Shown: positions 1 to 64,000 of the stretch, piece by piece
How the letters are laid out: each line of letters opens with the position of its first letter
Numbering within the stretch: position 1 is the stretch's first letter
Source: Pseudomonas sp. B21-028
Lineage (GTDB): Bacteria; Pseudomonadota; Gammaproteobacteria; Pseudomonadales; Pseudomonadaceae
Direction: 5' to 3'
Assembly (NCBI RefSeq): GCF_024749045.1
Contig: NZ_CP087184.1
Span: 3,100,001 to 3,164,000 of the forward strand
DNA length: 64,000 nucleotides
Notes under the pieces: model-generated
The model's database searches: none
Seen by the model: the letters and a program-made list of their open reading frames with translations, nothing else
What the model was told of the DNA's origin: nothing
Program-made: the position numbers and the translations under genes

Positions 1-1001
1 TTTAATTGGGATTCGACGGTTTCATTATGTTCGTCTGAGGGGGCGTCAATTATAGGGAAGGGCGTGCTTCTGAGTGGTGCGAAGTCGATCAGTTTTTTAA
101 GGCTCTCTGAGCTTGACAGTAAGTCAAAGGTCTTTCTGTCTGCAAGATCTTCAGATGCGCCATACAATTCTTCAGATTGGAATTGTTCGGTCACAGCTCT
201 CTGGATAGCAATATGGATATCCAACGAGCAACCCGAGCCAATAGGGGATAGATGGTAATGCCCAGGTCCTGCTTTGGGAAACGCCACTGCGAAGTAGACA
301 GATAGTACATCTTTGATAATGATGATCTGTAGCCTGCCTGCGGATGCCAAAGCGAAAGGATGGTTCAGTAACGCCGCTTCAAGTAAATCTTCAGATGGAC
401 TGTACAAGTTAATTGTCGGGCCTAGCCCGCAGACACCCATAAAGAAGAGGGACAGGATATGTCTTTCGATAACTTCTTGAGCTCCATGCAACAACGCCTC
501 GTTTTTCGTGCAGCCAAAAGCGATTCCTGAGTTGGAAGAATAGCGAGACAGGAACTGCAATGCGAGGCTGTCGTCTGCTCTGTTTTGTGCGGTTCCGGGA
601 CAAAGAAGGGCACATGGAGCAAATAATTCGTCATTATTTCCAAACGATGTAAGTCTGTAGCAGTCAATTAGCTCGTCGTTGTACGGAAGGTTAATAAAAA
701 AGCCATCCTTTGCGACTGTTGCTTGAGTGGAGATGTTGTCTGAGCGAAGCAGTGTGGATGCGTCGGTATAGGGCTGAAAGGTGCAGAAGTGCTCAATGCT
801 TTCTGCCAGCGCACCAATTAGTGAGTCCAGCCCTTTGCCTGCACCTGTTCCCACAAGGTTATTGCTGTTGTCGAAAAGCTCGGCGGTCGCTACCAGTTTG
901 GATGGTGTTGCGTAATGCGTCGCTGCTCTGAATCCAAGAGTATGGATGGTTGACATGATCTGGAACAGTGCTTCATTAGGGGGTAGTTCGCGTTCAGACA
1001 T
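1..1001 (-). CDS. YcaO-family RiPP-modifying enzyme (partial, C-terminus beyond left edge)
   Basis: An open frame of 333 codons without stop runs from an ATG at 1001 off the left edge. A GGAGAA ribosome binding site lies 6 nt upstream of the ATG. The three conserved YcaO blocks are visible: GTGAGKGLDSLIGALAESIEH (about residues 51-71, with the ExxE nucleotide/Mg2+ pair), SNSGIAFGCTKNEALLHGA followed by QEVIER (156-180), and GSGCSLDIHIAIQRAVTEQ (255-273). YcaO proteins use ATP to activate peptide backbone amides, giving azolines, thioamides or amidines in ribosomal peptides. A small ORF just upstream is a plausible substrate. Partner genes (cyclodehydratase partner, TfuA, dehydrogenase, transporter) would lie outside the window, so the exact chemistry cannot be assigned. 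The DNA is more A+T-rich than its right-hand neighbours, suggesting transfer. Confidence 0.85.
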   Translation of the reverse strand, partial: MSERELPPNEALFQIMSTIHTLGFRAATHYATPSKLVATAELFDNSNNLVGTGAGKGLDSLIGALAESIEHFCTFQPYTDASTLLRSDNISTQATVAKDGFFINLPYNDELIDCYRLTSFGNNDELFAPCALLCPGTAQNRADDSLALQFLSRYSSNSGIAFGCTKNEALLHGAQEVIERHILSLFFMGVCGLGPTINLYSPSEDLLEAALLNHPFALASAGRLQIIIIKDVLSVYFAVAFPKAGPGHYHLSPIGSGCSLDIHIAIQRAVTEQFQSEELYGASEDLADRKTFDLLSSSESLKKLIDFAPLRSTPFPIIDAPSDEHNETVESQL

Positions 1002-1020
1002 AGTGTTCTCCAATTGTCTG

Positions 1021-1048
1021 GATGCCGAAAGGAAGCCCTTTCGGCATC
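1021..1048. other. 12-bp perfect hairpin between peptide gene and YcaO gene
   Basis: GATGCCGAAAGG (1021-1032) and CCTTTCGGCATC (1037-1048) form a perfect 12-bp stem with a 4-nt loop. A T-run follows on the plus strand only, so it is a canonical terminator for plus-strand transcripts. For the minus-strand operon it lacks a U-tract and more likely acts as a 3'-end stabiliser or partial attenuator after the peptide gene. Immediately beside it a 13-bp repeat (ACTTAATCGGTCA) occurs twice with a 16-bp period (1057-1069 and 1073-1085) across the peptide stop codon. Confidence 0.7.
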
Positions 1049-1074
1049 TTTTTCTAACTTAATCGGTCACTGAC

Positions 1075-1188
1075 TTAATCGGTCAGCGAGGCGAAGAAGT
1101 TGGCTTCAGTTGGCAGTAGACCTTTGGAGAAGCCCAATGCTTGCGGCAGACCATCGAAGGTATTTATTTCAGAGCGTTTGCTACCCAT
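1075..1188 (-). CDS. Candidate RiPP precursor peptide, 37 aa
   Basis: A short ORF starts with ATG at 1188, preceded by GGAG 8 nt upstream, and stops with TAA at 1075. It lies 73 nt upstream of the YcaO gene on the same strand. The product begins MGSKRSEINTFDGLPQALGF and ends SKGLLPTEANFFASLTD. It has no cysteine; possible modification residues are the Ser/Thr and backbone amides of the C-terminal half. A 12-bp hairpin separates it from the YcaO gene, an arrangement often seen after abundant precursor genes. Size, position and ribosome binding site support a precursor, but I recognise no known RiPP class in it, so the role is inferred. Confidence 0.6.
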   Translation of the reverse strand: MGSKRSEINTFDGLPQALGFSKGLLPTEANFFASLTD

Positions 1189-1565
1189 ATCAATTACTCC
1201 TGCATAGTTGGTCAGCGTCGCGAAGCGATCGCCTAACTTGCGTGTTTGCGCAAGTGACTAATTAATAACAGTGGAGTCTTTGATGGACTATTGTGCGACT
1301 TCCGACGATGTCGTAGGTCTGTTCTTGGCGTTTAGTAGGAGGCGTGCGTAGGAATTCGAGGAAATGTTGAAAATTGCTGTTTTGCCTTGCCGTTTCATCA
1401 ACTTGAGGGGTTTACTTTTTTTGAGGCGGGGTGATTCGTAAATAATTTTCAGGCTATGAGTGCGCTGAGAGATGGCTATTCAGGGAAATGTGGCTGTTTT
1501 GGTCTCTGCTCGACATCGTTGCCACCGCAAACGCTTACGATGGCAGCGATCTGGCGAAAAAAAAC
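1189..1565. other. A+T-rich intergenic region upstream of the RiPP candidate
   Basis: No convincing gene is seen. It should hold the promoter for the leftward peptide/YcaO transcript. A perfect inverted repeat ACTTGCG-6-CGCAAGT lies at 1236-1255, in the expected 5' UTR or operator position. A 36-codon frame (ATG near 1398, minus strand) has no ribosome binding site and was not called. The right part (about 1460-1565) is the 3' flank of kguD. I see no clear intrinsic terminator there. Confidence 0.5.
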
Positions 1566-2543
1566 TCAGCCTTTCCACGCCCCCGGGTTCACCAGGTTCA
1601 TCGGCCGCTCTCCCGCCAATGCCGCCAGCAGGTTGTCCACCGCGCAGCGGGCCATGGCCTCTCGGGTCTCGTGGGTCGCCGACCCCATATGCGGGGTGGC
1701 CACCACATTGTCCATGCGCAGGAGCGGCGAGTCCGGGTCCAAGGGTTCGCGTTCGAACACGTCCAGCCCGGCGCCACGGATCTGGCCGTTGCGCAGGGCG
1801 TCGATCAGCGCCGCTTCGTCCACCACCTTGCCCCGGGAGATGTTGATGAACAGGGTCTCGGGGCGCATCTGCGCAAACGCTTGTGCATCGATCAGGCCTT
1901 GGGTTTCTGCCGTCAATGGCAGGGTCAGGCAAACGAAGTCGGCTTCGTGCAACAGCGCTTCTAGCGAGCAGTAGCGCGCATTGAATCGCTGCTCGACGGC
2001 AGGTTTGGGCGAGTGGCTGTGGTAGATCACCGGCATGCCGAAGCCGAAGTGGCCGCGCTGTGCCAAGGCCTCGCCGATGCGGCCCATGCCGATGATGCCC
2101 AGGGTCTTGCCGTGGACATCGGTACCGAAATGCCTCGGGCCGATGCTTTGTTGCCAGCCGCCCGTGCGAACCAGGTTGGCCAGTTCCACCACGCGGCGGG
2201 CCGTCGCCAGGATCAGCGCGAACCCGGTGTCGGCCGTGGTCTCGGTCAGCACGTCCGGGGTATTGCTCAGCAGGATCCGGCGTTCGGTCAGGTAGTCGAT
2301 GTCATAGTTGTCGACCCCCACCGAGACACTGGCGATGGCTTGCAGGTTCGGCGCCAGGTCCAGTAGGGATGCGTCCAGCTTGAGGCTGGCGCCCAGCAGG
2401 CCGTGGGCTGTAGGGAGGGCGTCGCGCAGTTGCGCCAGGCCTTGGGCATCGAGGCGTTCGATGAGCGTGACTTGGGCCTGGGCGTGCAGGCGAGCCATCA
2501 ACTGAGGTGATAGCGCTTTGTACAACACCACGTGCTTTTTCAT
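1566..2543 (-). CDS. kguD: 2-ketogluconate-6-phosphate reductase
   Basis: 325 aa D-isomer-specific 2-hydroxyacid dehydrogenase. It shows the Rossmann motif GMGRIGEALAQRGHFGFG (about 153-170), the catalytic Arg in NISRGKVVDEAALIDAL, the Glu in the DVFEREPL segment and the His in TPHMGSATHETR. The family reduces 2-keto acids with NAD(P)H. As the last gene of kguE-kguK-kguT-kguD it most likely reduces 2-keto-6-phosphogluconate to 6-phosphogluconate, feeding the Entner-Doudoroff route. It starts 15 nt after kguT with a GAGG-type ribosome binding site. The close relative glyoxylate/hydroxypyruvate reductase GhrB is the alternative name if context is ignored. Confidence 0.88.
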   Translation of the reverse strand: MKKHVVLYKALSPQLMARLHAQAQVTLIERLDAQGLAQLRDALPTAHGLLGASLKLDASLLDLAPNLQAIASVSVGVDNYDIDYLTERRILLSNTPDVLTETTADTGFALILATARRVVELANLVRTGGWQQSIGPRHFGTDVHGKTLGIIGMGRIGEALAQRGHFGFGMPVIYHSHSPKPAVEQRFNARYCSLEALLHEADFVCLTLPLTAETQGLIDAQAFAQMRPETLFINISRGKVVDEAALIDALRNGQIRGAGLDVFEREPLDPDSPLLRMDNVVATPHMGSATHETREAMARCAVDNLLAALAGERPMNLVNPGAWKG

Positions 2544-2558
2544 GGGAGGGACCTCGAT

Positions 2559-3857
2559 TCAGGAACGGGTGGGCGCCGGGTCTGGCGTCGCGGGGTTGGA
2601 GATGGTCCGGTCGCTGGCGCCGGGCTTGAGGGCGAGGGTCAGCACCACTGACAGCAGCAATGCGCCGCTCATCAGCAGGAAGGACATGCCCGGGGAGCCG
2701 GTGGAGCCGTTGAGGTAGCCCACCAGGTACGAACCACCGAAGGAGCCCAGCGCGCCCATGCTGTTGATCAACGCCATGGCGCCGCCGGCGACGTTAGCCG
2801 GCAGGATTTCCGGAACGATGGCAAAGAACGGCCCGTAGGGTGCGTACATGCTGGCGCCGGCGATCACCAGCAAACTGTAGGACCACCAGAAATGCTCAGG
2901 CCCCAGCAGGTACGAGGCGTAGAACGCGATGGAGGCCACCAGCAGCGGCGGCCAGACGAAACGCTTGCGCTTCTGTGCCTTGTCCGAGGCCCAGGACACG
3001 CCAAGCATGGCGACGACGGCCGCCAGGTACGGCAACGACGACAGCCATCCGGCCTCGACCATGCTCATTTGCAGGCCGGCCTTGAGGATGGACGGCAGCC
3101 ACAGCACGAACCCGTAGACGCCGATGCTCCAGCAGAAGAACTGCAACGCCAGGATGATGACCTTGGGCGAGCGGAAGGCCTCGGCGTAGTTCTTCACCGC
3201 CTTGATGCCCACCTGTTCGGCCGCCAGCACGCTTTCCAGGTCCTGTTTTTCCTGGGCGCTGAGCCATTTGGCCTGGGACGGACGGTCATCCGCCAGGCGC
3301 CACCAGATGAAGGCCCAGAGTACTGCCGGCAGGCCTTCGATGATGAACATCCAGCGCCAGTCGAATTGCTGCACCAGGTAACCCGACACCACCGACATCC
3401 ACAACATGGTCACCGGGTTGCCGAGGATCAGGAAGGTATTGGCGCGCGAGCGCTCGGCTCGGGTGAACCAGTGGCACAGGTACACCAGCATGGCCGGCAT
3501 CACGGCGGCTTCGACCACGCCGAGCATGAAGCGGATCACGATCAGCCAGTAGGCGTTGGACACCACGCCGGTCAACGTCGCCAGCGAGCCCCAGAGGATC
3601 AGGCTGACGAAGATCAGTTTCTTCACGCTGTGTTTCTGCGCGTAGATCGCCCCCGGCACCTGGAAGAAAAAGTAGCCGAGGAAAAACAGCGCGCCGAGCA
3701 ATGACGACAGTCCCGGGGTGATCATCAGGTCCTTGGCCATGCCCGAGGCTGCGGCGAAGCCATAATTGGCCCGGTCCAGGTAGGCCAGGCTGTAGGTGAT
3801 GAACACGATGGGCATGATGTACCACCAGCGGCGGGTGGCGAGGTTGAGCGTTTGCAT
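2559..3857 (-). CDS. kguT: 2-ketogluconate transporter, MFS
   Basis: 432 aa inner-membrane protein of the anion:cation symporter branch of the major facilitator superfamily. About twelve hydrophobic segments are visible. The N-terminal LDRANYGFAAASGM segment is typical of hexuronate/phthalate/tartrate-type permeases. It imports 2-ketogluconate produced in the periplasm from gluconate. It lies between kguK and kguD in the expected operon order. The start follows an AGGAGT ribosome binding site. Confidence 0.88.
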   Translation of the reverse strand: MQTLNLATRRWWYIMPIVFITYSLAYLDRANYGFAAASGMAKDLMITPGLSSLLGALFFLGYFFFQVPGAIYAQKHSVKKLIFVSLILWGSLATLTGVVSNAYWLIVIRFMLGVVEAAVMPAMLVYLCHWFTRAERSRANTFLILGNPVTMLWMSVVSGYLVQQFDWRWMFIIEGLPAVLWAFIWWRLADDRPSQAKWLSAQEKQDLESVLAAEQVGIKAVKNYAEAFRSPKVIILALQFFCWSIGVYGFVLWLPSILKAGLQMSMVEAGWLSSLPYLAAVVAMLGVSWASDKAQKRKRFVWPPLLVASIAFYASYLLGPEHFWWSYSLLVIAGASMYAPYGPFFAIVPEILPANVAGGAMALINSMGALGSFGGSYLVGYLNGSTGSPGMSFLLMSGALLLSVVLTLALKPGASDRTISNPATPDPAPTRS

Positions 3858-3921
3858 GTCGTTGACTCCTGAGCTTGTTGTTTTTGTTGCAGCAGGTGTA
3901 TGTGCGCTATTCTTCAGGCTG

Positions 3922-4911
3922 TCATTGCTCGCACGTCAGGCCCCTGTGGGAGCGAGCCTGCTCGCGAATGACGCCCTCAAATTCAGCCGATAACTCGGTC
4001 CGGGTCGGCAACCCCTCCATGTCTCCGCGGCTCTGTACGACGCGGCTGCCAATCCAATTGGCGCGCTGCACGGCCTCGGTGATGTCCCGGCCTTCCAGCA
4101 GTGCACTGATCAGGCCGACGGCAAACCCGTCGCCAGCGCCTACCGTGTCCACCACTCGGCCCACCGGCACGCCAGCCACGAAGCCCTGGTCCTGCGGCGT
4201 GCGGTAGTAGGCGCCTTGGGCGCCGAGCTTGATCACCACAGCCTTGGCGCCCTGATCCAGGTAGAAGGCAGCGATGTCGGCCGGGTCGTCGAAACCGGTC
4301 AGCAACCGGCCTTCTTCCAGCCCGGGCAAGACCCAGTGGGCGAGGGCGGCGAGGCGATTGACTTCGCTGATCATCAACGACTCGCTGGACCACAGGCTGG
4401 GTCGCAGGTTGGGGTCAAAGGACAGGCTGCGGCCGGCCTCGCGCATGCGGGTCATCAACTCAAGGGACATCTCCCGGGCCGTCACCGACAACGCCGGCAC
4501 GATACCGGTGGCATGCAAGTGCCGGGCGCCCAGCAGCGCCGGGGCAATGGCGTCGATCGACAGATGGCTGGCCGCCGAGCCGCGCCGGAAATACTCCACC
4601 TGCGGGTCGCAGCCATCGTCGCTACGGGATTTGAACTGGAACCCGGTGGGGTGCGTTGGGTCGACCGCCACGTGGCGACAATCCAGGCCTTCCTGCTCCA
4701 GCGTCTGCACGACAAAACGTCCCAGGGAATCGGCTCCGATCCGGCTCAACCACGCCACGTTGAAGCCCAGCCGCGCCAGGCCGATGGCGACGTTGCTGTC
4801 GGCCCCGGCGATACGTTTACTGAAATGGTTGACGCGGGCCAGGTCGCCGCAACTGTCGGCCACCAGCATCGCCATGGTTTCGCCGAACGACAAGACATCG
4901 AACTCAGACAT
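3922..4911 (-). CDS. kguK: 2-ketogluconate kinase, PfkB family
   Basis: About 329 aa. The ATG at 4911 (product [17 protein letters not shown]) has GGGAG 7 nt upstream and overlaps the kguE stop by 8 nt, favouring it over an in-frame start at 4947. The PfkB ATP site [13 protein letters not shown] with the catalytic Asp is near the C-terminus. The enzyme phosphorylates 2-ketogluconate at C6. The last residues, [14 protein letters not shown], are encoded by a REP palindrome (3944-3973), so the natural C-terminus has been extended or replaced by repeat DNA. Confidence 0.88.
3944..3973. repeat. REP element inside the 3' end of kguK
   Basis: The sequence CTGTGGGAGCGAGCCTGCTC followed by GCGAATGACG is a single REP half. 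It lies wholly inside the kguK reading frame, which ends at 3922, and encodes its C-terminal tail. Confidence 0.9.
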
Positions 4912-5686
4912 GGGCAGGCTCCCGGCGTGCTTGCCCGAGGCTGGCAAGGGTGGCGACGTGTTCAGCGGTCAATTGCAGCAAGTCATCGCCTTGCAGCGGG
5001 TACTCGGCGGCGCGCATCACGTCGACGGGCATCTGCTTGAACAGCTGTTCCCACAGATGCAGATCGGTCAGCGCCGGCGGCACCGCAATCAGCTTGCCGT
5101 CGTCGCGCCGGGCCACTGCCTTGCAATGCACATACCTCACGTGGCGTCCGAGTTCGCGGGCCGCCATGGCCGCCGATTGGTCCTGCCATTGCCAGTTGCC
5201 AATGTCGAACGTCATGCCGATGGGCAATCCTTGGCGCTCGGTGGCGGCGAAGAACCGTTGGAAGGGTTCGATCCGGCCGCCCTGCGTCGTCTGGTCGTTC
5301 TCCACCAGCAACTGCACCGGGCTCGCGGCGAGGATGTCCGCCAGGCTGGCCAAGTCATGGGTGTCGGTGAAATGCCCGAGTGAGACTTTCAGCCATTTCG
5401 AGCCAAATGCTTCGGCACGCTGCAAGGCCGGCGACAGCGCGGGATTGGGCTGGGCACGGTCGGCAAGCCACAGCTCGAGGGGCGACGAGAAAATACTTTG
5501 CAGGCCTTGGGCCTGGGCGCTGGCGGCCAGCTCGGCGGGCTGTTCGTGGGTGAGCAGTTCTTCACGCCATTCGATCCGTGAGGCGCCGGCGGCGGCCAAT
5601 AGCGTGGTGAAACGGCCTTGGCCTTGCTGGCGCACCAAGTCGGCGCCGTAGCTGGACAGGCTGATGGAAACGGGTGGCTTGTTCAT
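4904..5686 (-). CDS. kguE: Sugar phosphate isomerase/epimerase of ketogluconate operon
   Basis: 260 aa TIM-barrel protein of the xylose-isomerase-like (AP endonuclease 2) superfamily. Metal-site-like segments include [15 protein letters not shown] (about 150) and TFDIGNWQW (about 180). It is the first gene of kguEKTD and is translationally coupled to kguK (ATGTCTGA overlap). The precise reaction of KguE is not well defined; the name follows operon position in pseudomonads. A PtxS-type palindrome lies 13 nt upstream of the start. Confidence 0.85.
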
Positions 5687-5699
5687 TGTTCTACACCTC

Positions 5700-5713
5700 T
5701 GAAACCGGTTTCA
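5700..5713. promoter_or_regulatory. PtxS operator upstream of kguE
   Basis: The perfect 14-bp palindrome TGAAACCGGTTTCA lies just upstream of kguE. The identical palindrome lies before ptxS (6893-6906). It matches the operator known for PtxS, a LacI-family repressor released by 2-ketogluconate. Confidence 0.88.
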
Positions 5714-5748
5714 GTTCTGTTCAAAAAAAAGGTTCTGCTTGAGGGCCC

Positions 5749-5827
5749 CATCGCGAGCAGGCTCGCTCCCACAAGGGATCGTCCATGCTCCCCAGTTCCA
5801 CTGTGGGAGCGAGCCTGCTCGCGATTG
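5749..5827. repeat. Inverted REP pair between ptxS and kguE
   Basis: Two REP cores in opposite orientation (5749-5776 and 5801-5826) form a large potential cruciform directly after the ptxS stop codon. The position could terminate or insulate ptxS from kguE transcription. Confidence 0.9.
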
Positions 5828-5832
5828 GGCCA

Positions 5833-6858
5833 TCACCGTTCCGTCCCCTGGGTCGACCCACGCTCAATCAACTGCGCCGCAAAATCCAGGGTTTGCACCG
5901 GCCCGTTGTCACCGCGCAAGCGCTTGAGCAAGCATTCGAAGGCACTGGCACCGATCTCGGCGGTCGGTTGGGCCAGGGCGGTGATGCCGCTGCCCACCAA
6001 TGGGTACCAGTCCAGGTCGTCGAGGGCGATCAACCCCACGTCGTCGAACAGGTGGCAGCCCAATTCGCGCAGCACTTGGGTGGCGACCAGGGCGGCAATG
6101 CCGTTGGCGCAGAACAGCGCCTTGGGGCCGGGGCCCGGCTGGGCGAGGAAGGTCTTGATCCGAGCCGTCAGTTGGTCGCGGATTTCCACCACGGCGCCGG
6201 CCAGGGCCGGACGTCGTTCGATGCCCGACTTGAAGCTCTCGACCCGCTCGATCCGGGAACTGGTGCCGTCGAAGGGTTCGGTCACCATCAGCAGGTCGCG
6301 GTAGCCGCGCTGTTCGAGATGGTCGAGGGCCATCTTCACCGCCGCCGGGTTGTCCAGGCCCACCAGGTCACTTTCGAGCCGATCGACCTTGCGGTCCACC
6401 AGCACCAGGGGCATTTCGCTGCGCAGCTCAAGCAGTTCATCCCGGTGATGACCCAGGGTGTTCACGATCAGCCCTTCGATGTTGTAGGCACGCAACAGGG
6501 CCAGGTGCTGGCGCTCCTGTTCGTCATCCCGGTCGGTGTTGCACACCACGAGGCTGTAGCCGTGGCGGCGGCAGGCGGTTTCCACGCCGTGCATCACGGC
6601 AATTGAATAGGGGTTGCGGATATCAGCCACCAGCATGCCGATCAGGCGGGTGCGGCCGCGCTTGAGGCCGCGGGCCATCTGGTTGGGGCGATAGCCCAGC
6701 TCGCTGATCGCCTGCTCGATGCGCCGGGCGATGGCCTCGGAGAGCAGGGCGCGATCCTCGCCGATGAACCGCGAGACGCTGGCCTTGGAAACCCCGGCGC
6801 GTTCGGCGACATCGAGCATGGTCACGCGGCTGCGCTGGGCGGCGGAGAAAGAATTCAC
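5833..6858 (-). CDS. ptxS: LacI-family repressor of ketogluconate operon
   Basis: 341 aa. The N-terminal LacI helix-turn-helix (VTMLDVAERAGVSKASVSRF, about 13-32) and hinge helix (GYRPNQMARGLKRGRT) are followed by a periplasmic-binding-like effector domain. It is upstream of and co-oriented with kguEKTD, as in P. aeruginosa, where PtxS represses itself and the kgu genes until 2-ketogluconate binds. A TGAAACCGGTTTCA operator lies 35 nt upstream of its start, consistent with autorepression. Confidence 0.92.
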   Translation of the reverse strand: MNSFSAAQRSRVTMLDVAERAGVSKASVSRFIGEDRALLSEAIARRIEQAISELGYRPNQMARGLKRGRTRLIGMLVADIRNPYSIAVMHGVETACRRHGYSLVVCNTDRDDEQERQHLALLRAYNIEGLIVNTLGHHRDELLELRSEMPLVLVDRKVDRLESDLVGLDNPAAVKMALDHLEQRGYRDLLMVTEPFDGTSSRIERVESFKSGIERRPALAGAVVEIRDQLTARIKTFLAQPGPGPKALFCANGIAALVATQVLRELGCHLFDDVGLIALDDLDWYPLVGSGITALAQPTAEIGASAFECLLKRLRGDNGPVQTLDFAAQLIERGSTQGTER

Positions 6859-6892
6859 GGTGGAACCTGCCTGTTGGATTTATTAGTGGCTA

Positions 6893-6906
6893 TGAAACCG
6901 GTTTCA
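6893..6906. promoter_or_regulatory. PtxS operator upstream of ptxS
   Basis: Palindrome TGAAACCGGTTTCA identical to the one before kguE, located 35-48 nt upstream of the ptxS start. It is expected to mediate autorepression. Confidence 0.87.
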
Positions 6907-7000
6907 GGAAACCTCAGAACCTGGTAAGTCGTCAAGGGCGTTGTGTGGGAGGGGCGACCGACGGTGGGTGACGATCAGGGGCCAGACGGCTGGGCCGCCG

Positions 7001-7232
7001 CTTCGCGAGCAGGCTCGCTCCCACAGGGTTCCAGGTTGATTGCAGGATCTGTGGTTGCCAGAGAAACCTGTAGGAGCGGGCTTGCCCGCGAAGGCGGTGT
7101 GTCTGTTACAGGTGTATTGGATGTGCCGGCGTTATCGCGGGCAAACCCGGCTCCCACAGGGGTTCCAGGTTGATCGCAGGATCTGTGGTCTCCAGCGAAA
7201 CCTGTGGGAGCTAGCCTGCTCGCGATAGCAGT
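7001..7232. repeat. Cluster of four REP elements with duplicated spacer
   Basis: Alternating REP cores occur at 7001-7028, 7068-7094, 7131-7162 and 7201-7230. The spacer beginning GGTTCCAGGTTGAT is present twice (about 7026-7071 and 7160-7203), so one inverted pair plus spacer has been tandemly duplicated and has diverged. It fills most of the 412-bp gap between ptxS and the chemoreceptor gene; no gene is seen there. Confidence 0.9.
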
Positions 7233-7270
7233 GGGTCAGCTTGCATCCGCGCTGGATGCAAGCGTTGCCC

Positions 7271-8905
7271 TTAGACCCGGAACTGTTTGAGCAGGCCGTT
7301 AAGCTGTTCGCTCAGTGCCTTGAGGCGTGTGCTGGCCAGGCTCGACTGTTCCGCCGCGATGGCGGTGCTGTGGGAAAGGCCGGCGGCTTGGGTGACGTTC
7401 TGGTTGATGTCCTCTACCACGTGGGCCTGTTGCAGGGTTGCACTGGCGATGGAGGCGTTCAGGCTGTTGAGATTGCGCAGGGCCTGGCCGATGGCATTGA
7501 GGCTGGCGCCCGCCAGGCCGGCCTGTTCGATGGTCAGTTGCGAGGCGCGGCTGCTGTCGCTGATGACTTTCACCGCGGCTTCGGAGTGAGTCTGCAGGCG
7601 TTCGATCATCCCCTGGATCTCGGCGGTGGACTTCTGTGTGCGCTGGGCCAGCAACCTCACCTCATCGGCCACCACGGCAAAGCCCCGGCCCTGTTCCCCG
7701 GCGCGAGCGGCCTCGATCGCGGCGTTGAGGGCCAGCAGGTTGGTCTGCTCGGCAATGGAGCGGATCACCTCCAGTACGCTGCCGATCTGGGTGCTTTCGC
7801 TGGCCAGGGTGCGAATCACCTCCACCGCCTGGTCGATGGTCTGGGACAGACGGTCGATCTGCTGCAAGCTGCCGTCGATGTTGACCTGGCCCTGCTGGGC
7901 CTGGGATTCGGCGTCGCGCATTTCACTGGCGGCGTGTTCAGCGTTCTTGGCGACGTCCTGCACGCCATAGGTCACTTCGTTGATGGCCGTGGCCACCAGC
8001 TCCATCTGTTGCGATTGCTGCTGGCTGCGTTCCTGGGCCTGGGCGGCGTCGCTCCCCAGTTCATTGGACGATTGCCCCAGCGCTCTGGCCGAGTCCTGCA
8101 ATTGGCTTATTACTTGGCGCAACTTGGTGGTAAACGCGTTGAAGTGTCGCGCCAGTTGGGTGACTTCATCCTGGCCATGGGTGTCGAGGGTGCGGGTCAG
8201 GTCGCTTTCACCGCTGGCAATATTGGCCATGGCATTCACCGTTTCCTGCAGAGGACGCACGATGCTGCGCACGATCAGAGTCAGCAGCAGGCTCATGATC
8301 AATACGATCGACAAGCCGACCAGCGAGGCCTTGATCAGTTGAGCCTGGAACTCGGCCTGCACGTCATCCACGTACACGCCCGAGCCGATGATCCAGCCCC
8401 AGGGTTCGAACAGTTTGACGTAGGAGGTTTTCGCGACCGGTGCCTCGGCCCCCGGTTTCGGCCACAGATAGTTCACCATCCCGGCGCCCTTGGCCTTGGC
8501 GATGGTGACCATCTCGTTGAACAGCGCGAAACCGTTCGGGTCGCGGACCGCCGAGAGGTTCTGGCCTTCGAGCTTCGGGTTGGTGGGGTGCATGACCATG
8601 ACCGGTGTCAGGTCATTGATCCAGAAATAGTCTGTCTCGTTGTAGCGCAGGCCACGCACGGCACTGAGAGCCTGCTTCTGGGCCGCTTCGCGGGTCAGGG
8701 TGCCAGCGGTTTCCAGGCCATGGTAATAGCTCAGCACGCCACTGGCGGTCTGGACCACATGTTCGGTTTTCTGCACCTTGGCTTGATAGAGATCGCCGTG
8801 GATCTGTTTCAGCATCAAGGCACCCAACGTGAATACCATCAAGATGGCCACGACGAGGATGAGCCACAAGCGTCGGCTGATCGACACATTGCGCAAGCTA
8901 TTCAT
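7271..8905 (-). CDS. Methyl-accepting chemotaxis protein with Cache sensor
   Basis: 544 aa. A first membrane helix (about 11-31) is followed by a single-Cache-type periplasmic domain containing [18 protein letters not shown] and [17 protein letters not shown]. Then come a second helix (about 192-212), HAMP, and a long methyl-accepting coiled coil whose hairpin tip reads [20 protein letters not shown]. It signals through CheA/CheW. Ligand unknown; the sensor resembles those of organic-acid receptors such as CtpM/PA2652, but that is inference. Confidence 0.9.
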
Positions 8906-8964
8906 ACGCTGTCACTCCAGTTTCTTGTTCTTGTCATCCACGGCCGGTGGATCGCCCCCTGGGT

Positions 8965-8984
8965 CATAACGCGGCGGCGTTATG
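8965..8984. promoter_or_regulatory. Perfect inverted repeat in chemoreceptor/uppP intergenic region
   Basis: CATAACGC-GGCG-GCGTTATG is a perfect 8-bp inverted repeat about 60 bp upstream of the leftward chemoreceptor start, in the 249-bp divergent region shared with uppP. It may be a protein operator or a 5' UTR hairpin; no regulator can be named. Confidence 0.4.
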
Positions 8985-9154
8985 AGGGCTTGTCTGATAG
9001 GATTTCGGCCTCGCAACGCAAAACCTGAGGCTGTCTTTGATTTTTCATTGGTTTTTTGGGCAAGGGCGCAGGTATCGTGCACCCGCTGCGCGCACTGGCA
9101 TGACACTTGATTATCGATTGGGCTCTGCCTGACAGGGCCTTTCTTGGGGGATGA

Positions 9155-9985
9155 ATGGATTTGTGGACGGCCTTTCAGGCATTGATTCTTGGCATTGTAG
9201 AAGGTCTGACGGAGTTCCTGCCGATTTCCAGCACGGGACACCAGATCATTGCCGCCGACTTGCTTGGGTTCGGTGGGGAACGGGCCATGGCGTTCAACAT
9301 CATCATCCAGTTGGGGGCGATCCTGGCGGTGGTCTGGGAGTTCCGGCGCAAGATCTTCGACGTGGTACTGGGTTTGCCCACCCAACCCGGTGCCCGGCGG
9401 TTTACCGCTAACCTGCTGGTGGCCTTCCTGCCCGCCGTGGTGCTGGGCGTGCTGTTTGCCGATCTGATCCACGAATACCTGTTCAACCCCATCACCGTGG
9501 CCGCCGCGCTGGTGGTGGGTGGTTTTGTCATGCTGTGGGCTGAGCGGCGCCAGCATGAGGTGCACGCCGAAACGGTGGACGAGATCACCTGGAAAGACGC
9601 GCTCAAGGTCGGTCTGGCCCAATGCCTGGCGATGATTCCCGGTACCTCCCGTTCCGGATCGACCATCATTGGCGGGTTGCTGTTCGGACTTTCGCGCAAG
9701 ACCGCGACCGAGTTCTCCTTCTTCCTGGCCATGCCGACCATGGTGGGCGCGGCTGTCTACTCGGGCTACAAATACCGCGCACTCTTCGTACCGGCGGATT
9801 TCCCGGTGTTCGCCATCGGTTTTGTCACCGCGTTCATCTTCGCCATGATCGCGGTCAGGGGACTGCTGCGGTTCATCGCCAGCCACAGCTACGCGGTGTT
9901 CGCCTGGTATCGGATCGTGTTCGGCTTGTTGATCCTGGCGACCTGGCAATTCGGTTGGGTCGACTGGACGACGGCCCATCCATGA
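9155..9985 (+). CDS. uppP: Undecaprenyl-diphosphate phosphatase (BacA/UppP)
   Basis: 276 aa polytopic inner-membrane enzyme that recycles undecaprenyl pyrophosphate to the monophosphate carrier for peptidoglycan and O-antigen synthesis. It carries the family motifs [14 protein letters not shown] (16-29) and PGTSRSG (162-168). Length is normal. The stop overlaps the next start (ATGA), so the DUF1294 gene is translationally coupled. Confidence 0.95.
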
Positions 9986-10410
9986 ATGATTCGGGCGTAC
10001 GCAGACACACTGCCGGCAATACCGGTGGAGCGGTGCAGAACCTGCGGCTCAAGTTGATCGTGTTCGGGCTGCTGTGCGCACTGCCGCTGACGGGCTCGCT
10101 GCTGCTCGGGTTGCAGGAGGCGTCATGGGTGCCGTTGACGGCCTATGGGATCGTCAGCGTCGTGGCGTTCCTGCTGTACTGGAGTGACAAGCGCAAGGCG
10201 CGCTCCGACGCCTGGCGCACCCCCGAGAACGTACTGCACGCCGTGGAGCTGGCCGGCGGTTGGCCCGGGGCGTTGCTGGCCCAGCAGGTCTTTCGACACA
10301 AGACCCGCAAGGTGTCGTTCCAGGTGGTGTTCTGGTTCATCGTGCTGCTGCATCAGGCGTTCTGGGTCGACCAGCTGTTCCTGGGCGGTCATCTGCTGGC
10401 CTGGGTTTAA
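9982..10410 (+). CDS. DUF1294 family membrane protein
   Basis: 142 aa from an ATG overlapping the uppP stop by 4 nt. Two hydrophobic segments in the N-terminal half (about 23-65) are followed by the conserved [20 protein letters not shown] and [19 protein letters not shown] stretches of DUF1294, then a C-terminal hydrophobic helix. Function unknown. Some relatives are fused to a cold-shock domain; this one is not. Confidence 0.85.
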
Positions 10411-10412
10411 TA

Positions 10413-10766
10413 TCACGGCAATAGCAAACCGACCTGCGTGCGCTTGGGCAGCTTGCTGACCACCAGTTGGTGGGAGCGCCGCAGCAGGCCATGCAGTTCT
10501 TCAGCCCCCAAGGGGTAGGGCGTGTGCATGATGATCCATTGCGCTCGCGCCAGGTACGGGGCGGGATGGATGCCCGGTCGGTCGCAATGTCCCAGGAACA
10601 GATCCTTGTCGACCTTGAACGCCAATGAGTCGCTGCGCAGCCCCTGCAGGGCGAACATCTTGTTCCCGGCGATGGAAAACACCCGCACGCCACCCCATTT
10701 GTAATCTTCCCTGGCGCCAGGCAAGCCCAGGCAGAACCGTGCGACGTCCTCTTCGCTCAAACTCAT
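10413..10766 (-). CDS. MmcQ/YjbR family DNA-binding-like protein
   Basis: 117 aa from ATG at 10766 (product MSLSEEDVARFCLGLPGARE), which overlaps the LysR stop as ATGA. YjbR-fold features are visible: PGAREDYKWGGVRVFSIAGNK and a C-terminal LRRSHQLVVSKLPKRTQ. The family has a double-wing fold related to type III secretion chaperones and possible DNA binding, but no defined role. It is co-transcribed with the LysR gene and converges on the DUF1294 gene. Confidence 0.85.
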   Translation of the reverse strand: MSLSEEDVARFCLGLPGAREDYKWGGVRVFSIAGNKMFALQGLRSDSLAFKVDKDLFLGHCDRPGIHPAPYLARAQWIIMHTPYPLGAEELHGLLRRSHQLVVSKLPKRTQVGLLLP

Positions 10767-11671
10767 AACGTCCTTTCTCCACACCGATTGAAGGCTTCCA
10801 CCAGATGGTCAAGCCATGCGCGTACCGCCGGCAACATGCCCCGGCGATGGGGATAGACCGCCTGCAGCCAGCCATCGGGCAGCGACCATCCCGGTAACAA
10901 TTCCACCAGTGTGCCGTCCTTCAGCTCCTGCTCGCAATACATGCTCGGCAACAAGGTAAAGCCCAGGCCGGCGAGGACGCAGGCGTGACGGACAATGAAA
11001 TCGTCAATGCCCAGGCGGGCCTCGAGGGCCAATTCAGCGATCTGCCCGTCGGTGCTGTGCAGGCGCAGATGCACCAGACGATCGCTCTCAAGGGCTCCGA
11101 GCACCGGGACCTGTTTGAGGTCTTCGGGGGTTTCGATCCGCCGCCCTTCGACGAAGGCCGGGCTGGCGACCATGATCAACCGTGCCTGACGCAATCGGCG
11201 GGTCATCAGCAGCGGGTCTTCGTCACCCAGGTCGCGCACGCGCAACGCTACGTCGATGCCCTCGCTCACCAGGTCGACACGGCGATTGACCAGGATCACC
11301 TCCAGTTGGACCTGGGGATATTTTTCCAGGAAATCGGCCACCACCCCGGCCAGGATTTCGTGGGCCAGCCCCACCGGACTTGAAACCCGAAGCCGGCCAC
11401 GGGGCGCGCTGGACATGCTCGCCACCGCTTCGTCGGCCATTTCCGCCTCCAGCAACATGGCCTGGCAATGGCGCAGGTAACGTTCGCCCACCGCCGTCAG
11501 TTTCAATTGACGGGTGGTACGTTGCAGCAGGCGGGCGCCGAGGCGGTCTTCCAGTTCGGCAATGCGCCTGGACAGTCGCGACTTGGGGATGCCAAGGGTG
11601 CGGCCGGCTGCGGCGAAGCCACCGGCTTCGACGACTTTGGCGAAATAATAGAGATCGTTGAGGTCTTGCAT
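10763..11671 (-). CDS. LysR-family transcriptional regulator
   Basis: 302 aa from ATG at 11671 (product MQDLNDLYYFAKVVEAGGFA), preferred over a longer frame because the winged helix-turn-helix starts at once. HTH helices lie at about 17-40 (AAAGRTLGIPKSRLSRRIAE); the effector domain follows. It is divergent from azoR across 128 bp, the usual layout for a LysR regulator of a quinone or azo-reductase, so azoR is its probable target. Confidence 0.9.
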   Translation of the reverse strand: MQDLNDLYYFAKVVEAGGFAAAGRTLGIPKSRLSRRIAELEDRLGARLLQRTTRQLKLTAVGERYLRHCQAMLLEAEMADEAVASMSSAPRGRLRVSSPVGLAHEILAGVVADFLEKYPQVQLEVILVNRRVDLVSEGIDVALRVRDLGDEDPLLMTRRLRQARLIMVASPAFVEGRRIETPEDLKQVPVLGALESDRLVHLRLHSTDGQIAELALEARLGIDDFIVRHACVLAGLGFTLLPSMYCEQELKDGTLVELLPGWSLPDGWLQAVYPHRRGMLPAVRAWLDHLVEAFNRCGERTL

Positions 11672-11799
11672 GGCGCGCTCTATTGTCCTATCAGTGGAAC
11701 GAACTATCGCATCATTGCGGGCTAATCGGCCATTGGTTTCATCGGTAGGATGGTCTCCATTCGATCGCCCGGTAGCGATCCTCATTGGAGAGCATTCAT

Positions 11800-12408
11800 A
11801 TGAAACTTCTGCACATCGATTCGAGCATCCTTGGCGACAACTCCGCCTCCCGCCAGTTGAGCCGTGACGTGGTCGAGGCCTGGAAAGACGCCGAAGCAGA
11901 CGTGGTCGTGACCTATCGCGACCTGGCCGCCGATGCGATCAGTCACTTTTCCGCACAGACGCTGGTTGCGGCCGGTACCAGCGCTGAACTGCGTGACGCC
12001 GCGCTGCAGCACGAAGCCGACCTCAGCGCCGCTACGATGACTGAGTTCCTCGCGGCGGATGCGGTCGTGATCGCGGCCCCGATGTACAACTTCACCGTCC
12101 CGACCCAGCTCAAAGCCTGGATCGACCGCATCGCCGTGGCGGGGCAGACGTTCAGCTACACCGAAGCCGGCCCGCAAGGCCTGTGTGGCGGCAAAAAACT
12201 GGTGATTGTCTCCACTGCCGGCGGCCTGCATGCTGGCCAGCCGAGCGGTGTGGGCCATGAAGACTATCTGAAGCTGCTGTTTGGTTTCCTTGGCATCACC
12301 GACATCGAAATCGTCCGCGCCGAGGGCCTGGCCTACGGGGATGACATGCGCAACAAGGCCATGAGCGAAGCCAAGGCGCAGATCGGCGAACAGTTCGCTG
12401 CCGCGTAA
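11800..12408 (+). CDS. azoR: FMN-dependent NADH-azoreductase / quinone reductase
   Basis: 202 aa flavodoxin-like protein. ATG at 11800 has GGAGAG upstream. Motifs include the phosphate-binding [13 protein letters not shown] near residue 8-20, the [18 protein letters not shown] flavin-site segment (about 94-111) and the STAGG turn. It reduces quinones and azo compounds with two NADH-dependent electron pairs, protecting against thiol-reactive electrophiles. A divergent LysR gene probably controls it. Confidence 0.92.
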
Positions 12409-12438
12409 GGCTTGCACAGAGTCATCAAGCCCTGAAAT

Positions 12439-12650
12439 CCCTGTGGGAGCGAGCCCTGCTCGCGATGACGGTGTACCAGTCATCCCTATGCTGACTGTCC
12501 CACCGCTTTCGCGAGCAGGCTCGCTCCCACACGGGTTTTTGGGTGACCGTGAGATTTGCATTCACTACCAATCTACGGTGGGAGCGAGCCCTGCTCGCGA
12601 TGACGGTGTATCAGTCACCTCCATGCTGACTGTCCATAGCTTTCGCGTTT
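12439..12650. repeat. Three REP elements plus a truncated fourth after azoR
   Basis: REP cores at 12441-12473, 12505-12534 and 12577-12608. Two share an extra C (GAGCCCTGCTCGCG). The sequence TTTCGCG at about 12641 looks like the start of a fourth core that breaks off into unrelated DNA. It lies in the 402-bp azoR-hydrolase gap; the remainder carries only the hydrolase promoter region. Confidence 0.88.
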
Positions 12651-12810
12651 TGGGTGGCGGTGAGAGTAGCGTCACCCCCTTTGACATTGATGAATATCGA
12701 AACCTTCATGAAACGCTGTATTCTGCTTATCGGGCTTTTGGCGTAGGCCATGCAAGTCCAGGCAGCGAGCGACGGGGCCTTCCTGTCCGCTGGTGAAGGT
12801 GGATGATTCG

Positions 12811-13848
12811 ATGATGCGTCTTGGTGCAGGGTTACTGCTTTGCCTGCTTGGCAGTCTGGTTACGGTGCAGGCCGCACCGGCGTTGCACCCCAATTGGAGT
12901 GCCGGCTTCCATGAGCTGAGCTTTCTCGATCCGCTGGATCACCAGCCGATGCACGCCATCGCTTTTTATCCGTCTATCGCCAGGGAGCAGACCAGCCAAC
13001 TGGGCGGCTACCAGATCGACGCCGCGCCGGACGCCCGGATTGCCATCGGCCGCTTTCCCATGTTGATGCTCTCCCACGGCAACACCGGTACACCGCTGGC
13101 CCTGCACGATCTGGCGACTTCACTGGCGCGCAAGGGGTTCGTCGTGGTCGCGGTGATCCACCCTGGCGACAATGCCCAGGACCACAGCCGGCTGGGAACC
13201 CTGAGCAACCTTTACGGGCGGCCGATCCAGATTTCCGAGGCCATCACCGCGACCCTTAACGATCCGATGCTGTCGCCGTTCGTCAATGCTACGCAGGTGG
13301 GGGTGATCGGCTATTCCGCAGGTGGAGAAACCGCACTGATCCTGTCCGGCGCCACGCCGGATCTCAATCGCCTGCGCCGGTATTGCCAGGAGCGGCCGGA
13401 CGACCGTGACGCCTGCAACACCCAGGGTGAACTGATTGCCGACCGCGACGATCTGCAACCGATGGCCGACCCCAGGGTCCGGGCATTGCTGTTGATGGCG
13501 CCGTTGAGCCTGAAGTTCGGTCGCCATACCCTGGCTGACGTCCATGTGCCGGTGCTGTTGTACAGCGGCGATGGCGACAAACTGGTGGCCTTCGACAAGA
13601 ATGCCGCCGCCCTGGCCCGCAAGCTGCCCACCGCGCCGGATTTCAAGACCCTGGCCGGAGCAGGGCACTTTGTCTTCCTGGCGCCCTGCACCGATGAGCA
13701 GATTGCCGCGATGCCTGCGTTGTGCACCGATGCCGACGGTGTCGACCGCAAGGACATCCACCGCACGATGATTTCCGAAGCGGGACGTTTCTTCAGTCAG
13801 GCCCTGAGCAAGCCGACCCCGGCCGGTATGCGCACGGCCGATCAGTAA
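12811..13848 (+). CDS. Secreted alpha/beta hydrolase (dienelactone/PAF-AH-like)
   Basis: 345 aa from ATG at 12811 (AGGTGG upstream); an in-frame GTG at 12793 is less likely. An N-terminal signal peptide (MMRLGAGLLLCLLGSLVTVQA) is present. The fold shows LMLSHGNTG as oxyanion region, GYSAGGETAL with the nucleophilic Ser, YSGDGDKLV with the probable Asp, and GAGHFVFLAPC with the His. Substrate unknown. Its last 7 nt overlap the convergent MFS gene. Confidence 0.85.
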   Translation: MMRLGAGLLLCLLGSLVTVQAAPALHPNWSAGFHELSFLDPLDHQPMHAIAFYPSIAREQTSQLGGYQIDAAPDARIAIGRFPMLMLSHGNTGTPLALHDLATSLARKGFVVVAVIHPGDNAQDHSRLGTLSNLYGRPIQISEAITATLNDPMLSPFVNATQVGVIGYSAGGETALILSGATPDLNRLRRYCQERPDDRDACNTQGELIADRDDLQPMADPRVRALLLMAPLSLKFGRHTLADVHVPVLLYSGDGDKLVAFDKNAAALARKLPTAPDFKTLAGAGHFVFLAPCTDEQIAAMPALCTDADGVDRKDIHRTMISEAGRFFSQALSKPTPAGMRTADQ

Positions 13849-15035
13849 GGGGCTTGCTCGGCGCGTCGACGCAGCAGCAGGGTCAACCCCAGCCCGGTGA
13901 CCGACAGTAGGGCGGCGCAGAAAAAGATCGACGAATAGCCCATGTTCAACGCCACCGCCCCCATCAATGGCCCGGCAATCGCCAGGGCCAGGTCGAAGAA
14001 CACCGCATAGGCGCTCAACCCCGCGCCACGGCTGGTGTTCGGCACTTGCTTGATGGCTTCCACCCCGAGCGCCGGATACACCAGCGACAACCCGAAACCC
14101 GCCAGCCCGGCGCCTACCAATGCGAATGCGGGGGAAGGCGCCAGCCAGAGCAACACCAGCCCCAAGGTTTCGATACTCATGCACGCAATGGCCGAGTTGA
14201 AACCACCGAAGCGGGCAATGCTGGAAATGAACAGCAAGCGCGAAAGAATGAAGCAGATACCGAATACCGTCAGGCACCACGCCGCGCCGATCCAGCCACG
14301 ACTGACATAAAACAGGGTAATGAACGTGGTGAGAGTGCCGTAGCCGATCGAGGCAAGGCTCAGGCTGGCCCCGTACGGCGCAATACGTCCGAACACGGCC
14401 CGGAAGGGCAGGCGTTCGCCACGGACTACCGGTACCGAAGGTTTGTTACGGATCAACAACAGCGCCGCGCCGGCCAACAGCGACAGCGCGATCCCCAGGC
14501 TGCTGAAGCCCAGGTCACCCACCATCACCACCCCCAGCGGGGCTCCGATGGCAATGGCGCCGTAGGACGCAATGCCGTTCCAGGAGATCGCACGGGCCGT
14601 GTGCTCCACGCCGACCTGGCCCATGCACCAACTGATGGTGCCAACGCCAATCAAGCCCTGGGCCACGCCAAGCAGCAAGCGGCCGACGATCAGGATCACC
14701 AGACTCGGCAGCGGCAGGCTTTGCAGCAAGGTCGAGATCAACGTCAGCACACCGCTGAGCAGAATGCCCGACAAACCGTAGACAATTGCCCGCTTGGTCC
14801 CGACGCTGTCCGACACCCGCCCGGCCATGGGGCGGCTGAGCAGGGTCGCCAGGTACTGCGAACCGATGGTCAGCCCGGCCACCACCGCACTGAAGCCCAA
14901 CTGTTCATGGACATAACCCGGCAACACCGCAATCGGCAGACCGATGCAGAGGAAGGCGATGAAGGTATAGAAAACGATGGAGACGATCTGCAACGTGATC
15001 GACAGGGAGCTGGGGGTGGCTTGCGGCGTAGACAT
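13842..15035 (-). CDS. YhhS-type MFS transporter
   Basis: 397 aa, about twelve transmembrane helices. Conserved stretches match E. coli YhhS closely: IGLPIAVLPGYVHEQLGFSA, LATLLSRPMAGRVSDSVGTK (typical MFS loop 2-3 motif), RAISWNGIASYGAIAIGAPLG and LVYPALGVEAIKQVP. YhhS is linked to glyphosate/arabinose-type efflux in some reports, but the physiological substrate is not established. Confidence 0.87.
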   Translation of the reverse strand: MSTPQATPSSLSITLQIVSIVFYTFIAFLCIGLPIAVLPGYVHEQLGFSAVVAGLTIGSQYLATLLSRPMAGRVSDSVGTKRAIVYGLSGILLSGVLTLISTLLQSLPLPSLVILIVGRLLLGVAQGLIGVGTISWCMGQVGVEHTARAISWNGIASYGAIAIGAPLGVVMVGDLGFSSLGIALSLLAGAALLLIRNKPSVPVVRGERLPFRAVFGRIAPYGASLSLASIGYGTLTTFITLFYVSRGWIGAAWCLTVFGICFILSRLLFISSIARFGGFNSAIACMSIETLGLVLLWLAPSPAFALVGAGLAGFGLSLVYPALGVEAIKQVPNTSRGAGLSAYAVFFDLALAIAGPLMGAVALNMGYSSIFFCAALLSVTGLGLTLLLRRRAEQAPY

Positions 15036-15139
15036 AGGCTCGTTCGCGGGCGGCGGCAGGAGAGCCTCATCATGGCCCGGGGTGGGAATAAAAGAAAGCT
15101 GGCTAACTAAATACGCGGACGAAGGTCACCGCAAATCCT

Positions 15140-15235
15140 TTGTGGGAGCGGGCTTGCTCGCGATGGCGGTGTGTCAGTTGATCAATATGTCGGCTGACAT
15201 ACTGCCATCGCGAGCAGGCTCGCTCCCACAGGGGG
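15140..15235. repeat. Inverted REP pair
   Basis: REP cores at 15140-15170 and 15202-15234 in opposite orientation, between the MFS gene promoter and the ybiT terminator. Confidence 0.9.
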
Positions 15236-15251
15236 CTGTGTTCTTGAAATG

Positions 15252-15283
15252 AAAAAGCCCCGTCACATTGGACAGGGCTTTTC
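15252..15283 (-). terminator. Intrinsic terminator of ybiT
   Basis: AAAAGCCC (15253-15260) pairs with GGGCTTTT (15275-15282), with a smaller inner stem. The minus strand has a T-run after the stem. It ends transcription 20 nt beyond the ybiT stop; the symmetric A/T flanks could make it bidirectional. Confidence 0.85.
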
Positions 15284-15303
15284 ACTTGCAGCTCGAGGCT
15301 GAC

Positions 15304-16890
15304 TTAGAACATCACACCCTGGCTGCGCAGGTAGTCATCATAGGTACCGCTGAAGTCGACCACGCCATCCGCGCTCAGCTCGATGATGCGGGTGGCCAGG
15401 GACGAGACGAACTCACGGTCGTGGCTGACGAAGATCAGCGTGCCCGGGTAGTTCTCCAGCGCCAGGTTCAGCGCTTCGATGGATTCCATGTCCAGGTGGT
15501 TGGTAGGTTCGTCCATCACCAGTACGTTCGGCTTCTGCAGGATCAGCTTGCCGAACAGCATGCGGCCCTGTTCGCCACCGGAGATGACCTTGACCGACTT
15601 GAGGATCTCGTCGTTGGAAAACAGCATGCGGCCCAAGGTGCCACGGATCATCTGTTCACCCTGGGTCCACTGGCCCATCCAGTCGAACAGGCTGACATCG
15701 TCGGCGAAGTCATGGGCATGGTCCTGGGCGTAGTAGCCCAGCTCCGCGCTCTCGGTCCACTTCACCGAGCCGGCGTCCGGCGCCAGCTCGCCCATCAGGG
15801 TACGCAACAAGGTGGTCTTGCCGATACCGTTGGGGCCAATGATCGCCACGCGTTCGCCGGCTTCGACGGTGAAGCTGAAGTTCTTGAACAGAGTCTTGCC
15901 ATCGAAACCCTTGGACATGCGCTCGATGGTCACCGCCTGGCGGTGCAGTTTCTTGGTCTGCTCGAAGCGGATGAACGGGCTTACGCGGCTCGATGGCTTG
16001 ACCTCGGCGAGCTGGATCTTGTCGATCTGCTTGGCGCGGGAGGTGGCCTGCTTGGCTTTCGAGGCGTTGGCCGAGAAGCGGCTGACGAAGGTCTGCAGCT
16101 CGGCGATCTGGGCTTTCTTCTTGGCGTTGTCCGACAGCAACTGCTCGCGGGACTGGGTCGCGGCGATCATGTATTCGTCGTAGTTGCCCGGGAACAGGCG
16201 CAGCTCGCCGTAGTCCAGGTCGGCCATGTGGGTGCAGACGCTGTTCAGGAAGTGCCGGTCGTGGGAAATGATGATCATGGTGCTGTTACGCGCCGTGAGA
16301 ATGTTTTCCAGCCAGCGGATGGTGTTGATGTCCAGGTGGTTGGTCGGTTCGTCGAGCAACAGCACTTCCGGATCGGAGAACAGTGCCTGGGCGAGCAGCA
16401 CCCGCAGTTTCCAGCCTGGCGCGACTTCGGTCATCGGGCCGAAATGCTGCTCCAGCGGAATACCCAGGCCCAGCAACAGCTCACCGGCGCGGGATTCGGC
16501 GGTGTAGCCGTCCATTTCGGCGAACTCGGTTTCCAGCTCGGCCACGGCCATGCCGTCTTCTTCGGTCATTTCCGGCAGCGAATAGATGCGATCGCGCTCG
16601 GCCTTGACCTTCCACAGCTCTTCGTGACCCATGATCACGGTGTCGATGACAGTGAATTGCTCGTAGGCGAACTGGTCCTGGCGCAATTTGCCCAGGCGTA
16701 CGTTCGGCTCGAGCATGACTTGGCCGCCGGACGGCTCGAGGTCGTCGCCGAGGATTTTCATGAAGGTCGACTTGCCGCAACCGTTGGCGCCGATCAGGCC
16801 GTAGCGGTTGCCCGCGCCGAATTTGACAGAGACGTTTTCGAACAGCGGCTTGGCGCCGAACTGCATCGTGATGTTAGCTGTAGAGATCAA
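15304..16890 (-). CDS. ybiT: ABC-F ATPase YbiT
   Basis: 528 aa soluble ABC-F protein with two nucleotide-binding domains. Walker A motifs are GANGCGKST and GPNGIGKTT; two [15 protein letters not shown] Walker B motifs are present. The interdomain linker is rich in Lys/Ala (residues about 245-290). ABC-F proteins bind the ribosomal E site and relieve particular stalls or resist antibiotics. The N-terminus and architecture match YbiT rather than EttA or Uup. It is monocistronic, with its own terminator. Confidence 0.92.
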
Positions 16891-17292
16891 AGGTTTATCC
16901 TGCGGAACATTCAGAGTAGCTAAGGGTGCGGCAGTACCTGTTCAGTACCTGTCTGCGCCGATCCGCAACCGTGCAAGGCGGCGCGGTCACAAGCGCAAGG
17001 GTCCATCCGGCATAAGAGGACAGCAGCATACGAAGCGCCGGGCCCGAGTGGATGTGCGCGAAACCGGGTTCACGGTGTCGGCCAAAAGGGGGGCGCACAA
17101 TATTTGGCGGCGATTGTACTGATCTGGCCGCGTTAACGATAGGGTATTGCCTGGGCAAGACGGTTTTTCACAAATGAGGATAACTTTCAGTTACAACCTG
17201 TGGCTAAAATGCCACCTTTCAGCTGCCATCCCTTTTTGCCGCTTGGTTGGCCAGGGACGCGACCTGTTCACTCCACTAGTGTGACGGACTCC
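16891..17292. other. Divergent intergenic region ybiT-lpxO
   Basis: About 400 bp containing the promoters for leftward ybiT and rightward lpxO. No RNA gene, repeat or convincing small ORF was found. In-frame codons upstream of the lpxO GTG exist (to about 17200) but are not conserved-looking. The A+T-rich stretch at about 17168-17190 is a plausible lpxO promoter. Confidence 0.45.
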
Positions 17293-18192
17293 GTGAAACT
17301 CATCATTGCCGCAATCTATATCCTGTCCATCGGCTATGTGCACCTGCGCGGACGCGTGCGGCATAAGCTCGGACGCCAGCTAAGCGACCATTCGTCCTTC
17401 CTGGCGCCCGTCAATTGCCTGCTTTACCTGTGTTCTAAACTGCCTAACAAGCCATACCTGAGCCCGGTAGACTTTCCTGGCCTGAGCCCCCTGCAGGCCC
17501 ATTGGGAAGAAATTCGCGCCGAGGGCCAGAGCCTGTTGCAAGCAGGGGCGATCAAGCGTTCAAGTCAATACGACGATGTGGGTTTCAATTCGTTCTTCAA
17601 AACGGGCTGGAAGCGCTTCTATCTGAAATGGTACGGCGACAGCCACCCCTCGGCCATGAAGCTGTGTCCACGCACCACCGAACTGGTGCAGAGCATCGGT
17701 TCGATCAAGGCGGCAATGTTTGCCGAGCTGCCGCCAGGTTCCAGACTGGTTCGGCACCGCGACCCGTACGCCGGGTCCTATCGGTATCACCTGGGCCTGG
17801 AAACCCCCAACGATGCCGGTTGCTATATCAATGTCGATGGCGAGCCTTACCATTGGCGCGATGGCGAGGCGGTGATCTTTGACGAAACCTTCATCCATTA
17901 CGCCGAAAATACCACTTCTCACAACCGCATCATTTTGTTTTGCGACGTGGAGCGTCCGATGAGGTTTCGCTGGGCGACCGCGTTCAATCGCTGGTTCAGC
18001 CGTACTGTGATGGCCGCTGCGGGTGCGCCGAACGATGCCGGTGACAAGACGGGCGGATTGAACCGGGCGTTCTCCAGGCTCTATAAGATTCGCTTGCAGG
18101 GCAAGGCGCTGAAGAAGCGCAACCGAAAGCTGTATTACCTCCAGAAGTGGGCGTTCTTTGGTGGCCTGCTGGCAGTGTTCATCTGGATCTGA
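17293..18192 (+). CDS. lpxO: Lipid A hydroxylase LpxO (Fe2+/2-oxoglutarate dioxygenase)
   Basis: 299 aa starting at GTG 17293 (VKLIIAAIYILSIGYVHLRG), which matches the usual LpxO N-terminus; a longer in-frame start at 17200 would add an unrelated tail. An N-terminal membrane anchor and a C-terminal hydrophobic helix flank an aspartyl/asparaginyl beta-hydroxylase domain. Iron ligands are visible: HRD at 155-157 and His202 in FIHYAEN. LpxO adds a 2-hydroxyl to a secondary laurate of lipid A at the inner-membrane face. It converges on ligD. Confidence 0.9.
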   Translation: MKLIIAAIYILSIGYVHLRGRVRHKLGRQLSDHSSFLAPVNCLLYLCSKLPNKPYLSPVDFPGLSPLQAHWEEIRAEGQSLLQAGAIKRSSQYDDVGFNSFFKTGWKRFYLKWYGDSHPSAMKLCPRTTELVQSIGSIKAAMFAELPPGSRLVRHRDPYAGSYRYHLGLETPNDAGCYINVDGEPYHWRDGEAVIFDETFIHYAENTTSHNRIILFCDVERPMRFRWATAFNRWFSRTVMAAAGAPNDAGDKTGGLNRAFSRLYKIRLQGKALKKRNRKLYYLQKWAFFGGLLAVFIWI

Positions 18193-18223
18193 ACCCTTGC
18201 CCGGCTCCTACCGGAGCATATGT

Positions 18224-20188
18224 TCATTCCTTGGGCTTTTCTGCATCCAGTTGCTCCCACATCCTGGCGGTGATCCGTTGGCGGTGGCTGTAACCTTCCC
18301 ATGGATCGGCTCTCAGGGCCTTGACCCGTTCAAGGACCGTCTGGATATCCCATTGCTGGGCGTTGCGCAGGCCGTCGAGTTCGGCCCTGGCGACCGGAAC
18401 CGATACCGGCAAGCCCGGCCGGGCGCGTACCGAGTATGCGACGACCGTGCTGGCGCCCCGGGCATTACGCAGGTAATCGACGAATACCTTCCCGATCCGG
18501 TTCCTGGGCCCCATGGTCGCGGTGATCCGTTCCGGCATCTGGCGGGACATGAACTGTGAGATCGCTTTCGCGAAGGCCTTGGTGGCGTCCCAGCCTTCGC
18601 TGCGCGCCAGCGGCACGACGATGTGCATGCCTTTGCCGCCGCTGGTCTTGAGGAACGCCTGCAGGCCCAGCTCATCGAGCACCGACAAGGTCATGCGAGT
18701 GGCCTCGAGCATGGCGCTCCAAGGCAGTGACGGATCGGGGTCCAGGTCCAGGACGAACAGGTCCGGCGTCTCGATCCGGTCGTGGGTGGCGGTCCAGGTA
18801 TGCAGCTCCACCGTGCCCATCTGCGCCGCGCTGATGAGCGCCTGGAGGCTGTCGATTTCCATCAGGGCGGCGTGGCCCGGGTCCAGTCCCGGATCCAGTT
18901 GTCGGATATGGGGGATTTCCAGGCGATCGGCGTGTTTCTGAAAGAACTGTTCCTCGCCGATTCCGTCCGGTGCCCGCAACAGCGCAACGGGGCGCTGTTT
19001 CAGGTGGGGCAGGATCCACGGTGCGATCTGCGCGTAATACTGCGCCAGTTCGACTTTATGCACGCCACTGACACTGTCGATGACGCGCTCGGGATGGGTG
19101 ATTTGCACGCCCTCGACGTCTACCTCGCGTTTCTTGCCGCCGCGCTTGGATTCAGGCGTCCCGGTTTTTCTCGGCAGCGGGTGTTCGCGGACAATCCTGT
19201 TCGCTGGCATGTCGTCGAGTAGCGCCACGAAAGCGGCCTGGTTTACAAGGCCGCTGGCGGTCCATTCGGTGAACTCGACCTCACAGACCAGGTCAGGCTC
19301 GACCCACTGCACGCCGCGACCCTGTGTCGGGTTGACAGGTTTGGCCAGGGGCGAATCAGCGCGCTCCTGGGCGGACAGTCGCTCGTGCAATCGTTTGATT
19401 TCATCCTGGCCGAGCCCGCTGCTGACCCGGCCGGCATACACCCATCCCGAAGAATCTTTGACTGCGAGCAACAAGGCACCGAAGCCGTTGCGCCTGCCTT
19501 GTGGGCGCGTGAACCCGACGATCACGAAGGCCTGGCGCAGCCGGCACTTCAGATTGACCCAGTCGCTGCTGCGCCTTGACACATAAGGGCTGCCCTGACG
19601 CTTGCCGACCACGCGATCCAGCGAGAGGGCGCTGGCGCTTTCCAGGATCTCATCCTCGCTGGCGGAAAAGGCTTCGGAGAAGCGCAGTCGCTTGCCACCG
19701 TGGTGCTTGAGGACTTTTCTCAACGCCGCGCGTCGTTCTTCCACGGGGGTCTGACGCAAGTCCTCGCCATTGAGGAAGGGGGCGTCGAACAGCACGTAGA
19801 CCATGTCCACCGTACGGCCGATTTCGAAGGCGTCGCGCAGGGCGCCCATGTCGGACTGGCCGGTTTCGTCGAGCAGAACCAGGTCGCCGTCCAGCCAACT
19901 GTCTCTCAGGTTCAGCTCCGCCAGGGCCTGGGCGTGCAGTTTGAGGCGTTCGGTCCAATCCTGATGGTCGCGGTTGAACAGGCGGACTTCGCCATCCTCG
20001 ATGCGGGTCAGCAACCGATAGCCATCGAATTTGACTTCATAGCGCCATTCACCGGTGGGCGGTTGCTCCACGGGCGTCGCCAGTTGTGGCAGCAGTCGTT
20101 CGGGAAGGCGTTTTTTGCGGCCCCGTTGGGGGCGGCTGCTCACGGTTCTTTCGGATGTGGGGGCAGATTCACGATCGGCCTTGGCCAT
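18224..20188 (-). CDS. ligD: ATP-dependent DNA ligase/polymerase LigD lacking phosphoesterase domain
   Basis: 654 aa. The order is ligase then polymerase: ligase motif I EVKFDGYR with catalytic Lys53, then an OB fold, then a primase-like polymerase domain with DLDPDP (481-486) and SGGKGMHIVVPL. The usual Pseudomonas LigD (about 830-870 aa) begins with a 3'-phosphoesterase domain, which is absent: the ligase starts within about 45 residues of the N-terminus and ku ends only 33 nt upstream. In motif IV the usual EG pair reads DR (LDRVVGKR). It seals double-strand breaks with Ku. Confidence 0.92.
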   Translation of the reverse strand: MAKADRESAPTSERTVSSRPQRGRKKRLPERLLPQLATPVEQPPTGEWRYEVKFDGYRLLTRIEDGEVRLFNRDHQDWTERLKLHAQALAELNLRDSWLDGDLVLLDETGQSDMGALRDAFEIGRTVDMVYVLFDAPFLNGEDLRQTPVEERRAALRKVLKHHGGKRLRFSEAFSASEDEILESASALSLDRVVGKRQGSPYVSRRSSDWVNLKCRLRQAFVIVGFTRPQGRRNGFGALLLAVKDSSGWVYAGRVSSGLGQDEIKRLHERLSAQERADSPLAKPVNPTQGRGVQWVEPDLVCEVEFTEWTASGLVNQAAFVALLDDMPANRIVREHPLPRKTGTPESKRGGKKREVDVEGVQITHPERVIDSVSGVHKVELAQYYAQIAPWILPHLKQRPVALLRAPDGIGEEQFFQKHADRLEIPHIRQLDPGLDPGHAALMEIDSLQALISAAQMGTVELHTWTATHDRIETPDLFVLDLDPDPSLPWSAMLEATRMTLSVLDELGLQAFLKTSGGKGMHIVVPLARSEGWDATKAFAKAISQFMSRQMPERITATMGPRNRIGKVFVDYLRNARGASTVVAYSVRARPGLPVSVPVARAELDGLRNAQQWDIQTVLERVKALRADPWEGYSHRQRITARMWEQLDAEKPKE

Positions 20189-20221
20189 GACAGATTCCCT
20201 TGTATCGCTAACGTCCGTGGT

Positions 20222-21112
20222 TTAGCCCCGGGAGGCCTTGGGGGCTTTTTTGGCGGGAGCGGATTTACTGGTCTTCGCAGCTTTTGCAGGCGTTTTTGCG
20301 GCGGGCTTGTCAGAGGCCTTGCCCTTGCTGCCCAGGCTGCGCTTGAGCAGTTCGGTCAGGTCGATGACATCGGCGGTCTTGCGCTGTTCTTCGCCCGGGT
20401 CGGTTTCCACTGCTTCGAGCCGGCCTTCGTTGGCCTTCTTCTCCACCAGCTCCATGATCTTGTCCTGGAAACTGTCCCGATAGTCCTGGGGTTCCCAGTC
20501 GGCGCTCATGTCTTGCACCAGGCGCTTGGCCATCTCCAGCTCGCCTTTGACCAGGTTCGGTTTGGTGACCTCGTCACCCAGTTCCAGGATGTCCAGCCCG
20601 CGCACTTCTGCCGGCCAGCGCAGCATCACCAGCACCAGGGCCGACTCCAGGGGCATCAGTGCCGCCAGGTGTTGGCGGGTATGCAGGACGACGTGGGCCA
20701 GGGCCACCTTGTTGGTCTTGATCAGGGTTTCGCGAAGCAAGGCGTAGACTTTGCCGCCACGTTTGTCGGGAGCGAGGAAGTAGGGCGTGTCGATGTTCTG
20801 CAGCGGGATCTTCTCGCTGTCGACGAAAGAAAAGATATCGATGGTCTGGGTCGATTTGGGATGGGCGGAGCGGATTTCCTCCTCGCTGAGCAGCACGTAC
20901 TGGCCTTTCTGGTACTCGACGCCCTTGACGATGTCTTCCTTGGTCACCTCCTTGCCCGTGACCTTGTTGACCCGCTTGTAGCCCACCGGATCCATGCTGC
21001 GCTTGTCCAGCCAGTCGAAATCCACGCCTTGGGACGACGTCGCCGAGACCAGCGCCACGGGAATGTGGACCAGTCCGAAACTGATTGCGCCTTTCCAGAT
21101 TGCCCGTGCCAT
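20222..21112 (-). CDS. ku: Ku protein, non-homologous end joining
   Basis: 296 aa. It begins MARAIWKGAISFGLVHIPVA, the hallmark N-terminus of bacterial Ku, with the beta-barrel core and a C-terminal Lys/Ala/Pro-rich tail (about 255-296) that binds DNA and recruits LigD. The homodimer threads onto broken ends. It is the first gene of a ku-ligD operon, 33 nt upstream of ligD. Confidence 0.94.
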   Translation of the reverse strand: MARAIWKGAISFGLVHIPVALVSATSSQGVDFDWLDKRSMDPVGYKRVNKVTGKEVTKEDIVKGVEYQKGQYVLLSEEEIRSAHPKSTQTIDIFSFVDSEKIPLQNIDTPYFLAPDKRGGKVYALLRETLIKTNKVALAHVVLHTRQHLAALMPLESALVLVMLRWPAEVRGLDILELGDEVTKPNLVKGELEMAKRLVQDMSADWEPQDYRDSFQDKIMELVEKKANEGRLEAVETDPGEEQRKTADVIDLTELLKRSLGSKGKASDKPAAKTPAKAAKTSKSAPAKKAPKASRG

Positions 21113-21242
21113 GCTGCGGTTTCCTTGCCATAAAGGGTTCTCTCTGGTGACCTTCCTGCCTTTGAAAAAGTTTCCATCGGGCGCCGGTTGGCGGTGTGGC
21201 AGGGCGGTGCCTCTTCGATGAATACCGACCCGGAAGGTGCCC

Positions 21243-21317
21243 TTGTGGGAGCGAGCCTGCTCGCGATGGCGGAGTGTCAGTCAACATTGCCATCGCGAGC
21301 AGGCTCGCTCCCACAGG
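21243..21317. repeat. Inverted REP pair between ku and small secreted protein gene
   Basis: REP cores at 21243-21270 and 21291-21316 in opposite orientation. The whole 324-bp gap 21113-21436 otherwise holds only the promoters of ku (leftward) and of the small secreted protein gene (rightward). Confidence 0.9.
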
Positions 21318-21436
21318 ATTGCTCTCAGAGAAGCCTCGTTACATCTTCAAGCGGATATTTCGCTTAACAACCGTGAACCTGCGCGGTAGCGTGTTTTCGA
21401 TATCCCTGAGCGATTTCCGCGAAGCAGGAGGTACCG

Positions 21437-21778
21437 ATGAACAGGCTCGTACTCGCCATCACCACGCTATTGCTGAGCGCCGTCGCTCAGGCCGCGACAC
21501 CCGGCCAGGGCCCTGTGATCGTGGCCCAGAACCTGCCGGGCAACAACAACCCCTATAACAATCCCATACGTCGGGCCAATCCCAACAGCATGCAGGGAAC
21601 CCAGCCCAACGTACCGACGATCCATAACAACCCGACGATTCCGGTGCCTCGTCGACCGACCCTGGAAAACGGCGGTATCGGCAATGGCTATCCGCGTTCG
21701 GGCCCGCCGGCCGGTTCGCCCAGGCCCACCATCGAATCCGGTACGCCACCCAGGAACCCGAACGGCAGCAATCGCTAG
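21437..21778 (+). CDS. Small secreted Pro/Asn-rich protein
   Basis: 113 aa with an AGGAGG ribosome binding site. A signal peptide ends at VAQA (about residue 19). The mature part is rich in Asn, Pro and Gly with PTI/PTL turns and no predicted globular core; it looks intrinsically disordered. No family is recognised. It is followed 33 nt later by the sugar dehydrogenase gene on the same strand, so they may be co-transcribed. Confidence 0.7.
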   Translation: MNRLVLAITTLLLSAVAQAATPGQGPVIVAQNLPGNNNPYNNPIRRANPNSMQGTQPNVPTIHNNPTIPVPRRPTLENGGIGNGYPRSGPPAGSPRPTIESGTPPRNPNGSNR

Positions 21779-21811
21779 TCGTCCTGTTATCCATCACAGA
21801 AGGAAGTGTGC

Positions 21812-22960
21812 ATGTTGCGTAAAACACTCCAGGCCGCGCTCTGCGCCAGTGCGGCCCTGACCCTGGCCGCGCCGGCCTGCGCCGCGCAAACCCAGGTATT
21901 GAAGAGTGAAGAGGGCACCGTGGAGGTGACCACCGTGGTCAGGGGCCTGGAACATCCCTGGTCCGTGGCGTTCCTGCCGGGGCAGCGGGGCATGCTGGTC
22001 ACGGAGAGACCGGGCAATCTGCGTCTGGTGAGCCCCGATGGTCGGCTGTCGGCGCCATTGAGCGGTGTGCCCGAGGTATGGGCCAACGGCCAGGGTGGTT
22101 TGCTGGATGTGGTGCTGTCGCCGGACTTCAAACAGGATCGCACCGTGTACCTGTCCTACGCCGAAGCCGGTAAAGACGGCAAGGCCGGTACCGCGGTAGG
22201 TCGCGGGCAGTTGTCCGAAGACCTCAAGAGCCTGGAGAACTTCGATGTGATTTTCCGTCAGCAGCCCAAGCTCTCCACGGGTAATCACTTCGGCTCGCGG
22301 CTGGTCTTCGACCGCGAGGGTTACCTGTTCGTCACCCTGGGGGAAAACAACGACCGGGCGACGGCCCAGGACCTGGACAAGCTGCAAGGCAAGATCGTGC
22401 GCATCTACCCGGACGGCAAGGTGCCGGATGACAACCCTTTTGTTGGCCAGAAGAATGTCCGTCCCGAGATCTGGTCCTATGGCATTCGCAATCCCCAAGG
22501 GGCCGCGCTCAACCCCTGGAACGGCACGTTGTGGGAAAACGAGCATGGCCCCAGGGGCGGCGACGAACTGAATATCATCGAGCGTGGCAAGAACTACGGC
22601 TGGCCGCTGGCGACCCATGGCATCAACTACTCCGGCGCACCGATTCCCGAAGCCCAGGGCAAGAACGCCGAAGGCACGCTTGGCCCGCACCATGTCTGGC
22701 AAGTCTCGCCGGGCCTCAGCGGCATGGCGTTCTATGACGACGAGCGTTTCAAGCCTTGGCGGCACAACGTCTTCATCGGTGCGCTGGTGTCCCGCAACCT
22801 GATCCGCTTGCAGATGGAAGGCGACAAGGTCGTGCACGAAGAGCGCCTGCTGGGCGAGCTCAAGGAGCGGATCCGCGATGTGCGCCAGGGACCGGATGGC
22901 TACCTGTATGTCCTGACGGATGAAAACGACGGGGCACTGTATAAAGTCGGGCTCAAATGA
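21812..22960 (+). CDS. PQQ-dependent aldose sugar dehydrogenase (Asd/YliI type)
   Basis: 382 aa from ATG at 21812 (AGGAAG 5 nt upstream). An N-terminal signal peptide ends near ACA-AQT. The six-bladed propeller of the soluble glucose dehydrogenase family is indicated by GLEHPWSVAFLPG, STGNHFGSRLVFDREGYLFV, GIRNPQGAALNP, ENEHGPRGGDELN and NYGWPLATHGINY, which include PQQ and Ca2+ ligand regions. It oxidises aldoses in the periplasm with PQQ; exact substrate unknown. Confidence 0.9.
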   Translation: MLRKTLQAALCASAALTLAAPACAAQTQVLKSEEGTVEVTTVVRGLEHPWSVAFLPGQRGMLVTERPGNLRLVSPDGRLSAPLSGVPEVWANGQGGLLDVVLSPDFKQDRTVYLSYAEAGKDGKAGTAVGRGQLSEDLKSLENFDVIFRQQPKLSTGNHFGSRLVFDREGYLFVTLGENNDRATAQDLDKLQGKIVRIYPDGKVPDDNPFVGQKNVRPEIWSYGIRNPQGAALNPWNGTLWENEHGPRGGDELNIIERGKNYGWPLATHGINYSGAPIPEAQGKNAEGTLGPHHVWQVSPGLSGMAFYDDERFKPWRHNVFIGALVSRNLIRLQMEGDKVVHEERLLGELKERIRDVRQGPDGYLYVLTDENDGALYKVGLK

Positions 22961-22987
22961 CCCGGATCCTGTAGGCACCCGGAAAAA

Positions 22988-23211
22988 CTGTGGGAGCGAG
23001 CCTGCTCGCGGTGAGGGGTAGCCAGTCAATATTTCATCAACTGACACACTGCCATCGCGAGCAGGCTCGCTCCCACCCGGTTTTCGTATGATCAGAGAGT
23101 CGAGTCCAACACGGGCCCCTGTGGGAGCGAGCCTGCTCGCGATGACGGCGGCACATTCAACCTTTCTGTAACAGAGACACCGCCATCGCGAGCAAGCTCG
23201 CTCCCACAGGG
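22988..23211. repeat. Two inverted REP pairs upstream of the ilvA-like leader
   Basis: REP cores at 22988-23012, 23052-23077, 23118-23144 and 23182-23209, arranged as two head-to-head pairs. They fill the gap downstream of the sugar dehydrogenase gene, ending about 30 bp before the ilvA leader promoter. Confidence 0.9.
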
Positions 23212-23239
23212 ATTATTGCTGGACAAGCGCAACTCACCA

Positions 23240-23268
23240 TTGACTTGCCAGCAGTGCCCGGCTAATTT
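23240..23268 (+). promoter_or_regulatory. Sigma-70 promoter of ilvA-like leader
   Basis: -35 TTGACT (23240-23245), 17-bp spacer, -10 TAATTT (23263-23268). The expected transcription start (6-8 nt further) coincides with the A of the leader ATG at 23275, so the leader message would be leaderless. Confidence 0.6.
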
Positions 23269-23274
23269 CCAGCC

Positions 23275-23340
23275 ATGACTTCTACCGTACTGCGCAGCCA
23301 GCCAAGCATTATTACCGCCATTCCTTATCTGGCGGGCTAG
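23275..23340 (+). CDS. Putative attenuation leader peptide, 21 aa
   Basis: ATG at 23275 to TAG at 23340, encoding MTSTVLRSQPSIITAIPYLA plus a final Gly. It contains three Ile (two adjacent, all ATT) and three Thr codons, the product and substrate amino acids of the downstream enzyme. The last codons (GGCGGG, 23331-23336) can pair with CCCGCC (23358-23363), the 5' arm of the following terminator, giving mutually exclusive antiterminator and terminator hairpins. No Shine-Dalgarno is seen; the promoter position suggests leaderless translation. The role is inferred. Confidence 0.6.
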   Translation: MTSTVLRSQPSIITAIPYLAG

Positions 23341-23355
23341 CTGACGGCTGCACCC

Positions 23356-23380
23356 AACCCGCCCTTGAGGCGGGTTTTTT
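23356..23380 (+). terminator. Intrinsic terminator/attenuator before ilvA-like gene
   Basis: AACCCGCC (23356-23363), loop CTTGA, GGCGGGTT (23369-23376) and a T-run to 23380 form a strong terminator located 40 bp before the threonine dehydratase start and after a 21-codon ORF. Its 5' arm is also complementary to GGCGGG at the end of that ORF. Confidence 0.85.
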
Positions 23381-23420
23381 CTTTCTGTCTCCCGGGCCCG
23401 ATTCAAACCAGGAGACCGCC

Positions 23421-24428
23421 ATGACCGCTTCCCGCCCCGAGCAAACCTTGCTGGAGCATTACGTTAAGAAGATCCTCGCCGCGCCGGTGTACGAACTCGC
23501 CGTGCGCACACCGCTGCAAGCGGCTCCTGCGCTGTCCGAAACCCTGGGAAACCGGATCCTGCTCAAGCGTGAAGACCTGCAACCGACGTTTTCCTTCAAG
23601 ATCCGAGGCGCCTACAACAAACTCGTGCAATTGACGCCGGAGCAGCGAGCCCGTGGCGTCATCACCGCTTCGGCCGGCAACCATGCCCAGGGGGTTGCAC
23701 TGGCGGCACGGGAGCTGGGAATCTCGGCCTGCATCGTCATGCCGGTGACCACGCCGCAGCTGAAAGTGCTGGGCGTGCGTCATCGCGGTGCCGAGGCGCT
23801 GCTGCACGGCGAGAGTTTTCCGTTCGCCCTGGCGCATGCGCTGGAACTGGCCCGGCAGACCGGTAGAGAGTTCGTTTCACCGTTCGATGATCCGGATGTC
23901 ATCGCCGGCCAAGGCACGGTCGCCATGGAAATACTGCGCCAGCACAGCGGTGCGCTGGACGCCATCTTCGTCCCGGTCGGCGGTGGGGGCCTGATCGCCG
24001 GGGTTGCGGCCTACGTTAAATACCTGCGTCCGGAAGTCCGCATCATCGGTGTGGAATCGCAACACTCCGCTTGCTTGCAGGCGGCGCTGGCTGCAGACGA
24101 GCGCGTTGTCCTGCCGACCGTGGGAACCTTCGCCGATGGTGTCGCCGTGGCGCAGATCGGCGCCCATGGTTTCGATGTCTGCCGCTTTTGTGTCGACGAG
24201 GTGATGACCGTCAGCGACGACCAGCTCTGCGCTGCGATCAAGGACATCTATGATGACACCCGTTCCATCACCGAGCCCTCCGGAGCCCTGGCCGTGGCGG
24301 GCATCAAACAGTACGTCGCTCGCACCGGTGCCCGTGGCCAGACCCTGATCGCCATCGACTCGGGGGCCAACATCAACTTCGACAGTTTGCGCCATGTGGC
24401 GGAGCGTGCCGCCGTCGAAACAGCCTGA
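23421..24428 (+). CDS. Threonine ammonia-lyase without regulatory domain
   Basis: 335 aa PLP enzyme converting threonine to 2-oxobutyrate, the first step to isoleucine. PLP Lys60 sits in TFSFKIRGAYNK; the phosphate-binding loop is VGGGGLIAG. It aligns best with the catalytic half of biosynthetic IlvA (KREDLQPTFSFK, GANINFDSLRHVAER) and stops exactly where the allosteric ACT-like regulatory domains of about 500-residue IlvA begin. Feedback inhibition by isoleucine is therefore unlikely; the upstream attenuator could supply control instead. A 2-amino-3-hydroxy substrate other than threonine is possible. Confidence 0.88.
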   Translation: MTASRPEQTLLEHYVKKILAAPVYELAVRTPLQAAPALSETLGNRILLKREDLQPTFSFKIRGAYNKLVQLTPEQRARGVITASAGNHAQGVALAARELGISACIVMPVTTPQLKVLGVRHRGAEALLHGESFPFALAHALELARQTGREFVSPFDDPDVIAGQGTVAMEILRQHSGALDAIFVPVGGGGLIAGVAAYVKYLRPEVRIIGVESQHSACLQAALAADERVVLPTVGTFADGVAVAQIGAHGFDVCRFCVDEVMTVSDDQLCAAIKDIYDDTRSITEPSGALAVAGIKQYVARTGARGQTLIAIDSGANINFDSLRHVAERAAVETA

Positions 24429-24610
24429 CACGACCTGTCATCGCTTTTTTCGACTACCCGACGGATGCCCGGCCCCGCCTTTGCAAATTGGGGCTACTCT
24501 AGCCTTCGGACAGCAAGAAAGTGATTGCGGTCTGCATGCAGTTTGCAAGAAGGAAGCGCCGTTCTCTTGCATTTTGCACGGGACGTTCGGCGCGCCGGCA
24601 CACTAAGTTG

Positions 24611-24624
24611 TTGATTTATATCAA
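24611..24624. promoter_or_regulatory. ANR/FNR-type box in 386-bp gap before DUF1652 gene
   Basis: TTGATTTATATCAA is a perfect match to the TTGAT-N4-ATCAA consensus bound by ANR (FNR homologue) under low oxygen. It lies about 190 bp upstream of the DUF1652 start. If it is a class II site the transcript would start near 24659. The rest of 24429-24814 contains no gene that I can support. Confidence 0.65.
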
Positions 24625-24814
24625 ACAAAAATGTGGCAAATGCAGGCATGTTCTTTGCGGGATGGTTCAGGAGTTCGCTTCCCGGGCTCATTGATCAGAA
24701 CGCCAAGAAATGAACATACGACACGGTATTCGTAGTCTCAGTCCACAAGGAAGAAACGGACGAAGTACCGACGTTGTAAACATAAATTGGCCGCCTCAAC
24801 AGGAGAGAGTTGCC

Positions 24815-25096
24815 ATGTTTCTATCTGCCCTCGAAATGCGCAATATCATTGAAAGCAGTTTGTTGCCCAAGCGCTCGCAATGCACCTTGTCACCCGATCT
24901 GACGATGACGATCAAGATTTTCGATGATCATGAAACCGACCGTGTGGCCTTGATCAAGTCCAATATCGATGCCAATAAACTCACTGGCTGTCGGGCGATC
25001 AACGACCTGATTGCCGAGTTGCGTACCGAACTCGACCACAACCACGGCAGTGGGAACTACTTTCATCAACAACATCACCGTATGACCGGGCGCTGA
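24815..25096 (+). CDS. DUF1652 family protein
   Basis: 93 aa from ATG at 24815, chosen because AGGAGAG lies 8 nt upstream and the family normally begins MFLSALEMRNIIE. The sequence ESSLLPKRSQCTLSPDLTMT and GCRAINDLIAELRTEL matches this small Pseudomonas-specific family of unknown function. A perfect ANR box upstream suggests expression under oxygen limitation. Confidence 0.85.
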   Translation: MFLSALEMRNIIESSLLPKRSQCTLSPDLTMTIKIFDDHETDRVALIKSNIDANKLTGCRAINDLIAELRTELDHNHGSGNYFHQQHHRMTGR

Positions 25097-25118
25097 TCGC
25101 GGCCTGTCTCGGTAATCT

Positions 25119-25154
25119 GACGCCCGGGTCCGGCTGGTAGCCGAACCCGGGCGT
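25119..25154. terminator. Hairpin between convergent DUF1652 and DUF2790 genes
   Basis: GACGCCCGGGT (25119-25129) pairs with ACCCGGGCGTC (25144-25154). The stem continues with CGGCT/AGCCG after one mismatch. T-runs are weak on both sides, but position between two convergent stops fits a shared bidirectional terminator. Confidence 0.6.
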
Positions 25155-25178
25155 CCAGTTTCAATGCGGCGATGGCAT

Positions 25179-25442
25179 TCAGTTGTCGTTCGTACAAGCA
25201 TCCGAAAGCTTTTGATAGGACACATCCCGGGTTTGTCCCGCCTTGTCGATGTACACCATTTGTGCGGTGATGACTTCGCAATAAGGTGTGGATGGTTCCG
25301 TCAATGACAGCACCTTCTTGATTTCCAGCGGCATGCCATAGTGATATGGCGTGGACTGTGGGGCATCGTCGGCCTGAGCCAAACCGGTGATACCAAACAG
25401 GCCCAGTAAGGACGCAGTGACTACTAGCGCATAAGTATTCAT
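25179..25442 (-). CDS. DUF2790 family small periplasmic protein
   Basis: 87 aa from ATG at 25442 (GGAG 8 nt upstream). The signal peptide MNTYALVVTASLLGLFGITG ends near LAQA. The mature domain contains YHYGMPLEIKKVLS, then two Cys (CEVITAQMVYID, and C in SDACTNDN) that could form a disulfide. This pseudomonad family is often induced by copper or stress, but its function is unknown. Confidence 0.85.
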   Translation of the reverse strand: MNTYALVVTASLLGLFGITGLAQADDAPQSTPYHYGMPLEIKKVLSLTEPSTPYCEVITAQMVYIDKAGQTRDVSYQKLSDACTNDN

Positions 25443-25636
25443 GTTCAAAACTCCGCAACAGAGAGACGTCGACCTGATGCCTTGGCATCGAGATCTGCCG
25501 CGCGGCGACTCTGTCAGGGAGGGCGCGGTCCGGGGCAGTGTCGGATCGCGGAATTAAAAGTGGGTTAAGCGAAACACTTGGCTACACCCAGGCTGCCGCA
25601 ATGTCCGGACGAAGCGGCAGTCGCTGGGGTGAGTGG

Positions 25637-26575
25637 TCAGTTCAACTGCTGGCGATAGGGCAGGTCCGGCCCGGTCTTGCCGCAGGTCAGCGCGGCTGCA
25701 CGCATGGCAAAGTCGAGCATGGCGCTGATCTGATCCCGGGTCAGCGTCAGCAGTCCCTCGACTGAATCCAATTGCTGTTCGATCAACCAGGTAATCAAGG
25801 CAGCCTGGAAGGTATCCCCTGCGCCTACGGTGTCGGCGATTTTCACCGAGCAGGCCGGCATCGACCATGTACCATGGCGACGGCTGAACACGGTTGCGCC
25901 CTGGCCACCGCGGGTCAGGAACACCAATTGGCAACGATGTTCCAGCCAGCCTTCGATCACCACCTGAGGATCCTGCCCGGGATAGAGCAGGCTCAAGTCT
26001 TCGTCGCTGACTTTGATCAGGTCGGCGTATTCCACCAGTGTTGCAATCCGTGAGCGCCACAGGTCGATGTCCGGCTGCGGGTTGAGTCGCACGTTCGGGT
26101 CCAGGCTGATGAGGCGCTTGCCGCTCTCGCGTTGCGCCAGCGCCAGCAGGGTGTCGCCAATCGGTTGCACCACCAGGCAGAACGAGCCGAAATGCAGGCC
26201 TCTCACTTCAGGGTCCAACTCGGGCAGGTGTTGCAGGCCCAGTTGCCGGTCCGCGCAGCCTTCGCCACGAAAACTGTAGTGGGGCGAGCCGTTTGCGCCC
26301 ACGGCGACCATCGCCAGGGTGGTCGGTGCGTCGAAATCCCGCAGGTATTTTGTGCTGACGCCTTCGTTGATCAGGACCTGCCGCAAGCGCCGGCCAAGGT
26401 AGTCGGTGGACAGGCCGGCAAACAGCGCCGATTCCACACCCAGGCGACGCAGCCCCAGCGCCACGTTGAACGGCGAACCGCCGGCGATGGCCTTGAAGTT
26501 GACCTGCGAGGCCGGGCCGCCGTCTTCGTTGTCACTGAAGAAATCAAACAGTGCTTCACCACACACCAGATACAT
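25637..26575 (-). CDS. mtlZ: Fructokinase of mannitol operon, PfkB family
   Basis: 312 aa. It begins MYLVCGEALFDFF and has PfkB signature 1 near 35 (GGSPFNVALGLRRLG) and signature 2 near 245 (DTVGAGDTFQAALITW) with the catalytic Asp. It phosphorylates fructose made from mannitol by MtlD. It is the last gene of mtlEFGKDYZ, 12 nt after mtlY. Confidence 0.92.
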   Translation of the reverse strand: MYLVCGEALFDFFSDNEDGGPASQVNFKAIAGGSPFNVALGLRRLGVESALFAGLSTDYLGRRLRQVLINEGVSTKYLRDFDAPTTLAMVAVGANGSPHYSFRGEGCADRQLGLQHLPELDPEVRGLHFGSFCLVVQPIGDTLLALAQRESGKRLISLDPNVRLNPQPDIDLWRSRIATLVEYADLIKVSDEDLSLLYPGQDPQVVIEGWLEHRCQLVFLTRGGQGATVFSRRHGTWSMPACSVKIADTVGAGDTFQAALITWLIEQQLDSVEGLLTLTRDQISAMLDFAMRAAALTCGKTGPDLPYRQQLN

Positions 26576-26587
26576 GGATGTCTGCTC

Positions 26588-28075
26588 TCAAAGGGTTGCG
26601 ACGTGTTGTCGATAAGTTTCATAGGCTTGTTGGGCGGCCGCGACATGTTCGGCGACCGGCCGGGTTTCGCTGGCCGGGTCGAGCTTGACGCAACGCTCGC
26701 AGAGTTCGGCCAGGCCTTGTTGCGATCCGGAATGACACCACGCTGCCTGGATCGCCGCGCCCAGGGCAGCCGCTTCGCTCTGTTCAGTACAGATGACGGT
26801 GGTATCCATGATGTCGGCAACGATCTGCCGCCATACCGGGCTCTTCGAGCCGCCGCCGATCAGGCGGATGCTCCGCGCCTCCAGCCCTGTGGCACGCAGC
26901 AGGTCCAGGCCATAGCGCAAGCCGAAGGTGGTGCCTTCGACCACGGCCCGGCATAGGTTGGCGCGGTTCAGGTTGGTGGTCGTCAGGCCCAGCAGGCTGG
27001 CGGTGGCATGGGGCAGGGCGGGGACCCGTTCACCGTTGAGGAACGGCAGCATGCAGACCCCTTCGGCGCCGATCGGGGCTTGGGCCACCAGGGTGTTGAA
27101 CGCCTCGATGTCCAGCTCGAACAACTCGCGTATGGCGCTGGTGGCGTTGGTCAGGTTCATGGTGCAGATCAGCGGCAGCCAGCCACCGCTGGATGAGCAG
27201 AAGGCCGCTACCGAGGCTTCGGGGCTGACCGCGGGCTCGCTGGCATAGGCATAGACTGTGCCGGAGGAACCGAGGCTCATGGTGATCACGCCGGGCTGGA
27301 TGTTGCCGGTGCCGATCGCGCCCATCATGTTGTCGCCACCGCCGCTTGCCACGACGGCATCAGGGTTGATGCCCAGGCGTGCGGCAATGGCCGGCAGGAT
27401 GCGCCCGACCGGTTGGTGGGCCTCGATCAGTTCCGGCAGCGCCGCTTGCAACCGGCCGCTGGGGTCGATGTGCTGTAGCAGCTGCAGGTCCCATTGACGG
27501 GTGCGCACGTTGAAATAGCCGGTGCCCGAGGCATCGCCGTATTCGCTGCAATGACGGCCGGTGAGCCAGTGGTTCAGGAAGTCGTGGGGCAACAGGATGT
27601 GCGCGATACGAGCAAAAACCTGCGGATGGTGTTCCCGGGTCCACAACAGCTTGGAGACTGTGTAGCCGGGGGCGATGACCACACCGAGACGCTCCAGGGC
27701 GCCGCTTTCGCCGCCCAGGTGCATCAGCAGTTGATCGTTTTGCGGGGCACTTTCGGTGTCGCACCAGAGCTTGGCCGGGCGCAGCACCTGATCCTGCTCA
27801 TCGAGCAACACCAGGCCATGTTGCTGGCCGGAGACGCCAATGCCGAGAATCGCCTGGCCATCGACACCGGCGTCTGCCAAGGCCTGGTGAGTGGCCTGGG
27901 TGAACGCATCGATCCATTGCCCGGTGTCTTGTTCACGCCGGCCATTGGCGCCGCTGATCATGGTGTGGGCAGCGGCGCCCTGGCCCAGGACCTGGCCGCT
28001 GTTCGCATCCAGGATCAAGGCCTTGGTGCCTTGGGTGCCGCAGTCGATGCCCAGGAACAACTGTTGATTTGCCAT
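26588..28075 (-). CDS. mtlY: Xylulokinase of mannitol/arabitol operon, FGGY family
   Basis: 495 aa. N-terminal ATP-binding LFLGIDCGTQGTKALILD and C-terminal IRLIGGGSKSPVWRQIVADI are typical FGGY motifs. It phosphorylates D-xylulose produced from D-arabitol, while MtlZ handles fructose. Position between mtlD and mtlZ is the standard Pseudomonas order. Confidence 0.93.
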   Translation of the reverse strand: MANQQLFLGIDCGTQGTKALILDANSGQVLGQGAAAHTMISGANGRREQDTGQWIDAFTQATHQALADAGVDGQAILGIGVSGQQHGLVLLDEQDQVLRPAKLWCDTESAPQNDQLLMHLGGESGALERLGVVIAPGYTVSKLLWTREHHPQVFARIAHILLPHDFLNHWLTGRHCSEYGDASGTGYFNVRTRQWDLQLLQHIDPSGRLQAALPELIEAHQPVGRILPAIAARLGINPDAVVASGGGDNMMGAIGTGNIQPGVITMSLGSSGTVYAYASEPAVSPEASVAAFCSSSGGWLPLICTMNLTNATSAIRELFELDIEAFNTLVAQAPIGAEGVCMLPFLNGERVPALPHATASLLGLTTTNLNRANLCRAVVEGTTFGLRYGLDLLRATGLEARSIRLIGGGSKSPVWRQIVADIMDTTVICTEQSEAAALGAAIQAAWCHSGSQQGLAELCERCVKLDPASETRPVAEHVAAAQQAYETYRQHVATL

Positions 28076-28117
28076 AAAAATCCTCAGATCAATGAATGCT
28101 CGCCACAGGATGCGAAC

Positions 28118-29596
28118 CTAACCCTCCAGCACCCGCTCAAGTGTCCGGGTCACCCCATGTTCGCGCAAGCTGTTGCAGCACCATTCGAAGGCCGCGACGA
28201 ACTCCGCCGAGTTCGGGATTGCCGTGCCAAAAATCTCCTCGACCTCCAGCATCCGCTGGGTCACCAGCGCATCGTCGGCCACCAGTGCCTGGCAGAATCC
28301 CGCCCGTGGGTCCGGAATCGTGTAGCCCACGCCGTTTTCGTCGACCCCCTTGAGGTATACGGCCCAAGCCGCGACCACCAGCGCCGCGCGCCGGGTTTCG
28401 CCACCGTCGGCAATCAGGCGGTTGATGGTCGGCACGGTGAATTTGGGAAACTTCGACGAACCGTCCGAGCATACCCGTTCCAGCTGGTCGGCGATGGCCT
28501 GGTTGGAGAAGCGCTCCACCAGGGTGTCCTTGTAGCTGCCCAGATCGATGCCCGGCACGGGGGCCAGTTGCGGTGTCACATCCAGGTCCATATAGGCACG
28601 GATATAACGCACGAACAACGGGTCGTTCATGGTTTCATGGACGAAGCGATAGCCCTTGAGGAACCCCAGGTAGGTCAGGGCCAGATGGCTGCCGTTGAGC
28701 AGTTTGATCTTCATCTCTTCGTAGGGGGAAACGTCATCGGTGAACTGCACGCCGACCTTTTCCCAGGCCGGGCGCCCGTTGACGAACTTGTCTTCCAGTA
28801 CCCACTGCACGAACGGCTCACAGACCACCGGCCAGGCGTCGTCGATGCCGTGTTCGTCGTGCAGTTGCAGGCGATGGGCGACGCTGGTCATCGGGGTGAT
28901 GCGGTCGACCATGGCGTTGGGGAAGCTCACGTTGTGGTCGATCCACTGCGCCAGCTCGGCGTCGTGCCGCGTGGCGAAGGCCAGCAACGCCTTGCGGGTC
29001 ACCGCGCCGTTGTGGGGCAGGTTATCGCAGGACATCAGGGTAAACGCCGGCGTCCCGGCGGCGCGACGCTTGGCCAGGGCGGCGCAGAGGAAGCCGAATA
29101 CGGTGGTCGGAGCCTCCGGGTGGGCCAGGTCGTGCTGGATCTGCGGCAGGTGGGCCATGAATTCGCCGTTGCTGTCGTCGATGCAGTAGCCGCCCTCGGT
29201 AATCGTCAGTGAAACGATGCGGATCTGCGGATCCGCCAATTTGTCGATCAGCACCTGGGCGCCGTCTTCGGCCAGCAGCATGTCGTTGATGGCGCCAATC
29301 ACGCGGACTTCGGTGTCGTCGGTGTCACCCAGTTCATAAAGGGTGAACAGGTAATCCTGGCCGGCCAGGTCATCCCGGGCGCGGCGGTCTTCGGCCCGCA
29401 ACCCAACGCCGCAGATGGCCCAGTCCAGGTCCGCGCCGGTGTTCATCAGCGCATCGGTGTAGTACGCCTGATGAGCCCGGTGGAAGCCGCCGACGCCGAT
29501 GTGGGCGATGCCTTGGCGGATATCGCCCACAGGATAGGCGGGCAGGGCTACTTCCGGCTTGAGGTTATGCAGGTTTTGGCGGTTGAGTTTCATCAC
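28118..29596 (-). CDS. mtlD: Mannitol 2-dehydrogenase (polyol dehydrogenase)
   Basis: 492 aa long-chain secondary alcohol dehydrogenase. Rossmann segment IAHIGVGGFHRAHQAYYTD (about 30-48) and catalytic Lys region KIKLLNGSHLALTYLG (about 295-310) are visible. It oxidises mannitol to fructose, and also arabitol to xylulose, with NAD+. Length equals the characterised P. fluorescens enzyme. Confidence 0.95.
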   Translation of the reverse strand: MMKLNRQNLHNLKPEVALPAYPVGDIRQGIAHIGVGGFHRAHQAYYTDALMNTGADLDWAICGVGLRAEDRRARDDLAGQDYLFTLYELGDTDDTEVRVIGAINDMLLAEDGAQVLIDKLADPQIRIVSLTITEGGYCIDDSNGEFMAHLPQIQHDLAHPEAPTTVFGFLCAALAKRRAAGTPAFTLMSCDNLPHNGAVTRKALLAFATRHDAELAQWIDHNVSFPNAMVDRITPMTSVAHRLQLHDEHGIDDAWPVVCEPFVQWVLEDKFVNGRPAWEKVGVQFTDDVSPYEEMKIKLLNGSHLALTYLGFLKGYRFVHETMNDPLFVRYIRAYMDLDVTPQLAPVPGIDLGSYKDTLVERFSNQAIADQLERVCSDGSSKFPKFTVPTINRLIADGGETRRAALVVAAWAVYLKGVDENGVGYTIPDPRAGFCQALVADDALVTQRMLEVEEIFGTAIPNSAEFVAAFEWCCNSLREHGVTRTLERVLEG

Positions 29597-29608
29597 AAGT
29601 CTCGGTAG

Positions 29609-30712
29609 TCAGGCGGCGGCGCGCAGCGCACGGGTGACCGCTACGCCATCGGCATCGAACAAATGGCAGTGTTGGGCGTCCAGGTGCAGGTTCAACTGCT
29701 CGCCGAAACGGCTCGCCAGGTCGCCGCGAACCCGCATGGTCAAGGCCTCCCCGGACGTGGTGTTGACGTGACAGAACGTGTCGCTGCCCAGTCGCTCACT
29801 CACGTCGGCGGTCACTTGCAACGTACACTCGCCGGGTTGCGCCAGGTTCAGGTGCTCCGGACGGATGCCCAGGGTGACCGGGCTGCCGACACTGAGGCTG
29901 GCGCCGTTGACCGGCAACTGGATGCGTGTACCCGCGTCCAACTGAACTTCGCAGCCCTGGCTGTTGAGTGCGCTGACCTTGCCCTTGAGGAAGCCCATTT
30001 TCGGCGTGCCGAGGAACCCGGCGACAAATAGGTTGGCCGGCTGGTGATACAGCTCCAGGGGCGAGCCGACCTGTTCGATGCGCCCGCCGTTGAGCACCAC
30101 CACCTTGTCGGCCAGGGTCATGGCTTCGACCTGATCGTGGGTCACGTAGATCATGGTCGCCTGCAGTTCCTTGTGCAGCCGCGCCAGTTCCAGGCGCATC
30201 TGCACCCGCAGGGCGGCGTCGAGGTTGGACAGTGGTTCGTCGAACAGGAAGATTTTCGGATTGCGCACGATAGCCCGGCCGATTGCAACCCGCTGGCGCT
30301 GGCCGCCGGACAGTTGTTTGGGCTTGCGTTCGAGCATCGGTCCCAACTCAAGGATGCGCGCGGCTTCGTTGACCTTCTTCTCGACGTCGGCCTTGGGCAC
30401 GCCCGCCAGGTCCAGGGCGAAGGACATGTTCTTGCGCACGCTCATGTGGGGGTACAAGGCGTAAGTCTGGAACACCATCGCCAGGTCGCGCTTGGCCGGG
30501 CTGACTTCGGTGATGTCACGCCCGTCCAGCTCAATGGTGCCGTCGCTGACTTCTTCCAGACCGGCGATCAGCCGCAGCAGGGTGGATTTGCCGCAGCCCG
30601 ATGGGCCGACGAAGACCACGAACTCGCGGTCGTTCACCTCAAGGTCAATGCCCTTGATGATGGAAAAGCCTTCGAAGCCTTTTTGCAGATTCTTGATTTT
30701 CAGGTTGGCCAT
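29609..30712 (-). CDS. mtlK: Polyol ABC transporter ATPase (MalK/MsmK type)
   Basis: 367 aa. Walker [10 protein letters not shown], signature [14 protein letters not shown], Walker [13 protein letters not shown], and a C-terminal TOBE/MOP regulatory region (about 240-360). It energises the MtlEFG mannitol/glucitol/arabitol importer at the cytoplasmic face. It lies 12 nt upstream of mtlD. Confidence 0.94.
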
Positions 30713-30751
30713 GATGATGGGCCTCCACGTCTGATTAGGGTGTTGGGCGCG

Positions 30752-31582
<831 letters not shown>

Positions 31583-31592
31583 GGCGGCGGCC

Positions 31593-32525
31593 TCAGTTCT
31601 TGTCAGTGAGGTTTTTGCCGATCATCCGCACCAGGAGGATGGCGGCGATGTTGGCAATCACTACGGCTATCAGACCACCGGCCGAAGCCATGCCGACGTC
31701 GAACTGCACCAGCGCCTGGTTGTAGATCAGGTAGGCGAGGTTGGTCGAGGCGTAGCCGGGGCCGCCGTTGGTGGTGGTGAAGATTTCGGCGAACACCGAC
31801 AACAGAAAAATGGTTTCGATCATCACAACGACGGCAATCGGGCGGGCCAGGTGTGGCAGGGTCAGGTGCCAGAAAATCGCGATCGGACCGGCGCCGTCCA
31901 GGCGGGCGGCTTCCTTCTGCTCCTGGTCGAGGGACTGCATGGCTGTCATCAGGATCAGGATCGCGAAGGGCAGCCACTGCCAGCTGACAATGATGATGAT
32001 CGACAACAGCGGGTAATGGGCCAGCCAGTCCACCGGCTGTGCGCCGAACAGTTTCCAGACTGAGGCGAGGATCCCCGAGACCGGGTGGAAAATCAGGTTC
32101 TTCCAGATCAGCGCGCCTACGGTGGGCATGATGAAAAACGGTGATATCAGCAGGACCCGGACGATGCCGCGGCCAAAGAACTCGCTGGCCTCCAGCAGTG
32201 CGCTGATCAATACCCCGAACACGATACTGATCAGCAGCACGCTGCCTACCAGCAATAAAGTATTGGTGGCACCGGGCATGAAACCCGAGTCGGTGAGGAA
32301 GTAGGTGAAATTCTCCAGCCCGACGAACTCGTTTTCACCGGGGTAGAGCAGGTTGTAGCGGATCATCGAAAAGTAGACGGTCATGCCCAGGGGCACGATC
32401 ATCCACAGCAGCAACAAGGCTACCGATGGACTGACCAGGAACCAGCCGGGGTTCGCCAGGCGGGTCTTGCGCGTCGGTACTGCAAGCTCGAGAGGCGCTT
32501 TGGCAGTTGTCGTTGAAGTATTCAT
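31593..32525 (-). CDS. mtlF: Polyol ABC transporter permease
   Basis: 310 aa MalF-type permease with about six transmembrane segments and an EAA loop EAARLDGAGPIAIFWHLTLP (about 217-236). It ends 10 nt before mtlG. It is separated from the binding protein gene by 177 bp containing an inverted REP pair. Confidence 0.93.
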   Translation of the reverse strand: MNTSTTTAKAPLELAVPTRKTRLANPGWFLVSPSVALLLLWMIVPLGMTVYFSMIRYNLLYPGENEFVGLENFTYFLTDSGFMPGATNTLLLVGSVLLISIVFGVLISALLEASEFFGRGIVRVLLISPFFIMPTVGALIWKNLIFHPVSGILASVWKLFGAQPVDWLAHYPLLSIIIIVSWQWLPFAILILMTAMQSLDQEQKEAARLDGAGPIAIFWHLTLPHLARPIAVVVMIETIFLLSVFAEIFTTTNGGPGYASTNLAYLIYNQALVQFDVGMASAGGLIAVVIANIAAILLVRMIGKNLTDKN

Positions 32526-32581
32526 GGCATTGAACCGTTTTGTGCAGGCCTATGAAGAACCCAGATGTGGGAGCAGCTCCT

Positions 32582-32672
32582 CGTGGGAGCGAGCCTGCTC
32601 GCGATAGCGTCCTGACAGTCGACATCGAGATGGCTGTCACACCGTCATCGCGAGCAGGCTCGCTCCCACACT
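32582..32672. repeat. Inverted REP pair between mtlE and mtlF
   Basis: REP cores at 32582-32607 and 32646-32671. The location inside an ABC operon, after the binding-protein gene, parallels the REP between malE and malF in E. coli, where it protects the upstream mRNA and raises binding-protein yield. Confidence 0.9.
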
Positions 32673-32702
32673 GGATCTCCTACAGAAATGGAAGCGGCGC
32701 GG

Positions 32703-34013
32703 TTACTTGGGATACCCGGCGCGCTTCATCTCGCGCTCGGTGGTGGACTGCGCGGCGGTCAACGCCTGGTCCACGCTCTGCTGACCGGTCAGCGCGCCCG
32801 AGAAGAACTTGCCCACCTGGGTGCCGATGGCCTGGAACTCGGGAATGGTCACCAACTGGATACCGATATAAGGCACCGGCTTGAGGGTTGGTGCTTTCGG
32901 GTCGGCGACTTTCAGCGACTCCAGCGTGACCTTGGCGAACGGCGCGGCTTTCATGTACTCGTCGCTGTAGGTCGAGGTGCGGGTGCCCGGCGGTACGTTG
33001 GCGATGCCATCGGTCTTGGCGACCAGTTGGCTGTACTCCTTGGAAGTCGCCCAACTGGCAAAGACCTTGGCGGCATCCTTGGCCTTGGAGCTGGTCGGGA
33101 TTGCCAGTGACCAGGAGTACAGCCAGGAGGTGCCCTTATCGGTTTTTTCGTGGGGCGCGAAGGTGAAGCCGACGTGATCGGACACCTTGCTCTGGGTCTT
33201 GTCAGTCACGAACGAGCCGGCAACGCTGGCATCGACCCAAATCGCGCATTTGCCGCTGTTGAACAGGGCCAGGTTCTCGTTGAAACCGTTGCTCGACGCA
33301 CCTGGCGGGCCGGACTTCTTCATGTTGTCGACGTAGAAGGTCAGCGCGTCTTTCCACTCGGGACCATTGAATTGCGGCTGCCACTTCTCATCGAACCAGC
33401 GCGCCCCGTAGCCGTTGGCCAGGGTGGTAATCAGCGCCATGTTCTCACCCCAACCGGCCTTGCCCCGCAGGCACAGGCCATATTGTTCCTTGCTCTTGTC
33501 GGTGAGTTTTTCCGCAAACTCACCGATCTGGGTCCAGGTCGGGTGTTCGGGCATGGTCAGCCCGGCATCCTTGAACAAGTCGGTGCGGTAGTAAGTGATC
33601 GAGCTCTCGGCATAGAACGGCAGGGCATACAGCGAGCCCTTGACGGACAAGCCGTCACGCACGGAAGGGAAGACGTCCTCCAGGTCGTAGGAGGCCGGCA
33701 GGTCCTTCATCGGTTCCAGCCAACCCTTGGCACCCCAGAGTGCAGCTTCGTACATGCCGATGGTCAGCACATCGAACTGTCCGCCCTGGGTGGCGATGTC
33801 GGTGGTCAGGCGTTGGCGCAGGACGTTCTCTTCGAGCACCACCCAATTCAGCTTGATGTCCGGATGCTCCGACTCGAAGGTTTTCGAGAGCTTCTGCATG
33901 CGGATCATGTCGCTGTTGTTGACAGTGGCAATGGTGAGGGTCTGTGCGCCGAAACTGACGCTGCTGAGGGTCATGCAGGTGGAGACAAGCAGAGCTTTTA
34001 CCGAAGGTTTCAT
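32703..34013 (-). CDS. mtlE: Polyol-binding periplasmic protein
   Basis: 436 aa family 1 extracellular solute-binding protein. The signal peptide MKPSVKALLVSTCMTLSSVS ends near FGA-QTL. Typical cluster segments include NWVVLEENVLRQRLTTDIAT, GWLEPMKDLPASYDLEDVFP and PGTRTSTYSDEYM. It captures mannitol, glucitol or arabitol for MtlFGK. It is the first gene of the operon, activated by MtlR encoded upstream. Confidence 0.94.
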   Translation of the reverse strand: MKPSVKALLVSTCMTLSSVSFGAQTLTIATVNNSDMIRMQKLSKTFESEHPDIKLNWVVLEENVLRQRLTTDIATQGGQFDVLTIGMYEAALWGAKGWLEPMKDLPASYDLEDVFPSVRDGLSVKGSLYALPFYAESSITYYRTDLFKDAGLTMPEHPTWTQIGEFAEKLTDKSKEQYGLCLRGKAGWGENMALITTLANGYGARWFDEKWQPQFNGPEWKDALTFYVDNMKKSGPPGASSNGFNENLALFNSGKCAIWVDASVAGSFVTDKTQSKVSDHVGFTFAPHEKTDKGTSWLYSWSLAIPTSSKAKDAAKVFASWATSKEYSQLVAKTDGIANVPPGTRTSTYSDEYMKAAPFAKVTLESLKVADPKAPTLKPVPYIGIQLVTIPEFQAIGTQVGKFFSGALTGQQSVDQALTAAQSTTEREMKRAGYPK

Positions 34014-34190
34014 CGCGCACTCCTTTTCCGTGCCGGAAGGCGGCGGAAGGACAGTTATTGTTTTTTGTCTTCCGGATGAAGGGAAGAATGTGCGCTGATT
34101 ACAGCCTTCTATGGACGGCGTGACAAATCATCCGTCGCACTGGTGCTGATACTTTTTTGCACTGAGCCGGAGCATTGGTTAAAGGATTAA

Positions 34191-34335
34191 CCTGTGGCGA
34201 GGGGATTTAGCGAATCGTCGCACCGCCCGCTGGGCTGCGAAGCGGCCCCAATATCTCTGCCACCGCGGTGTATCAATTAGAACGCAAGGGGCCGCTTCGC
34301 GACCTAGCGGGGGATAAATCCCCTCGCCACAGGGG
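34191..34335. repeat. Long inverted repeat of a second repeat family
   Basis: CTGTGGCGAGGGGATTTA (about 34192-34209) is inverted as TAAATCCCCTCGCCACAG (about 34315-34332). Inner arms GGGCTGCGAAGCGGCCCC and GGGGCCGCTTCGC also pair. This family (GTGGCGAGGGGATTTATC) differs from the GTGGGAGCGAGC REP. It lies in the 331-bp mtlE-mtlR gap, together with the mtl operon promoter near 34014-34140. Confidence 0.85.
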
Positions 34336-34344
34336 AGTAAAGCC

Positions 34345-35250
34345 TCAGCCCTGATTCTGCTCGGTCAACCGCTGCACCGCGAGCCGCCGGTAATGGGAAG
34401 GGGTCATGCCCTTGAGTTGCTGGAAGCGCCGGTTGAAGTTCGAGATGTTGTTGAAGCCCGACTCGAAACACACGTCCGTGACGGGTTTGTCACCGTCAGC
34501 CAGCAGTTCGCAGGATTTGCTGATGCGCAGGCGGTTGACGAATTCGATGAAGCAGCGACCGGTGGCCTGTTTGAATACCCGGCTGAAGTAGGTGGGTTTC
34601 ATGCCCAGGTGTTCGGCGACTTCCTCCAGGGACAGCTCCCGGGCGTAATGGGCAAAAATGTAGTCCACGGCCCGGTTGGTACGGTCGATGCTGTGCTCAT
34701 CGGTCATCTGTGAAGACGCACCGCCGGAGAGCACTTGATAGTCATCCGTGGTCGCGAGCAGCTCCATCAGGATGAAAAAGTATCCCAGGCGGCTCATGCC
34801 CTGGGAGTCGGCAATACGCTGCATCAGGATCATCGCCTGGCGGATGGTGCGCTTGCAGCGGAACTCGATGCCGTAGCGGGCCCGTTCGAGCAGCGGCGCG
34901 ATGGTCTTGAGCTCGGCAAATACCTGATGCCCGCTTTCGAACAACTCGTCGGTGAAATTCACCAACATGTCGCGCTTGGGTACCACCTCGTCCTCGGCCA
35001 CCTGGCTGATCCAGTTGTGGGGCAGGTTGGGGCCGGTGAGAAACAGGGTCTGGGGGTAGAAGTTGCCGATGTAGTCGCCAATGAACACCTTGCCGGAACT
35101 GGCGACGATCAGGTGCAGCTCGTATTCCTTATGGAAATGCCAGCGCACCAACGGGCAGGGAAAGCCGTGCTGGCGATAGATAATGGACCGTCCGTCATGG
35201 TCATCCATCAACTCGTAGGAAGGGTCGGTGACTCGCGCTGTTCGGGTCAT
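34345..35250 (-). CDS. mtlR: AraC-family activator of mannitol operon
   Basis: 301 aa. An N-terminal cupin-like sensor (CPLVRWHFHKEYELHLIVAS, about 32-51) precedes a C-terminal AraC double helix-turn-helix (LSLEEVAEHLGMKPTYFSRV and KPVTDVCFESGFNNISNFNR). Upstream of and co-oriented with mtlE, as in P. fluorescens, where MtlR activates mtlEFGKDYZ with mannitol, sorbitol or arabitol. Confidence 0.93.
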   Translation of the reverse strand: MTRTARVTDPSYELMDDHDGRSIIYRQHGFPCPLVRWHFHKEYELHLIVASSGKVFIGDYIGNFYPQTLFLTGPNLPHNWISQVAEDEVVPKRDMLVNFTDELFESGHQVFAELKTIAPLLERARYGIEFRCKRTIRQAMILMQRIADSQGMSRLGYFFILMELLATTDDYQVLSGGASSQMTDEHSIDRTNRAVDYIFAHYARELSLEEVAEHLGMKPTYFSRVFKQATGRCFIEFVNRLRISKSCELLADGDKPVTDVCFESGFNNISNFNRRFQQLKGMTPSHYRRLAVQRLTEQNQG

Positions 35251-35366
35251 GGGCCTGCACTTTTATTGTTATCGCCGCTGGATAATGCCCCCTTCGCCGG
35301 GCAGGTGCCAACCCCGAATATTCTTCCGATGATCGCTTGGCGCCATGCCGTCAGTGTTGCTGGCAC

Positions 35367-36668
35367 CTACACCGCTGCGTTGTTGCGGTGCTTTTCTTCA
35401 ATCCACTGGGACATGTATTGGGTGCTCTTGTGCTGGTGGTGGCGCAACATGCTGCCGGTGAAATTGTCACGACGGCGTTGCCCCAGGTTGGCACGGCACG
35501 CCAGGATACTTTCAATCAGCGCCGGCCCATGAATCTCTTTGCGGTACCGCTCCGCCAGCAGCTTCAGGCCGGCATCCCGGGCCTGGCTCCAGCGGGTCGG
35601 GTCGCTGTACAACTGCACGGCGGCGTTGGCGAGGGTTTCGGCACTCTGGCCGATAACCCCGGGCCAGGGCATCTCCCCATACATGGCCTCGGCGCCGATG
35701 GGCGTGGTGACGCTTGGCGTGCCACAGAGCATGGCTTCGACCAGCTTGCCCTTGATGCCAGCGCCGAACCGCAGCGGTGCCAGGCAGATGCGGGCCGCCG
35801 ACATCACCTGCAGGGCATCCTCCGCCCAGTTCATGATATGGAATCCCTGGGTCGGATTATGCAGCGCGGCAGCTTTTGGCGGGGTGTAGGCGCCGTACAG
35901 GTGCAGTTGCGCGCCCGGCAGTTGCTGGCGGATCAGCGGCCAGATGGCATTCTTCATCCAGAGCACCGCGTCCCAGTTCGGCGCATGGCGGAAGTTGCCG
36001 ATACTCAAGAAGTGCGCACGATCTTCGAAGGGCACCGGTGACGTGGCCGGCAAGTCGATCATCAATGGGCACCAGAACAGGAGGCTGCGGGGCACATTGA
36101 AGTGCTCCACCAACAGCTCGATCTCCACCTCGGACACCATCAGGTTCAGGTCGCAGCGGTACAAGGCGGCGATCTCGCGCTTGGCCATATCGGTGTCGGC
36201 CATCAGCTGGAATGTTTCGGGCAGGTCTGGCGCGAAAAGATCGCTGAAGTCCTGGGAGGTCTCGTCAGCTTTCAAGCGGTCCTTGAGGCGCTGATGCCGG
36301 GCGTGGCGCAGGCTTTGCAGATCGGACGTTTCCAGCACACGCAGGGCGCCGGGGCATTGCATCTCGACCCGCCAGCCGAACTGCTCTTCCATCATGAATT
36401 GGTCGAACAGGACGATATCCGGCGCCAGTTCGCTGACGAACACATCGAAACTGCTGTTGTTGAGTTCGATGGGCACTTCGTGGATGCCCAGCCCGATCAG
36501 GTCCGCGCGGTGCTCTCCGGGCCTCGCCGGGCTGCTGAAGGTGATGTCCCAGCCTTGCCCGAGGAAGGCTTCCAGGATCTGCATGATGTGCCCACCCGCC
36601 GCCGATGAACGCGGCTCGGGCCAGACATAACCGATGACCAGGACCTTGAGGGCGGAGGGATGAGGCAT
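35367..36668 (-). CDS. Glycosyltransferase, GT4-like
   Basis: 433 aa. N-terminal GT-B Rossmann segment LKVLVIGYVWPEPRSSAAGG and C-terminal nucleotide-sugar region LRFGAGIKGKLVEAMLCGTP followed by SVTTPIGAEAMYGE with the EAMxxGxP signature. Predicted cytoplasmic. Substrate and acceptor unknown; it stands alone rather than in a polysaccharide cluster. The C-terminal tail is His/Gln-rich. Confidence 0.85.
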   Translation of the reverse strand: MPHPSALKVLVIGYVWPEPRSSAAGGHIMQILEAFLGQGWDITFSSPARPGEHRADLIGLGIHEVPIELNNSSFDVFVSELAPDIVLFDQFMMEEQFGWRVEMQCPGALRVLETSDLQSLRHARHQRLKDRLKADETSQDFSDLFAPDLPETFQLMADTDMAKREIAALYRCDLNLMVSEVEIELLVEHFNVPRSLLFWCPLMIDLPATSPVPFEDRAHFLSIGNFRHAPNWDAVLWMKNAIWPLIRQQLPGAQLHLYGAYTPPKAAALHNPTQGFHIMNWAEDALQVMSAARICLAPLRFGAGIKGKLVEAMLCGTPSVTTPIGAEAMYGEMPWPGVIGQSAETLANAAVQLYSDPTRWSQARDAGLKLLAERYRKEIHGPALIESILACRANLGQRRRDNFTGSMLRHHQHKSTQYMSQWIEEKHRNNAAV

Positions 36669-36746
36669 GGGCAGGCATTTCCTTGGGAGGGATCAGGCGC
36701 AGTCGGCGCGCGGGGGCGCCGATAGTGACCAAGAATCCGCTTGGGC

Positions 36747-37118
36747 TCAAGAAAGAATGCTTTTGACTTTGTCGCGCAACTGGTCGATGGAAAAAGGCTT
36801 GCCGATCACCGCCATGCTTTCCGGTACGTCGATGCTTTCGGCATAGCCGCTGGCGAACAGGACCGGCAGCGCAGGTCGCACCAGGCGGGCTTGCCTGGCC
36901 AGCTCGCGGCCGTCCATCACCGGCAGGCCTATGTCCGTCATCATCAGGTCGATCGGTTGATCCAGATTGCGCAGGAAGTCCAGCGCCTGCTCGCAACCGT
37001 CCGCCTCGAGTACCTGGTATTCCAGTTCTTCCAGTACATCGACGATCAACATACGGACGATGTCGTCGTCTTCGACTACCAGGACGTTGACGGCAGTGAC
37101 AGGGGCGGGGGTGGACAT
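36747..37118 (-). CDS. Single-domain response regulator
   Basis: 123 aa from ATG at 37118 (MSTPAPVTAVNVLVVEDDDI). A longer in-frame start at 37232 would add an unrelated tail. Acidic pocket EDDD at 16-19, phospho-acceptor Asp62 in TDIGLPVMDG, and Lys in VIGKPFS. No output domain, so it acts by protein-protein contact. It is divergent from the hybrid kinase gene at 37374, a likely partner. Confidence 0.88.
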   Translation of the reverse strand: MSTPAPVTAVNVLVVEDDDIVRMLIVDVLEELEYQVLEADGCEQALDFLRNLDQPIDLMMTDIGLPVMDGRELARQARLVRPALPVLFASGYAESIDVPESMAVIGKPFSIDQLRDKVKSILS

Positions 37119-37373
37119 AGTGGTTATTCTCAGAAAATAAAATCGGGAAGGGCGAAAAAAGGCCTCATGTATGAGTAAGTAGCGAGGCGGCACAAGTTCC
37201 CAATCCTGTACAAGAAAGGATCTATAGTACAAGAGCTGACAAGGATAGTCGTTTTCTTGCTACGGGGCAGATCGTTGTGGGAATCGTACCTTTGACTTTG
37301 TCAGAAATGTGGATCCAACCCTTCTCTTTCGGGCAAACTCCATGGTTTCCAACTGTTCGCCAAGGCCTTTTCC

Positions 37374-40300
37374 ATGACTCTTTCGTCTTCGGTTGACGAG
37401 CAAAGTTTTCGCAAGCTCATGAGCCGCAATATCAGCCTGCCGTTGGGCATGGGTGCCCTCAGCGCGGTGTTTTTCATTGTGCTGATCACGTATCTGCTGT
37501 CGGTGATCCAGTGGGTCGGGCACAGCGATCGGGTGATCAGTAATGCCAACGAAGCCATCAAGCTGAATGTGGACCTGGAGACCGGCATGCGCGGCTATCT
37601 CTTGAGTGGGGACGAGCACTTCCTCGACCCCTATGAGATCGCCAGGCCGCGTATTGCCGTCGCGCTTGAGACATTGCTGGAATTGACAGCCGATAACCCC
37701 ATCCAGACCGAGCGCCTGCATAAGGTGCAAGCGCTCCAGACGGATTGGGCCAATTACGCCCAGGGCATGATCGACCTGCAACGCAGCAGCGGCGATTATC
37801 GGGGCGCGGTGAAGGCCGGGCGCGGCAAGCGGCTGACGGACGAAATCCGCAGGACCTTTGAAGACATTGTCGAAACCGAGGAGCAATTGCGTACCGCGCG
37901 CAACGAAGAGGTGCGCTCCACCACGATCTGGAGCATTACCCTCTACCTGCTGTTCGTTGCCGCTGTCAGCGGATTGCTGGCCTATGTCGGACGGCGAGAT
38001 CTGTTGAGCCTGTCCAACAGTTACGGCGCCAGCCTGCGGATACAGCAAGAGAGTGCCTTGCACCTGGAAAAACAGGCCTGGCTACGCAATGGCCAGACCC
38101 AACTGGCCGAGCAAGTGCTGGGGCAGCTGACCCTGAACCTGTTGGGGCGCAACATCCTGCAGTTCTGCGCCAAATATCTCGGCACCGTCGTCGCTGCGCT
38201 GTATGCGCGGGAGGAAAACGGCATGCTCAGGCGCGTCGCCACCTACGGTCTTTCCCGGGAGGACGATGAACAGCACCAAGTGATCGTCGCCGGCGAAGGC
38301 ATCGTCGGCCAGGCCGTGCAGCAGGGGCGTCTTATTCGTCTGGACCATGTTCCTGACGATTACCTGAAGGTCAGCTCCGGGCTGGGGCAGGGCTTGCCCA
38401 ACAGCGTGGTGGTAGTGCCGACCAGCGACGACGACCGGATCAACGGTGTCATCGAACTGGGCTTTCTGCGCCCCTTGACCGAGCGCGATCTCGAGCTGCT
38501 GGAACTGATTGCCGGTAACGTCGGCACTTCCATCGAGGCCGCTCGTTACCGGCAGCGCTTGCAGGAAGTACTGGCGGAAACCCAGCAGTTGAACGAAGAA
38601 CTGCAGGTCCAGCAGGAAGAGCTCAAGACCGCCAACGAAGAGCTTGAGGAGCAGTCGCGCATTCTCAAGGAGTCCCAGGTCCACCTGGAGGCTCAACAGC
38701 AGGAACTGGAACAGACCAACGAGCAACTGGCCGAGCAACGCGACGCCATGGACCAGAAAAACAACGAGCTGAATCTGGCCCAGCTCCAGTTGCAGGAACG
38801 CGCCGACGAGTTGCAGCGTTCGAGCAAGTACAAGTCCGAGTTTCTCGCCAACATGTCCCATGAGCTGCGCACGCCGCTCAACAGTTCGCTGATCCTGTCC
38901 AAGCTGTTGGCGGAGAATCCGCAGAACAACCTGAGCGAGGAACAGGTCAAGTTTGCCGAATCGATCTACTCCGCCGGCAACGATCTGCTGAACCTGATCA
39001 ATGACATTCTCGACATCTCCAAGGTCGAGGCCGGCAAGCTGGAGGTTCGTCCGGAAAACACCGGCGTGGCGCGCCTGGTGGAAGGCTTGCGCGACCTGTT
39101 CAAGCCGCTGGCGGCCGACAAGGGCCTGGGCTTCGAAGTCCAGGTGCTGCCCGACGCACCCGCGATGCTGTACACCGACCGCCAGCGCCTGGAACAGGTG
39201 CTCAAGAACTTGTTGTCCAACGCGGTGAAGTTCACCGAGCAAGGCACCGTGAGCCTGTCCGTGGCCGGCCAGCCGGGTTCAGGCATTGCCTTCATGGTGC
39301 GGGATTCGGGCATCGGCATTTCCCCCGAGCAGCAGCAAAGCATCTTCGAGGCATTCCGCCAGGCCGACGGCACCACCAATCGCCGTTACGGCGGTACCGG
39401 CCTGGGGCTGTCGATCTCCCGGGACCTGGCAACCTTGCTGGGCGGTTCGATCTCCGTTTCCAGCGCGCCGGGGCAGGGCAGTGTGTTCACGCTGGTGTTG
39501 CCTGAGCGTTATGTCGAACCTGGGGAGACACCGGTGGAGCCGCGGACCTTCACGCCCACGGCCACTGTGCCGGCCGCCGTGACCAATGCGCCGGTGCCCG
39601 CACCGGCACCGCTGGTCGCCCAGGTAGAACCGCCCATTGCCAGCTTCGCCGACGACCGGGACAAGGCGCCATTCAACGGCCGCTGCATCCTGGTGATCGA
39701 AGACGAGCCCAAGTTCGCCCGGATCCTGTTCGACCTCGCCCATGAATTGGATTACCAATGCCTGGTGGCCCATGGCGCCGACGAAGGCTTTGACCTGGCC
39801 TCGCAACTGAGCCCCGATGCAATCCTGCTGGACATGCGCCTGCCGGACCATTCCGGGCTGACGGTGTTGCAGCGGCTCAAGGAGCAGGCCGCGACCCGGC
39901 ATATCCCGGTGCATGTGATTTCCGTCGAAGACCGCGTCGAGGCCGCGATGCACATGGGCGCCATCGGCTATGCGGTCAAGCCGACCACCCGTGAAGAGCT
40001 CAAGAACGTGTTCGCCCGCCTGGAAGCCAAGCTGACCCAAAAGGTCAAGCGAGTGTTGCTGGTGGAAGACGATGATCTGCAGCGCGACAGTATTACCCGC
40101 CTGATCGGCGACGAGGACATCGAGATCACCGCCGTTGGCCTGGCCCAGCAGGCCTTGGATCTGCTGCGGACCAACGTCTACGACTGCATGGTCATCGACC
40201 TGAAGTTGCCGGATATGTTGGGCAATGACCTGCTCAAGCGCATGTCCACCGAAGAGATCTGTTCATTCCCGCCGGTGATTGTTTACACCGGGCGCAACCT

Positions 40301-40862
40301 GACCCGCGATGAGGAGGCCGAGCTGCGCAAGTATTCGCGCTCGATCATCATCAAGGGCGCCCGCTCGCCAGAGCGTTTGCTGGACGAGGTGACACTCTTT
40401 TTGCACAAAGTCGAATCCCGCTTGTCCCATGAAAGGCAGCGGATGCTCAAGACAGCCCGCAGCCGGGACAAAGTGTTCGAGGGCCGCAAGGTGCTGCTGG
40501 TGGATGACGATGTGCGCAACATCTTTGCATTGACCAGCGCCCTGGAGGCAAAAGGGGCGATCGTGGTCATTGGCCGTAACGGTTATGAAGCGATCGAGCG
40601 CCTCAATGAAGTGGAAGACATCGATCTGGTGCTGATGGACGTGATGATGCCGGAAATGGACGGTTTCGAAGCCACTGCGCGCATCCGCAAGGACCCGCGC
40701 TGGCGCAAGCTGCCTATCATCGCCGTGACGGCCAAGGCCATGAAGGATGATCAGGAGCGTTGCATCGCGGCCGGCTCCAACGACTACCTGGCCAAACCGA
40801 TCGACCTCGATCGCCTGTTTTCGCTGATTCGCGTGTGGTTGCCGAATATGGAAAGAATTTAG
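37374..40862 (+). CDS. Hybrid sensor histidine kinase, CHASE3-GAF-HK-three receivers
   Basis: 1162 aa. TM1 about 22-45, CHASE3-type extracytoplasmic helical domain containing ETGMRGYLLSG, TM2 about 183-203, GAF about 245-395, a long Gln/Glu coiled coil (about 395-485), HisKA with phospho-His496 (SHELRTPLN), HATPase, and three receivers with Asp820, Asp942 and Asp1089. The stop TAG overlaps the start GTG of the CheR gene. The architecture suits integration of several signals; the signal is unknown. Confidence 0.92.
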   Translation: MTLSSSVDEQSFRKLMSRNISLPLGMGALSAVFFIVLITYLLSVIQWVGHSDRVISNANEAIKLNVDLETGMRGYLLSGDEHFLDPYEIARPRIAVALETLLELTADNPIQTERLHKVQALQTDWANYAQGMIDLQRSSGDYRGAVKAGRGKRLTDEIRRTFEDIVETEEQLRTARNEEVRSTTIWSITLYLLFVAAVSGLLAYVGRRDLLSLSNSYGASLRIQQESALHLEKQAWLRNGQTQLAEQVLGQLTLNLLGRNILQFCAKYLGTVVAALYAREENGMLRRVATYGLSREDDEQHQVIVAGEGIVGQAVQQGRLIRLDHVPDDYLKVSSGLGQGLPNSVVVVPTSDDDRINGVIELGFLRPLTERDLELLELIAGNVGTSIEAARYRQRLQEVLAETQQLNEELQVQQEELKTANEELEEQSRILKESQVHLEAQQQELEQTNEQLAEQRDAMDQKNNELNLAQLQLQERADELQRSSKYKSEFLANMSHELRTPLNSSLILSKLLAENPQNNLSEEQVKFAESIYSAGNDLLNLINDILDISKVEAGKLEVRPENTGVARLVEGLRDLFKPLAADKGLGFEVQVLPDAPAMLYTDRQRLEQVLKNLLSNAVKFTEQGTVSLSVAGQPGSGIAFMVRDSGIGISPEQQQSIFEAFRQADGTTNRRYGGTGLGLSISRDLATLLGGSISVSSAPGQGSVFTLVLPERYVEPGETPVEPRTFTPTATVPAAVTNAPVPAPAPLVAQVEPPIASFADDRDKAPFNGRCILVIEDEPKFARILFDLAHELDYQCLVAHGADEGFDLASQLSPDAILLDMRLPDHSGLTVLQRLKEQAATRHIPVHVISVEDRVEAAMHMGAIGYAVKPTTREELKNVFARLEAKLTQKVKRVLLVEDDDLQRDSITRLIGDEDIEITAVGLAQQALDLLRTNVYDCMVIDLKLPDMLGNDLLKRMSTEEICSFPPVIVYTGRNLTRDEEAELRKYSRSIIIKGARSPERLLDEVTLFLHKVESRLSHERQRMLKTARSRDKVFEGRKVLLVDDDVRNIFALTSALEAKGAIVVIGRNGYEAIERLNEVEDIDLVLMDVMMPEMDGFEATARIRKDPRWRKLPIIAVTAKAMKDDQERCIAAGSNDYLAKPIDLDRLFSLIRVWLPNMERI

Positions 40863-41677
40863 TGGAAAGAGACACCGATATTGAACTGCGTTTGCTGATC
40901 GACGCGATCTACCTCAAGTACAGCTACGATTTCAGGGATTACTCCGGCGCGTCCATCAAGCGCCGGGTTCACCACGCGCTGAGCCAGTTCGAATGCCGGA
41001 CCATCTCAGCGCTCCAGGAACGTGTACTGCACGACCCGGGCATGTTCATGCAGTTGCTGCAACTGCTGACGATCCCTGTCAGTGAGATGTTCCGCGACCC
41101 CTCGCACTTCCTGGCCATTCGCCGGGAAGTGGTGCCGCTGCTCAAGACCTATCCGTCGCTCAAGATCTGGATCGCCGGTTGCAGCACGGGGGAGGAAGTC
41201 TATTCCATGGCGATCCTGCTGCATGAAGAGGGCCTGCTGGACCGCACGCTCATCTACGCCACCGACATCAATCCCAGGTCGCTGGAGAAGGCCAAGCAGG
41301 GCATTTTTGCCCTGGAGAACGTACGGGCCTATACCCAGAACTATCAGTTGGCCGGGGGGCGATGCTCGTTTGCCGATTACTACACTGCCGCCTACGATTA
41401 TGCGATGTTCGACAAGACCCTGCGTGAGAACGTGACCTTTGCCGATCACAGCCTGGCGACGGATAGCGTCTTTTCAGAAACTCAATTGATTTCTTGTCGT
41501 AATGTATTGATATATTTCAATAAAAAGCTGCAAGATCGCGCGTTCGGGCTGTTTCATGAGTCCCTGTGTCACCGTGGTTTTCTGGTGCTGGGCAGCAAGG
41601 AGACGCTGGACTTTTCGATGTTCGGCAAGCAATTCGAGCCGTTGGTCAAACAGGAACGGATCTATCGCAAGTTATGA
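40862..41677 (+). CDS. CheR-type methyltransferase, stand-alone
   Basis: 271 aa from GTG at 40862 sharing G with the upstream TAG; GGAAAG precedes it. SAM-binding motif IWIAGCSTGEEVYSMAILL and TDINPRSLEKAKQGIF, then LISCRNVLIYFNKKLQ, are CheR hallmarks. It methylates glutamates, normally in chemoreceptors. Located between two kinases and coupled to cheB rather than in a chemotaxis operon, so a non-motility target is likely. Confidence 0.9.
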   Translation: MERDTDIELRLLIDAIYLKYSYDFRDYSGASIKRRVHHALSQFECRTISALQERVLHDPGMFMQLLQLLTIPVSEMFRDPSHFLAIRREVVPLLKTYPSLKIWIAGCSTGEEVYSMAILLHEEGLLDRTLIYATDINPRSLEKAKQGIFALENVRAYTQNYQLAGGRCSFADYYTAAYDYAMFDKTLRENVTFADHSLATDSVFSETQLISCRNVLIYFNKKLQDRAFGLFHESLCHRGFLVLGSKETLDFSMFGKQFEPLVKQERIYRKL

Positions 41678-42261
41678 ACCAGACAACGGACAGATCCGGA
41701 TCCGCAATGGAAGTCATCGCCGTCGGTGCATCCGCCGGCGGCGTGGAGGCGCTGCTCAGATTGTTCGGGCACCTGCGCAAAGGCTTTCGCTTGCCTATTC
41801 TGGTGGTGCTGCATCTACCCGACGAGCGCTACAGTCAGTTGGCCCAGGTCCTTGATCACCGTCTGGCGATACCGGTGCAAGAGGCTCAGGATAAACAGGA
41901 CATTCGCCCCGGTACCCTTTACGTCGCTGCGCCAGGCTACCATTTGTCGGTCGAGGCCGATCGCAGCCTGTCGTTGAGCCTGGAGGAGCCGGTGCATCAT
42001 TCGCGGCCGTCCATTGACGTGCTGTTCGAATCGGCCGCCGACGTCTATGGCCCGAACCTGCTGGCCATCGTGCTGACCGGGGCCAACGACGACGGCGCCC
42101 GGGGCTTGGCCAGGGTCAAGGAACTGGGCGGGATCACCGTCGTCCAAGATCCCGCCGAAGCCCAGGTTTCGACCATGCCGGAAGCCGCGCTGGCCCTGCA
42201 CGAGCCCGACCATATCCTCACTTTGCAAGGCATCGGCCAATTGTTGGCCGGGCTGGAATGA
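41674..42261 (+). CDS. CheB-type methylesterase domain, no receiver
   Basis: 195 aa from ATG at 41674 overlapping the cheR stop (ATGA). Catalytic triad regions: Ser in GASAGGVEAL, His in VVLHLPDERYSQL, Asp in LTGANDDGARGL. The N-terminal receiver of classical CheB is missing, so activity may be constitutive or set by another partner. It pairs with the adjacent CheR. Confidence 0.9.
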   Translation: MNQTTDRSGSAMEVIAVGASAGGVEALLRLFGHLRKGFRLPILVVLHLPDERYSQLAQVLDHRLAIPVQEAQDKQDIRPGTLYVAAPGYHLSVEADRSLSLSLEEPVHHSRPSIDVLFESAADVYGPNLLAIVLTGANDDGARGLARVKELGGITVVQDPAEAQVSTMPEAALALHEPDHILTLQGIGQLLAGLE

Positions 42262-43547
42262 ACCACATGCCAAGAGATATTCAAGCCAAACTGCTGATCG
42301 TCGATGATCTGCCGGAGAATCTGTTGGCGCTGGAGGCCCTGATCAAGGGCGACGACCGCAAGGTCTACAAGGCTCAGTCGGCTGACCAGGCATTTTCCCT
42401 GTTGCTGCAACATGACTTTGCCCTGGCCATCATCGACGTACAGATGCCAGACATGAACGGTTTCGAACTGGCCGAGCTGATGCGGGGCACGGAGAAGACC
42501 CGTAGCATTCCGATCATTTTTGTCAGCGCCGCCGGCCGCGAGCGCAACTATGCCTTTACCGGCTATGAAAACGGCGCGGTGGACTTCTTGCACAAGCCAT
42601 TGGACACCCATGCCGTCAAGAGCAAGGTCAACGTGTTCGTGGAACTCCATCGCCAGAAGAGGGCGGTGAAGGAGCAGGTCATCGCCCTGGAGCGGAGTCG
42701 GCGGGAACAGGAAGTGCTGCTTCAGCAATTGCAGGCCACCCGCAGCGAACTCGAGCAGGCGGTGCGAATGCGCGACGATTTCATGTCGATTGTCGCCCAC
42801 GAGGTCCGCACGCCTCTCAACGGCCTGATTCTCGAAACACAACTGCGCAAGATGCACCTGGCCCGGGACAATGCCGCGGCGTTCAGCCTGGATAAGGTGA
42901 AGGCGATGGTCGAGCGCGACGAGCGGCAGATCAAGAGCCTGATCCGACTCATTGAGGACATGCTGGATGTGTCGCGCATTCGTACCGGCAAGTTGTCCAT
43001 CCGCCCGACCCGTTTCAACCTGTCGGCGCTGGTGGAAAACCTGTTGCGCAATTTCCAGCCGCAGTTGCTGGCTGCCGAATGCGCGTTGAACTACACCGCC
43101 GAGCCGTCGGTGGAAGGGCTCTGGGATGAGTTTCGGATCGAGCAGGTGGTGTCGAACCTGCTGACCAATGCGTTGCGCTATGGGGGCAAGAGCCCGATCG
43201 ATGTGCGCGTCTACAAGACGCCCGAGCATGCCTGTATCGAGGTCCAGGACCACGGCATCGGTATCAGCGAGGAGAACCAGAAACGCATCTTCCAGCAGTT
43301 CGAGCGGGTGACCTCTAAAGCGGTCGCCTCCGGTCTGGGGTTGGGCTTATTCATTTCCGAGCAGATCGTCACCGCCCATGGCGGGACCATCACGGTCAAC
43401 AGCCGTATCAACGAGGGCGCGTTGTTCCGCGTTTGCCTGCCGTTGCAGGGCGCTGTCCTTTCAAAAAACGTCGCATTGACGCAACCTCTGAATGGCCCTA
43501 CGGTCGTATCAGCAGCTATTGATCGAACGAAGGCTTCTCATGAGTGA
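42258..43547 (+). CDS. Receiver-histidine kinase hybrid
   Basis: 429 aa. N-terminal receiver with Asp60 (IIDVQMPDMNG), a linker coiled coil (about 122-172), HisKA with His181 (IVAHEVRTPLNGL), and HATPase with GLGLGLFISEQIV. Soluble. Overlaps cheB by 4 nt. Receiver-first kinases usually receive phosphate from another kinase, here plausibly the 1162-residue hybrid. Confidence 0.9.
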   Translation: MNHMPRDIQAKLLIVDDLPENLLALEALIKGDDRKVYKAQSADQAFSLLLQHDFALAIIDVQMPDMNGFELAELMRGTEKTRSIPIIFVSAAGRERNYAFTGYENGAVDFLHKPLDTHAVKSKVNVFVELHRQKRAVKEQVIALERSRREQEVLLQQLQATRSELEQAVRMRDDFMSIVAHEVRTPLNGLILETQLRKMHLARDNAAAFSLDKVKAMVERDERQIKSLIRLIEDMLDVSRIRTGKLSIRPTRFNLSALVENLLRNFQPQLLAAECALNYTAEPSVEGLWDEFRIEQVVSNLLTNALRYGGKSPIDVRVYKTPEHACIEVQDHGIGISEENQKRIFQQFERVTSKAVASGLGLGLFISEQIVTAHGGTITVNSRINEGALFRVCLPLQGAVLSKNVALTQPLNGPTVVSAAIDRTKASHE

Positions 43548-43917
43548 AGATGCGCAAGATGTCGTACTGGTGGTCGAGGATGATCCGTCAATCATGATGG
43601 TATTGTCCGCCTACCTGTCAGGGGCGGGCTATCGGGTGCTGCAGGCCGAAAACGGGGAAAAGGCCTTCGAAATCCTGGCAAGCAAACCCCACCTCGACAT
43701 GATGATTACCGACTTTCGCCTGCCGGGCGGCATTTCCGGGGTGCAGATCGCCGAACCTGCGGTCAAGCTGCGTCCTGAGCTGAAAGTGATCTTCATCAGC
43801 GGTTACGCCCAGGAAGTGCGCGACACCGACAGCCCCATCACCCGCCAGGCGCCGATCCTGGACAAACCGTTCGACCTGGACGAATTGCAGGGCATCATGC
43901 GCTCGATGTTGTCCTGA
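43540..43917 (+). CDS. Single-domain response regulator
   Basis: 125 aa from ATG at 43540 overlapping the upstream kinase stop by 8 nt. Acidic pocket EDD 13-15, Asp58 in ITDFRLPGG, Lys in ILDKPFD. No output domain. It closes the five-gene kinase-cheR-cheB-kinase-regulator operon. Confidence 0.9.
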   Translation: MSEDAQDVVLVVEDDPSIMMVLSAYLSGAGYRVLQAENGEKAFEILASKPHLDMMITDFRLPGGISGVQIAEPAVKLRPELKVIFISGYAQEVRDTDSPITRQAPILDKPFDLDELQGIMRSMLS

Positions 43918-43939
43918 GGCTTTTAAGTTCACCCCAGCC

Positions 43940-44431
43940 CCCTGCGGGAGCGAGCCTGCCCGCGATGACGGCGGCACATTCAACATCTCTGAGGCAGATA
44001 TACCGCTATCGCGAGTAGGCTCGCTCCCACACTGGGTCCTGCGGCGTATGCAGCTTTATGTAGGCCACAAAACCCTGTGGGAGCGAGCTTGCCCGCGAAG
44101 GCGGCACATTCAACATCTCTGAGGCAGACATACGGCTATCGCGAGCAGGCTCGCTCCCACACTAGGTCCTGCGGCGTATGCAGCTTTATGTAGGCCACAA
44201 AACCCTGTGGGAGCGGGCTTGCCCGCGAAGGCGGCACATTCAACATCTCTGAGGCAGACATACGGCTATCGCGAGCAGGCTCGCTCCCACACTAGGTCCT
44301 GCGGCGTATGCAGCTTTATGTAGGCACAAAGCCCTGTGGGAGCGGGCTTGCCCGCGAAGGCGGCGGCACATTCAACATCTCTGAGGCAGATATACCGCTA
44401 TCGCGAGCAGGCTCGCTCCCACAGGGGATCC
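43940..44431. repeat. Tandem array of four REP-containing units, about 130 bp each
   Basis: Units start at about 43940, 44073, 44203 and 44332. Each holds two opposed REP cores separated by GGCGGCACATTCAACATCTC and followed by a constant spacer containing CCTGCGGCGTATGCAGCTTT. Units two and three are almost identical; units one and four carry scattered substitutions, so the duplication is recent. It fills the 522-bp gap between convergent signalling operons. Confidence 0.93.
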
Positions 44432-44439
44432 GGGTGTGT

Positions 44440-46107
44440 TCAGGCTCCGATCATCTCCCGGACCTTGGCCGTCAACAGATCAAACGTGAACGGCTTGGTG
44501 ATCATTTGCATGCCCGGGTCGAGGAATCCGCCGCGTACCGCGGCATGCTCAGCGTAGCCGGTGATGAACAGCACCCGCAGGTCCGGACGGATCTGCCGGC
44601 CGACTTCCGCCAGTTGCCGGCCGTTCATGCCCGGCAAGCCCACGTCGCTGATCAACAGATCGATGCGCTGGCCTGACTGAAGAATCGGCACCGCACCGTT
44701 GGCATCGCTGGCTTCAAGGAAGGTATAGCCCAGTTCGCCCAGTACCGAGCTGACCAGTACCCGCACTGCCGGATCGTCTTCGACGATCAGCACGGTCTCG
44801 CCGGCGTGCGCGGGGGCGGCATGTTGGCTGTCGATTAACGACTCGGGTGTTTCTTCGCCCAGGAAACGCGGCAGATAAAGACTGACAGTCGTGCCTTTGC
44901 CAACGTCACTGTCGATGGCCACATGGCCACGTGATTGCTTGCTGAACCCATAGATCATCGACAGGCCCAGCCCCGTGCCCTGGCCGATGGGCTTGGTAGT
45001 GAAAAATGGATCGAATGCGCGATTGATGACCGATTCGGGCATGCCGCAGCCGCTGTCCTGCACGCTCAGCACCACATAGTCGCCGGGCTCCAGGTTGGTG
45101 TACGCGTCGGTGAAACCGGCATCCAGATGTTTGTTGAACGTGCGCACCACCAGCATTCCGCCTTCCGGCATGGCATCGCGTGCGTTGAGCACAAGGTTGA
45201 GCAGGGCGCTTTCCAGTTGATTGGGATCGGCCTCGGCAATCCAGAGCTCCTCGTCCAGCTGCATGTCCAGCCGGATGCTCTCGTTGAGACTGCGCTGCAA
45301 CAGCTCCCCCATGGACAACACCAGCGTGTTCATCTGCACGGCCTTGGAATCCAGCGACTGGCGCCGGGAGAAAGCCAGCAGGCGATGGGTCAGGCCGGCT
45401 GCTCGGTTGGCTGAGGTCACGCCGAGGTCGATCAGGCTGTCCAGGTCTTCGGTGCGCCCCCGGGCCAGGCGCCTGCGCAGCAGTTCGAGGCTGCCGATGA
45501 TGCCGGTCAACATGTTGTTGAAGTCGTGGGCGATACCGCCGGTCAGTTGGCCGACCGCTTCCATTTTCTGCGATTGACGCAGGGCTTCCTCATTGTGGCG
45601 CAATTGAGCGGTGCGCTCTTCTACCTGCTGTTCAAGGGTTTCGAGGGTATTTTGCAGGCGCAGCTCACTGTTGCTGAGATCGATCAGGCGTTCCCGGGCC
45701 TCGTATTGCCTTCGTCGACCGCGCAAGGCGGTGGTGACCAGGCTGACCAGGGTCACCGGATGGAACGGGCGCTCCAGGAACGTTACGTTGCCCAGCTGCA
45801 TGCCGATACGTGCCGCCGGGTTCTGTTCCGGACCCCCATGATGGGTCAGCAGGACGATGGGCAGGTCGGACCAGGCCGGCTGCTGTTCAATATGCTGGAA
45901 CAATGTCTCCAGGTCGGGACCTACCAAGGCTTCCGACGAGATGACCAACAGGCCGGCGCCATGTTCAAGTTCCTCACACAACTGCCCCAGGTGGCGACAA
46001 ATGAGGCCGGTGAACCCGGCTTCATTCAGGATCATCAGGGCGATCTGGCTGTCCCGTCCCAGCGGCGCGAGGATCAGTGCCCGCTCCGACAGGGGCTCGA
46101 CCGACAT
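44440..46107 (-). CDS. Hybrid histidine kinase coupled to KaiC-like protein
   Basis: 555 aa from ATG at 46107 (TGATG overlap with the kaiC-like stop). The N-terminal about 130 residues form a receiver-like domain without an obvious phospho-Asp motif (VISSEALVG). Then a coiled coil, HisKA with His194 (GGIAHDFNNML), HATPase (GQGTGLGLSMIYGF) and a C-terminal receiver with Asp in LISDVGLPGMNG. Soluble, so the signal is internal; the KaiC-like partner is the obvious input. Confidence 0.9.
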   Translation of the reverse strand: MSVEPLSERALILAPLGRDSQIALMILNEAGFTGLICRHLGQLCEELEHGAGLLVISSEALVGPDLETLFQHIEQQPAWSDLPIVLLTHHGGPEQNPAARIGMQLGNVTFLERPFHPVTLVSLVTTALRGRRRQYEARERLIDLSNSELRLQNTLETLEQQVEERTAQLRHNEEALRQSQKMEAVGQLTGGIAHDFNNMLTGIIGSLELLRRRLARGRTEDLDSLIDLGVTSANRAAGLTHRLLAFSRRQSLDSKAVQMNTLVLSMGELLQRSLNESIRLDMQLDEELWIAEADPNQLESALLNLVLNARDAMPEGGMLVVRTFNKHLDAGFTDAYTNLEPGDYVVLSVQDSGCGMPESVINRAFDPFFTTKPIGQGTGLGLSMIYGFSKQSRGHVAIDSDVGKGTTVSLYLPRFLGEETPESLIDSQHAAPAHAGETVLIVEDDPAVRVLVSSVLGELGYTFLEASDANGAVPILQSGQRIDLLISDVGLPGMNGRQLAEVGRQIRPDLRVLFITGYAEHAAVRGGFLDPGMQMITKPFTFDLLTAKVREMIGA

Positions 46108-47609
46108 CACTTGAGCTCATCCCTGAGCAGCGGATGGTCCGCTCCCATATAGGTCGGTACCCCACGCAAGACACCCTGGAAGGCTTCGAGTGGCTCACCG
46201 ATCGTCATGCCTTGCCCGCTGATGCGGTACTCGCGGATCGTCGATTCGTGACTGCCGGTGCGCTTCTTGATGATGGAAATCGCCCGGCGGACCTTACCCA
46301 GCGCCTCGAAATACCGCAACAGAATCACGGTGTCGGCCAGATAAGTAATGTCCACCGGCGCCTGCATGTCGCCTACCAGGCCATGTTGCGCAACGGTCAT
46401 GAAGGTCGCTGCTCCCTTGCGATTGAGGTACAGCAACAGCTCGTGCATGTGCAGCACCAGAGCGTTTTCTTCCGGCATGGCGGCCTGATAGCCGTTGATG
46501 CTGTCGATCACCACGGTCTTGATGTCACCTTCATCGACGCAACGACGTACCCGGTGGGAGAACTCGCCGGGGGACAACTCGGCGGCGTCCACCTGTTCGA
46601 TCAACAGGTTTCCGGTCCCTTGCAGCGCCTGCAGGTCGATGCCGATATTTTTCATGCGTTCGAACAGCAGGCCCAGCTCTTCGTCGAAAATGAACAAGGC
46701 AGCCTTTTCGCCGCGATGCACGGCGGCTGCGGCGAAAATCATCGAGATCAGCGACTTCCCGGTACCGGCCGGCCCCAGGATCAAGGTGCTGGACCCCGTC
46801 TCGATACCGCCACCCAGCAGGGCATCCATTTCCGCGATGCCACTGGACAGTTGTTTGCGCAGGTATTGCCCGCGATGCTCGGCCGCCACCAGGCGCGGGA
46901 AGACATGAAGACCGTCCCCCATGATCGTGAAGTCGTGGAAGCCGCCACGGTATTTTTGCCCGCGATACTTGACCACCCGGATCCGTCGCCGCTCGGCGCC
47001 ATAATTGGGCGTCAGCTCTTCGAGGCGAATCACCCCGTGGGCGACACTGTGCACGGTCTTGTCCAGGGATTCGGTGGTCAGGTCATCGAGCAGCAGGACG
47101 GTGGCGTCGTAGCGCACGAAGTAATGCTTGATCGCCAGGATCTGCCGACGATAGCGCAGGGAGCTCTGTGCCAGCAGGCGGATCTCCGACAGGCTGTCGA
47201 GTACGACCCGGGTCGGCTTGACCTGTTCGACCACCTCGAAGATTTGCCGCGTCGCTTCCCCAAGCTCCAGGTCCGATGAATACAGCAGACTTTGCTGATG
47301 CTCGGCATTGAGCAGGCTTTCAGGCGGCGTCAGTTCGAAAATGTGAATGTTTTCGTCCAGCGTCCATCCGTGGGAGGTCGCGCCTTGGCGCAGTTCACGC
47401 TCGGTTTCCGACAGCGTGATGTACAACGAGCGCTCGCCGGCCTTGGCGCCGGCCAACAGGAAATGCAACGCGACCGTGGTCTTGCCGGTGCCGGGTTCCC
47501 CTTCCAACAGGAACACATGGCCGCGGGACAAGCCACCGGAGAGGATATTGTCCAGTCCTTCGATACCGGTGGCGGCTTTGGCGTCGATCAACTCGTTCAA
47601 TGTAGACAA
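46107..47609 (-). CDS. KaiC-like RecA-fold ATPase
   Basis: 500 aa from TTG at 47609, chosen because AGGGGG lies 6 nt upstream and the product then starts MSTLNEL; an ATG at 47624 is the alternative. Two tandem KaiC domains: Walker A GEPGTGKT (37-44) with ExE in LSETERELR, and Walker A GPAGTGKS (279-286) with FDEELGLLF. No KaiA or KaiB is nearby. In non-cyanobacteria such proteins act in stress signalling with a histidine kinase, which fits the coupled downstream gene. Confidence 0.88.
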   Translation of the reverse strand: MSTLNELIDAKAATGIEGLDNILSGGLSRGHVFLLEGEPGTGKTTVALHFLLAGAKAGERSLYITLSETERELRQGATSHGWTLDENIHIFELTPPESLLNAEHQQSLLYSSDLELGEATRQIFEVVEQVKPTRVVLDSLSEIRLLAQSSLRYRRQILAIKHYFVRYDATVLLLDDLTTESLDKTVHSVAHGVIRLEELTPNYGAERRRIRVVKYRGQKYRGGFHDFTIMGDGLHVFPRLVAAEHRGQYLRKQLSSGIAEMDALLGGGIETGSSTLILGPAGTGKSLISMIFAAAAVHRGEKAALFIFDEELGLLFERMKNIGIDLQALQGTGNLLIEQVDAAELSPGEFSHRVRRCVDEGDIKTVVIDSINGYQAAMPEENALVLHMHELLLYLNRKGAATFMTVAQHGLVGDMQAPVDITYLADTVILLRYFEALGKVRRAISIIKKRTGSHESTIREYRISGQGMTIGEPLEAFQGVLRGVPTYMGADHPLLRDELK

Positions 47610-47742
47610 AAATAGCCCCCTCATGGCCAGGGAAGTAAAGCAGGTTGAAGTGTCTGAATACTTGACCTTTGGCGGTGATAGCGGTTCCACTTCCTGCACA
47701 AAACCTGTGAAGTTGTACAGCTTTTGGAGCGATCGGGGCTTT

Positions 47743-48798
47743 CTACAACCCTTGCTGCAACGCCGGGTCGTCCGGGTTCAGCTGCTCCAGTTTCGCCAGC
47801 AGGATCTGCACATTCTGCAGTTGCCCGGTTTCCTTCCAATAGTTGATCAGCAGTACCCGCGCCTTGCGGTCGGCGGGGTAGCGCTGGACAATTTCCTGCA
47901 ACTGTTTCTGCGCGGCTTCCAGCTCTTGCTCGGCATGCAGGGTGGTTGCCAGGTCGTAACGGTAATGACGATTGTCTGGCTCGAGTTCCACGGCTTTTGC
48001 CAGGCCGAGCACCGCGTATTCGCTCTGGCCATGCTGCAGCAACCACATGCCCAGCGCATGTTGCAGATAAGCTGACTGCGGCTGGCTTTGCAACTGTTTG
48101 GCGAGTAACTGTCGCGCGGCTTCGCCCTGACCCTGTTTGTCGAGCACTTCGATCTGCGTGACCACTGCCGGCAGGTTGTCCGGCTGCAGGCGCAGGGCTT
48201 GCTCCAGGGCTTGCTGGGCCTTTTTCAGCTCGGCGTTGTGCAGGTGCAAGCGGGCGAGTTGATAGAAAGACTCGGTGGTTTGCGGGCCGTCCTGAAGCTG
48301 CTGTTCCCAGGTATCGATGGCCAGCTGCATGGCGCCGAAGTACAAACCAAGGTCATCCGGCGACAGGCCCAGCAGTGCGTTCACGGCGGCAAATCGCACG
48401 CTGGGATCGTCATCGTCGAGCAACGGCCCCAGCAGCAGGCTGCGCTGTCCCGTCGGCACCAGCCCGACAATGCTGGCGATGGCGGCCCGACGTACATCCG
48501 GCGATTCGTTGTGCAGGTCCGCATCCGCCAGTTTCAGAGCCTGGGGGCTCGGGTAGTTCGGCAGTTCGGCGTGCAGCCACACACGCCGCTTGGGCGAGAG
48601 ATCCGGACGCCCCAATTGCTGATAGAGCATTCTTGCCGCGCCTGGAAGCCCATTGCGTGCCTGTGCCAAGGCTTCACTGTAGCCGCGCTTGACGGCCTCG
48701 GGGATCTGAGGGGTGCTGCTGTGCCGCCACAACGCAACCAGACCGATCATCAGGACGACCCCAAGGCTGAGCAGAAGATAGCGGCGAGACGAGAGCAT
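47743..48798 (-). CDS. Membrane-anchored TPR protein
   Basis: 351 aa from ATG at 48798 (MLSSRRYLLLSLGVVLMIGL). The longer in-frame extension runs through a REP and is rejected. One N-terminal membrane helix, then a HEAT-like segment (SPDVRRAAIASIVGL, DPSVRFAAVNALLGL) and several TPR units (ALEQALRLQPDNLPA, GLAKAVELEPDNRHYRYDLA) to the C-terminus. Probable periplasmic scaffold. It lies upstream of the kaiC-like gene on the same strand. Confidence 0.82.
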   Translation of the reverse strand: MLSSRRYLLLSLGVVLMIGLVALWRHSSTPQIPEAVKRGYSEALAQARNGLPGAARMLYQQLGRPDLSPKRRVWLHAELPNYPSPQALKLADADLHNESPDVRRAAIASIVGLVPTGQRSLLLGPLLDDDDPSVRFAAVNALLGLSPDDLGLYFGAMQLAIDTWEQQLQDGPQTTESFYQLARLHLHNAELKKAQQALEQALRLQPDNLPAVVTQIEVLDKQGQGEAARQLLAKQLQSQPQSAYLQHALGMWLLQHGQSEYAVLGLAKAVELEPDNRHYRYDLATTLHAEQELEAAQKQLQEIVQRYPADRKARVLLINYWKETGQLQNVQILLAKLEQLNPDDPALQQGL

Positions 48799-48927
48799 GC
48801 AGGTAATCCATGACCGGGAACTTGAAGTGTCGCAAGCTTCGGTCAGGTGGGGGGCTGAGTCAAACCTTGTAATAGGTATGCAGGGCCTGTGAGTACAGGT
48901 TGCTCTTGCTGGAATGTGGCAAGAACC

Positions 48928-49012
48928 TGGTGGGAGCGAGCCTGCTCGCGATAGCTCCCTGCCAGTCGGCATCCCTATTGACTGACACGCTGCCATCGCG
49001 AGCAGGCTCGCT
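48928..49012. repeat. REP pair, second copy interrupted by the IS element
   Basis: A complete REP at 48928-48955 and an opposed one starting at 48991 that breaks after GCAGGCTCGCT (49012). Its missing half CTCCCACAGGGG resumes at 50189 on the other side of the IS110 element. Confidence 0.92.
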
Positions 49013-49020
49013 TGTATGGT

Positions 49021-49185
49021 AGGACTTGAAGGGAGGAGGAGGGACAAGGCTCGATTCTGACTGTTAGCCGCAGTACAGACCGTGGGAGATTTCGCCCCTC
49101 CTCCTTTCACCCAAGCGCCGATAAAGAATGCTTCTGGCCTAGACCGACGATAGGAACAAGCCTGCGCCTCTGGGTGAACCCTTCA
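49021..49185 (+). ncRNA. Candidate IS110 bridge RNA with readable guides
   Basis: Target loop: a 13-bp helix GGGAGGAGGAGGG (49031-49043) with CCCTCCTCCTTTC (49096-49108) encloses an internal loop and an apical hairpin TCTGACTG/CAGTACAGA (49056-49079). The 5' side of the loop carries GGCTCG (49048-49053), identical to the REP left of the core. The 3' side carries GTGGGAG (49082-49088), the reverse complement of CTCCCAC right of the core. Donor loop: helix TTCACCCA (49106-49113)/TGGGTGAA (49171-49178) encloses AGAAT (49125-49129), identical to the element's right end, and ACAAG (49156-49160), complementary to CTTGT at its left end. RNA limits are approximate. Confidence 0.8.
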
Positions 49186-49216
49186 AGTGTTCAAACCTTA
49201 GCCCGGAGGATTTTCA

Positions 49217-50164
49217 ATGGCAATGCCCATCGCCATCACCCAGCCAATCGTAGGTGTCGATGTCGCCAAGGATGAGTTGGTGATTTATCACGCCGAATCT
49301 GACCGGCTCGAAACAATCCCCAATACCAAAGCTGCGATCAAGAAATGGCTCAAGGCGTTGCCCGCATCAGTGGATGTTGCCATTGAAGCGACCAATACCT
49401 ATCACCAGGAATTCGCCGATCTGGCCTATGCGCAAGGTTGTGTGATCTACATAATCGACGGTTACGAGCTCAGTCATTACCGCAAGGGCGTGAAAGTTCG
49501 CGCGAAAACAGATGCGCTGGATGCTCGCTTGCTGGCCCGCTACTTAAACAACGAAGGCCACCTGTTGCACCCTTGGGTCCCGCCATCACCCCTTTATTGC
49601 CGACTTATAAGCCTTTTCCGGCGCCGCGCAGCTCTGGTTCAGGCGCGTGTCAGCCTCAAGCAGAGCTGGGCGAACGAGCCATTGCTCGAAGCGGCTTTCA
49701 AAAGCCAGATAAACGCTATGCAAAGACTGGAAACCCTGCTCGAAAAAACCATTCAGACGCAGTTGGAACAAGCCGGTTTGGCTCATCAGCTCAAGCGTTG
49801 CATGAAAGTCGAAGGCATCGGCTTGTTGAGTGGTGCTCGTTTAATCGCGTCGTTTCAGCGTGGGGACTTCAGGAATGCCGATGCTTTCATCGCTTTTCTG
49901 GGCTTGGATTTGCGCATAGCGGACTCGGGGAAAAAGAAAGGGCGCCGTTGCTTGTCTAAACGAGGTGATCCAGAGGCGCGTCGCTTGATGCACAACGCCG
50001 CGATGTCGGCGAGCCGCACCGCGGCGTGGAGGGGATTTTATGAGGCCCTAAGGGCTCGAGGACTTAGCACAACCCAAGCACTGGTAGCACTGGCCCGCAA
50101 ACTTGCGCGAGTGGTATTCGCTCTGTTGAAGAACCAGAGCGAATACCTACCAAAATGCATCTAG
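49217..50164 (+). CDS. IS110-family transposase/recombinase
   Basis: 315 aa, intact. The N-terminal RuvC-like DEDD domain has Asp15 (GVDVAKDE), Glu57 (AIEATNTY), Asp99 and Asp102 (KTDALDARL). The C-terminal Tnp domain contains GIGLLSGARLIASFQ and CLSKRGDPEARRL with probable nucleophile Ser247. These spacings match IS621-type bridge-RNA-guided recombinases. The start is preceded by CGGAGGAT. Nothing suggests inactivation. Confidence 0.95.
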   Translation: MAMPIAITQPIVGVDVAKDELVIYHAESDRLETIPNTKAAIKKWLKALPASVDVAIEATNTYHQEFADLAYAQGCVIYIIDGYELSHYRKGVKVRAKTDALDARLLARYLNNEGHLLHPWVPPSPLYCRLISLFRRRAALVQARVSLKQSWANEPLLEAAFKSQINAMQRLETLLEKTIQTQLEQAGLAHQLKRCMKVEGIGLLSGARLIASFQRGDFRNADAFIAFLGLDLRIADSGKKKGRRCLSKRGDPEARRLMHNAAMSASRTAAWRGFYEALRARGLSTTQALVALARKLARVVFALLKNQSEYLPKCI

Positions 50165-50216
50165 GGGGCTAGCCCTGCACCATAGAATCTCCCACAGGGG
50201 CTCGCGGGTGAGAGAT

Positions 50217-50248
50217 AAAAAGCCCCGCATCCAGGGCGGAGGCGGGGC
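50217..50248 (-). terminator. Intrinsic terminator of mexEF-oprN
   Basis: GCCCCGC (50222-50228) pairs with GCGGGGC (50242-50248). On the minus strand the stem is followed by five T. It lies about 50 nt beyond the oprN stop. Confidence 0.88.
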
Positions 50249-50299
50249 AAGGGTCTGGTTGATTGCGGTCAACCAAAGGGGCTCGGTGTGAACGGTTGG

Positions 50300-51721
50300 T
50301 CAGTTGCTGGCGACGGTTTCTGGCTGCCAGCCACCGCCCAGGGCCTTGTAGATCGCGACGATGCCGCGATAAAGGTCGACTTCGGCCTGGGCCTGGGTGT
50401 CTTCGGCGGCCAGGCGTTCGCGCTGGGCGTCGAGCAGCACGAGGAAATCCACGGTGCCTTCGCGGTAGCGGATTTCGGCCAGGTCGGCAGCGGCGCGGCT
50501 GGATTCGCTCTGGCGGATCAACGAGATCAGCCGTTGCTGGCGTTTGCCGTAATCGCTGAAGGCGTTTTCCGATTCTTCCAGGGCCAGTAGTACCTGCTGC
50601 TCATAAGTCGCCAGGGCGCCATCGGCCTCGGCATTGGCACCGCGCAGGCGAGCCCGCACGCTGCCCAGGTCAAAGGCCGCCCAGGTAATGCTCGGGCCCA
50701 GCGCCCAGGCATTGGCCGCCGAGGAGCCGATCTGCGAACCACGCCCTGCGGTAAAGCCAAGGAAGCCGCTCAAGCTGACCCGTGGAAACAGGTCGGCCTT
50801 GGCCACGCCAATGCGCGCGGTGGCCGCGGCCAACTGACGTTCGGCGCTGAGAATGTCCGGGCGACGTTGCAGCAACTGCCCCGGGTCGCCGATCGGCAAG
50901 GCCTTGGCAATGGCCGGCAGGTCTTTGGGGCTCAGGTCCACGCTCAATTTGTCCGGGCGCTCACCCAGCAGAGTGGCGATGCGGTTGCGCTGACGCACCT
51001 GTTCAGCCTGCAACTGCGGCACGCTGGCTTCTACCGAGGCCAGGCGTGCATCGGCACGGACCACGTCCAGCTGATCGCCCACACCGGCATCGCGCAGGCT
51101 TTCGGTGATCTTGCGCGACGCCTGCTGGTTCCTAAGGTTCGCCAGGGCGATTTTTTCCCGCAGCTGGGCGCCGCGCAGTTGACCGTAGGCATCCACCAAC
51201 TCGGCGATCATGGTCACCTGCAGTTGATAGAGATCGGCCTCGGCCGCCTGCTGATCGGCGTCGGTGGCTTCCAGGTTGCGCTGGATGCGCCCGAACAGAT
51301 CCACTTCCCAAGCCATGTCCAGGCCCAGGTCGTAGCGCTCGGTATTGACCCGGTCGGTGGTCTGTCCCGGAATCTGGCCTTTGCCCAGGTTGCTGCTGAC
51401 GCGACTGGTGATGGTCGGCATCGCATCATTGCTGGCGTCGTCGCGAATGGCCCGCGCCGCGCGCAGACGGGCGAAGGCTACGCGCAACTCGCGGTTGCCT
51501 TCCAGGGAACGGCTCACCAGCGCGTTGAGGGTCGGGTCATCGAACTGCTGCCACCAGACACCTTCGAAACGTGCCCGGTCGAAGTTCTTCTGGCCGGCGG
51601 CGCCGTCCGTGGCGGTAGTGATATTCGCTGCCTCGGTTTGCGGTGCCTTGTAGTCCGGCCCCACGGCGCAGGCACTCAGCGCCAGGACCAGCAAGCTCGG
51701 CACGAACACTTTCAAGCTCAT
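50300..51721 (-). CDS. oprN: Outer-membrane efflux lipoprotein, OprN type
   Basis: 473 aa from ATG at 51721. Lipobox LSAC with Cys18, then two OEP repeats of the TolC/NodT family (about 60-250 and 270-460). It forms the trimeric outer-membrane duct for MexEF. It starts 11 nt after mexF. By family it could be called NodT/OprM-like; the OprN name rests on the operon. Confidence 0.88.
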   Translation of the reverse strand: MSLKVFVPSLLVLALSACAVGPDYKAPQTEAANITTATDGAAGQKNFDRARFEGVWWQQFDDPTLNALVSRSLEGNRELRVAFARLRAARAIRDDASNDAMPTITSRVSSNLGKGQIPGQTTDRVNTERYDLGLDMAWEVDLFGRIQRNLEATDADQQAAEADLYQLQVTMIAELVDAYGQLRGAQLREKIALANLRNQQASRKITESLRDAGVGDQLDVVRADARLASVEASVPQLQAEQVRQRNRIATLLGERPDKLSVDLSPKDLPAIAKALPIGDPGQLLQRRPDILSAERQLAAATARIGVAKADLFPRVSLSGFLGFTAGRGSQIGSSAANAWALGPSITWAAFDLGSVRARLRGANAEADGALATYEQQVLLALEESENAFSDYGKRQQRLISLIRQSESSRAAADLAEIRYREGTVDFLVLLDAQRERLAAEDTQAQAEVDLYRGIVAIYKALGGGWQPETVASN

Positions 51722-51732
51722 TGTGGCCAAGC

Positions 51733-54700
51733 TCATTGTTGCGTCTCCAGTTTCAAAGCCCGGGCCGCCTTGCGGGCCTCGCTGCGTTCGACGAAGTTAC
51801 GGATCAGTACATAGAACACAGGGGTGAGCAGCAGGCCGAAGAAGGTCACGCCCAACATCCCCGAGAACACCGCGACACCCATGGCGTGGCGCATTTCGGC
51901 ACCGGCACCGCTGGAGAACACCAGGGGCACCACGCCCATGATGAAGGCCACGGAGGTCATCAGAATCGGCCGCAGCCGCAGGCGGCAGGCTTCCAGGACC
52001 GCTGCCAGCGGGTTCATGCCTTCGAGCTGTTTATCCTTGGCGAACTCGACGATCAGAATCGCGTTCTTGCAGGCAAGTCCCACCAGTACGATCAGGCCGA
52101 TCTGGGTAAAGATGTTGTTGTCGCCACCGGACAGGATCACCCCGGTAATGGCGGACAGCAGGGTCATCGGTACGATCAGGATCACCGCCAGCGGCAGGCT
52201 CCAGCTCTCGTACTGCGCCGCGAGCACCAGGAACGCCAGCAGAACGCAGAGCGGGAACACGAACAGCGCGGTGTTGCCCGAGAGGATCTGCTGGTACGTC
52301 AGGTCAGTCCACTCGTAGGTCATGCCGTTGGGCAATTCCTCCTTGAGCAGTTTCTCGATGGCTTTCTCGGCCTGGCCGGAGCTGTAGCCCGGGGCGGCGG
52401 CCCCGTTGATTTCAGCAGTGATGAAGCCGTTGTAGTGCATCACGCGATCCGGTCCCGAGGAGTCGCTGACCTTGATGAAGGTCGCCAGCGGGATCATCTC
52501 GCCACGGTTATTACGCACCTTGAGCTGGCCGATCTGGTCGGATTCGAGGCGGAATTGCTGCTCGGCCTGGACGTTGACCTGGTAGGTGCGGCCGAAGCGG
52601 TTGAAGTCGTTGGCATACAGCGAACCCAGGTAGATCTGCAGGGTGTCGAAGATGTCGCTGACGGCCACGCCGTGGGTCTTGGCTTTTTCGCGGTCGATGG
52701 CGGCATCGACCTGGGGCACGTTCACGGTGTAGCTGGTGAACAGCCCGGCCAGTTCAGGCACGCTGCGGCTCTTGGTGATGATGTTCATGGTTTCCTTGTA
52801 CAGCTCGTCGTAGCCCAGGTTGCCCCGGTCTTCGATCTGCAGGCGGAAACCACCGATGGTGCCCAGGCCCTGTACCGGCGGCGGCGGGAAGATCGCCATG
52901 TAGGCTTCCTGGATGCTCGCGAACTGGCCGTTCAAGGCACCGGCGATGGCGCCGGCCGACTGGCTCGGGTCCTTGCGCTCGTCGAAGGGCTTGAGGGTCA
53001 CGAACACGATGCCGGCGTTCGGGCTGTTGGTGAAACCGTTGATCGACAGGCCAGGGAACGCCACCGCGCTTTGCACGCCCGGTTGCTTGAGCGCCAGGTC
53101 GGACATGCGCTTGATCACGTCTTCGGTGCGGTCCAGGCTCGCGGCATCCGGTAATTGGGCGAAGGCCACCAGGTATTGCTTGTCCTGGCCGGGCACGAAG
53201 CCGGTCGGGGTGTTGGAGAAGCCGAAGAACGTCAACACCATCAGGCCCGCGTAGACGAACAGGGCGATGCCGCTGCTGCGGATCACGCGGCCTACGGCAC
53301 CCACGTAGTTGTGGCTGGCACGTTCGAAGAAGCGGTTGAACGGACGGAACAGCCAACTGCCCAGCAGTGCATCGAGGAACCTGGAGAAGCGGTCCTTGGG
53401 CGCATCATGGCTCTTGAGCAGTACCGCGGCCAGGGCCGGCGACAGGGTCAGAGAGTTGAACGCAGAAATCACGGTGGAAATGGCAATGGTCAGGGCGAAC
53501 TGTTTATAGAACTGCCCGGTCAAGCCGCTGATGAAGGCCGCCGGAACGAACACCGCGCAGAGCACCAGGGCGGTGGCGATGATCGGGCCGGTCACTTCGC
53601 TCATGGCGCGCTTGGTCGCTTCCACCGGGGTGAGGCCGAGGCCGATGTTCCGTTCGACGTTTTCCACCACGACGATGGCGTCATCCACCACGATACCAAT
53701 GGCCAACACCAACCCGAACAGCGAAAGCGCGTTCAGCGAGAAGCCGAACAGGTGCATCACGGCGAACGTACCGATCAACGACACCGGCACGGCCACCAGC
53801 GGGATGATCGAGGCGCGCCAGGTCTGCAGGAACAGGATCACCACCAGCACCACGAGAATCAGCGCTTCGAAGAGGGTGTGAACCACTGCCTCGATGGAGC
53901 CGCGCACGAAGATCGTCGGGTCGTAGACGATGCTGTAGTCCATGCCCGCCGGGAAGTTCTTCTTCAGTTCGTCCATCTTGGCATGGACGTCGTTGGAGAT
54001 CTGGATGGCGTTGGAACCCGGGCGCTGGAAGATCGGGATCGCCACCGCCGGCTGGTTATCGAGCAACGAGCGCAGCGCGTACTGGCTGGAGCCCAGCTCC
54101 ACCCGGGCAATGTCTTTCAGGCGGGTGATTTCACCATTGGCGCCGGAACGGATGATGATGTTCTCGAACTCTTCCTCATTCACCAGGCGACCCTGGGTAT
54201 TGATCGAGAGCTGGAAAGCCTGGGCATTCGGCGCCGGTGGCGCACCCAGGGCACCGGCCGCGACCTGACGGTTCTGCTCGCGAATGGCGGTGACCACATC
54301 GGTGGCGGTCAGGTTGCGCGAAGCGGTCTTGTTCGGATCCAGCCAGACCCGCAGGGAGTAATCGCCCATGCCGAACAGTTGCACATCACCCACACCGCCC
54401 AGGCGCGCCAGCTCATCCTTGATGTTGAGCAGGGCGTAGTTGGACAGGTAGAGCATGTCGTAGCGTTTGTCCGGCGAGGTCAAGTGCACGACCATGGTCA
54501 GGTCGGGCGATGCCTTGTCCACCGTGATGCCGATCCGGGTCACTTCTTCCGGGAGCTTGGGCTCGGTCCGGGTGACGCGGTTCTGCACCTGCACCTGGGC
54601 ATTGTCCAGGTCGGTGCCCAGGGCAAAGGTGATGGTCAGGGTGATCTTGCCGTCAGCGGTGGATTGCGAGGACATGTACAGCATGTTCTCGATGCCGGTG

Positions 54701-54912
54701 ATGGCCTGTTCCAGGGGCGCGGCCACGGTTTCACCGATGACCTTGGGGTTGGCGCCCGGGAAGTTGGCCCGCACGACCACCGTAGGCGGCACGACTTCGG
54801 GGTATTCGCTGATCGGCAACTGGAACAGCGAAATGGCGCCGGCGATCAGGATCAGCAGCGAAAGCACCGCTGCGAAGATCGGCCGGGAAATGAAGAACTG
54901 GGAAAATTTCAT
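51733..54912 (-). CDS. mexF: RND multidrug efflux pump MexF
   Basis: 1059 aa HAE1-family RND transporter with twelve TM helices and two large periplasmic loops. The N-terminus (MKFSQFFISRPIFAAVLSLL) and GNPKVIGETVA-like region match MexF closely; proton-relay Asp residues lie in GIVVDDAIVVVENVERN on TM4. In P. aeruginosa it exports chloramphenicol, fluoroquinolones, trimethoprim and quinolone signal precursors. Confidence 0.93.
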   Translation of the reverse strand: MKFSQFFISRPIFAAVLSLLILIAGAISLFQLPISEYPEVVPPTVVVRANFPGANPKVIGETVAAPLEQAITGIENMLYMSSQSTADGKITLTITFALGTDLDNAQVQVQNRVTRTEPKLPEEVTRIGITVDKASPDLTMVVHLTSPDKRYDMLYLSNYALLNIKDELARLGGVGDVQLFGMGDYSLRVWLDPNKTASRNLTATDVVTAIREQNRQVAAGALGAPPAPNAQAFQLSINTQGRLVNEEEFENIIIRSGANGEITRLKDIARVELGSSQYALRSLLDNQPAVAIPIFQRPGSNAIQISNDVHAKMDELKKNFPAGMDYSIVYDPTIFVRGSIEAVVHTLFEALILVVLVVILFLQTWRASIIPLVAVPVSLIGTFAVMHLFGFSLNALSLFGLVLAIGIVVDDAIVVVENVERNIGLGLTPVEATKRAMSEVTGPIIATALVLCAVFVPAAFISGLTGQFYKQFALTIAISTVISAFNSLTLSPALAAVLLKSHDAPKDRFSRFLDALLGSWLFRPFNRFFERASHNYVGAVGRVIRSSGIALFVYAGLMVLTFFGFSNTPTGFVPGQDKQYLVAFAQLPDAASLDRTEDVIKRMSDLALKQPGVQSAVAFPGLSINGFTNSPNAGIVFVTLKPFDERKDPSQSAGAIAGALNGQFASIQEAYMAIFPPPPVQGLGTIGGFRLQIEDRGNLGYDELYKETMNIITKSRSVPELAGLFTSYTVNVPQVDAAIDREKAKTHGVAVSDIFDTLQIYLGSLYANDFNRFGRTYQVNVQAEQQFRLESDQIGQLKVRNNRGEMIPLATFIKVSDSSGPDRVMHYNGFITAEINGAAAPGYSSGQAEKAIEKLLKEELPNGMTYEWTDLTYQQILSGNTALFVFPLCVLLAFLVLAAQYESWSLPLAVILIVPMTLLSAITGVILSGGDNNIFTQIGLIVLVGLACKNAILIVEFAKDKQLEGMNPLAAVLEACRLRLRPILMTSVAFIMGVVPLVFSSGAGAEMRHAMGVAVFSGMLGVTFFGLLLTPVFYVLIRNFVERSEARKAARALKLETQQ

Positions 54913-54927
54913 CTTGAGTTCAGTTCC

Positions 54928-56181
54928 TTAACCGCGTGGGGTCGCAGCGGCCAGTTTGCCCGCCGTCGTGGACGTCGCCTTGGACGGCGCGACCTGGGGC
55001 AGGTTGCTGGCTTCGAGCGCCTTGCGTTGTTGAGCCAGGGCAGCGAGGGTCTGTTCGCTGGCCATCGGCACGGTTTCAGGCGTGACCGGTGCCCCCGGGC
55101 GAGCCCGTTGCAGCCCCTTGACGATGATGGTGTCGTCCTTGGTCAGGCCGCTACGCACGATGCGCAGGCCTTCGATCTTCGGTCCCAGCTCTACGGAGCG
55201 ATACGCAGGCTTGTTGTCGGCGTCCATCACCAACACGAATTTCTTGCCCAGGTCGGTGCCCACGGCTTCATCATTGATCAGCACGGCGGAGTAGGTGCCG
55301 CTGCCCACCAGCTTCAAACGGGCATAGAGGCCGGGGGTATAGGCGCCATCCTTGTTGTCGAACACGGCGCGGCCACGGATGGTGCCGGTCTGCGGGTTGA
55401 CCTGGTTGTCGATGAAGTTCATCTGGCCCAGGTGCGGGTTGCCGTCCTCGTTGGACAGGCCCATGTAGACCGGTGTGGCCTGGCCGCGTTGGCCCTGGCG
55501 GGCGAGCTCGGTGTATTTGAGGAAGACACGTTCATCGGCATCGAAGTAGGCGTAGACCTTGTCGGTGGAGACCACACTGGTGAGCGCGCTAACGTCGGCG
55601 GTCACCAGGTTGCCGGCGGTGATTTCCGCGCGGCTGACGCGACCATTGATGGGCGAAGTGACGCGGGTGAAGCTCAGGTTCAGTTTGGCCAGGTCCAGTT
55701 GCGCCTGGATCGCCGCGGCAGCGGCACGGGCTTCCTGGGCGGCGCTGGTGCGCGAATCCGCCAGTTCGGCGGAAATGGCATTGCTCTGGCGCAGGCGTTC
55801 GCCACGCCGGGCTTCGTTCTCGCTGCGGGTAGCGGTGGCGCGGGCCTGGGCCAGTTGAGCTTCGAGACGACGCACTTCAGCCTGGAAGGGGCGAGGGTCG
55901 ATCTGGAACAGCAGGTCGCCTTTCTTGACCAGCGCTCCTTCGGTGAAGGCCACTTCGTCGATCTGCCCCGAAACCCGTGGACGAATCTCGACGGTTTCCG
56001 GTGCTTCGAGGCGTCCGGTGAATTCGTCCCATTCGTTGACTGGCTGTTCCAGTACCTTGGCCACGCTGACTTTGGCGGCCGGCATGGACGCTGCCGTGTC
56101 AGGTGTCTTGCCACAGGCGCTTATCACCAGCACCGCCAACAGTGCGAGGGGAAAACGTAGTTTTGAAAGTGAATGGTCCAT
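54928..56181 (-). CDS. mexE: RND periplasmic adaptor MexE
   Basis: 417 aa from ATG at 56181 (MDHSLSKLRFPLALLAVLVI). Lipobox ISAC with Cys23; lipoyl halves around VRPRVSGQ-like RPRVSGQIDEVAFTEGALVK and SPINGRVSRAEITAGNLV flank a coiled-coil hairpin (about 105-175). It links MexF to OprN. First gene of the operon, 15 nt before mexF. No mexT or mexS lies next to it in this window. Confidence 0.92.
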   Translation of the reverse strand: MDHSLSKLRFPLALLAVLVISACGKTPDTAASMPAAKVSVAKVLEQPVNEWDEFTGRLEAPETVEIRPRVSGQIDEVAFTEGALVKKGDLLFQIDPRPFQAEVRRLEAQLAQARATATRSENEARRGERLRQSNAISAELADSRTSAAQEARAAAAAIQAQLDLAKLNLSFTRVTSPINGRVSRAEITAGNLVTADVSALTSVVSTDKVYAYFDADERVFLKYTELARQGQRGQATPVYMGLSNEDGNPHLGQMNFIDNQVNPQTGTIRGRAVFDNKDGAYTPGLYARLKLVGSGTYSAVLINDEAVGTDLGKKFVLVMDADNKPAYRSVELGPKIEGLRIVRSGLTKDDTIIVKGLQRARPGAPVTPETVPMASEQTLAALAQQRKALEASNLPQVAPSKATSTTAGKLAAATPRG

Positions 56182-56266
56182 GGATAGCATCCGCCAAGTG
56201 TATTGAGATGGGCGGATGATGCGTGGCGCAATGCGGGGGAACGAATCGAATGAAGCAAAGGTAACT

Positions 56267-56281
56267 ATCATTCGGAATGAT
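56267..56281. promoter_or_regulatory. LysR-type nod-box-like palindrome upstream of mexE
   Basis: ATCATTCGGAATGAT is a perfect inverted repeat of form ATC-N9-GAT, 86 bp upstream of the mexE start. MexT, the LysR activator of mexEF-oprN, binds nod-box-like ATC/GAT repeats, so this is a candidate site. A second imperfect ATC...GAT pair follows at about 56290-56306. Confidence 0.5.
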
Positions 56282-56321
56282 ATAAGGCGATCAAAAACCT
56301 TCCGATTGCGGAACTATGGCT

Positions 56322-56419
56322 CTGTAGGAGCTGCCGGAGGTTGCGGTCTTGTTGCTGGCGATCGAGTCGCTAGGCGAAAGATCAAATATCAAAGGATCGC
56401 AGCCTTAGGCACCTCCTAC
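56322..56419. repeat. Imperfect inverted repeat of a third repeat family
   Basis: TGTAGGAGCTGCCGGAGGTT at the left is inverted as AGGCACCTCCTAC at the right, with GCGGTCTT and AAGGATCGC-type inner arms. This GTAGGAGCTGCCG family is common in pseudomonads. Its right arm overlaps the stop codon of the solute-binding-protein gene, so it may also end that transcript. Confidence 0.7.
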
Positions 56420-57180
56420 CGTGGCAGATAGAGGTTCTGCACACGATTGATGGTGCCATCCTTGCGCAACGCCTCAACGGCCTCGCGCAGAGCCTCGACC
56501 ATCTGGGGAGAACATTGCTTCGAGCAGGCCAGGTAAAGGTCGGCATGGCTGTTGACCGGGCTCATGAGCAGTTTGCGCTGGGACACCTTCGGCCAGATGT
56601 AGCGGCTTTCCGGAACGCCGTTGAACCAGGCATCGATGCGTCCCATCAGCAGCATCTGGGCGGGGTTGTCGCCAATGGTCAGGGGATAGATCTGGTCATT
56701 CCTGAATCCCTCGGCCCGCAGGATATCTTCCTGGGCACTGCCCAGGCCGACGCCGATCTTGTGGTAAGTGTCCCTGGCTTCGGCAAAATTGCGCACTTGC
56801 CGGTCGAGGCTGAAGAAAGCCCGCTCCATCGGCATGATGGAGGCGATCCAGATGAAGTGGTCCTCACGACTGGGGATGCGCGACAGGGGCGCGATCAGAT
56901 GGTCTCGCTCCTCGCTGACATGTTTTTGCGCCCTGGCCCAGGGCAATACGTGGATTTTCACCGCGTAACCTGCCTTGACCATGGCCTGCACGGCGATATC
57001 GCCGACAATGCCGTAGCCCCTGGGGTCGTTGACGAAGGTCAGCGGGGGCGCGTCCAGGATGTGCAGTTCAATTGGCCCGGGCTCGCCGTGGGCCGTGTGA
57101 GCGAGTAGCAATGATAGCCACAGGCAAAGCCGGCAAAGCGCTTTGGGAGGAGCATTCAAAACGCAGGTGATCCGGCTCAT
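56416..57180 (-). CDS. Periplasmic solute-binding-like protein (PBP type 2)
   Basis: 254 aa from ATG at 57180 (MSRITCVLNAPPKALCRLCL). The signal peptide ends near HTAHG. The SBP_bac_3-like domain contains DAPPLTFVNDPRGYGIVGDI, PWARAQKHV, GVGLGSAQEDIL and GRIDAWFNG. No permease or ATPase genes adjoin, so it resembles the orphan binding proteins of pseudomonads whose ligand and role are unknown. Longer in-frame starts (57300) lack a signal peptide. Confidence 0.82.
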   Translation of the reverse strand: MSRITCVLNAPPKALCRLCLWLSLLLAHTAHGEPGPIELHILDAPPLTFVNDPRGYGIVGDIAVQAMVKAGYAVKIHVLPWARAQKHVSEERDHLIAPLSRIPSREDHFIWIASIMPMERAFFSLDRQVRNFAEARDTYHKIGVGLGSAQEDILRAEGFRNDQIYPLTIGDNPAQMLLMGRIDAWFNGVPESRYIWPKVSQRKLLMSPVNSHADLYLACSKQCSPQMVEALREAVEALRKDGTINRVQNLYLPR

Positions 57181-57642
57181 GATCGATACTTCAGGCATTG
57201 AAAAAAGGGACGGCATTCTACTGTGGTTGGCGTTGTGAAACAGCGTCCTGCAGATTTTAAGGATCATTCGATGCGGCGTGCCCGAAGGTAGATCCGCCAC
57301 GATCGTTTCATCCAGACATCCTGCTGTAATTGCCGACCTTACAGGTTGTTCTGAAGGTATAGATCATCTGGCCAATGGAGGCCCTGCGTTTTGATTCCGG
57401 ATTGACACCCGGAGGGTAGATGGCCGGGTATCCGCCAACCCGGATAACAACGCTGTTCCGGCGGATCATCGCGCAACCGCAATTTCCCCTTCAGAACCAC
57501 ACACACCTGCCGATACCCCGCAGACAGCTCAAACCGCGCGGGCGATTCAGAGGTGTCTGCCGACGCCACTCAAAGCGTCCACAGGTCAGTGCTTACTACG
57601 ATTTTTGCAGATTGACCCCACGTCGACCTCAGGTAATGAACC
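57181..57642. other. Intergenic region before type I secretion operon
   Basis: About 460 bp with divergent promoters. A 76-codon minus-strand frame at 57339-57569 has no ribosome binding site or recognisable family and was not called. No REP or RNA gene seen. The operon start at 57643 lacks a strong Shine-Dalgarno (AGGTAATGAACC upstream). Confidence 0.4.
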
Positions 57643-59358
57643 ATGTCAGCCCAACCCCGGACCGAGCTGGAAGCGGCGCTTGCGCTCTGCAAGGGCAGTT
57701 TTCTGTCCGTTGGATTTTTCAGTTTTTTCGTCAATGTGCTGATGCTGGTTCCATCGTTCTACATGTTGCAGGTGTATGACCGCGCGGTAGGCAGTGCCAG
57801 CCTGTCGACCCTGTTGATGCTGACGCTGATCATGTTGCTGTTGATGACCACGATGGGTGGCCTGGAGTGGGTGCGCTCACGGATCATGGTGCGCGTCAGT
57901 ACGCGCCTGGACTCGTTGCTGGGGCAGCGTCTGTTCGATGCCAGTTTCAAGCAGGCACTCAATACCGGCGGCATGAACGCCTCGGGCCAGCCGTTGAGCG
58001 ATCTGAGCGCCTTGCGCCAGTTCCTGACTGGTAACGGCCTGTTCGCTTTTTTCGATGCGCCCTGGATTCCAATCTACCTGGGTGTCATGTTCATTTTTCA
58101 TCCCTGGTACGGTTGGATGGGGGTATTGAGCGCCTTGCTGCTGGGGGCGTTGGCCTTCGTCAATGAAAAACTCACGCGCTCACCGTTGCAGGCCGCCAAC
58201 CGCGAGCAGATGACGGCCACAACCTTCATCAGCAAAAGCCTGCGCAATGCCGAAGTGGTCGAGTCCATGGGCATGCTTGCTAGCCTGCGTGAGCATTGGA
58301 GCCGGCGGGTCCATGAGGTCCTGGTCCTGCAAAGCCTGGCCAGTGATCGCGGTGCAACCATCTCGGCGGTGTCCAGGACATTCCGCCAGGTCGTCCAATC
58401 CTTGGTGTTGGGCCTGGGGGCCTATTTGACGATCACTCACCAGATTTCACCCGGGCTGATGATTGCCGGCTCCATTTTGCTGGGACGCGCACTGGCTCCC
58501 ATCGACCAGTTGATCGGCGTGTGGAAAGGCTTTCTCGGGGCGCGCTCGCAATATGCCCGGCTCCACGAATTGCTGGTCAAGGTGGCCGCAGAGCCCGAAC
58601 GCATGCCGTTGCCCGCGCCGAAAGGGGCGATTCGTGTCGAAGGGTTGGCGGTCGGCGCTCCCGACGCTGGCAAACCGATCATTCGCAGCCTGGATTTCCA
58701 GGTTGCCGCGGGGGAGGTGGTGGGCATCATTGGCCCCAGCGGTGCCGGGAAATCCACGCTGGCCCGGGCGCTGCTGGGAATCTGGCCAACCCAGGCCGGT
58801 ACCGTGCGCCTGGACGATGCGGACATCAGCCAATGGCGCCGTGATGAACTGGGCCAGTACCTCGGTTATCTGCCCCAGGACATCGAACTGTTCGAGGGCA
58901 CCATCAGCCAGAATATCTCGCGCTTCGGCCCGGCCAACGCGCCGGCGGTGGTTGCTGCCGCACGCATGGCCGGCGTGCATGAGCTGGTGCTGCAATTGCC
59001 CGAGGGCTACGACACCGTGATCGGTGCCAATGGCGGCGGCTTATCCGGCGGCCAGCGTCAACGCGTTGGCCTGGCCCGTGCCTTATACGGCGAACCACGC
59101 CTGGTGGTCCTCGACGAACCCAATTCCAACCTGGATGACGCCGGCGAAAAAATGCTCGCCGAGGCCCTGCGCAAACTCAGGCAGAGTCGGGCCACGGTAT
59201 TTGTCATCACCCATCGCTCCGGGGTGCTGGCGCAGGTGGACAAACTGCTGGTGCTCAATCAGGGCGAGCTGAGTCTGTTCGGCCCGCGGGACAAGGTCCT
59301 GGCGCGCTTGCAGGGCGCTGCGCCGGCGGTCCACCCAGCCACCGCGATTCAATCGTAA
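57643..59358 (+). CDS. Type I secretion ABC transporter (AprD/PrtD family)
   Basis: 571 aa. An exporter membrane domain with about six TM helices (residues 20-300) precedes the ATPase domain: Walker A GPSGAGKST, signature [18 protein letters not shown], Walker B LVVLDEPNSNLDD. No N-terminal peptidase domain, so it belongs to the protease/lipase exporter (PrtD) branch that reads an uncleaved C-terminal signal. First gene of a three-gene export operon upstream of an RTX metalloprotease. Confidence 0.92.
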   Translation: MSAQPRTELEAALALCKGSFLSVGFFSFFVNVLMLVPSFYMLQVYDRAVGSASLSTLLMLTLIMLLLMTTMGGLEWVRSRIMVRVSTRLDSLLGQRLFDASFKQALNTGGMNASGQPLSDLSALRQFLTGNGLFAFFDAPWIPIYLGVMFIFHPWYGWMGVLSALLLGALAFVNEKLTRSPLQAANREQMTATTFISKSLRNAEVVESMGMLASLREHWSRRVHEVLVLQSLASDRGATISAVSRTFRQVVQSLVLGLGAYLTITHQISPGLMIAGSILLGRALAPIDQLIGVWKGFLGARSQYARLHELLVKVAAEPERMPLPAPKGAIRVEGLAVGAPDAGKPIIRSLDFQVAAGEVVGIIGPSGAGKSTLARALLGIWPTQAGTVRLDDADISQWRRDELGQYLGYLPQDIELFEGTISQNISRFGPANAPAVVAAARMAGVHELVLQLPEGYDTVIGANGGGLSGGQRQRVGLARALYGEPRLVVLDEPNSNLDDAGEKMLAEALRKLRQSRATVFVITHRSGVLAQVDKLLVLNQGELSLFGPRDKVLARLQGAAPAVHPATAIQS

Positions 59359-59377
59359 GCAGCGGATAGATTCTTAC

Positions 59378-60697
59378 ATGCAGAACAATCAGCCTTTATC
59401 CGCCCACGTGCCCGCGCTGCCGATCGATGATGGTCCGGCACGGCGCATCGGCTACCTCATGCTGTTGGTGACGTTCGGCCTGTTCGGCGGCTGGGCCAGC
59501 CTGGCGCCGCTTGACAGTGCCGCACTGGCGCCGGGCGTGGTCACGGTCAAAAGCTATCGCAAGACCGTACAACACCTTGAAGGCGGCATTGTCCGCGAGC
59601 TGCGCGTACATGACGGCGACCGGGTTAACGCCGGCGATGTGTTGCTGGTGCTCGACAACACCCAGGCGCGCTCGGAAATGGAAGCGATGCGCAGCCAGTT
59701 GATCGCCGCGCTGGAGTTGCAGGCCCGACTGGAGGCCGAGCGGGACGCACTGCCCGAGCCGATAGCCGTGCCGACCCTGGATCCCGCTGACCCGCGAGTG
59801 CGTGAGGCGCGTGACAGTGAAGCGCGAATCTTTCAGGCGAGACGCAATTCGTTGCAGGGCGAAGTCGGCTTGCAGGAAAAGACCATCGGGCAAATCGAAG
59901 AACAGATTCGCGGATTCAAGACCATCATCGCCAGCAAGCAGATGCTGGCGGCCTCCTACCAGGACGAGATTGTCGATTTGCGAGCGCTGCTTGCCGAAGG
60001 CTACGTGGACAAGCAGCGTCTGCGTGAACAGGAGCGCAGTCTCTCCCGGCTGCAGACTGAGATAGCCGAAACCCAATCCCAGATCGCCCAGGCGCGGATC
60101 AATGTCGACGAGGCAACACTGAAGATACTGCAGTTGAAAAAGACCTTCGCCAGCGAAGTCGCCGGCCTGTTGGGGGATGCCCGAACCAAAGTGTTCGAAC
60201 TGCGCGAGCGGTTGGCGACCCTGCAGGATCGTGACCAACGCACTGACATCTTCGCACCCGAATCGGGCATGGTCATGGGCATGACTGTCCACACCCTGGG
60301 CGCGGTGGTCAGTCCGGGCACGGCGCTGCTCGACATCGTTCCGGCCAACGAAGAGCTGATCGTCGAAGCCCAGGTTTCGCCAATGGACATCGATCGCATT
60401 GCGGTGGGCAAGTTGGCGAGCATTCGTTTCAGTGCGTTCAAGAACAGCGCCACGCCGGTCGTCGAAGGGCAACTGGTGCAAGTATCCGCTGATCGCCTGG
60501 TCAACAAGGACACCGGCACGCCGTATTACCTCGCACGGGTGACCATGACCGACAAGGGGCGCCAGACGCTGGGCGGCCTGACCCTGGTGCCGGGCATGCC
60601 GGTCGAAGTGCTGATCAATACCGGCGAGCGGACGCTGTTGCAGTATTTGTTGCAGCCGGCGAGCAATGCTTTCGCCCGTTCGTTGATCGAGGACTGA
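59378..60697 (+). CDS. Type I secretion membrane fusion protein (AprE/HlyD family)
   Basis: 439 aa. One N-terminal TM helix (about 25-45), lipoyl-like VKSYRKTVQHLEGGIVRELR, a long coiled-coil hairpin (about 95-290), and a C-terminal beta-barrel with LVPGMPVEVLINTGERT followed by LLQYLLQP, the HlyD-family signature end. It bridges the ABC exporter to the outer-membrane duct. Confidence 0.93.
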   Translation: MQNNQPLSAHVPALPIDDGPARRIGYLMLLVTFGLFGGWASLAPLDSAALAPGVVTVKSYRKTVQHLEGGIVRELRVHDGDRVNAGDVLLVLDNTQARSEMEAMRSQLIAALELQARLEAERDALPEPIAVPTLDPADPRVREARDSEARIFQARRNSLQGEVGLQEKTIGQIEEQIRGFKTIIASKQMLAASYQDEIVDLRALLAEGYVDKQRLREQERSLSRLQTEIAETQSQIAQARINVDEATLKILQLKKTFASEVAGLLGDARTKVFELRERLATLQDRDQRTDIFAPESGMVMGMTVHTLGAVVSPGTALLDIVPANEELIVEAQVSPMDIDRIAVGKLASIRFSAFKNSATPVVEGQLVQVSADRLVNKDTGTPYYLARVTMTDKGRQTLGGLTLVPGMPVEVLINTGERTLLQYLLQPASNAFARSLIED

Positions 60698-60698
60698 C

Positions 60699-62012
60699 AT
60701 GAAGTCCCTGATCGCGATCTGTCTGCTCGTCATCTCGCTTGGCGCCGTTGCTGACGACACTTATATAGACCTGTGGCAACTTCATCAGGAGGCGCAGGGT
60801 GCCGATCCGCGCATTCTGCGGGCGCAAGCCCGGATCCACAGCGGAGAGGGCAACGAGCGGGCGGCCCTTGGCCAACTGCTGCCACAACTCAGCGCTGGCG
60901 GCAGCGTCAATCGCGGTCGGCGTGACGACGATCTGAGCCGTATCCAGTACAACGGCAAGCGCATGGCCGTGTCGCTCAGTCAGGTGATCTACGACCCGCA
61001 GGTCTGGCGCAGCTACCAGAAGTACGTAGAGCTGGCCCGGCAAAGCGAATACGAATCCGACGACACCCAGGTGCAGTCCAGCATCGACCTGTCCGAACGC
61101 TACTTCGCCGTGCTCGCGGCGGAGGATGAACTGTCCCTGGTACGCAGCGAGCTGGACGCCACCGAGCGCAACCTCAAGCGTGTCAATGCGCTGTATGCGC
61201 GGCAGATGGCGATGGTGACCGATACGCTTGACCTCGAGGCGCGAGTGGATGCGCTCAGGGCGGACGAGATCGAAGCCGGCAACAAGGTCCAGGTCAGTCG
61301 GGAAGCCGTTTCCGAATTGGTAGGGCGTGATGTCCAGGAACCTTTCAAACGCATCGGCGATAACCCGGCCTTCAGTCTGCCGGCGCAACCCCCGGATTAT
61401 TGGGTGCAGACGGCACTCGACAGCAACCCGGCACTGCATGCCCGCGAACACAGTATCCGTGCCGCCGAGGCGGCTATCGGTGAAGCCAGGGCCGGTCATC
61501 TGCCCCGCCTGGGCCTGAACCTCACGGCGCAACGCAGCGATATCGGTTATGAAGGGGCGGTGACGCCGCGCTCGGACAACCTCGTCGCCTCCCTTGACTT
61601 GCAGGTGCCGCTCTACAGCGGAGGATCCACCAGCGCCCGGGTATCGACGTCCGAAAGCGACAAGGAAGTTGCCCTGCAAGAGCTGGAGGCCTTGCGGCGC
61701 CAGGTGGTCAAGGAAACCCGCACCGCCTATCTCGGGATGTCGGCCGAACTCAGCCGGATCAAGGCAACGCGTCATGCACTGGCGTCCGCTGAAAAATCAC
61801 GGATGGCCACGGAGAAGGCCTTCGGATATGGCGTCAAGAACGCCGTGGATGTCCTGGACAGCATCAAGGAAGAATTTCGTGCGCGACGTGACTTCTATCA
61901 GGCCCAGTACCGCTTCGTCACCAGCTTGCTTGTACTGCATCGCTGGAGCGGGAGGCTGGGGGATGGAGATATTCGCAGGGCCAATGAATGGCTGGTTGCG
62001 CCAGAAAAATAG
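60699..62012 (+). CDS. Type I secretion outer-membrane protein (AprF/TolC family)
   Basis: 437 aa, starting 1 nt after the MFP stop. Signal peptide MKSLIAICLLVISLGAVA; two OEP domains (about 30-220 and 235-425) including GYGVKNAVDVLDSIKEEF. It forms the outer-membrane channel of the operon. A 117-bp gap separates it from the protease gene. Confidence 0.92.
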   Translation: MKSLIAICLLVISLGAVADDTYIDLWQLHQEAQGADPRILRAQARIHSGEGNERAALGQLLPQLSAGGSVNRGRRDDDLSRIQYNGKRMAVSLSQVIYDPQVWRSYQKYVELARQSEYESDDTQVQSSIDLSERYFAVLAAEDELSLVRSELDATERNLKRVNALYARQMAMVTDTLDLEARVDALRADEIEAGNKVQVSREAVSELVGRDVQEPFKRIGDNPAFSLPAQPPDYWVQTALDSNPALHAREHSIRAAEAAIGEARAGHLPRLGLNLTAQRSDIGYEGAVTPRSDNLVASLDLQVPLYSGGSTSARVSTSESDKEVALQELEALRRQVVKETRTAYLGMSAELSRIKATRHALASAEKSRMATEKAFGYGVKNAVDVLDSIKEEFRARRDFYQAQYRFVTSLLVLHRWSGRLGDGDIRRANEWLVAPEK

Positions 62013-62129
62013 CGTCAGAATTGAAAAGTTAGTGGCTAGATGATATCAATGTCGCCATTTCCAAACCCATGATCCCTTGTAGCGGCCGTACCCAGGAAGG
62101 ACCGCAGATTTGCATACAGGAAGCTTTGC

Positions 62130-64000
62130 ATGCCTAGCCCACTTGGTTATTCATCTGTTTCATCGGCAATACTGACGGGCAATGCGCAAGTCGACAGCTT
62201 GATCTATGGCACCTATTGGAAGGGGGCTTGGACGAGCGGAGCTTTCTCCACATCCCTGACGTACAGCTTCATGGGCACCGGCTCCTACTTCACCCAGTTC
62301 TATACCGGTGAAAATGAATACAACTTCAGCTATGCCCTGGCTTCGGCACAGAAGACGGCCATCGTCAGTGCGCTAGGGAGCTGGAGCTCGGTGGCCAACA
62401 TCAAGTTCACACAGGTCAGCGAAACTTTCAGCAAGGTTGGTGACTTGCGATTCGGTGGCTATTGGGGCATGGATGCCAGCACCGCAGCCTGGGCTTATAT
62501 GCCCGGGGAGAACCCCGCGGCGGGCGACGTCTGGATCGGGCCTTCGACGCACAACACGGCCCCGGTCAAGGGCACCTACGATTACATGGTTTTTGCCCAT
62601 GAAATCGGTCACGCGCTGGGTCTCAAGCACCCGTTCGACGCCGAGCCATCCAACGCCGCGGTACTGGCTGCCGAGTTCGATGACGTGCGGTATACCATCA
62701 TGAGTTACAACAGCTCATATTCCTATCTGCCGACTACGCCCATGCTGTTGGATATTGCCGCTATCCAGAGTCTTTATGGCGCCAATACCCATTGGCAGAC
62801 CGGGAACAACACCTATCGCTGGGCTACCGGCCAGTCGGTTTTCGAGACGATCTGGGATGCTGGCGGCAATGACACGATCGATGCCAGTAACCAGGCGGCA
62901 GCGGTCCGTATCGACCTGAATGAAGGCGAGTTCAGCAAAATAGGCAAGGTGTTCCTGAACCTGGATACTCTGACAGCCTTTAACGAAGGACTGGCGATTG
63001 CTTATGGCACCAAAATAGAAAACGCCATCGGTTCGGCGCATAACGATACTTTGATAGGTAACGGGCTGGATAACGTTCTCAACGGTCTGGGTGGCGCGGA
63101 TACGCTGAATGGCGGCGCCGGCAACGACACTTATGTGGTCGACAATCCCGGTGACACGATCATCGAAGAAAGCACCTCGTTTATGGAAGTCGACAGTGTC
63201 CTCTCGTCCGTCAGCTACTCCCTGGGCAGCAACGTGGAAAACCTCACGCTGACAGGTTCGGCCGCTATCAACGCTACGGGTAATGCTCTGGACAACCGCC
63301 TTACCGGTAACGCGGGGGCCAATACCCTGAATGGTGGTGCCGGCACCGACACTCTGGACGGTGGAACAGGGCAGGACAAGCTGATCGGCGGTGCGGGGAG
63401 TGACACTTATATCGTCGATAACCTCGGCGACACGGTCGTCGAACTCGTCGACGAGGGTCAAGATCTGATTCGTACCTCGGTAAGCTATACCTTGTCGGCC
63501 AATGTCGAGGGCGGCCAGTTGCTTGGCACTGCTGCCCTCAACCTTGTCGGCAACGCGCTGAACAACAGTCTGGCCGGCAACAGCGCCGCCAACGTGCTCA
63601 ATGGCCTGGGCGGCGCGGATACGATGATCGGCGGGGCAGGCAACGACACCTACGTGGTCGACAACATCGGGGACAGGATCACCGAGGCGGGTGCTTCGCT
63701 CACGGAAATCGACAGCGTCCTATCGTCTGTCAGCTACACGCTGAGCAGCAATCTGGAAAACCTCACATTGACCGGCGCGGCCTCTGTCAATGCTACCGGC
63801 AATGCGCTGAACAACCGCATCACCGGCAACACGGGGGCCAACATCCTGGACGGTGGCGCAGGCATCGACACCCTGATCGGCGGGGCCGGCAACGACACCT
63901 ACGTGGTCGATAACCTCAAGGATGTAGTCAGCGAAACCAGCACCCTGGCGAGCGAAGTCGATACCGTACGCTCGTCGGTGAGCTGGACCCTGGGCGCCAA
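62130..64000 (+). CDS. Serralysin-type RTX metalloprotease (partial, runs off right edge)
   Basis: Open frame of 623 codons without stop from ATG at 62130 (AGGAAG 7 nt upstream). No Sec signal. The M10B zinc motif HEIGHALGLKH is at 157-167, with Met-turn YTIMSYNSS near 190. From about residue 310, Ca2+-binding RTX nonapeptides (NGGAGNDTYVVDN, IGGAGSDTYIVDN) alternate with beta-rich VSYSLGSNVENLTLTGSA-type blocks at 83-92-residue intervals. Ordinary serralysins are about 480 aa; this one is already longer. It is most likely the substrate of the preceding exporter. Confidence 0.9.
   Translation, partial: MPSPLGYSSVSSAILTGNAQVDSLIYGTYWKGAWTSGAFSTSLTYSFMGTGSYFTQFYTGENEYNFSYALASAQKTAIVSALGSWSSVANIKFTQVSETFSKVGDLRFGGYWGMDASTAAWAYMPGENPAAGDVWIGPSTHNTAPVKGTYDYMVFAHEIGHALGLKHPFDAEPSNAAVLAAEFDDVRYTIMSYNSSYSYLPTTPMLLDIAAIQSLYGANTHWQTGNNTYRWATGQSVFETIWDAGGNDTIDASNQAAAVRIDLNEGEFSKIGKVFLNLDTLTAFNEGLAIAYGTKIENAIGSAHNDTLIGNGLDNVLNGLGGADTLNGGAGNDTYVVDNPGDTIIEESTSFMEVDSVLSSVSYSLGSNVENLTLTGSAAINATGNALDNRLTGNAGANTLNGGAGTDTLDGGTGQDKLIGGAGSDTYIVDNLGDTVVELVDEGQDLIRTSVSYTLSANVEGGQLLGTAALNLVGNALNNSLAGNSAANVLNGLGGADTMIGGAGNDTYVVDNIGDRITEAGASLTEIDSVLSSVSYTLSSNLENLTLTGAASVNATGNALNNRITGNTGANILDGGAGIDTLIGGAGNDTYVVDNLKDVVSETSTLASEVDTVRSSVSWTLGA

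Follow-up and report, generated by a model that had tools for sequence, protein, structure and literature searches.

A REP-inserted IS110-group element of Pseudomonas with a predicted bridge RNA whose target guides vary with the flanking repeat

Bridge RNAs of the IS110 group of insertion sequences have been published, together with their handshake bases and with covariation across 5,511 target-RNA pairs (PMC11208160, PMC11208158), and insertion of ISPpu9 and ISPpu10 into REPs has been in print since 2006 (PMC1525189). ISPpu10 is also one of six elements with predicted LTG, RTG, LDG and RDG according to the legend of Extended Data Fig. 10c (PMC11208160), and natural redirection has been reported for the pairs ISEc11/ISXne4 and ISEc21/ISMch6 (PMC11187229). 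The mechanism is thus known; what is added here is the element itself, a series of guides differing by single letters together with REP variants, a departure from the published core pairing and a closing stem, the last two of which may already show in the ISPpu10 figure.

The element studied here lies in a 64,000-nt stretch of the genome of Pseudomonas sp. B21-028 (hereafter the window, meaning the whole stretch analysed), where it occupies positions 49013-50190 with the right CT counted (1,178 bp) and is apparently intact (Table 1). It resembles IS621 of E. coli, as described in PMC11208160 and PMC11208158, in its DEDD plus Ser recombinase, upstream RNA region, order of guides (left target, right target, left donor, right donor), CT core, ATA/TAT subterminal repeat, REP target and a handshake base. 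On the same descriptions, the right target guide of IS621 has 4 nt, extendable to 7, whereas that of the element has 7 nt; in the left guides of the element one core base usually has no partner, a departure from the rule given for IS621; and a stem joins the 5' and 3' regions of the element's RNA, whereas a 5' stem loop is described for IS621. The subterminal repeat (ACCATA at 50179-50184 with TATGGT; 6 bp) exceeds the 2-3 bp stated for the IS110 group (PMC11208160).

Among Pseudomonas elements, ISPpu10 (P. putida KT2440, IS110 family), compared by description only and not by sequence, core letters or RNA shape, is alike in that all seven copies lie in REPs with a 2-bp direct repeat (PMC1525189). 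ISPpu9 of the same strain, likewise compared by description, is an IS110-family REP occupant (7/7 copies in REPs; PMC1525189, PMC8450116) that differs in having Asr9, an antisense RNA of about 180 nt to its 5'-UTR (PMC8450116). Asr9 is described as stable, its overproduction raised transposition, and the ISPpu9 repeat is given as AG, or CT on the other strand (PMC8450116); Asr9 might be the bridge RNA of ISPpu9. ISPa11 (P. aeruginosa, IS1111 type) is a REP-targeting, RNA-guided DEDD element as well, but is described with a non-coding region that is usually downstream, longer subterminal repeats and a top-strand complement preceding the bottom-strand match (PMC11187229, PMC1525189). Membership of the IS1111 group was rejected: that group has a long right end, subterminal inverted repeats of 7-17 bp and the top-strand complement first, whereas the element has a long left end (204 nt), a short right end (24 nt from stop codon to core), a 6-bp repeat and the bottom-strand guide first.

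We put the probability that the element is an IS110-group insertion sequence inserting by bridge-RNA-guided recombination at roughly 94%. The catalytic residues, the split REP, the coupling of guides to flanks, the empty REPs and the junction layout all favour bridge-RNA guidance at the sequence level, where the predicted anatomy, the insertion point and the guide changes that accompany target changes can be read. Transcription, RNP formation and movement are proposed by analogy: the element would circularise, as IS621 suggests, and the bridge RNA would join the recombinase; the target loop would pair with the REP, using its left guide for the bottom strand and its right guide for the top one, and the donor loop with the AGAAT-CT-TGT junction; and the DEDD/Ser enzyme would cut after CT and exchange strands.

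Table 1. Features of the element and its REP site, in window positions
Feature	Positions	Strand	Basis
Left target (LT), REP left half CAGGCTCG	49003..49010	+	sequence; flank shared with second copy L106
Left CT core	49011..49012	+	sequence; layout conserved in relatives
Left end (LE), 204 nt, predicted bridge-RNA region	49013..49216	+	sequence, alignment, fold
TATGGT, left arm of subterminal repeat and -10-like hexamer of predicted junction promoter	49015..49020	+	consensus match
Closing stem, 5' strand, pairs with 49179-49188	49024..49033	+	fold, covariation
Target-domain stem, 5' strand, pairs with 49096-49105	49034..49043	+	window's own fold; outside covariation count
Left target guide AGGCTCG (motif GGCTCG at 49048-49053); core positions 49054-49055 = AT	49047..49053	+	guide-flank coupling
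Target-domain inner hairpin, 49056-49063 with 49071-49079, one A bulged	49056..49079	+	fold, covariation
Right target guide GTGGGAG, reverse complement of CT-CCCAC	49082..49088	+	sequence, relatives
Target-loop handshake bases AT	49089..49090	+	first complementary to last left-donor base, 55/55 rows
Donor domain, closed by CACCCA/TGGGTG and GCGC/GCGC	49108..49176	+	fold, covariation
Left donor guide AAAGAAT (motif AGAAT at 49125-49129); 6/7 letters match right end ATAGAAT	49123..49129	+	alignment
Right donor guide ACAAG, reverse complement of CT-TGT	49156..49160	+	sequence, alignment
Donor-loop handshake bases CC	49161..49162	+	first complementary to last left-target base, 54/55 rows
Closing stem, 3' strand	49179..49188	+	fold, covariation
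Recombinase gene, 315 aa, D15 E57 D99 D102 S237	49217..50164	+	ORF, domains, residue alignment
TAGCCC, -35-like hexamer of predicted circle-junction promoter, 17 nt from TATGGT	50170..50175	+	3/6 letters of TTGACA
Left donor, element right end ATAGAAT	50182..50188	+	identical in 55/55 rows
Right CT core	50189..50190	+	sequence
Right target (RT), REP right half CCCAC	50191..50195	+	sequence; layout in relatives

The recombinase carries the Pfam domains DEDD_Tnp_IS110 (PF01548) and Transposase_20 (PF02371), scores 182.4 bits against NCBIfam NF033542, 'IS110 family RNA-guided transposase' (cut-off 140), and is related by sequence to two solved structures, those of IS621 (8wt6, E=4.2e-23) and ISCro4 (9t56, E=6.7e-19), the likeness to ISCro4 being a sequence match only. 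D15, E57, D99, D102, S237 and G238 are identical in 55/55 aligned rows, the window included. The C-terminal part (161-284) also resembles the TIGR-Tas RNA-guided endonuclease model NF052498 at a sub-threshold 35.1 bits (cut-off 100).

The insertion point is the CT of a Pseudomonas REP (CAGGCTCG-CT-CCCAC), the outer neighbours being GCGAGCAGGCTCG-CT on the left and CCCACA on the right. The letters read GGCTCG-CT at 49005-49012 and AGAAT-CT-CCCAC at 50184-50195, with CT at both ends (49011 and 50189). The host genome (6.49 Mb) contains one other long match, L106, which is 99% identical, and two matches to the protein; L106 splits another REP at the identical point (GGCTCG-CT-CCCACA) and has different outer flanks. 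No copy at an unrelated site was found in this genome, and the original prediction of an apparently intact, REP-programmed element is supported by the conserved catalytic residues, the REP split at CT and the guide-flank coupling described below. The REP 13-mer GGCTCGCTCCCAC occurs 1,080 times in the host genome (543 + 537; reversed control 0). There are 20 occurrences in window positions 1-64000 (11 + 9), a high density of REP sites in the surroundings of the element. In a search for empty sites, the left flank was present in 10/10 relatives searched and the right flank lay near it in 4/8 relatives examined; three of these four (G204, G038, G289) have an uninterrupted REP and no element at the orthologous intergenic place, and the fourth (G123) has other sequence there.

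Relatives were collected by a scan of genome contigs, which returned 45 loci (44 from Pseudomonas and one from a Woeseiaceae bin at 45% identity); within the genus Pseudomonas, 72/398 genomes gave a match (E<=1e-20), and a search of a plasmid collection with the protein gave zero matches at the same threshold. We retrieved 130 stretches from relatives and worked with 176 oriented sequences (175 loci plus the window), 170 of them with a recognisable left end, which amounted to 56 distinct left ends. Four loci with an incomplete 5' part (L070, L072, L074, L075) and two in which no left end was found (L060, L061) were excluded; L171 was omitted from the 55-row alignment and from the count over 169 copies, and L076-L105, at the same places as other loci, were used for the guide check only. 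Some assemblies are present twice (e.g., L063/L139), which inflates copy counts and leaves the tests on distinct pairs unaffected.

Coupling between guide and target was assessed by comparing the letters before the core with guide columns fixed from the window, over seven positions. In 27 distinct flank/guide pairs, 153/189 letters match, compared with 112.0 (sd 5.2) for shuffled guides, and 0/10,000 shuffles reach the observed value. Shuffling within clades defined by transposase identity of at least 70, 80 and 85% reached the observed match in 0, 2 and 67 of 20,000 trials, respectively, and a rerun without L063, L201 and L216 gave 1 and 11 of 20,000 at 80 and 85%. The guide steps among relatives include AGGCTCG, AAGCTCG, AAGCCCG, AAGCCGG and AAGCCAG, and between elements with 89-91% identical transposases guide and flank differ at the same letters. 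With wobble allowed, the 169 copies show no left-side mismatch in 104 cases, one in 40, two in 12 and three or more in 13. The expectation that copies in relatives sit at sites matching their guides stands for most, and the few poor matches are these 13, which comprise nine shifted-looking guides, the odd flank of L063/L139 and the near-miss sites of L226/L228. In the shifted group (L201-L204 and L216-L220; G127, G382) the left guide is apparently displaced by one base (AGCTCG then TCA) and the REP flanks are ordinary. The left flank of L063/L139 (G185:C10) is not a REP half, and the element is bordered by CCCACATTTGGTAG-CT at either end, an arrangement that may reflect a rearrangement or unusual donor use.

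On the right side, the flank is CTCCCAC in 156/170 copies (a right end is absent from one of them). Ten copies have CTCCTAC instead, of which six (L146-L150, L224) have a right guide that complements this flank exactly and four (L154, L155, L178, L212) retain GTGGGAG, with G-T wobble possible; L073 combines the flank CTTTATT with a matching guide. The right guide follows a changed right flank in three lineages (L146-L150, L224 and L073), and in L224 and L073 both target halves and both guides have changed. Within the 55 rows, a single right-side mismatch is present in each of L059, L192, L194 and L197. The right-side shuffle, with 6 distinct pairs, was not significant (1,205 of 20,000).

Guides were also compared with the REPs of the whole host genome. 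Four REP variants were counted in 35 genomes, and the 26 whose guide equals one variant were scored; the other nine (G093, G216, G363, G384, G127, G215, G010, G253, G382) were excluded because their guides fall outside the four counted variants. G289 was scored by the guide of three of its four retrieved copies, and the guide of G110 was confirmed at L082, a locus in G110 itself. In 17/26 genomes the guide is identical to the most frequent REP variant of the host, where shuffling predicts 7.2 (2/100,000), and the mean share of counted sites matching the own guide is 0.58 vs 0.27 when shuffled (0/100,000). By inference, six of the nine non-matching guides (those of G204, G289, G038, G266, G366, G295, G099, G213 and G124) could still pair with the commonest variant by wobble. 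The match is a lead and no proof, because shared ancestry remains in the test. On one reading, the bridge RNA would track its host: with the REP family drifting between species, the letters of the left target guide would be replaced one at a time to approach the variant common in each host, and REPs would be a renewable, species-specific landing pad. A search of literature listings found no report of guides tracking REP variants.

A competing explanation, to which we give somewhat less than even odds, is that the bridge-RNA element is real and its match to the host REPs reflects shared ancestry of host and element, with no adaptation of the guide. The 26 genomes are related, the shuffle ignores kinship and 9/26 genomes do not match, all of which would fit shared ancestry; the coupling within clades and the guides that vary in step with flanks among elements with 89-91% identical transposases speak against it, although both counterpoints concern guide-flank coupling and bear only indirectly on the host-wide REP spectrum. 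The same closely related elements also speak against the proposal that the recombinase alone recognises the REP palindrome and that the guide-like letters are by-products, such as captured flank or a conserved regulatory 5'-UTR. REPs are indeed palindromic, the non-IS110 element ISPsy8 (IS3 family) targets them too (PMC1525189), and the 5' region of ISPpu9 is described as a regulatory 5'-UTR (PMC8450116), but guide and flank differ at the same letters, L224 and L073 changed both halves and both guides, and the NCBIfam equivalog of the protein is 'RNA-guided transposase' (annotation only). We judge recognition by the protein alone very improbable.

Bridge-RNA guidance is also consistent with the composition of the left end. 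The four motifs singled out in the original prediction are located as claimed, and they occur together in order in 0/200,000 dinucleotide shuffles of 49013-49216; the two target motifs do so in 111/200,000. Single motifs are not rare in the same 200,000 shuffles (AGAAT 42,516; ACAAG 32,677; GGCTCG 9,211; GTGGGAG 4,898), so that taken by themselves the donor guides would not stand out from chance; their motifs are present and conserved, and the invariance of the donor ends (ATAGAAT in 55/55) leaves no covariation to score. The left target match GGCTCG is present as predicted and extends to the 7-nt AGGCTCG, followed by AT and not CT. That the motif matches and the fold are chance readings of a GC-rich leader has a close to negligible probability, given the ordered motifs and the guide-flank coupling in relatives, even with frequent single motifs and a modest RNAalifold energy on the raw alignment (-15.16 kcal/mol).

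The window RNA folds at -68.9 kcal/mol (z -2.67), and 1/200 shuffles folds as well. The predicted architecture consists of target and donor domains and of a stem that brings the 5' and 3' regions together; of the original two-loop picture, the two stem-loop domains were recovered and the joining stem has to be added. In a hand-set structure with 26 pairs counted, standard pairs make up 92.8% of cells, both sides change in 13 pairs, and 0/500 shuffles reach either value, which related sequences can inflate. The outer target-domain stem and CACCCA/TGGGTG were excluded from this count because the alignment loses their register. The closing stem has a mean pair probability >0.5 in 54/55 rows. Run on the raw alignment, RNAalifold predicted 22 pairs, of which 5 change on both sides, and its consensus pairs three bases of the right target guide, none of those pairs changing on both sides. 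Mean unpaired probabilities over the 55 rows are 0.79 for the left and 0.68 for the right donor guide, and 0.40 and 0.42 for the left and right target guides, which are only partly open in these thermodynamic folds. These values and the paired guide bases speak against a picture of open loops, and the expectation that the motifs lie outside paired stems holds only in part. An Rfam scan of 46000-53000 found no family matching the left end at E<=1; the sole match in that stretch, sX13, was weak (E=1) and was rejected as unrelated. In L171 (G090:C1:3596000-3598600), the only match listed for genome G090, the left end has 121 nt, with the whole donor domain missing and the closing stem and target domain kept.

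For IS621, the core is stated to be part of each of the four pairings (PMC11208160), and in the described structure the left donor guide reaches only the C of the core. In our alignment, the last two letters of the right target guide are AG in every row (invariant columns), the core letters of the left target guide are AT in 37 rows, CA in 10, CT in 7 and AA in 1, and the left donor guide has C at the core position in 2/55. Core pairing in all four guides was thus not found in these rows, as the left guides usually leave a core base unpaired, and the earlier claim of agreement with IS621 is retained for the CT core, the DEDD/Ser recombinase and the loop order, and corrected for the left guides. 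We did not take the IS621 core rule as defining the group because one method, as described, selects orthologues with CT core guides. Since the left guides leave a core position unpaired, core recognition in this clade might rest mainly on the right guides, with the left target guide tracking host REPs, a combination to which we give even odds.

Handshake bases are named 3' of the right guides in the account of the IS621 structure (PMC11208158). Here, in 54/55 rows the first donor-loop handshake base complements the final base of the left target (C-G in 52; G-C in L192 and L194, from one genome; L197 fails), and the second is complementary in 3/55. In the target loop, the first handshake base is A with donor T in 55/55 rows and the second is complementary in 25/55. 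With one compensated change, handshake pairing is supported but not proven.

At the circular junction, the hexamer 17 nt from TATGGT matches TTGACA at 3-4/6 positions in 51/56 distinct elements, and at integrated junctions the hexamer at the same spacing matches at 0-2 positions in 56/56. The -10-like hexamer in relatives is TATGTT or TATGCT, and GATGGT in one. These hexamers fit, weakly, a circle-dependent promoter like that of IS621.

Overall, the element would represent a compact natural bridge recombinase (315 aa, predicted) whose 13-letter target is present 1,080 times in its own genome and whose close relatives form a ladder with steps of one guide letter. Existing genomes and reporter assays could be used to study natural reprogramming, tolerance of wobble, the rules for the core and the pairing of handshake bases, and also how mobile elements adjust when the host repeat that they target drifts. 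Some relatives depart from the usual element layout. Two tandem copies with an identical REP and flank before each are found at L162 (G065:C45:123600-127500), as if element plus flank had been duplicated, and the right end extends about 218 nt beyond the gene in L192-L196 (G079) and about 166 nt beyond it in L230 (G389), the usual length being about 20 nt.
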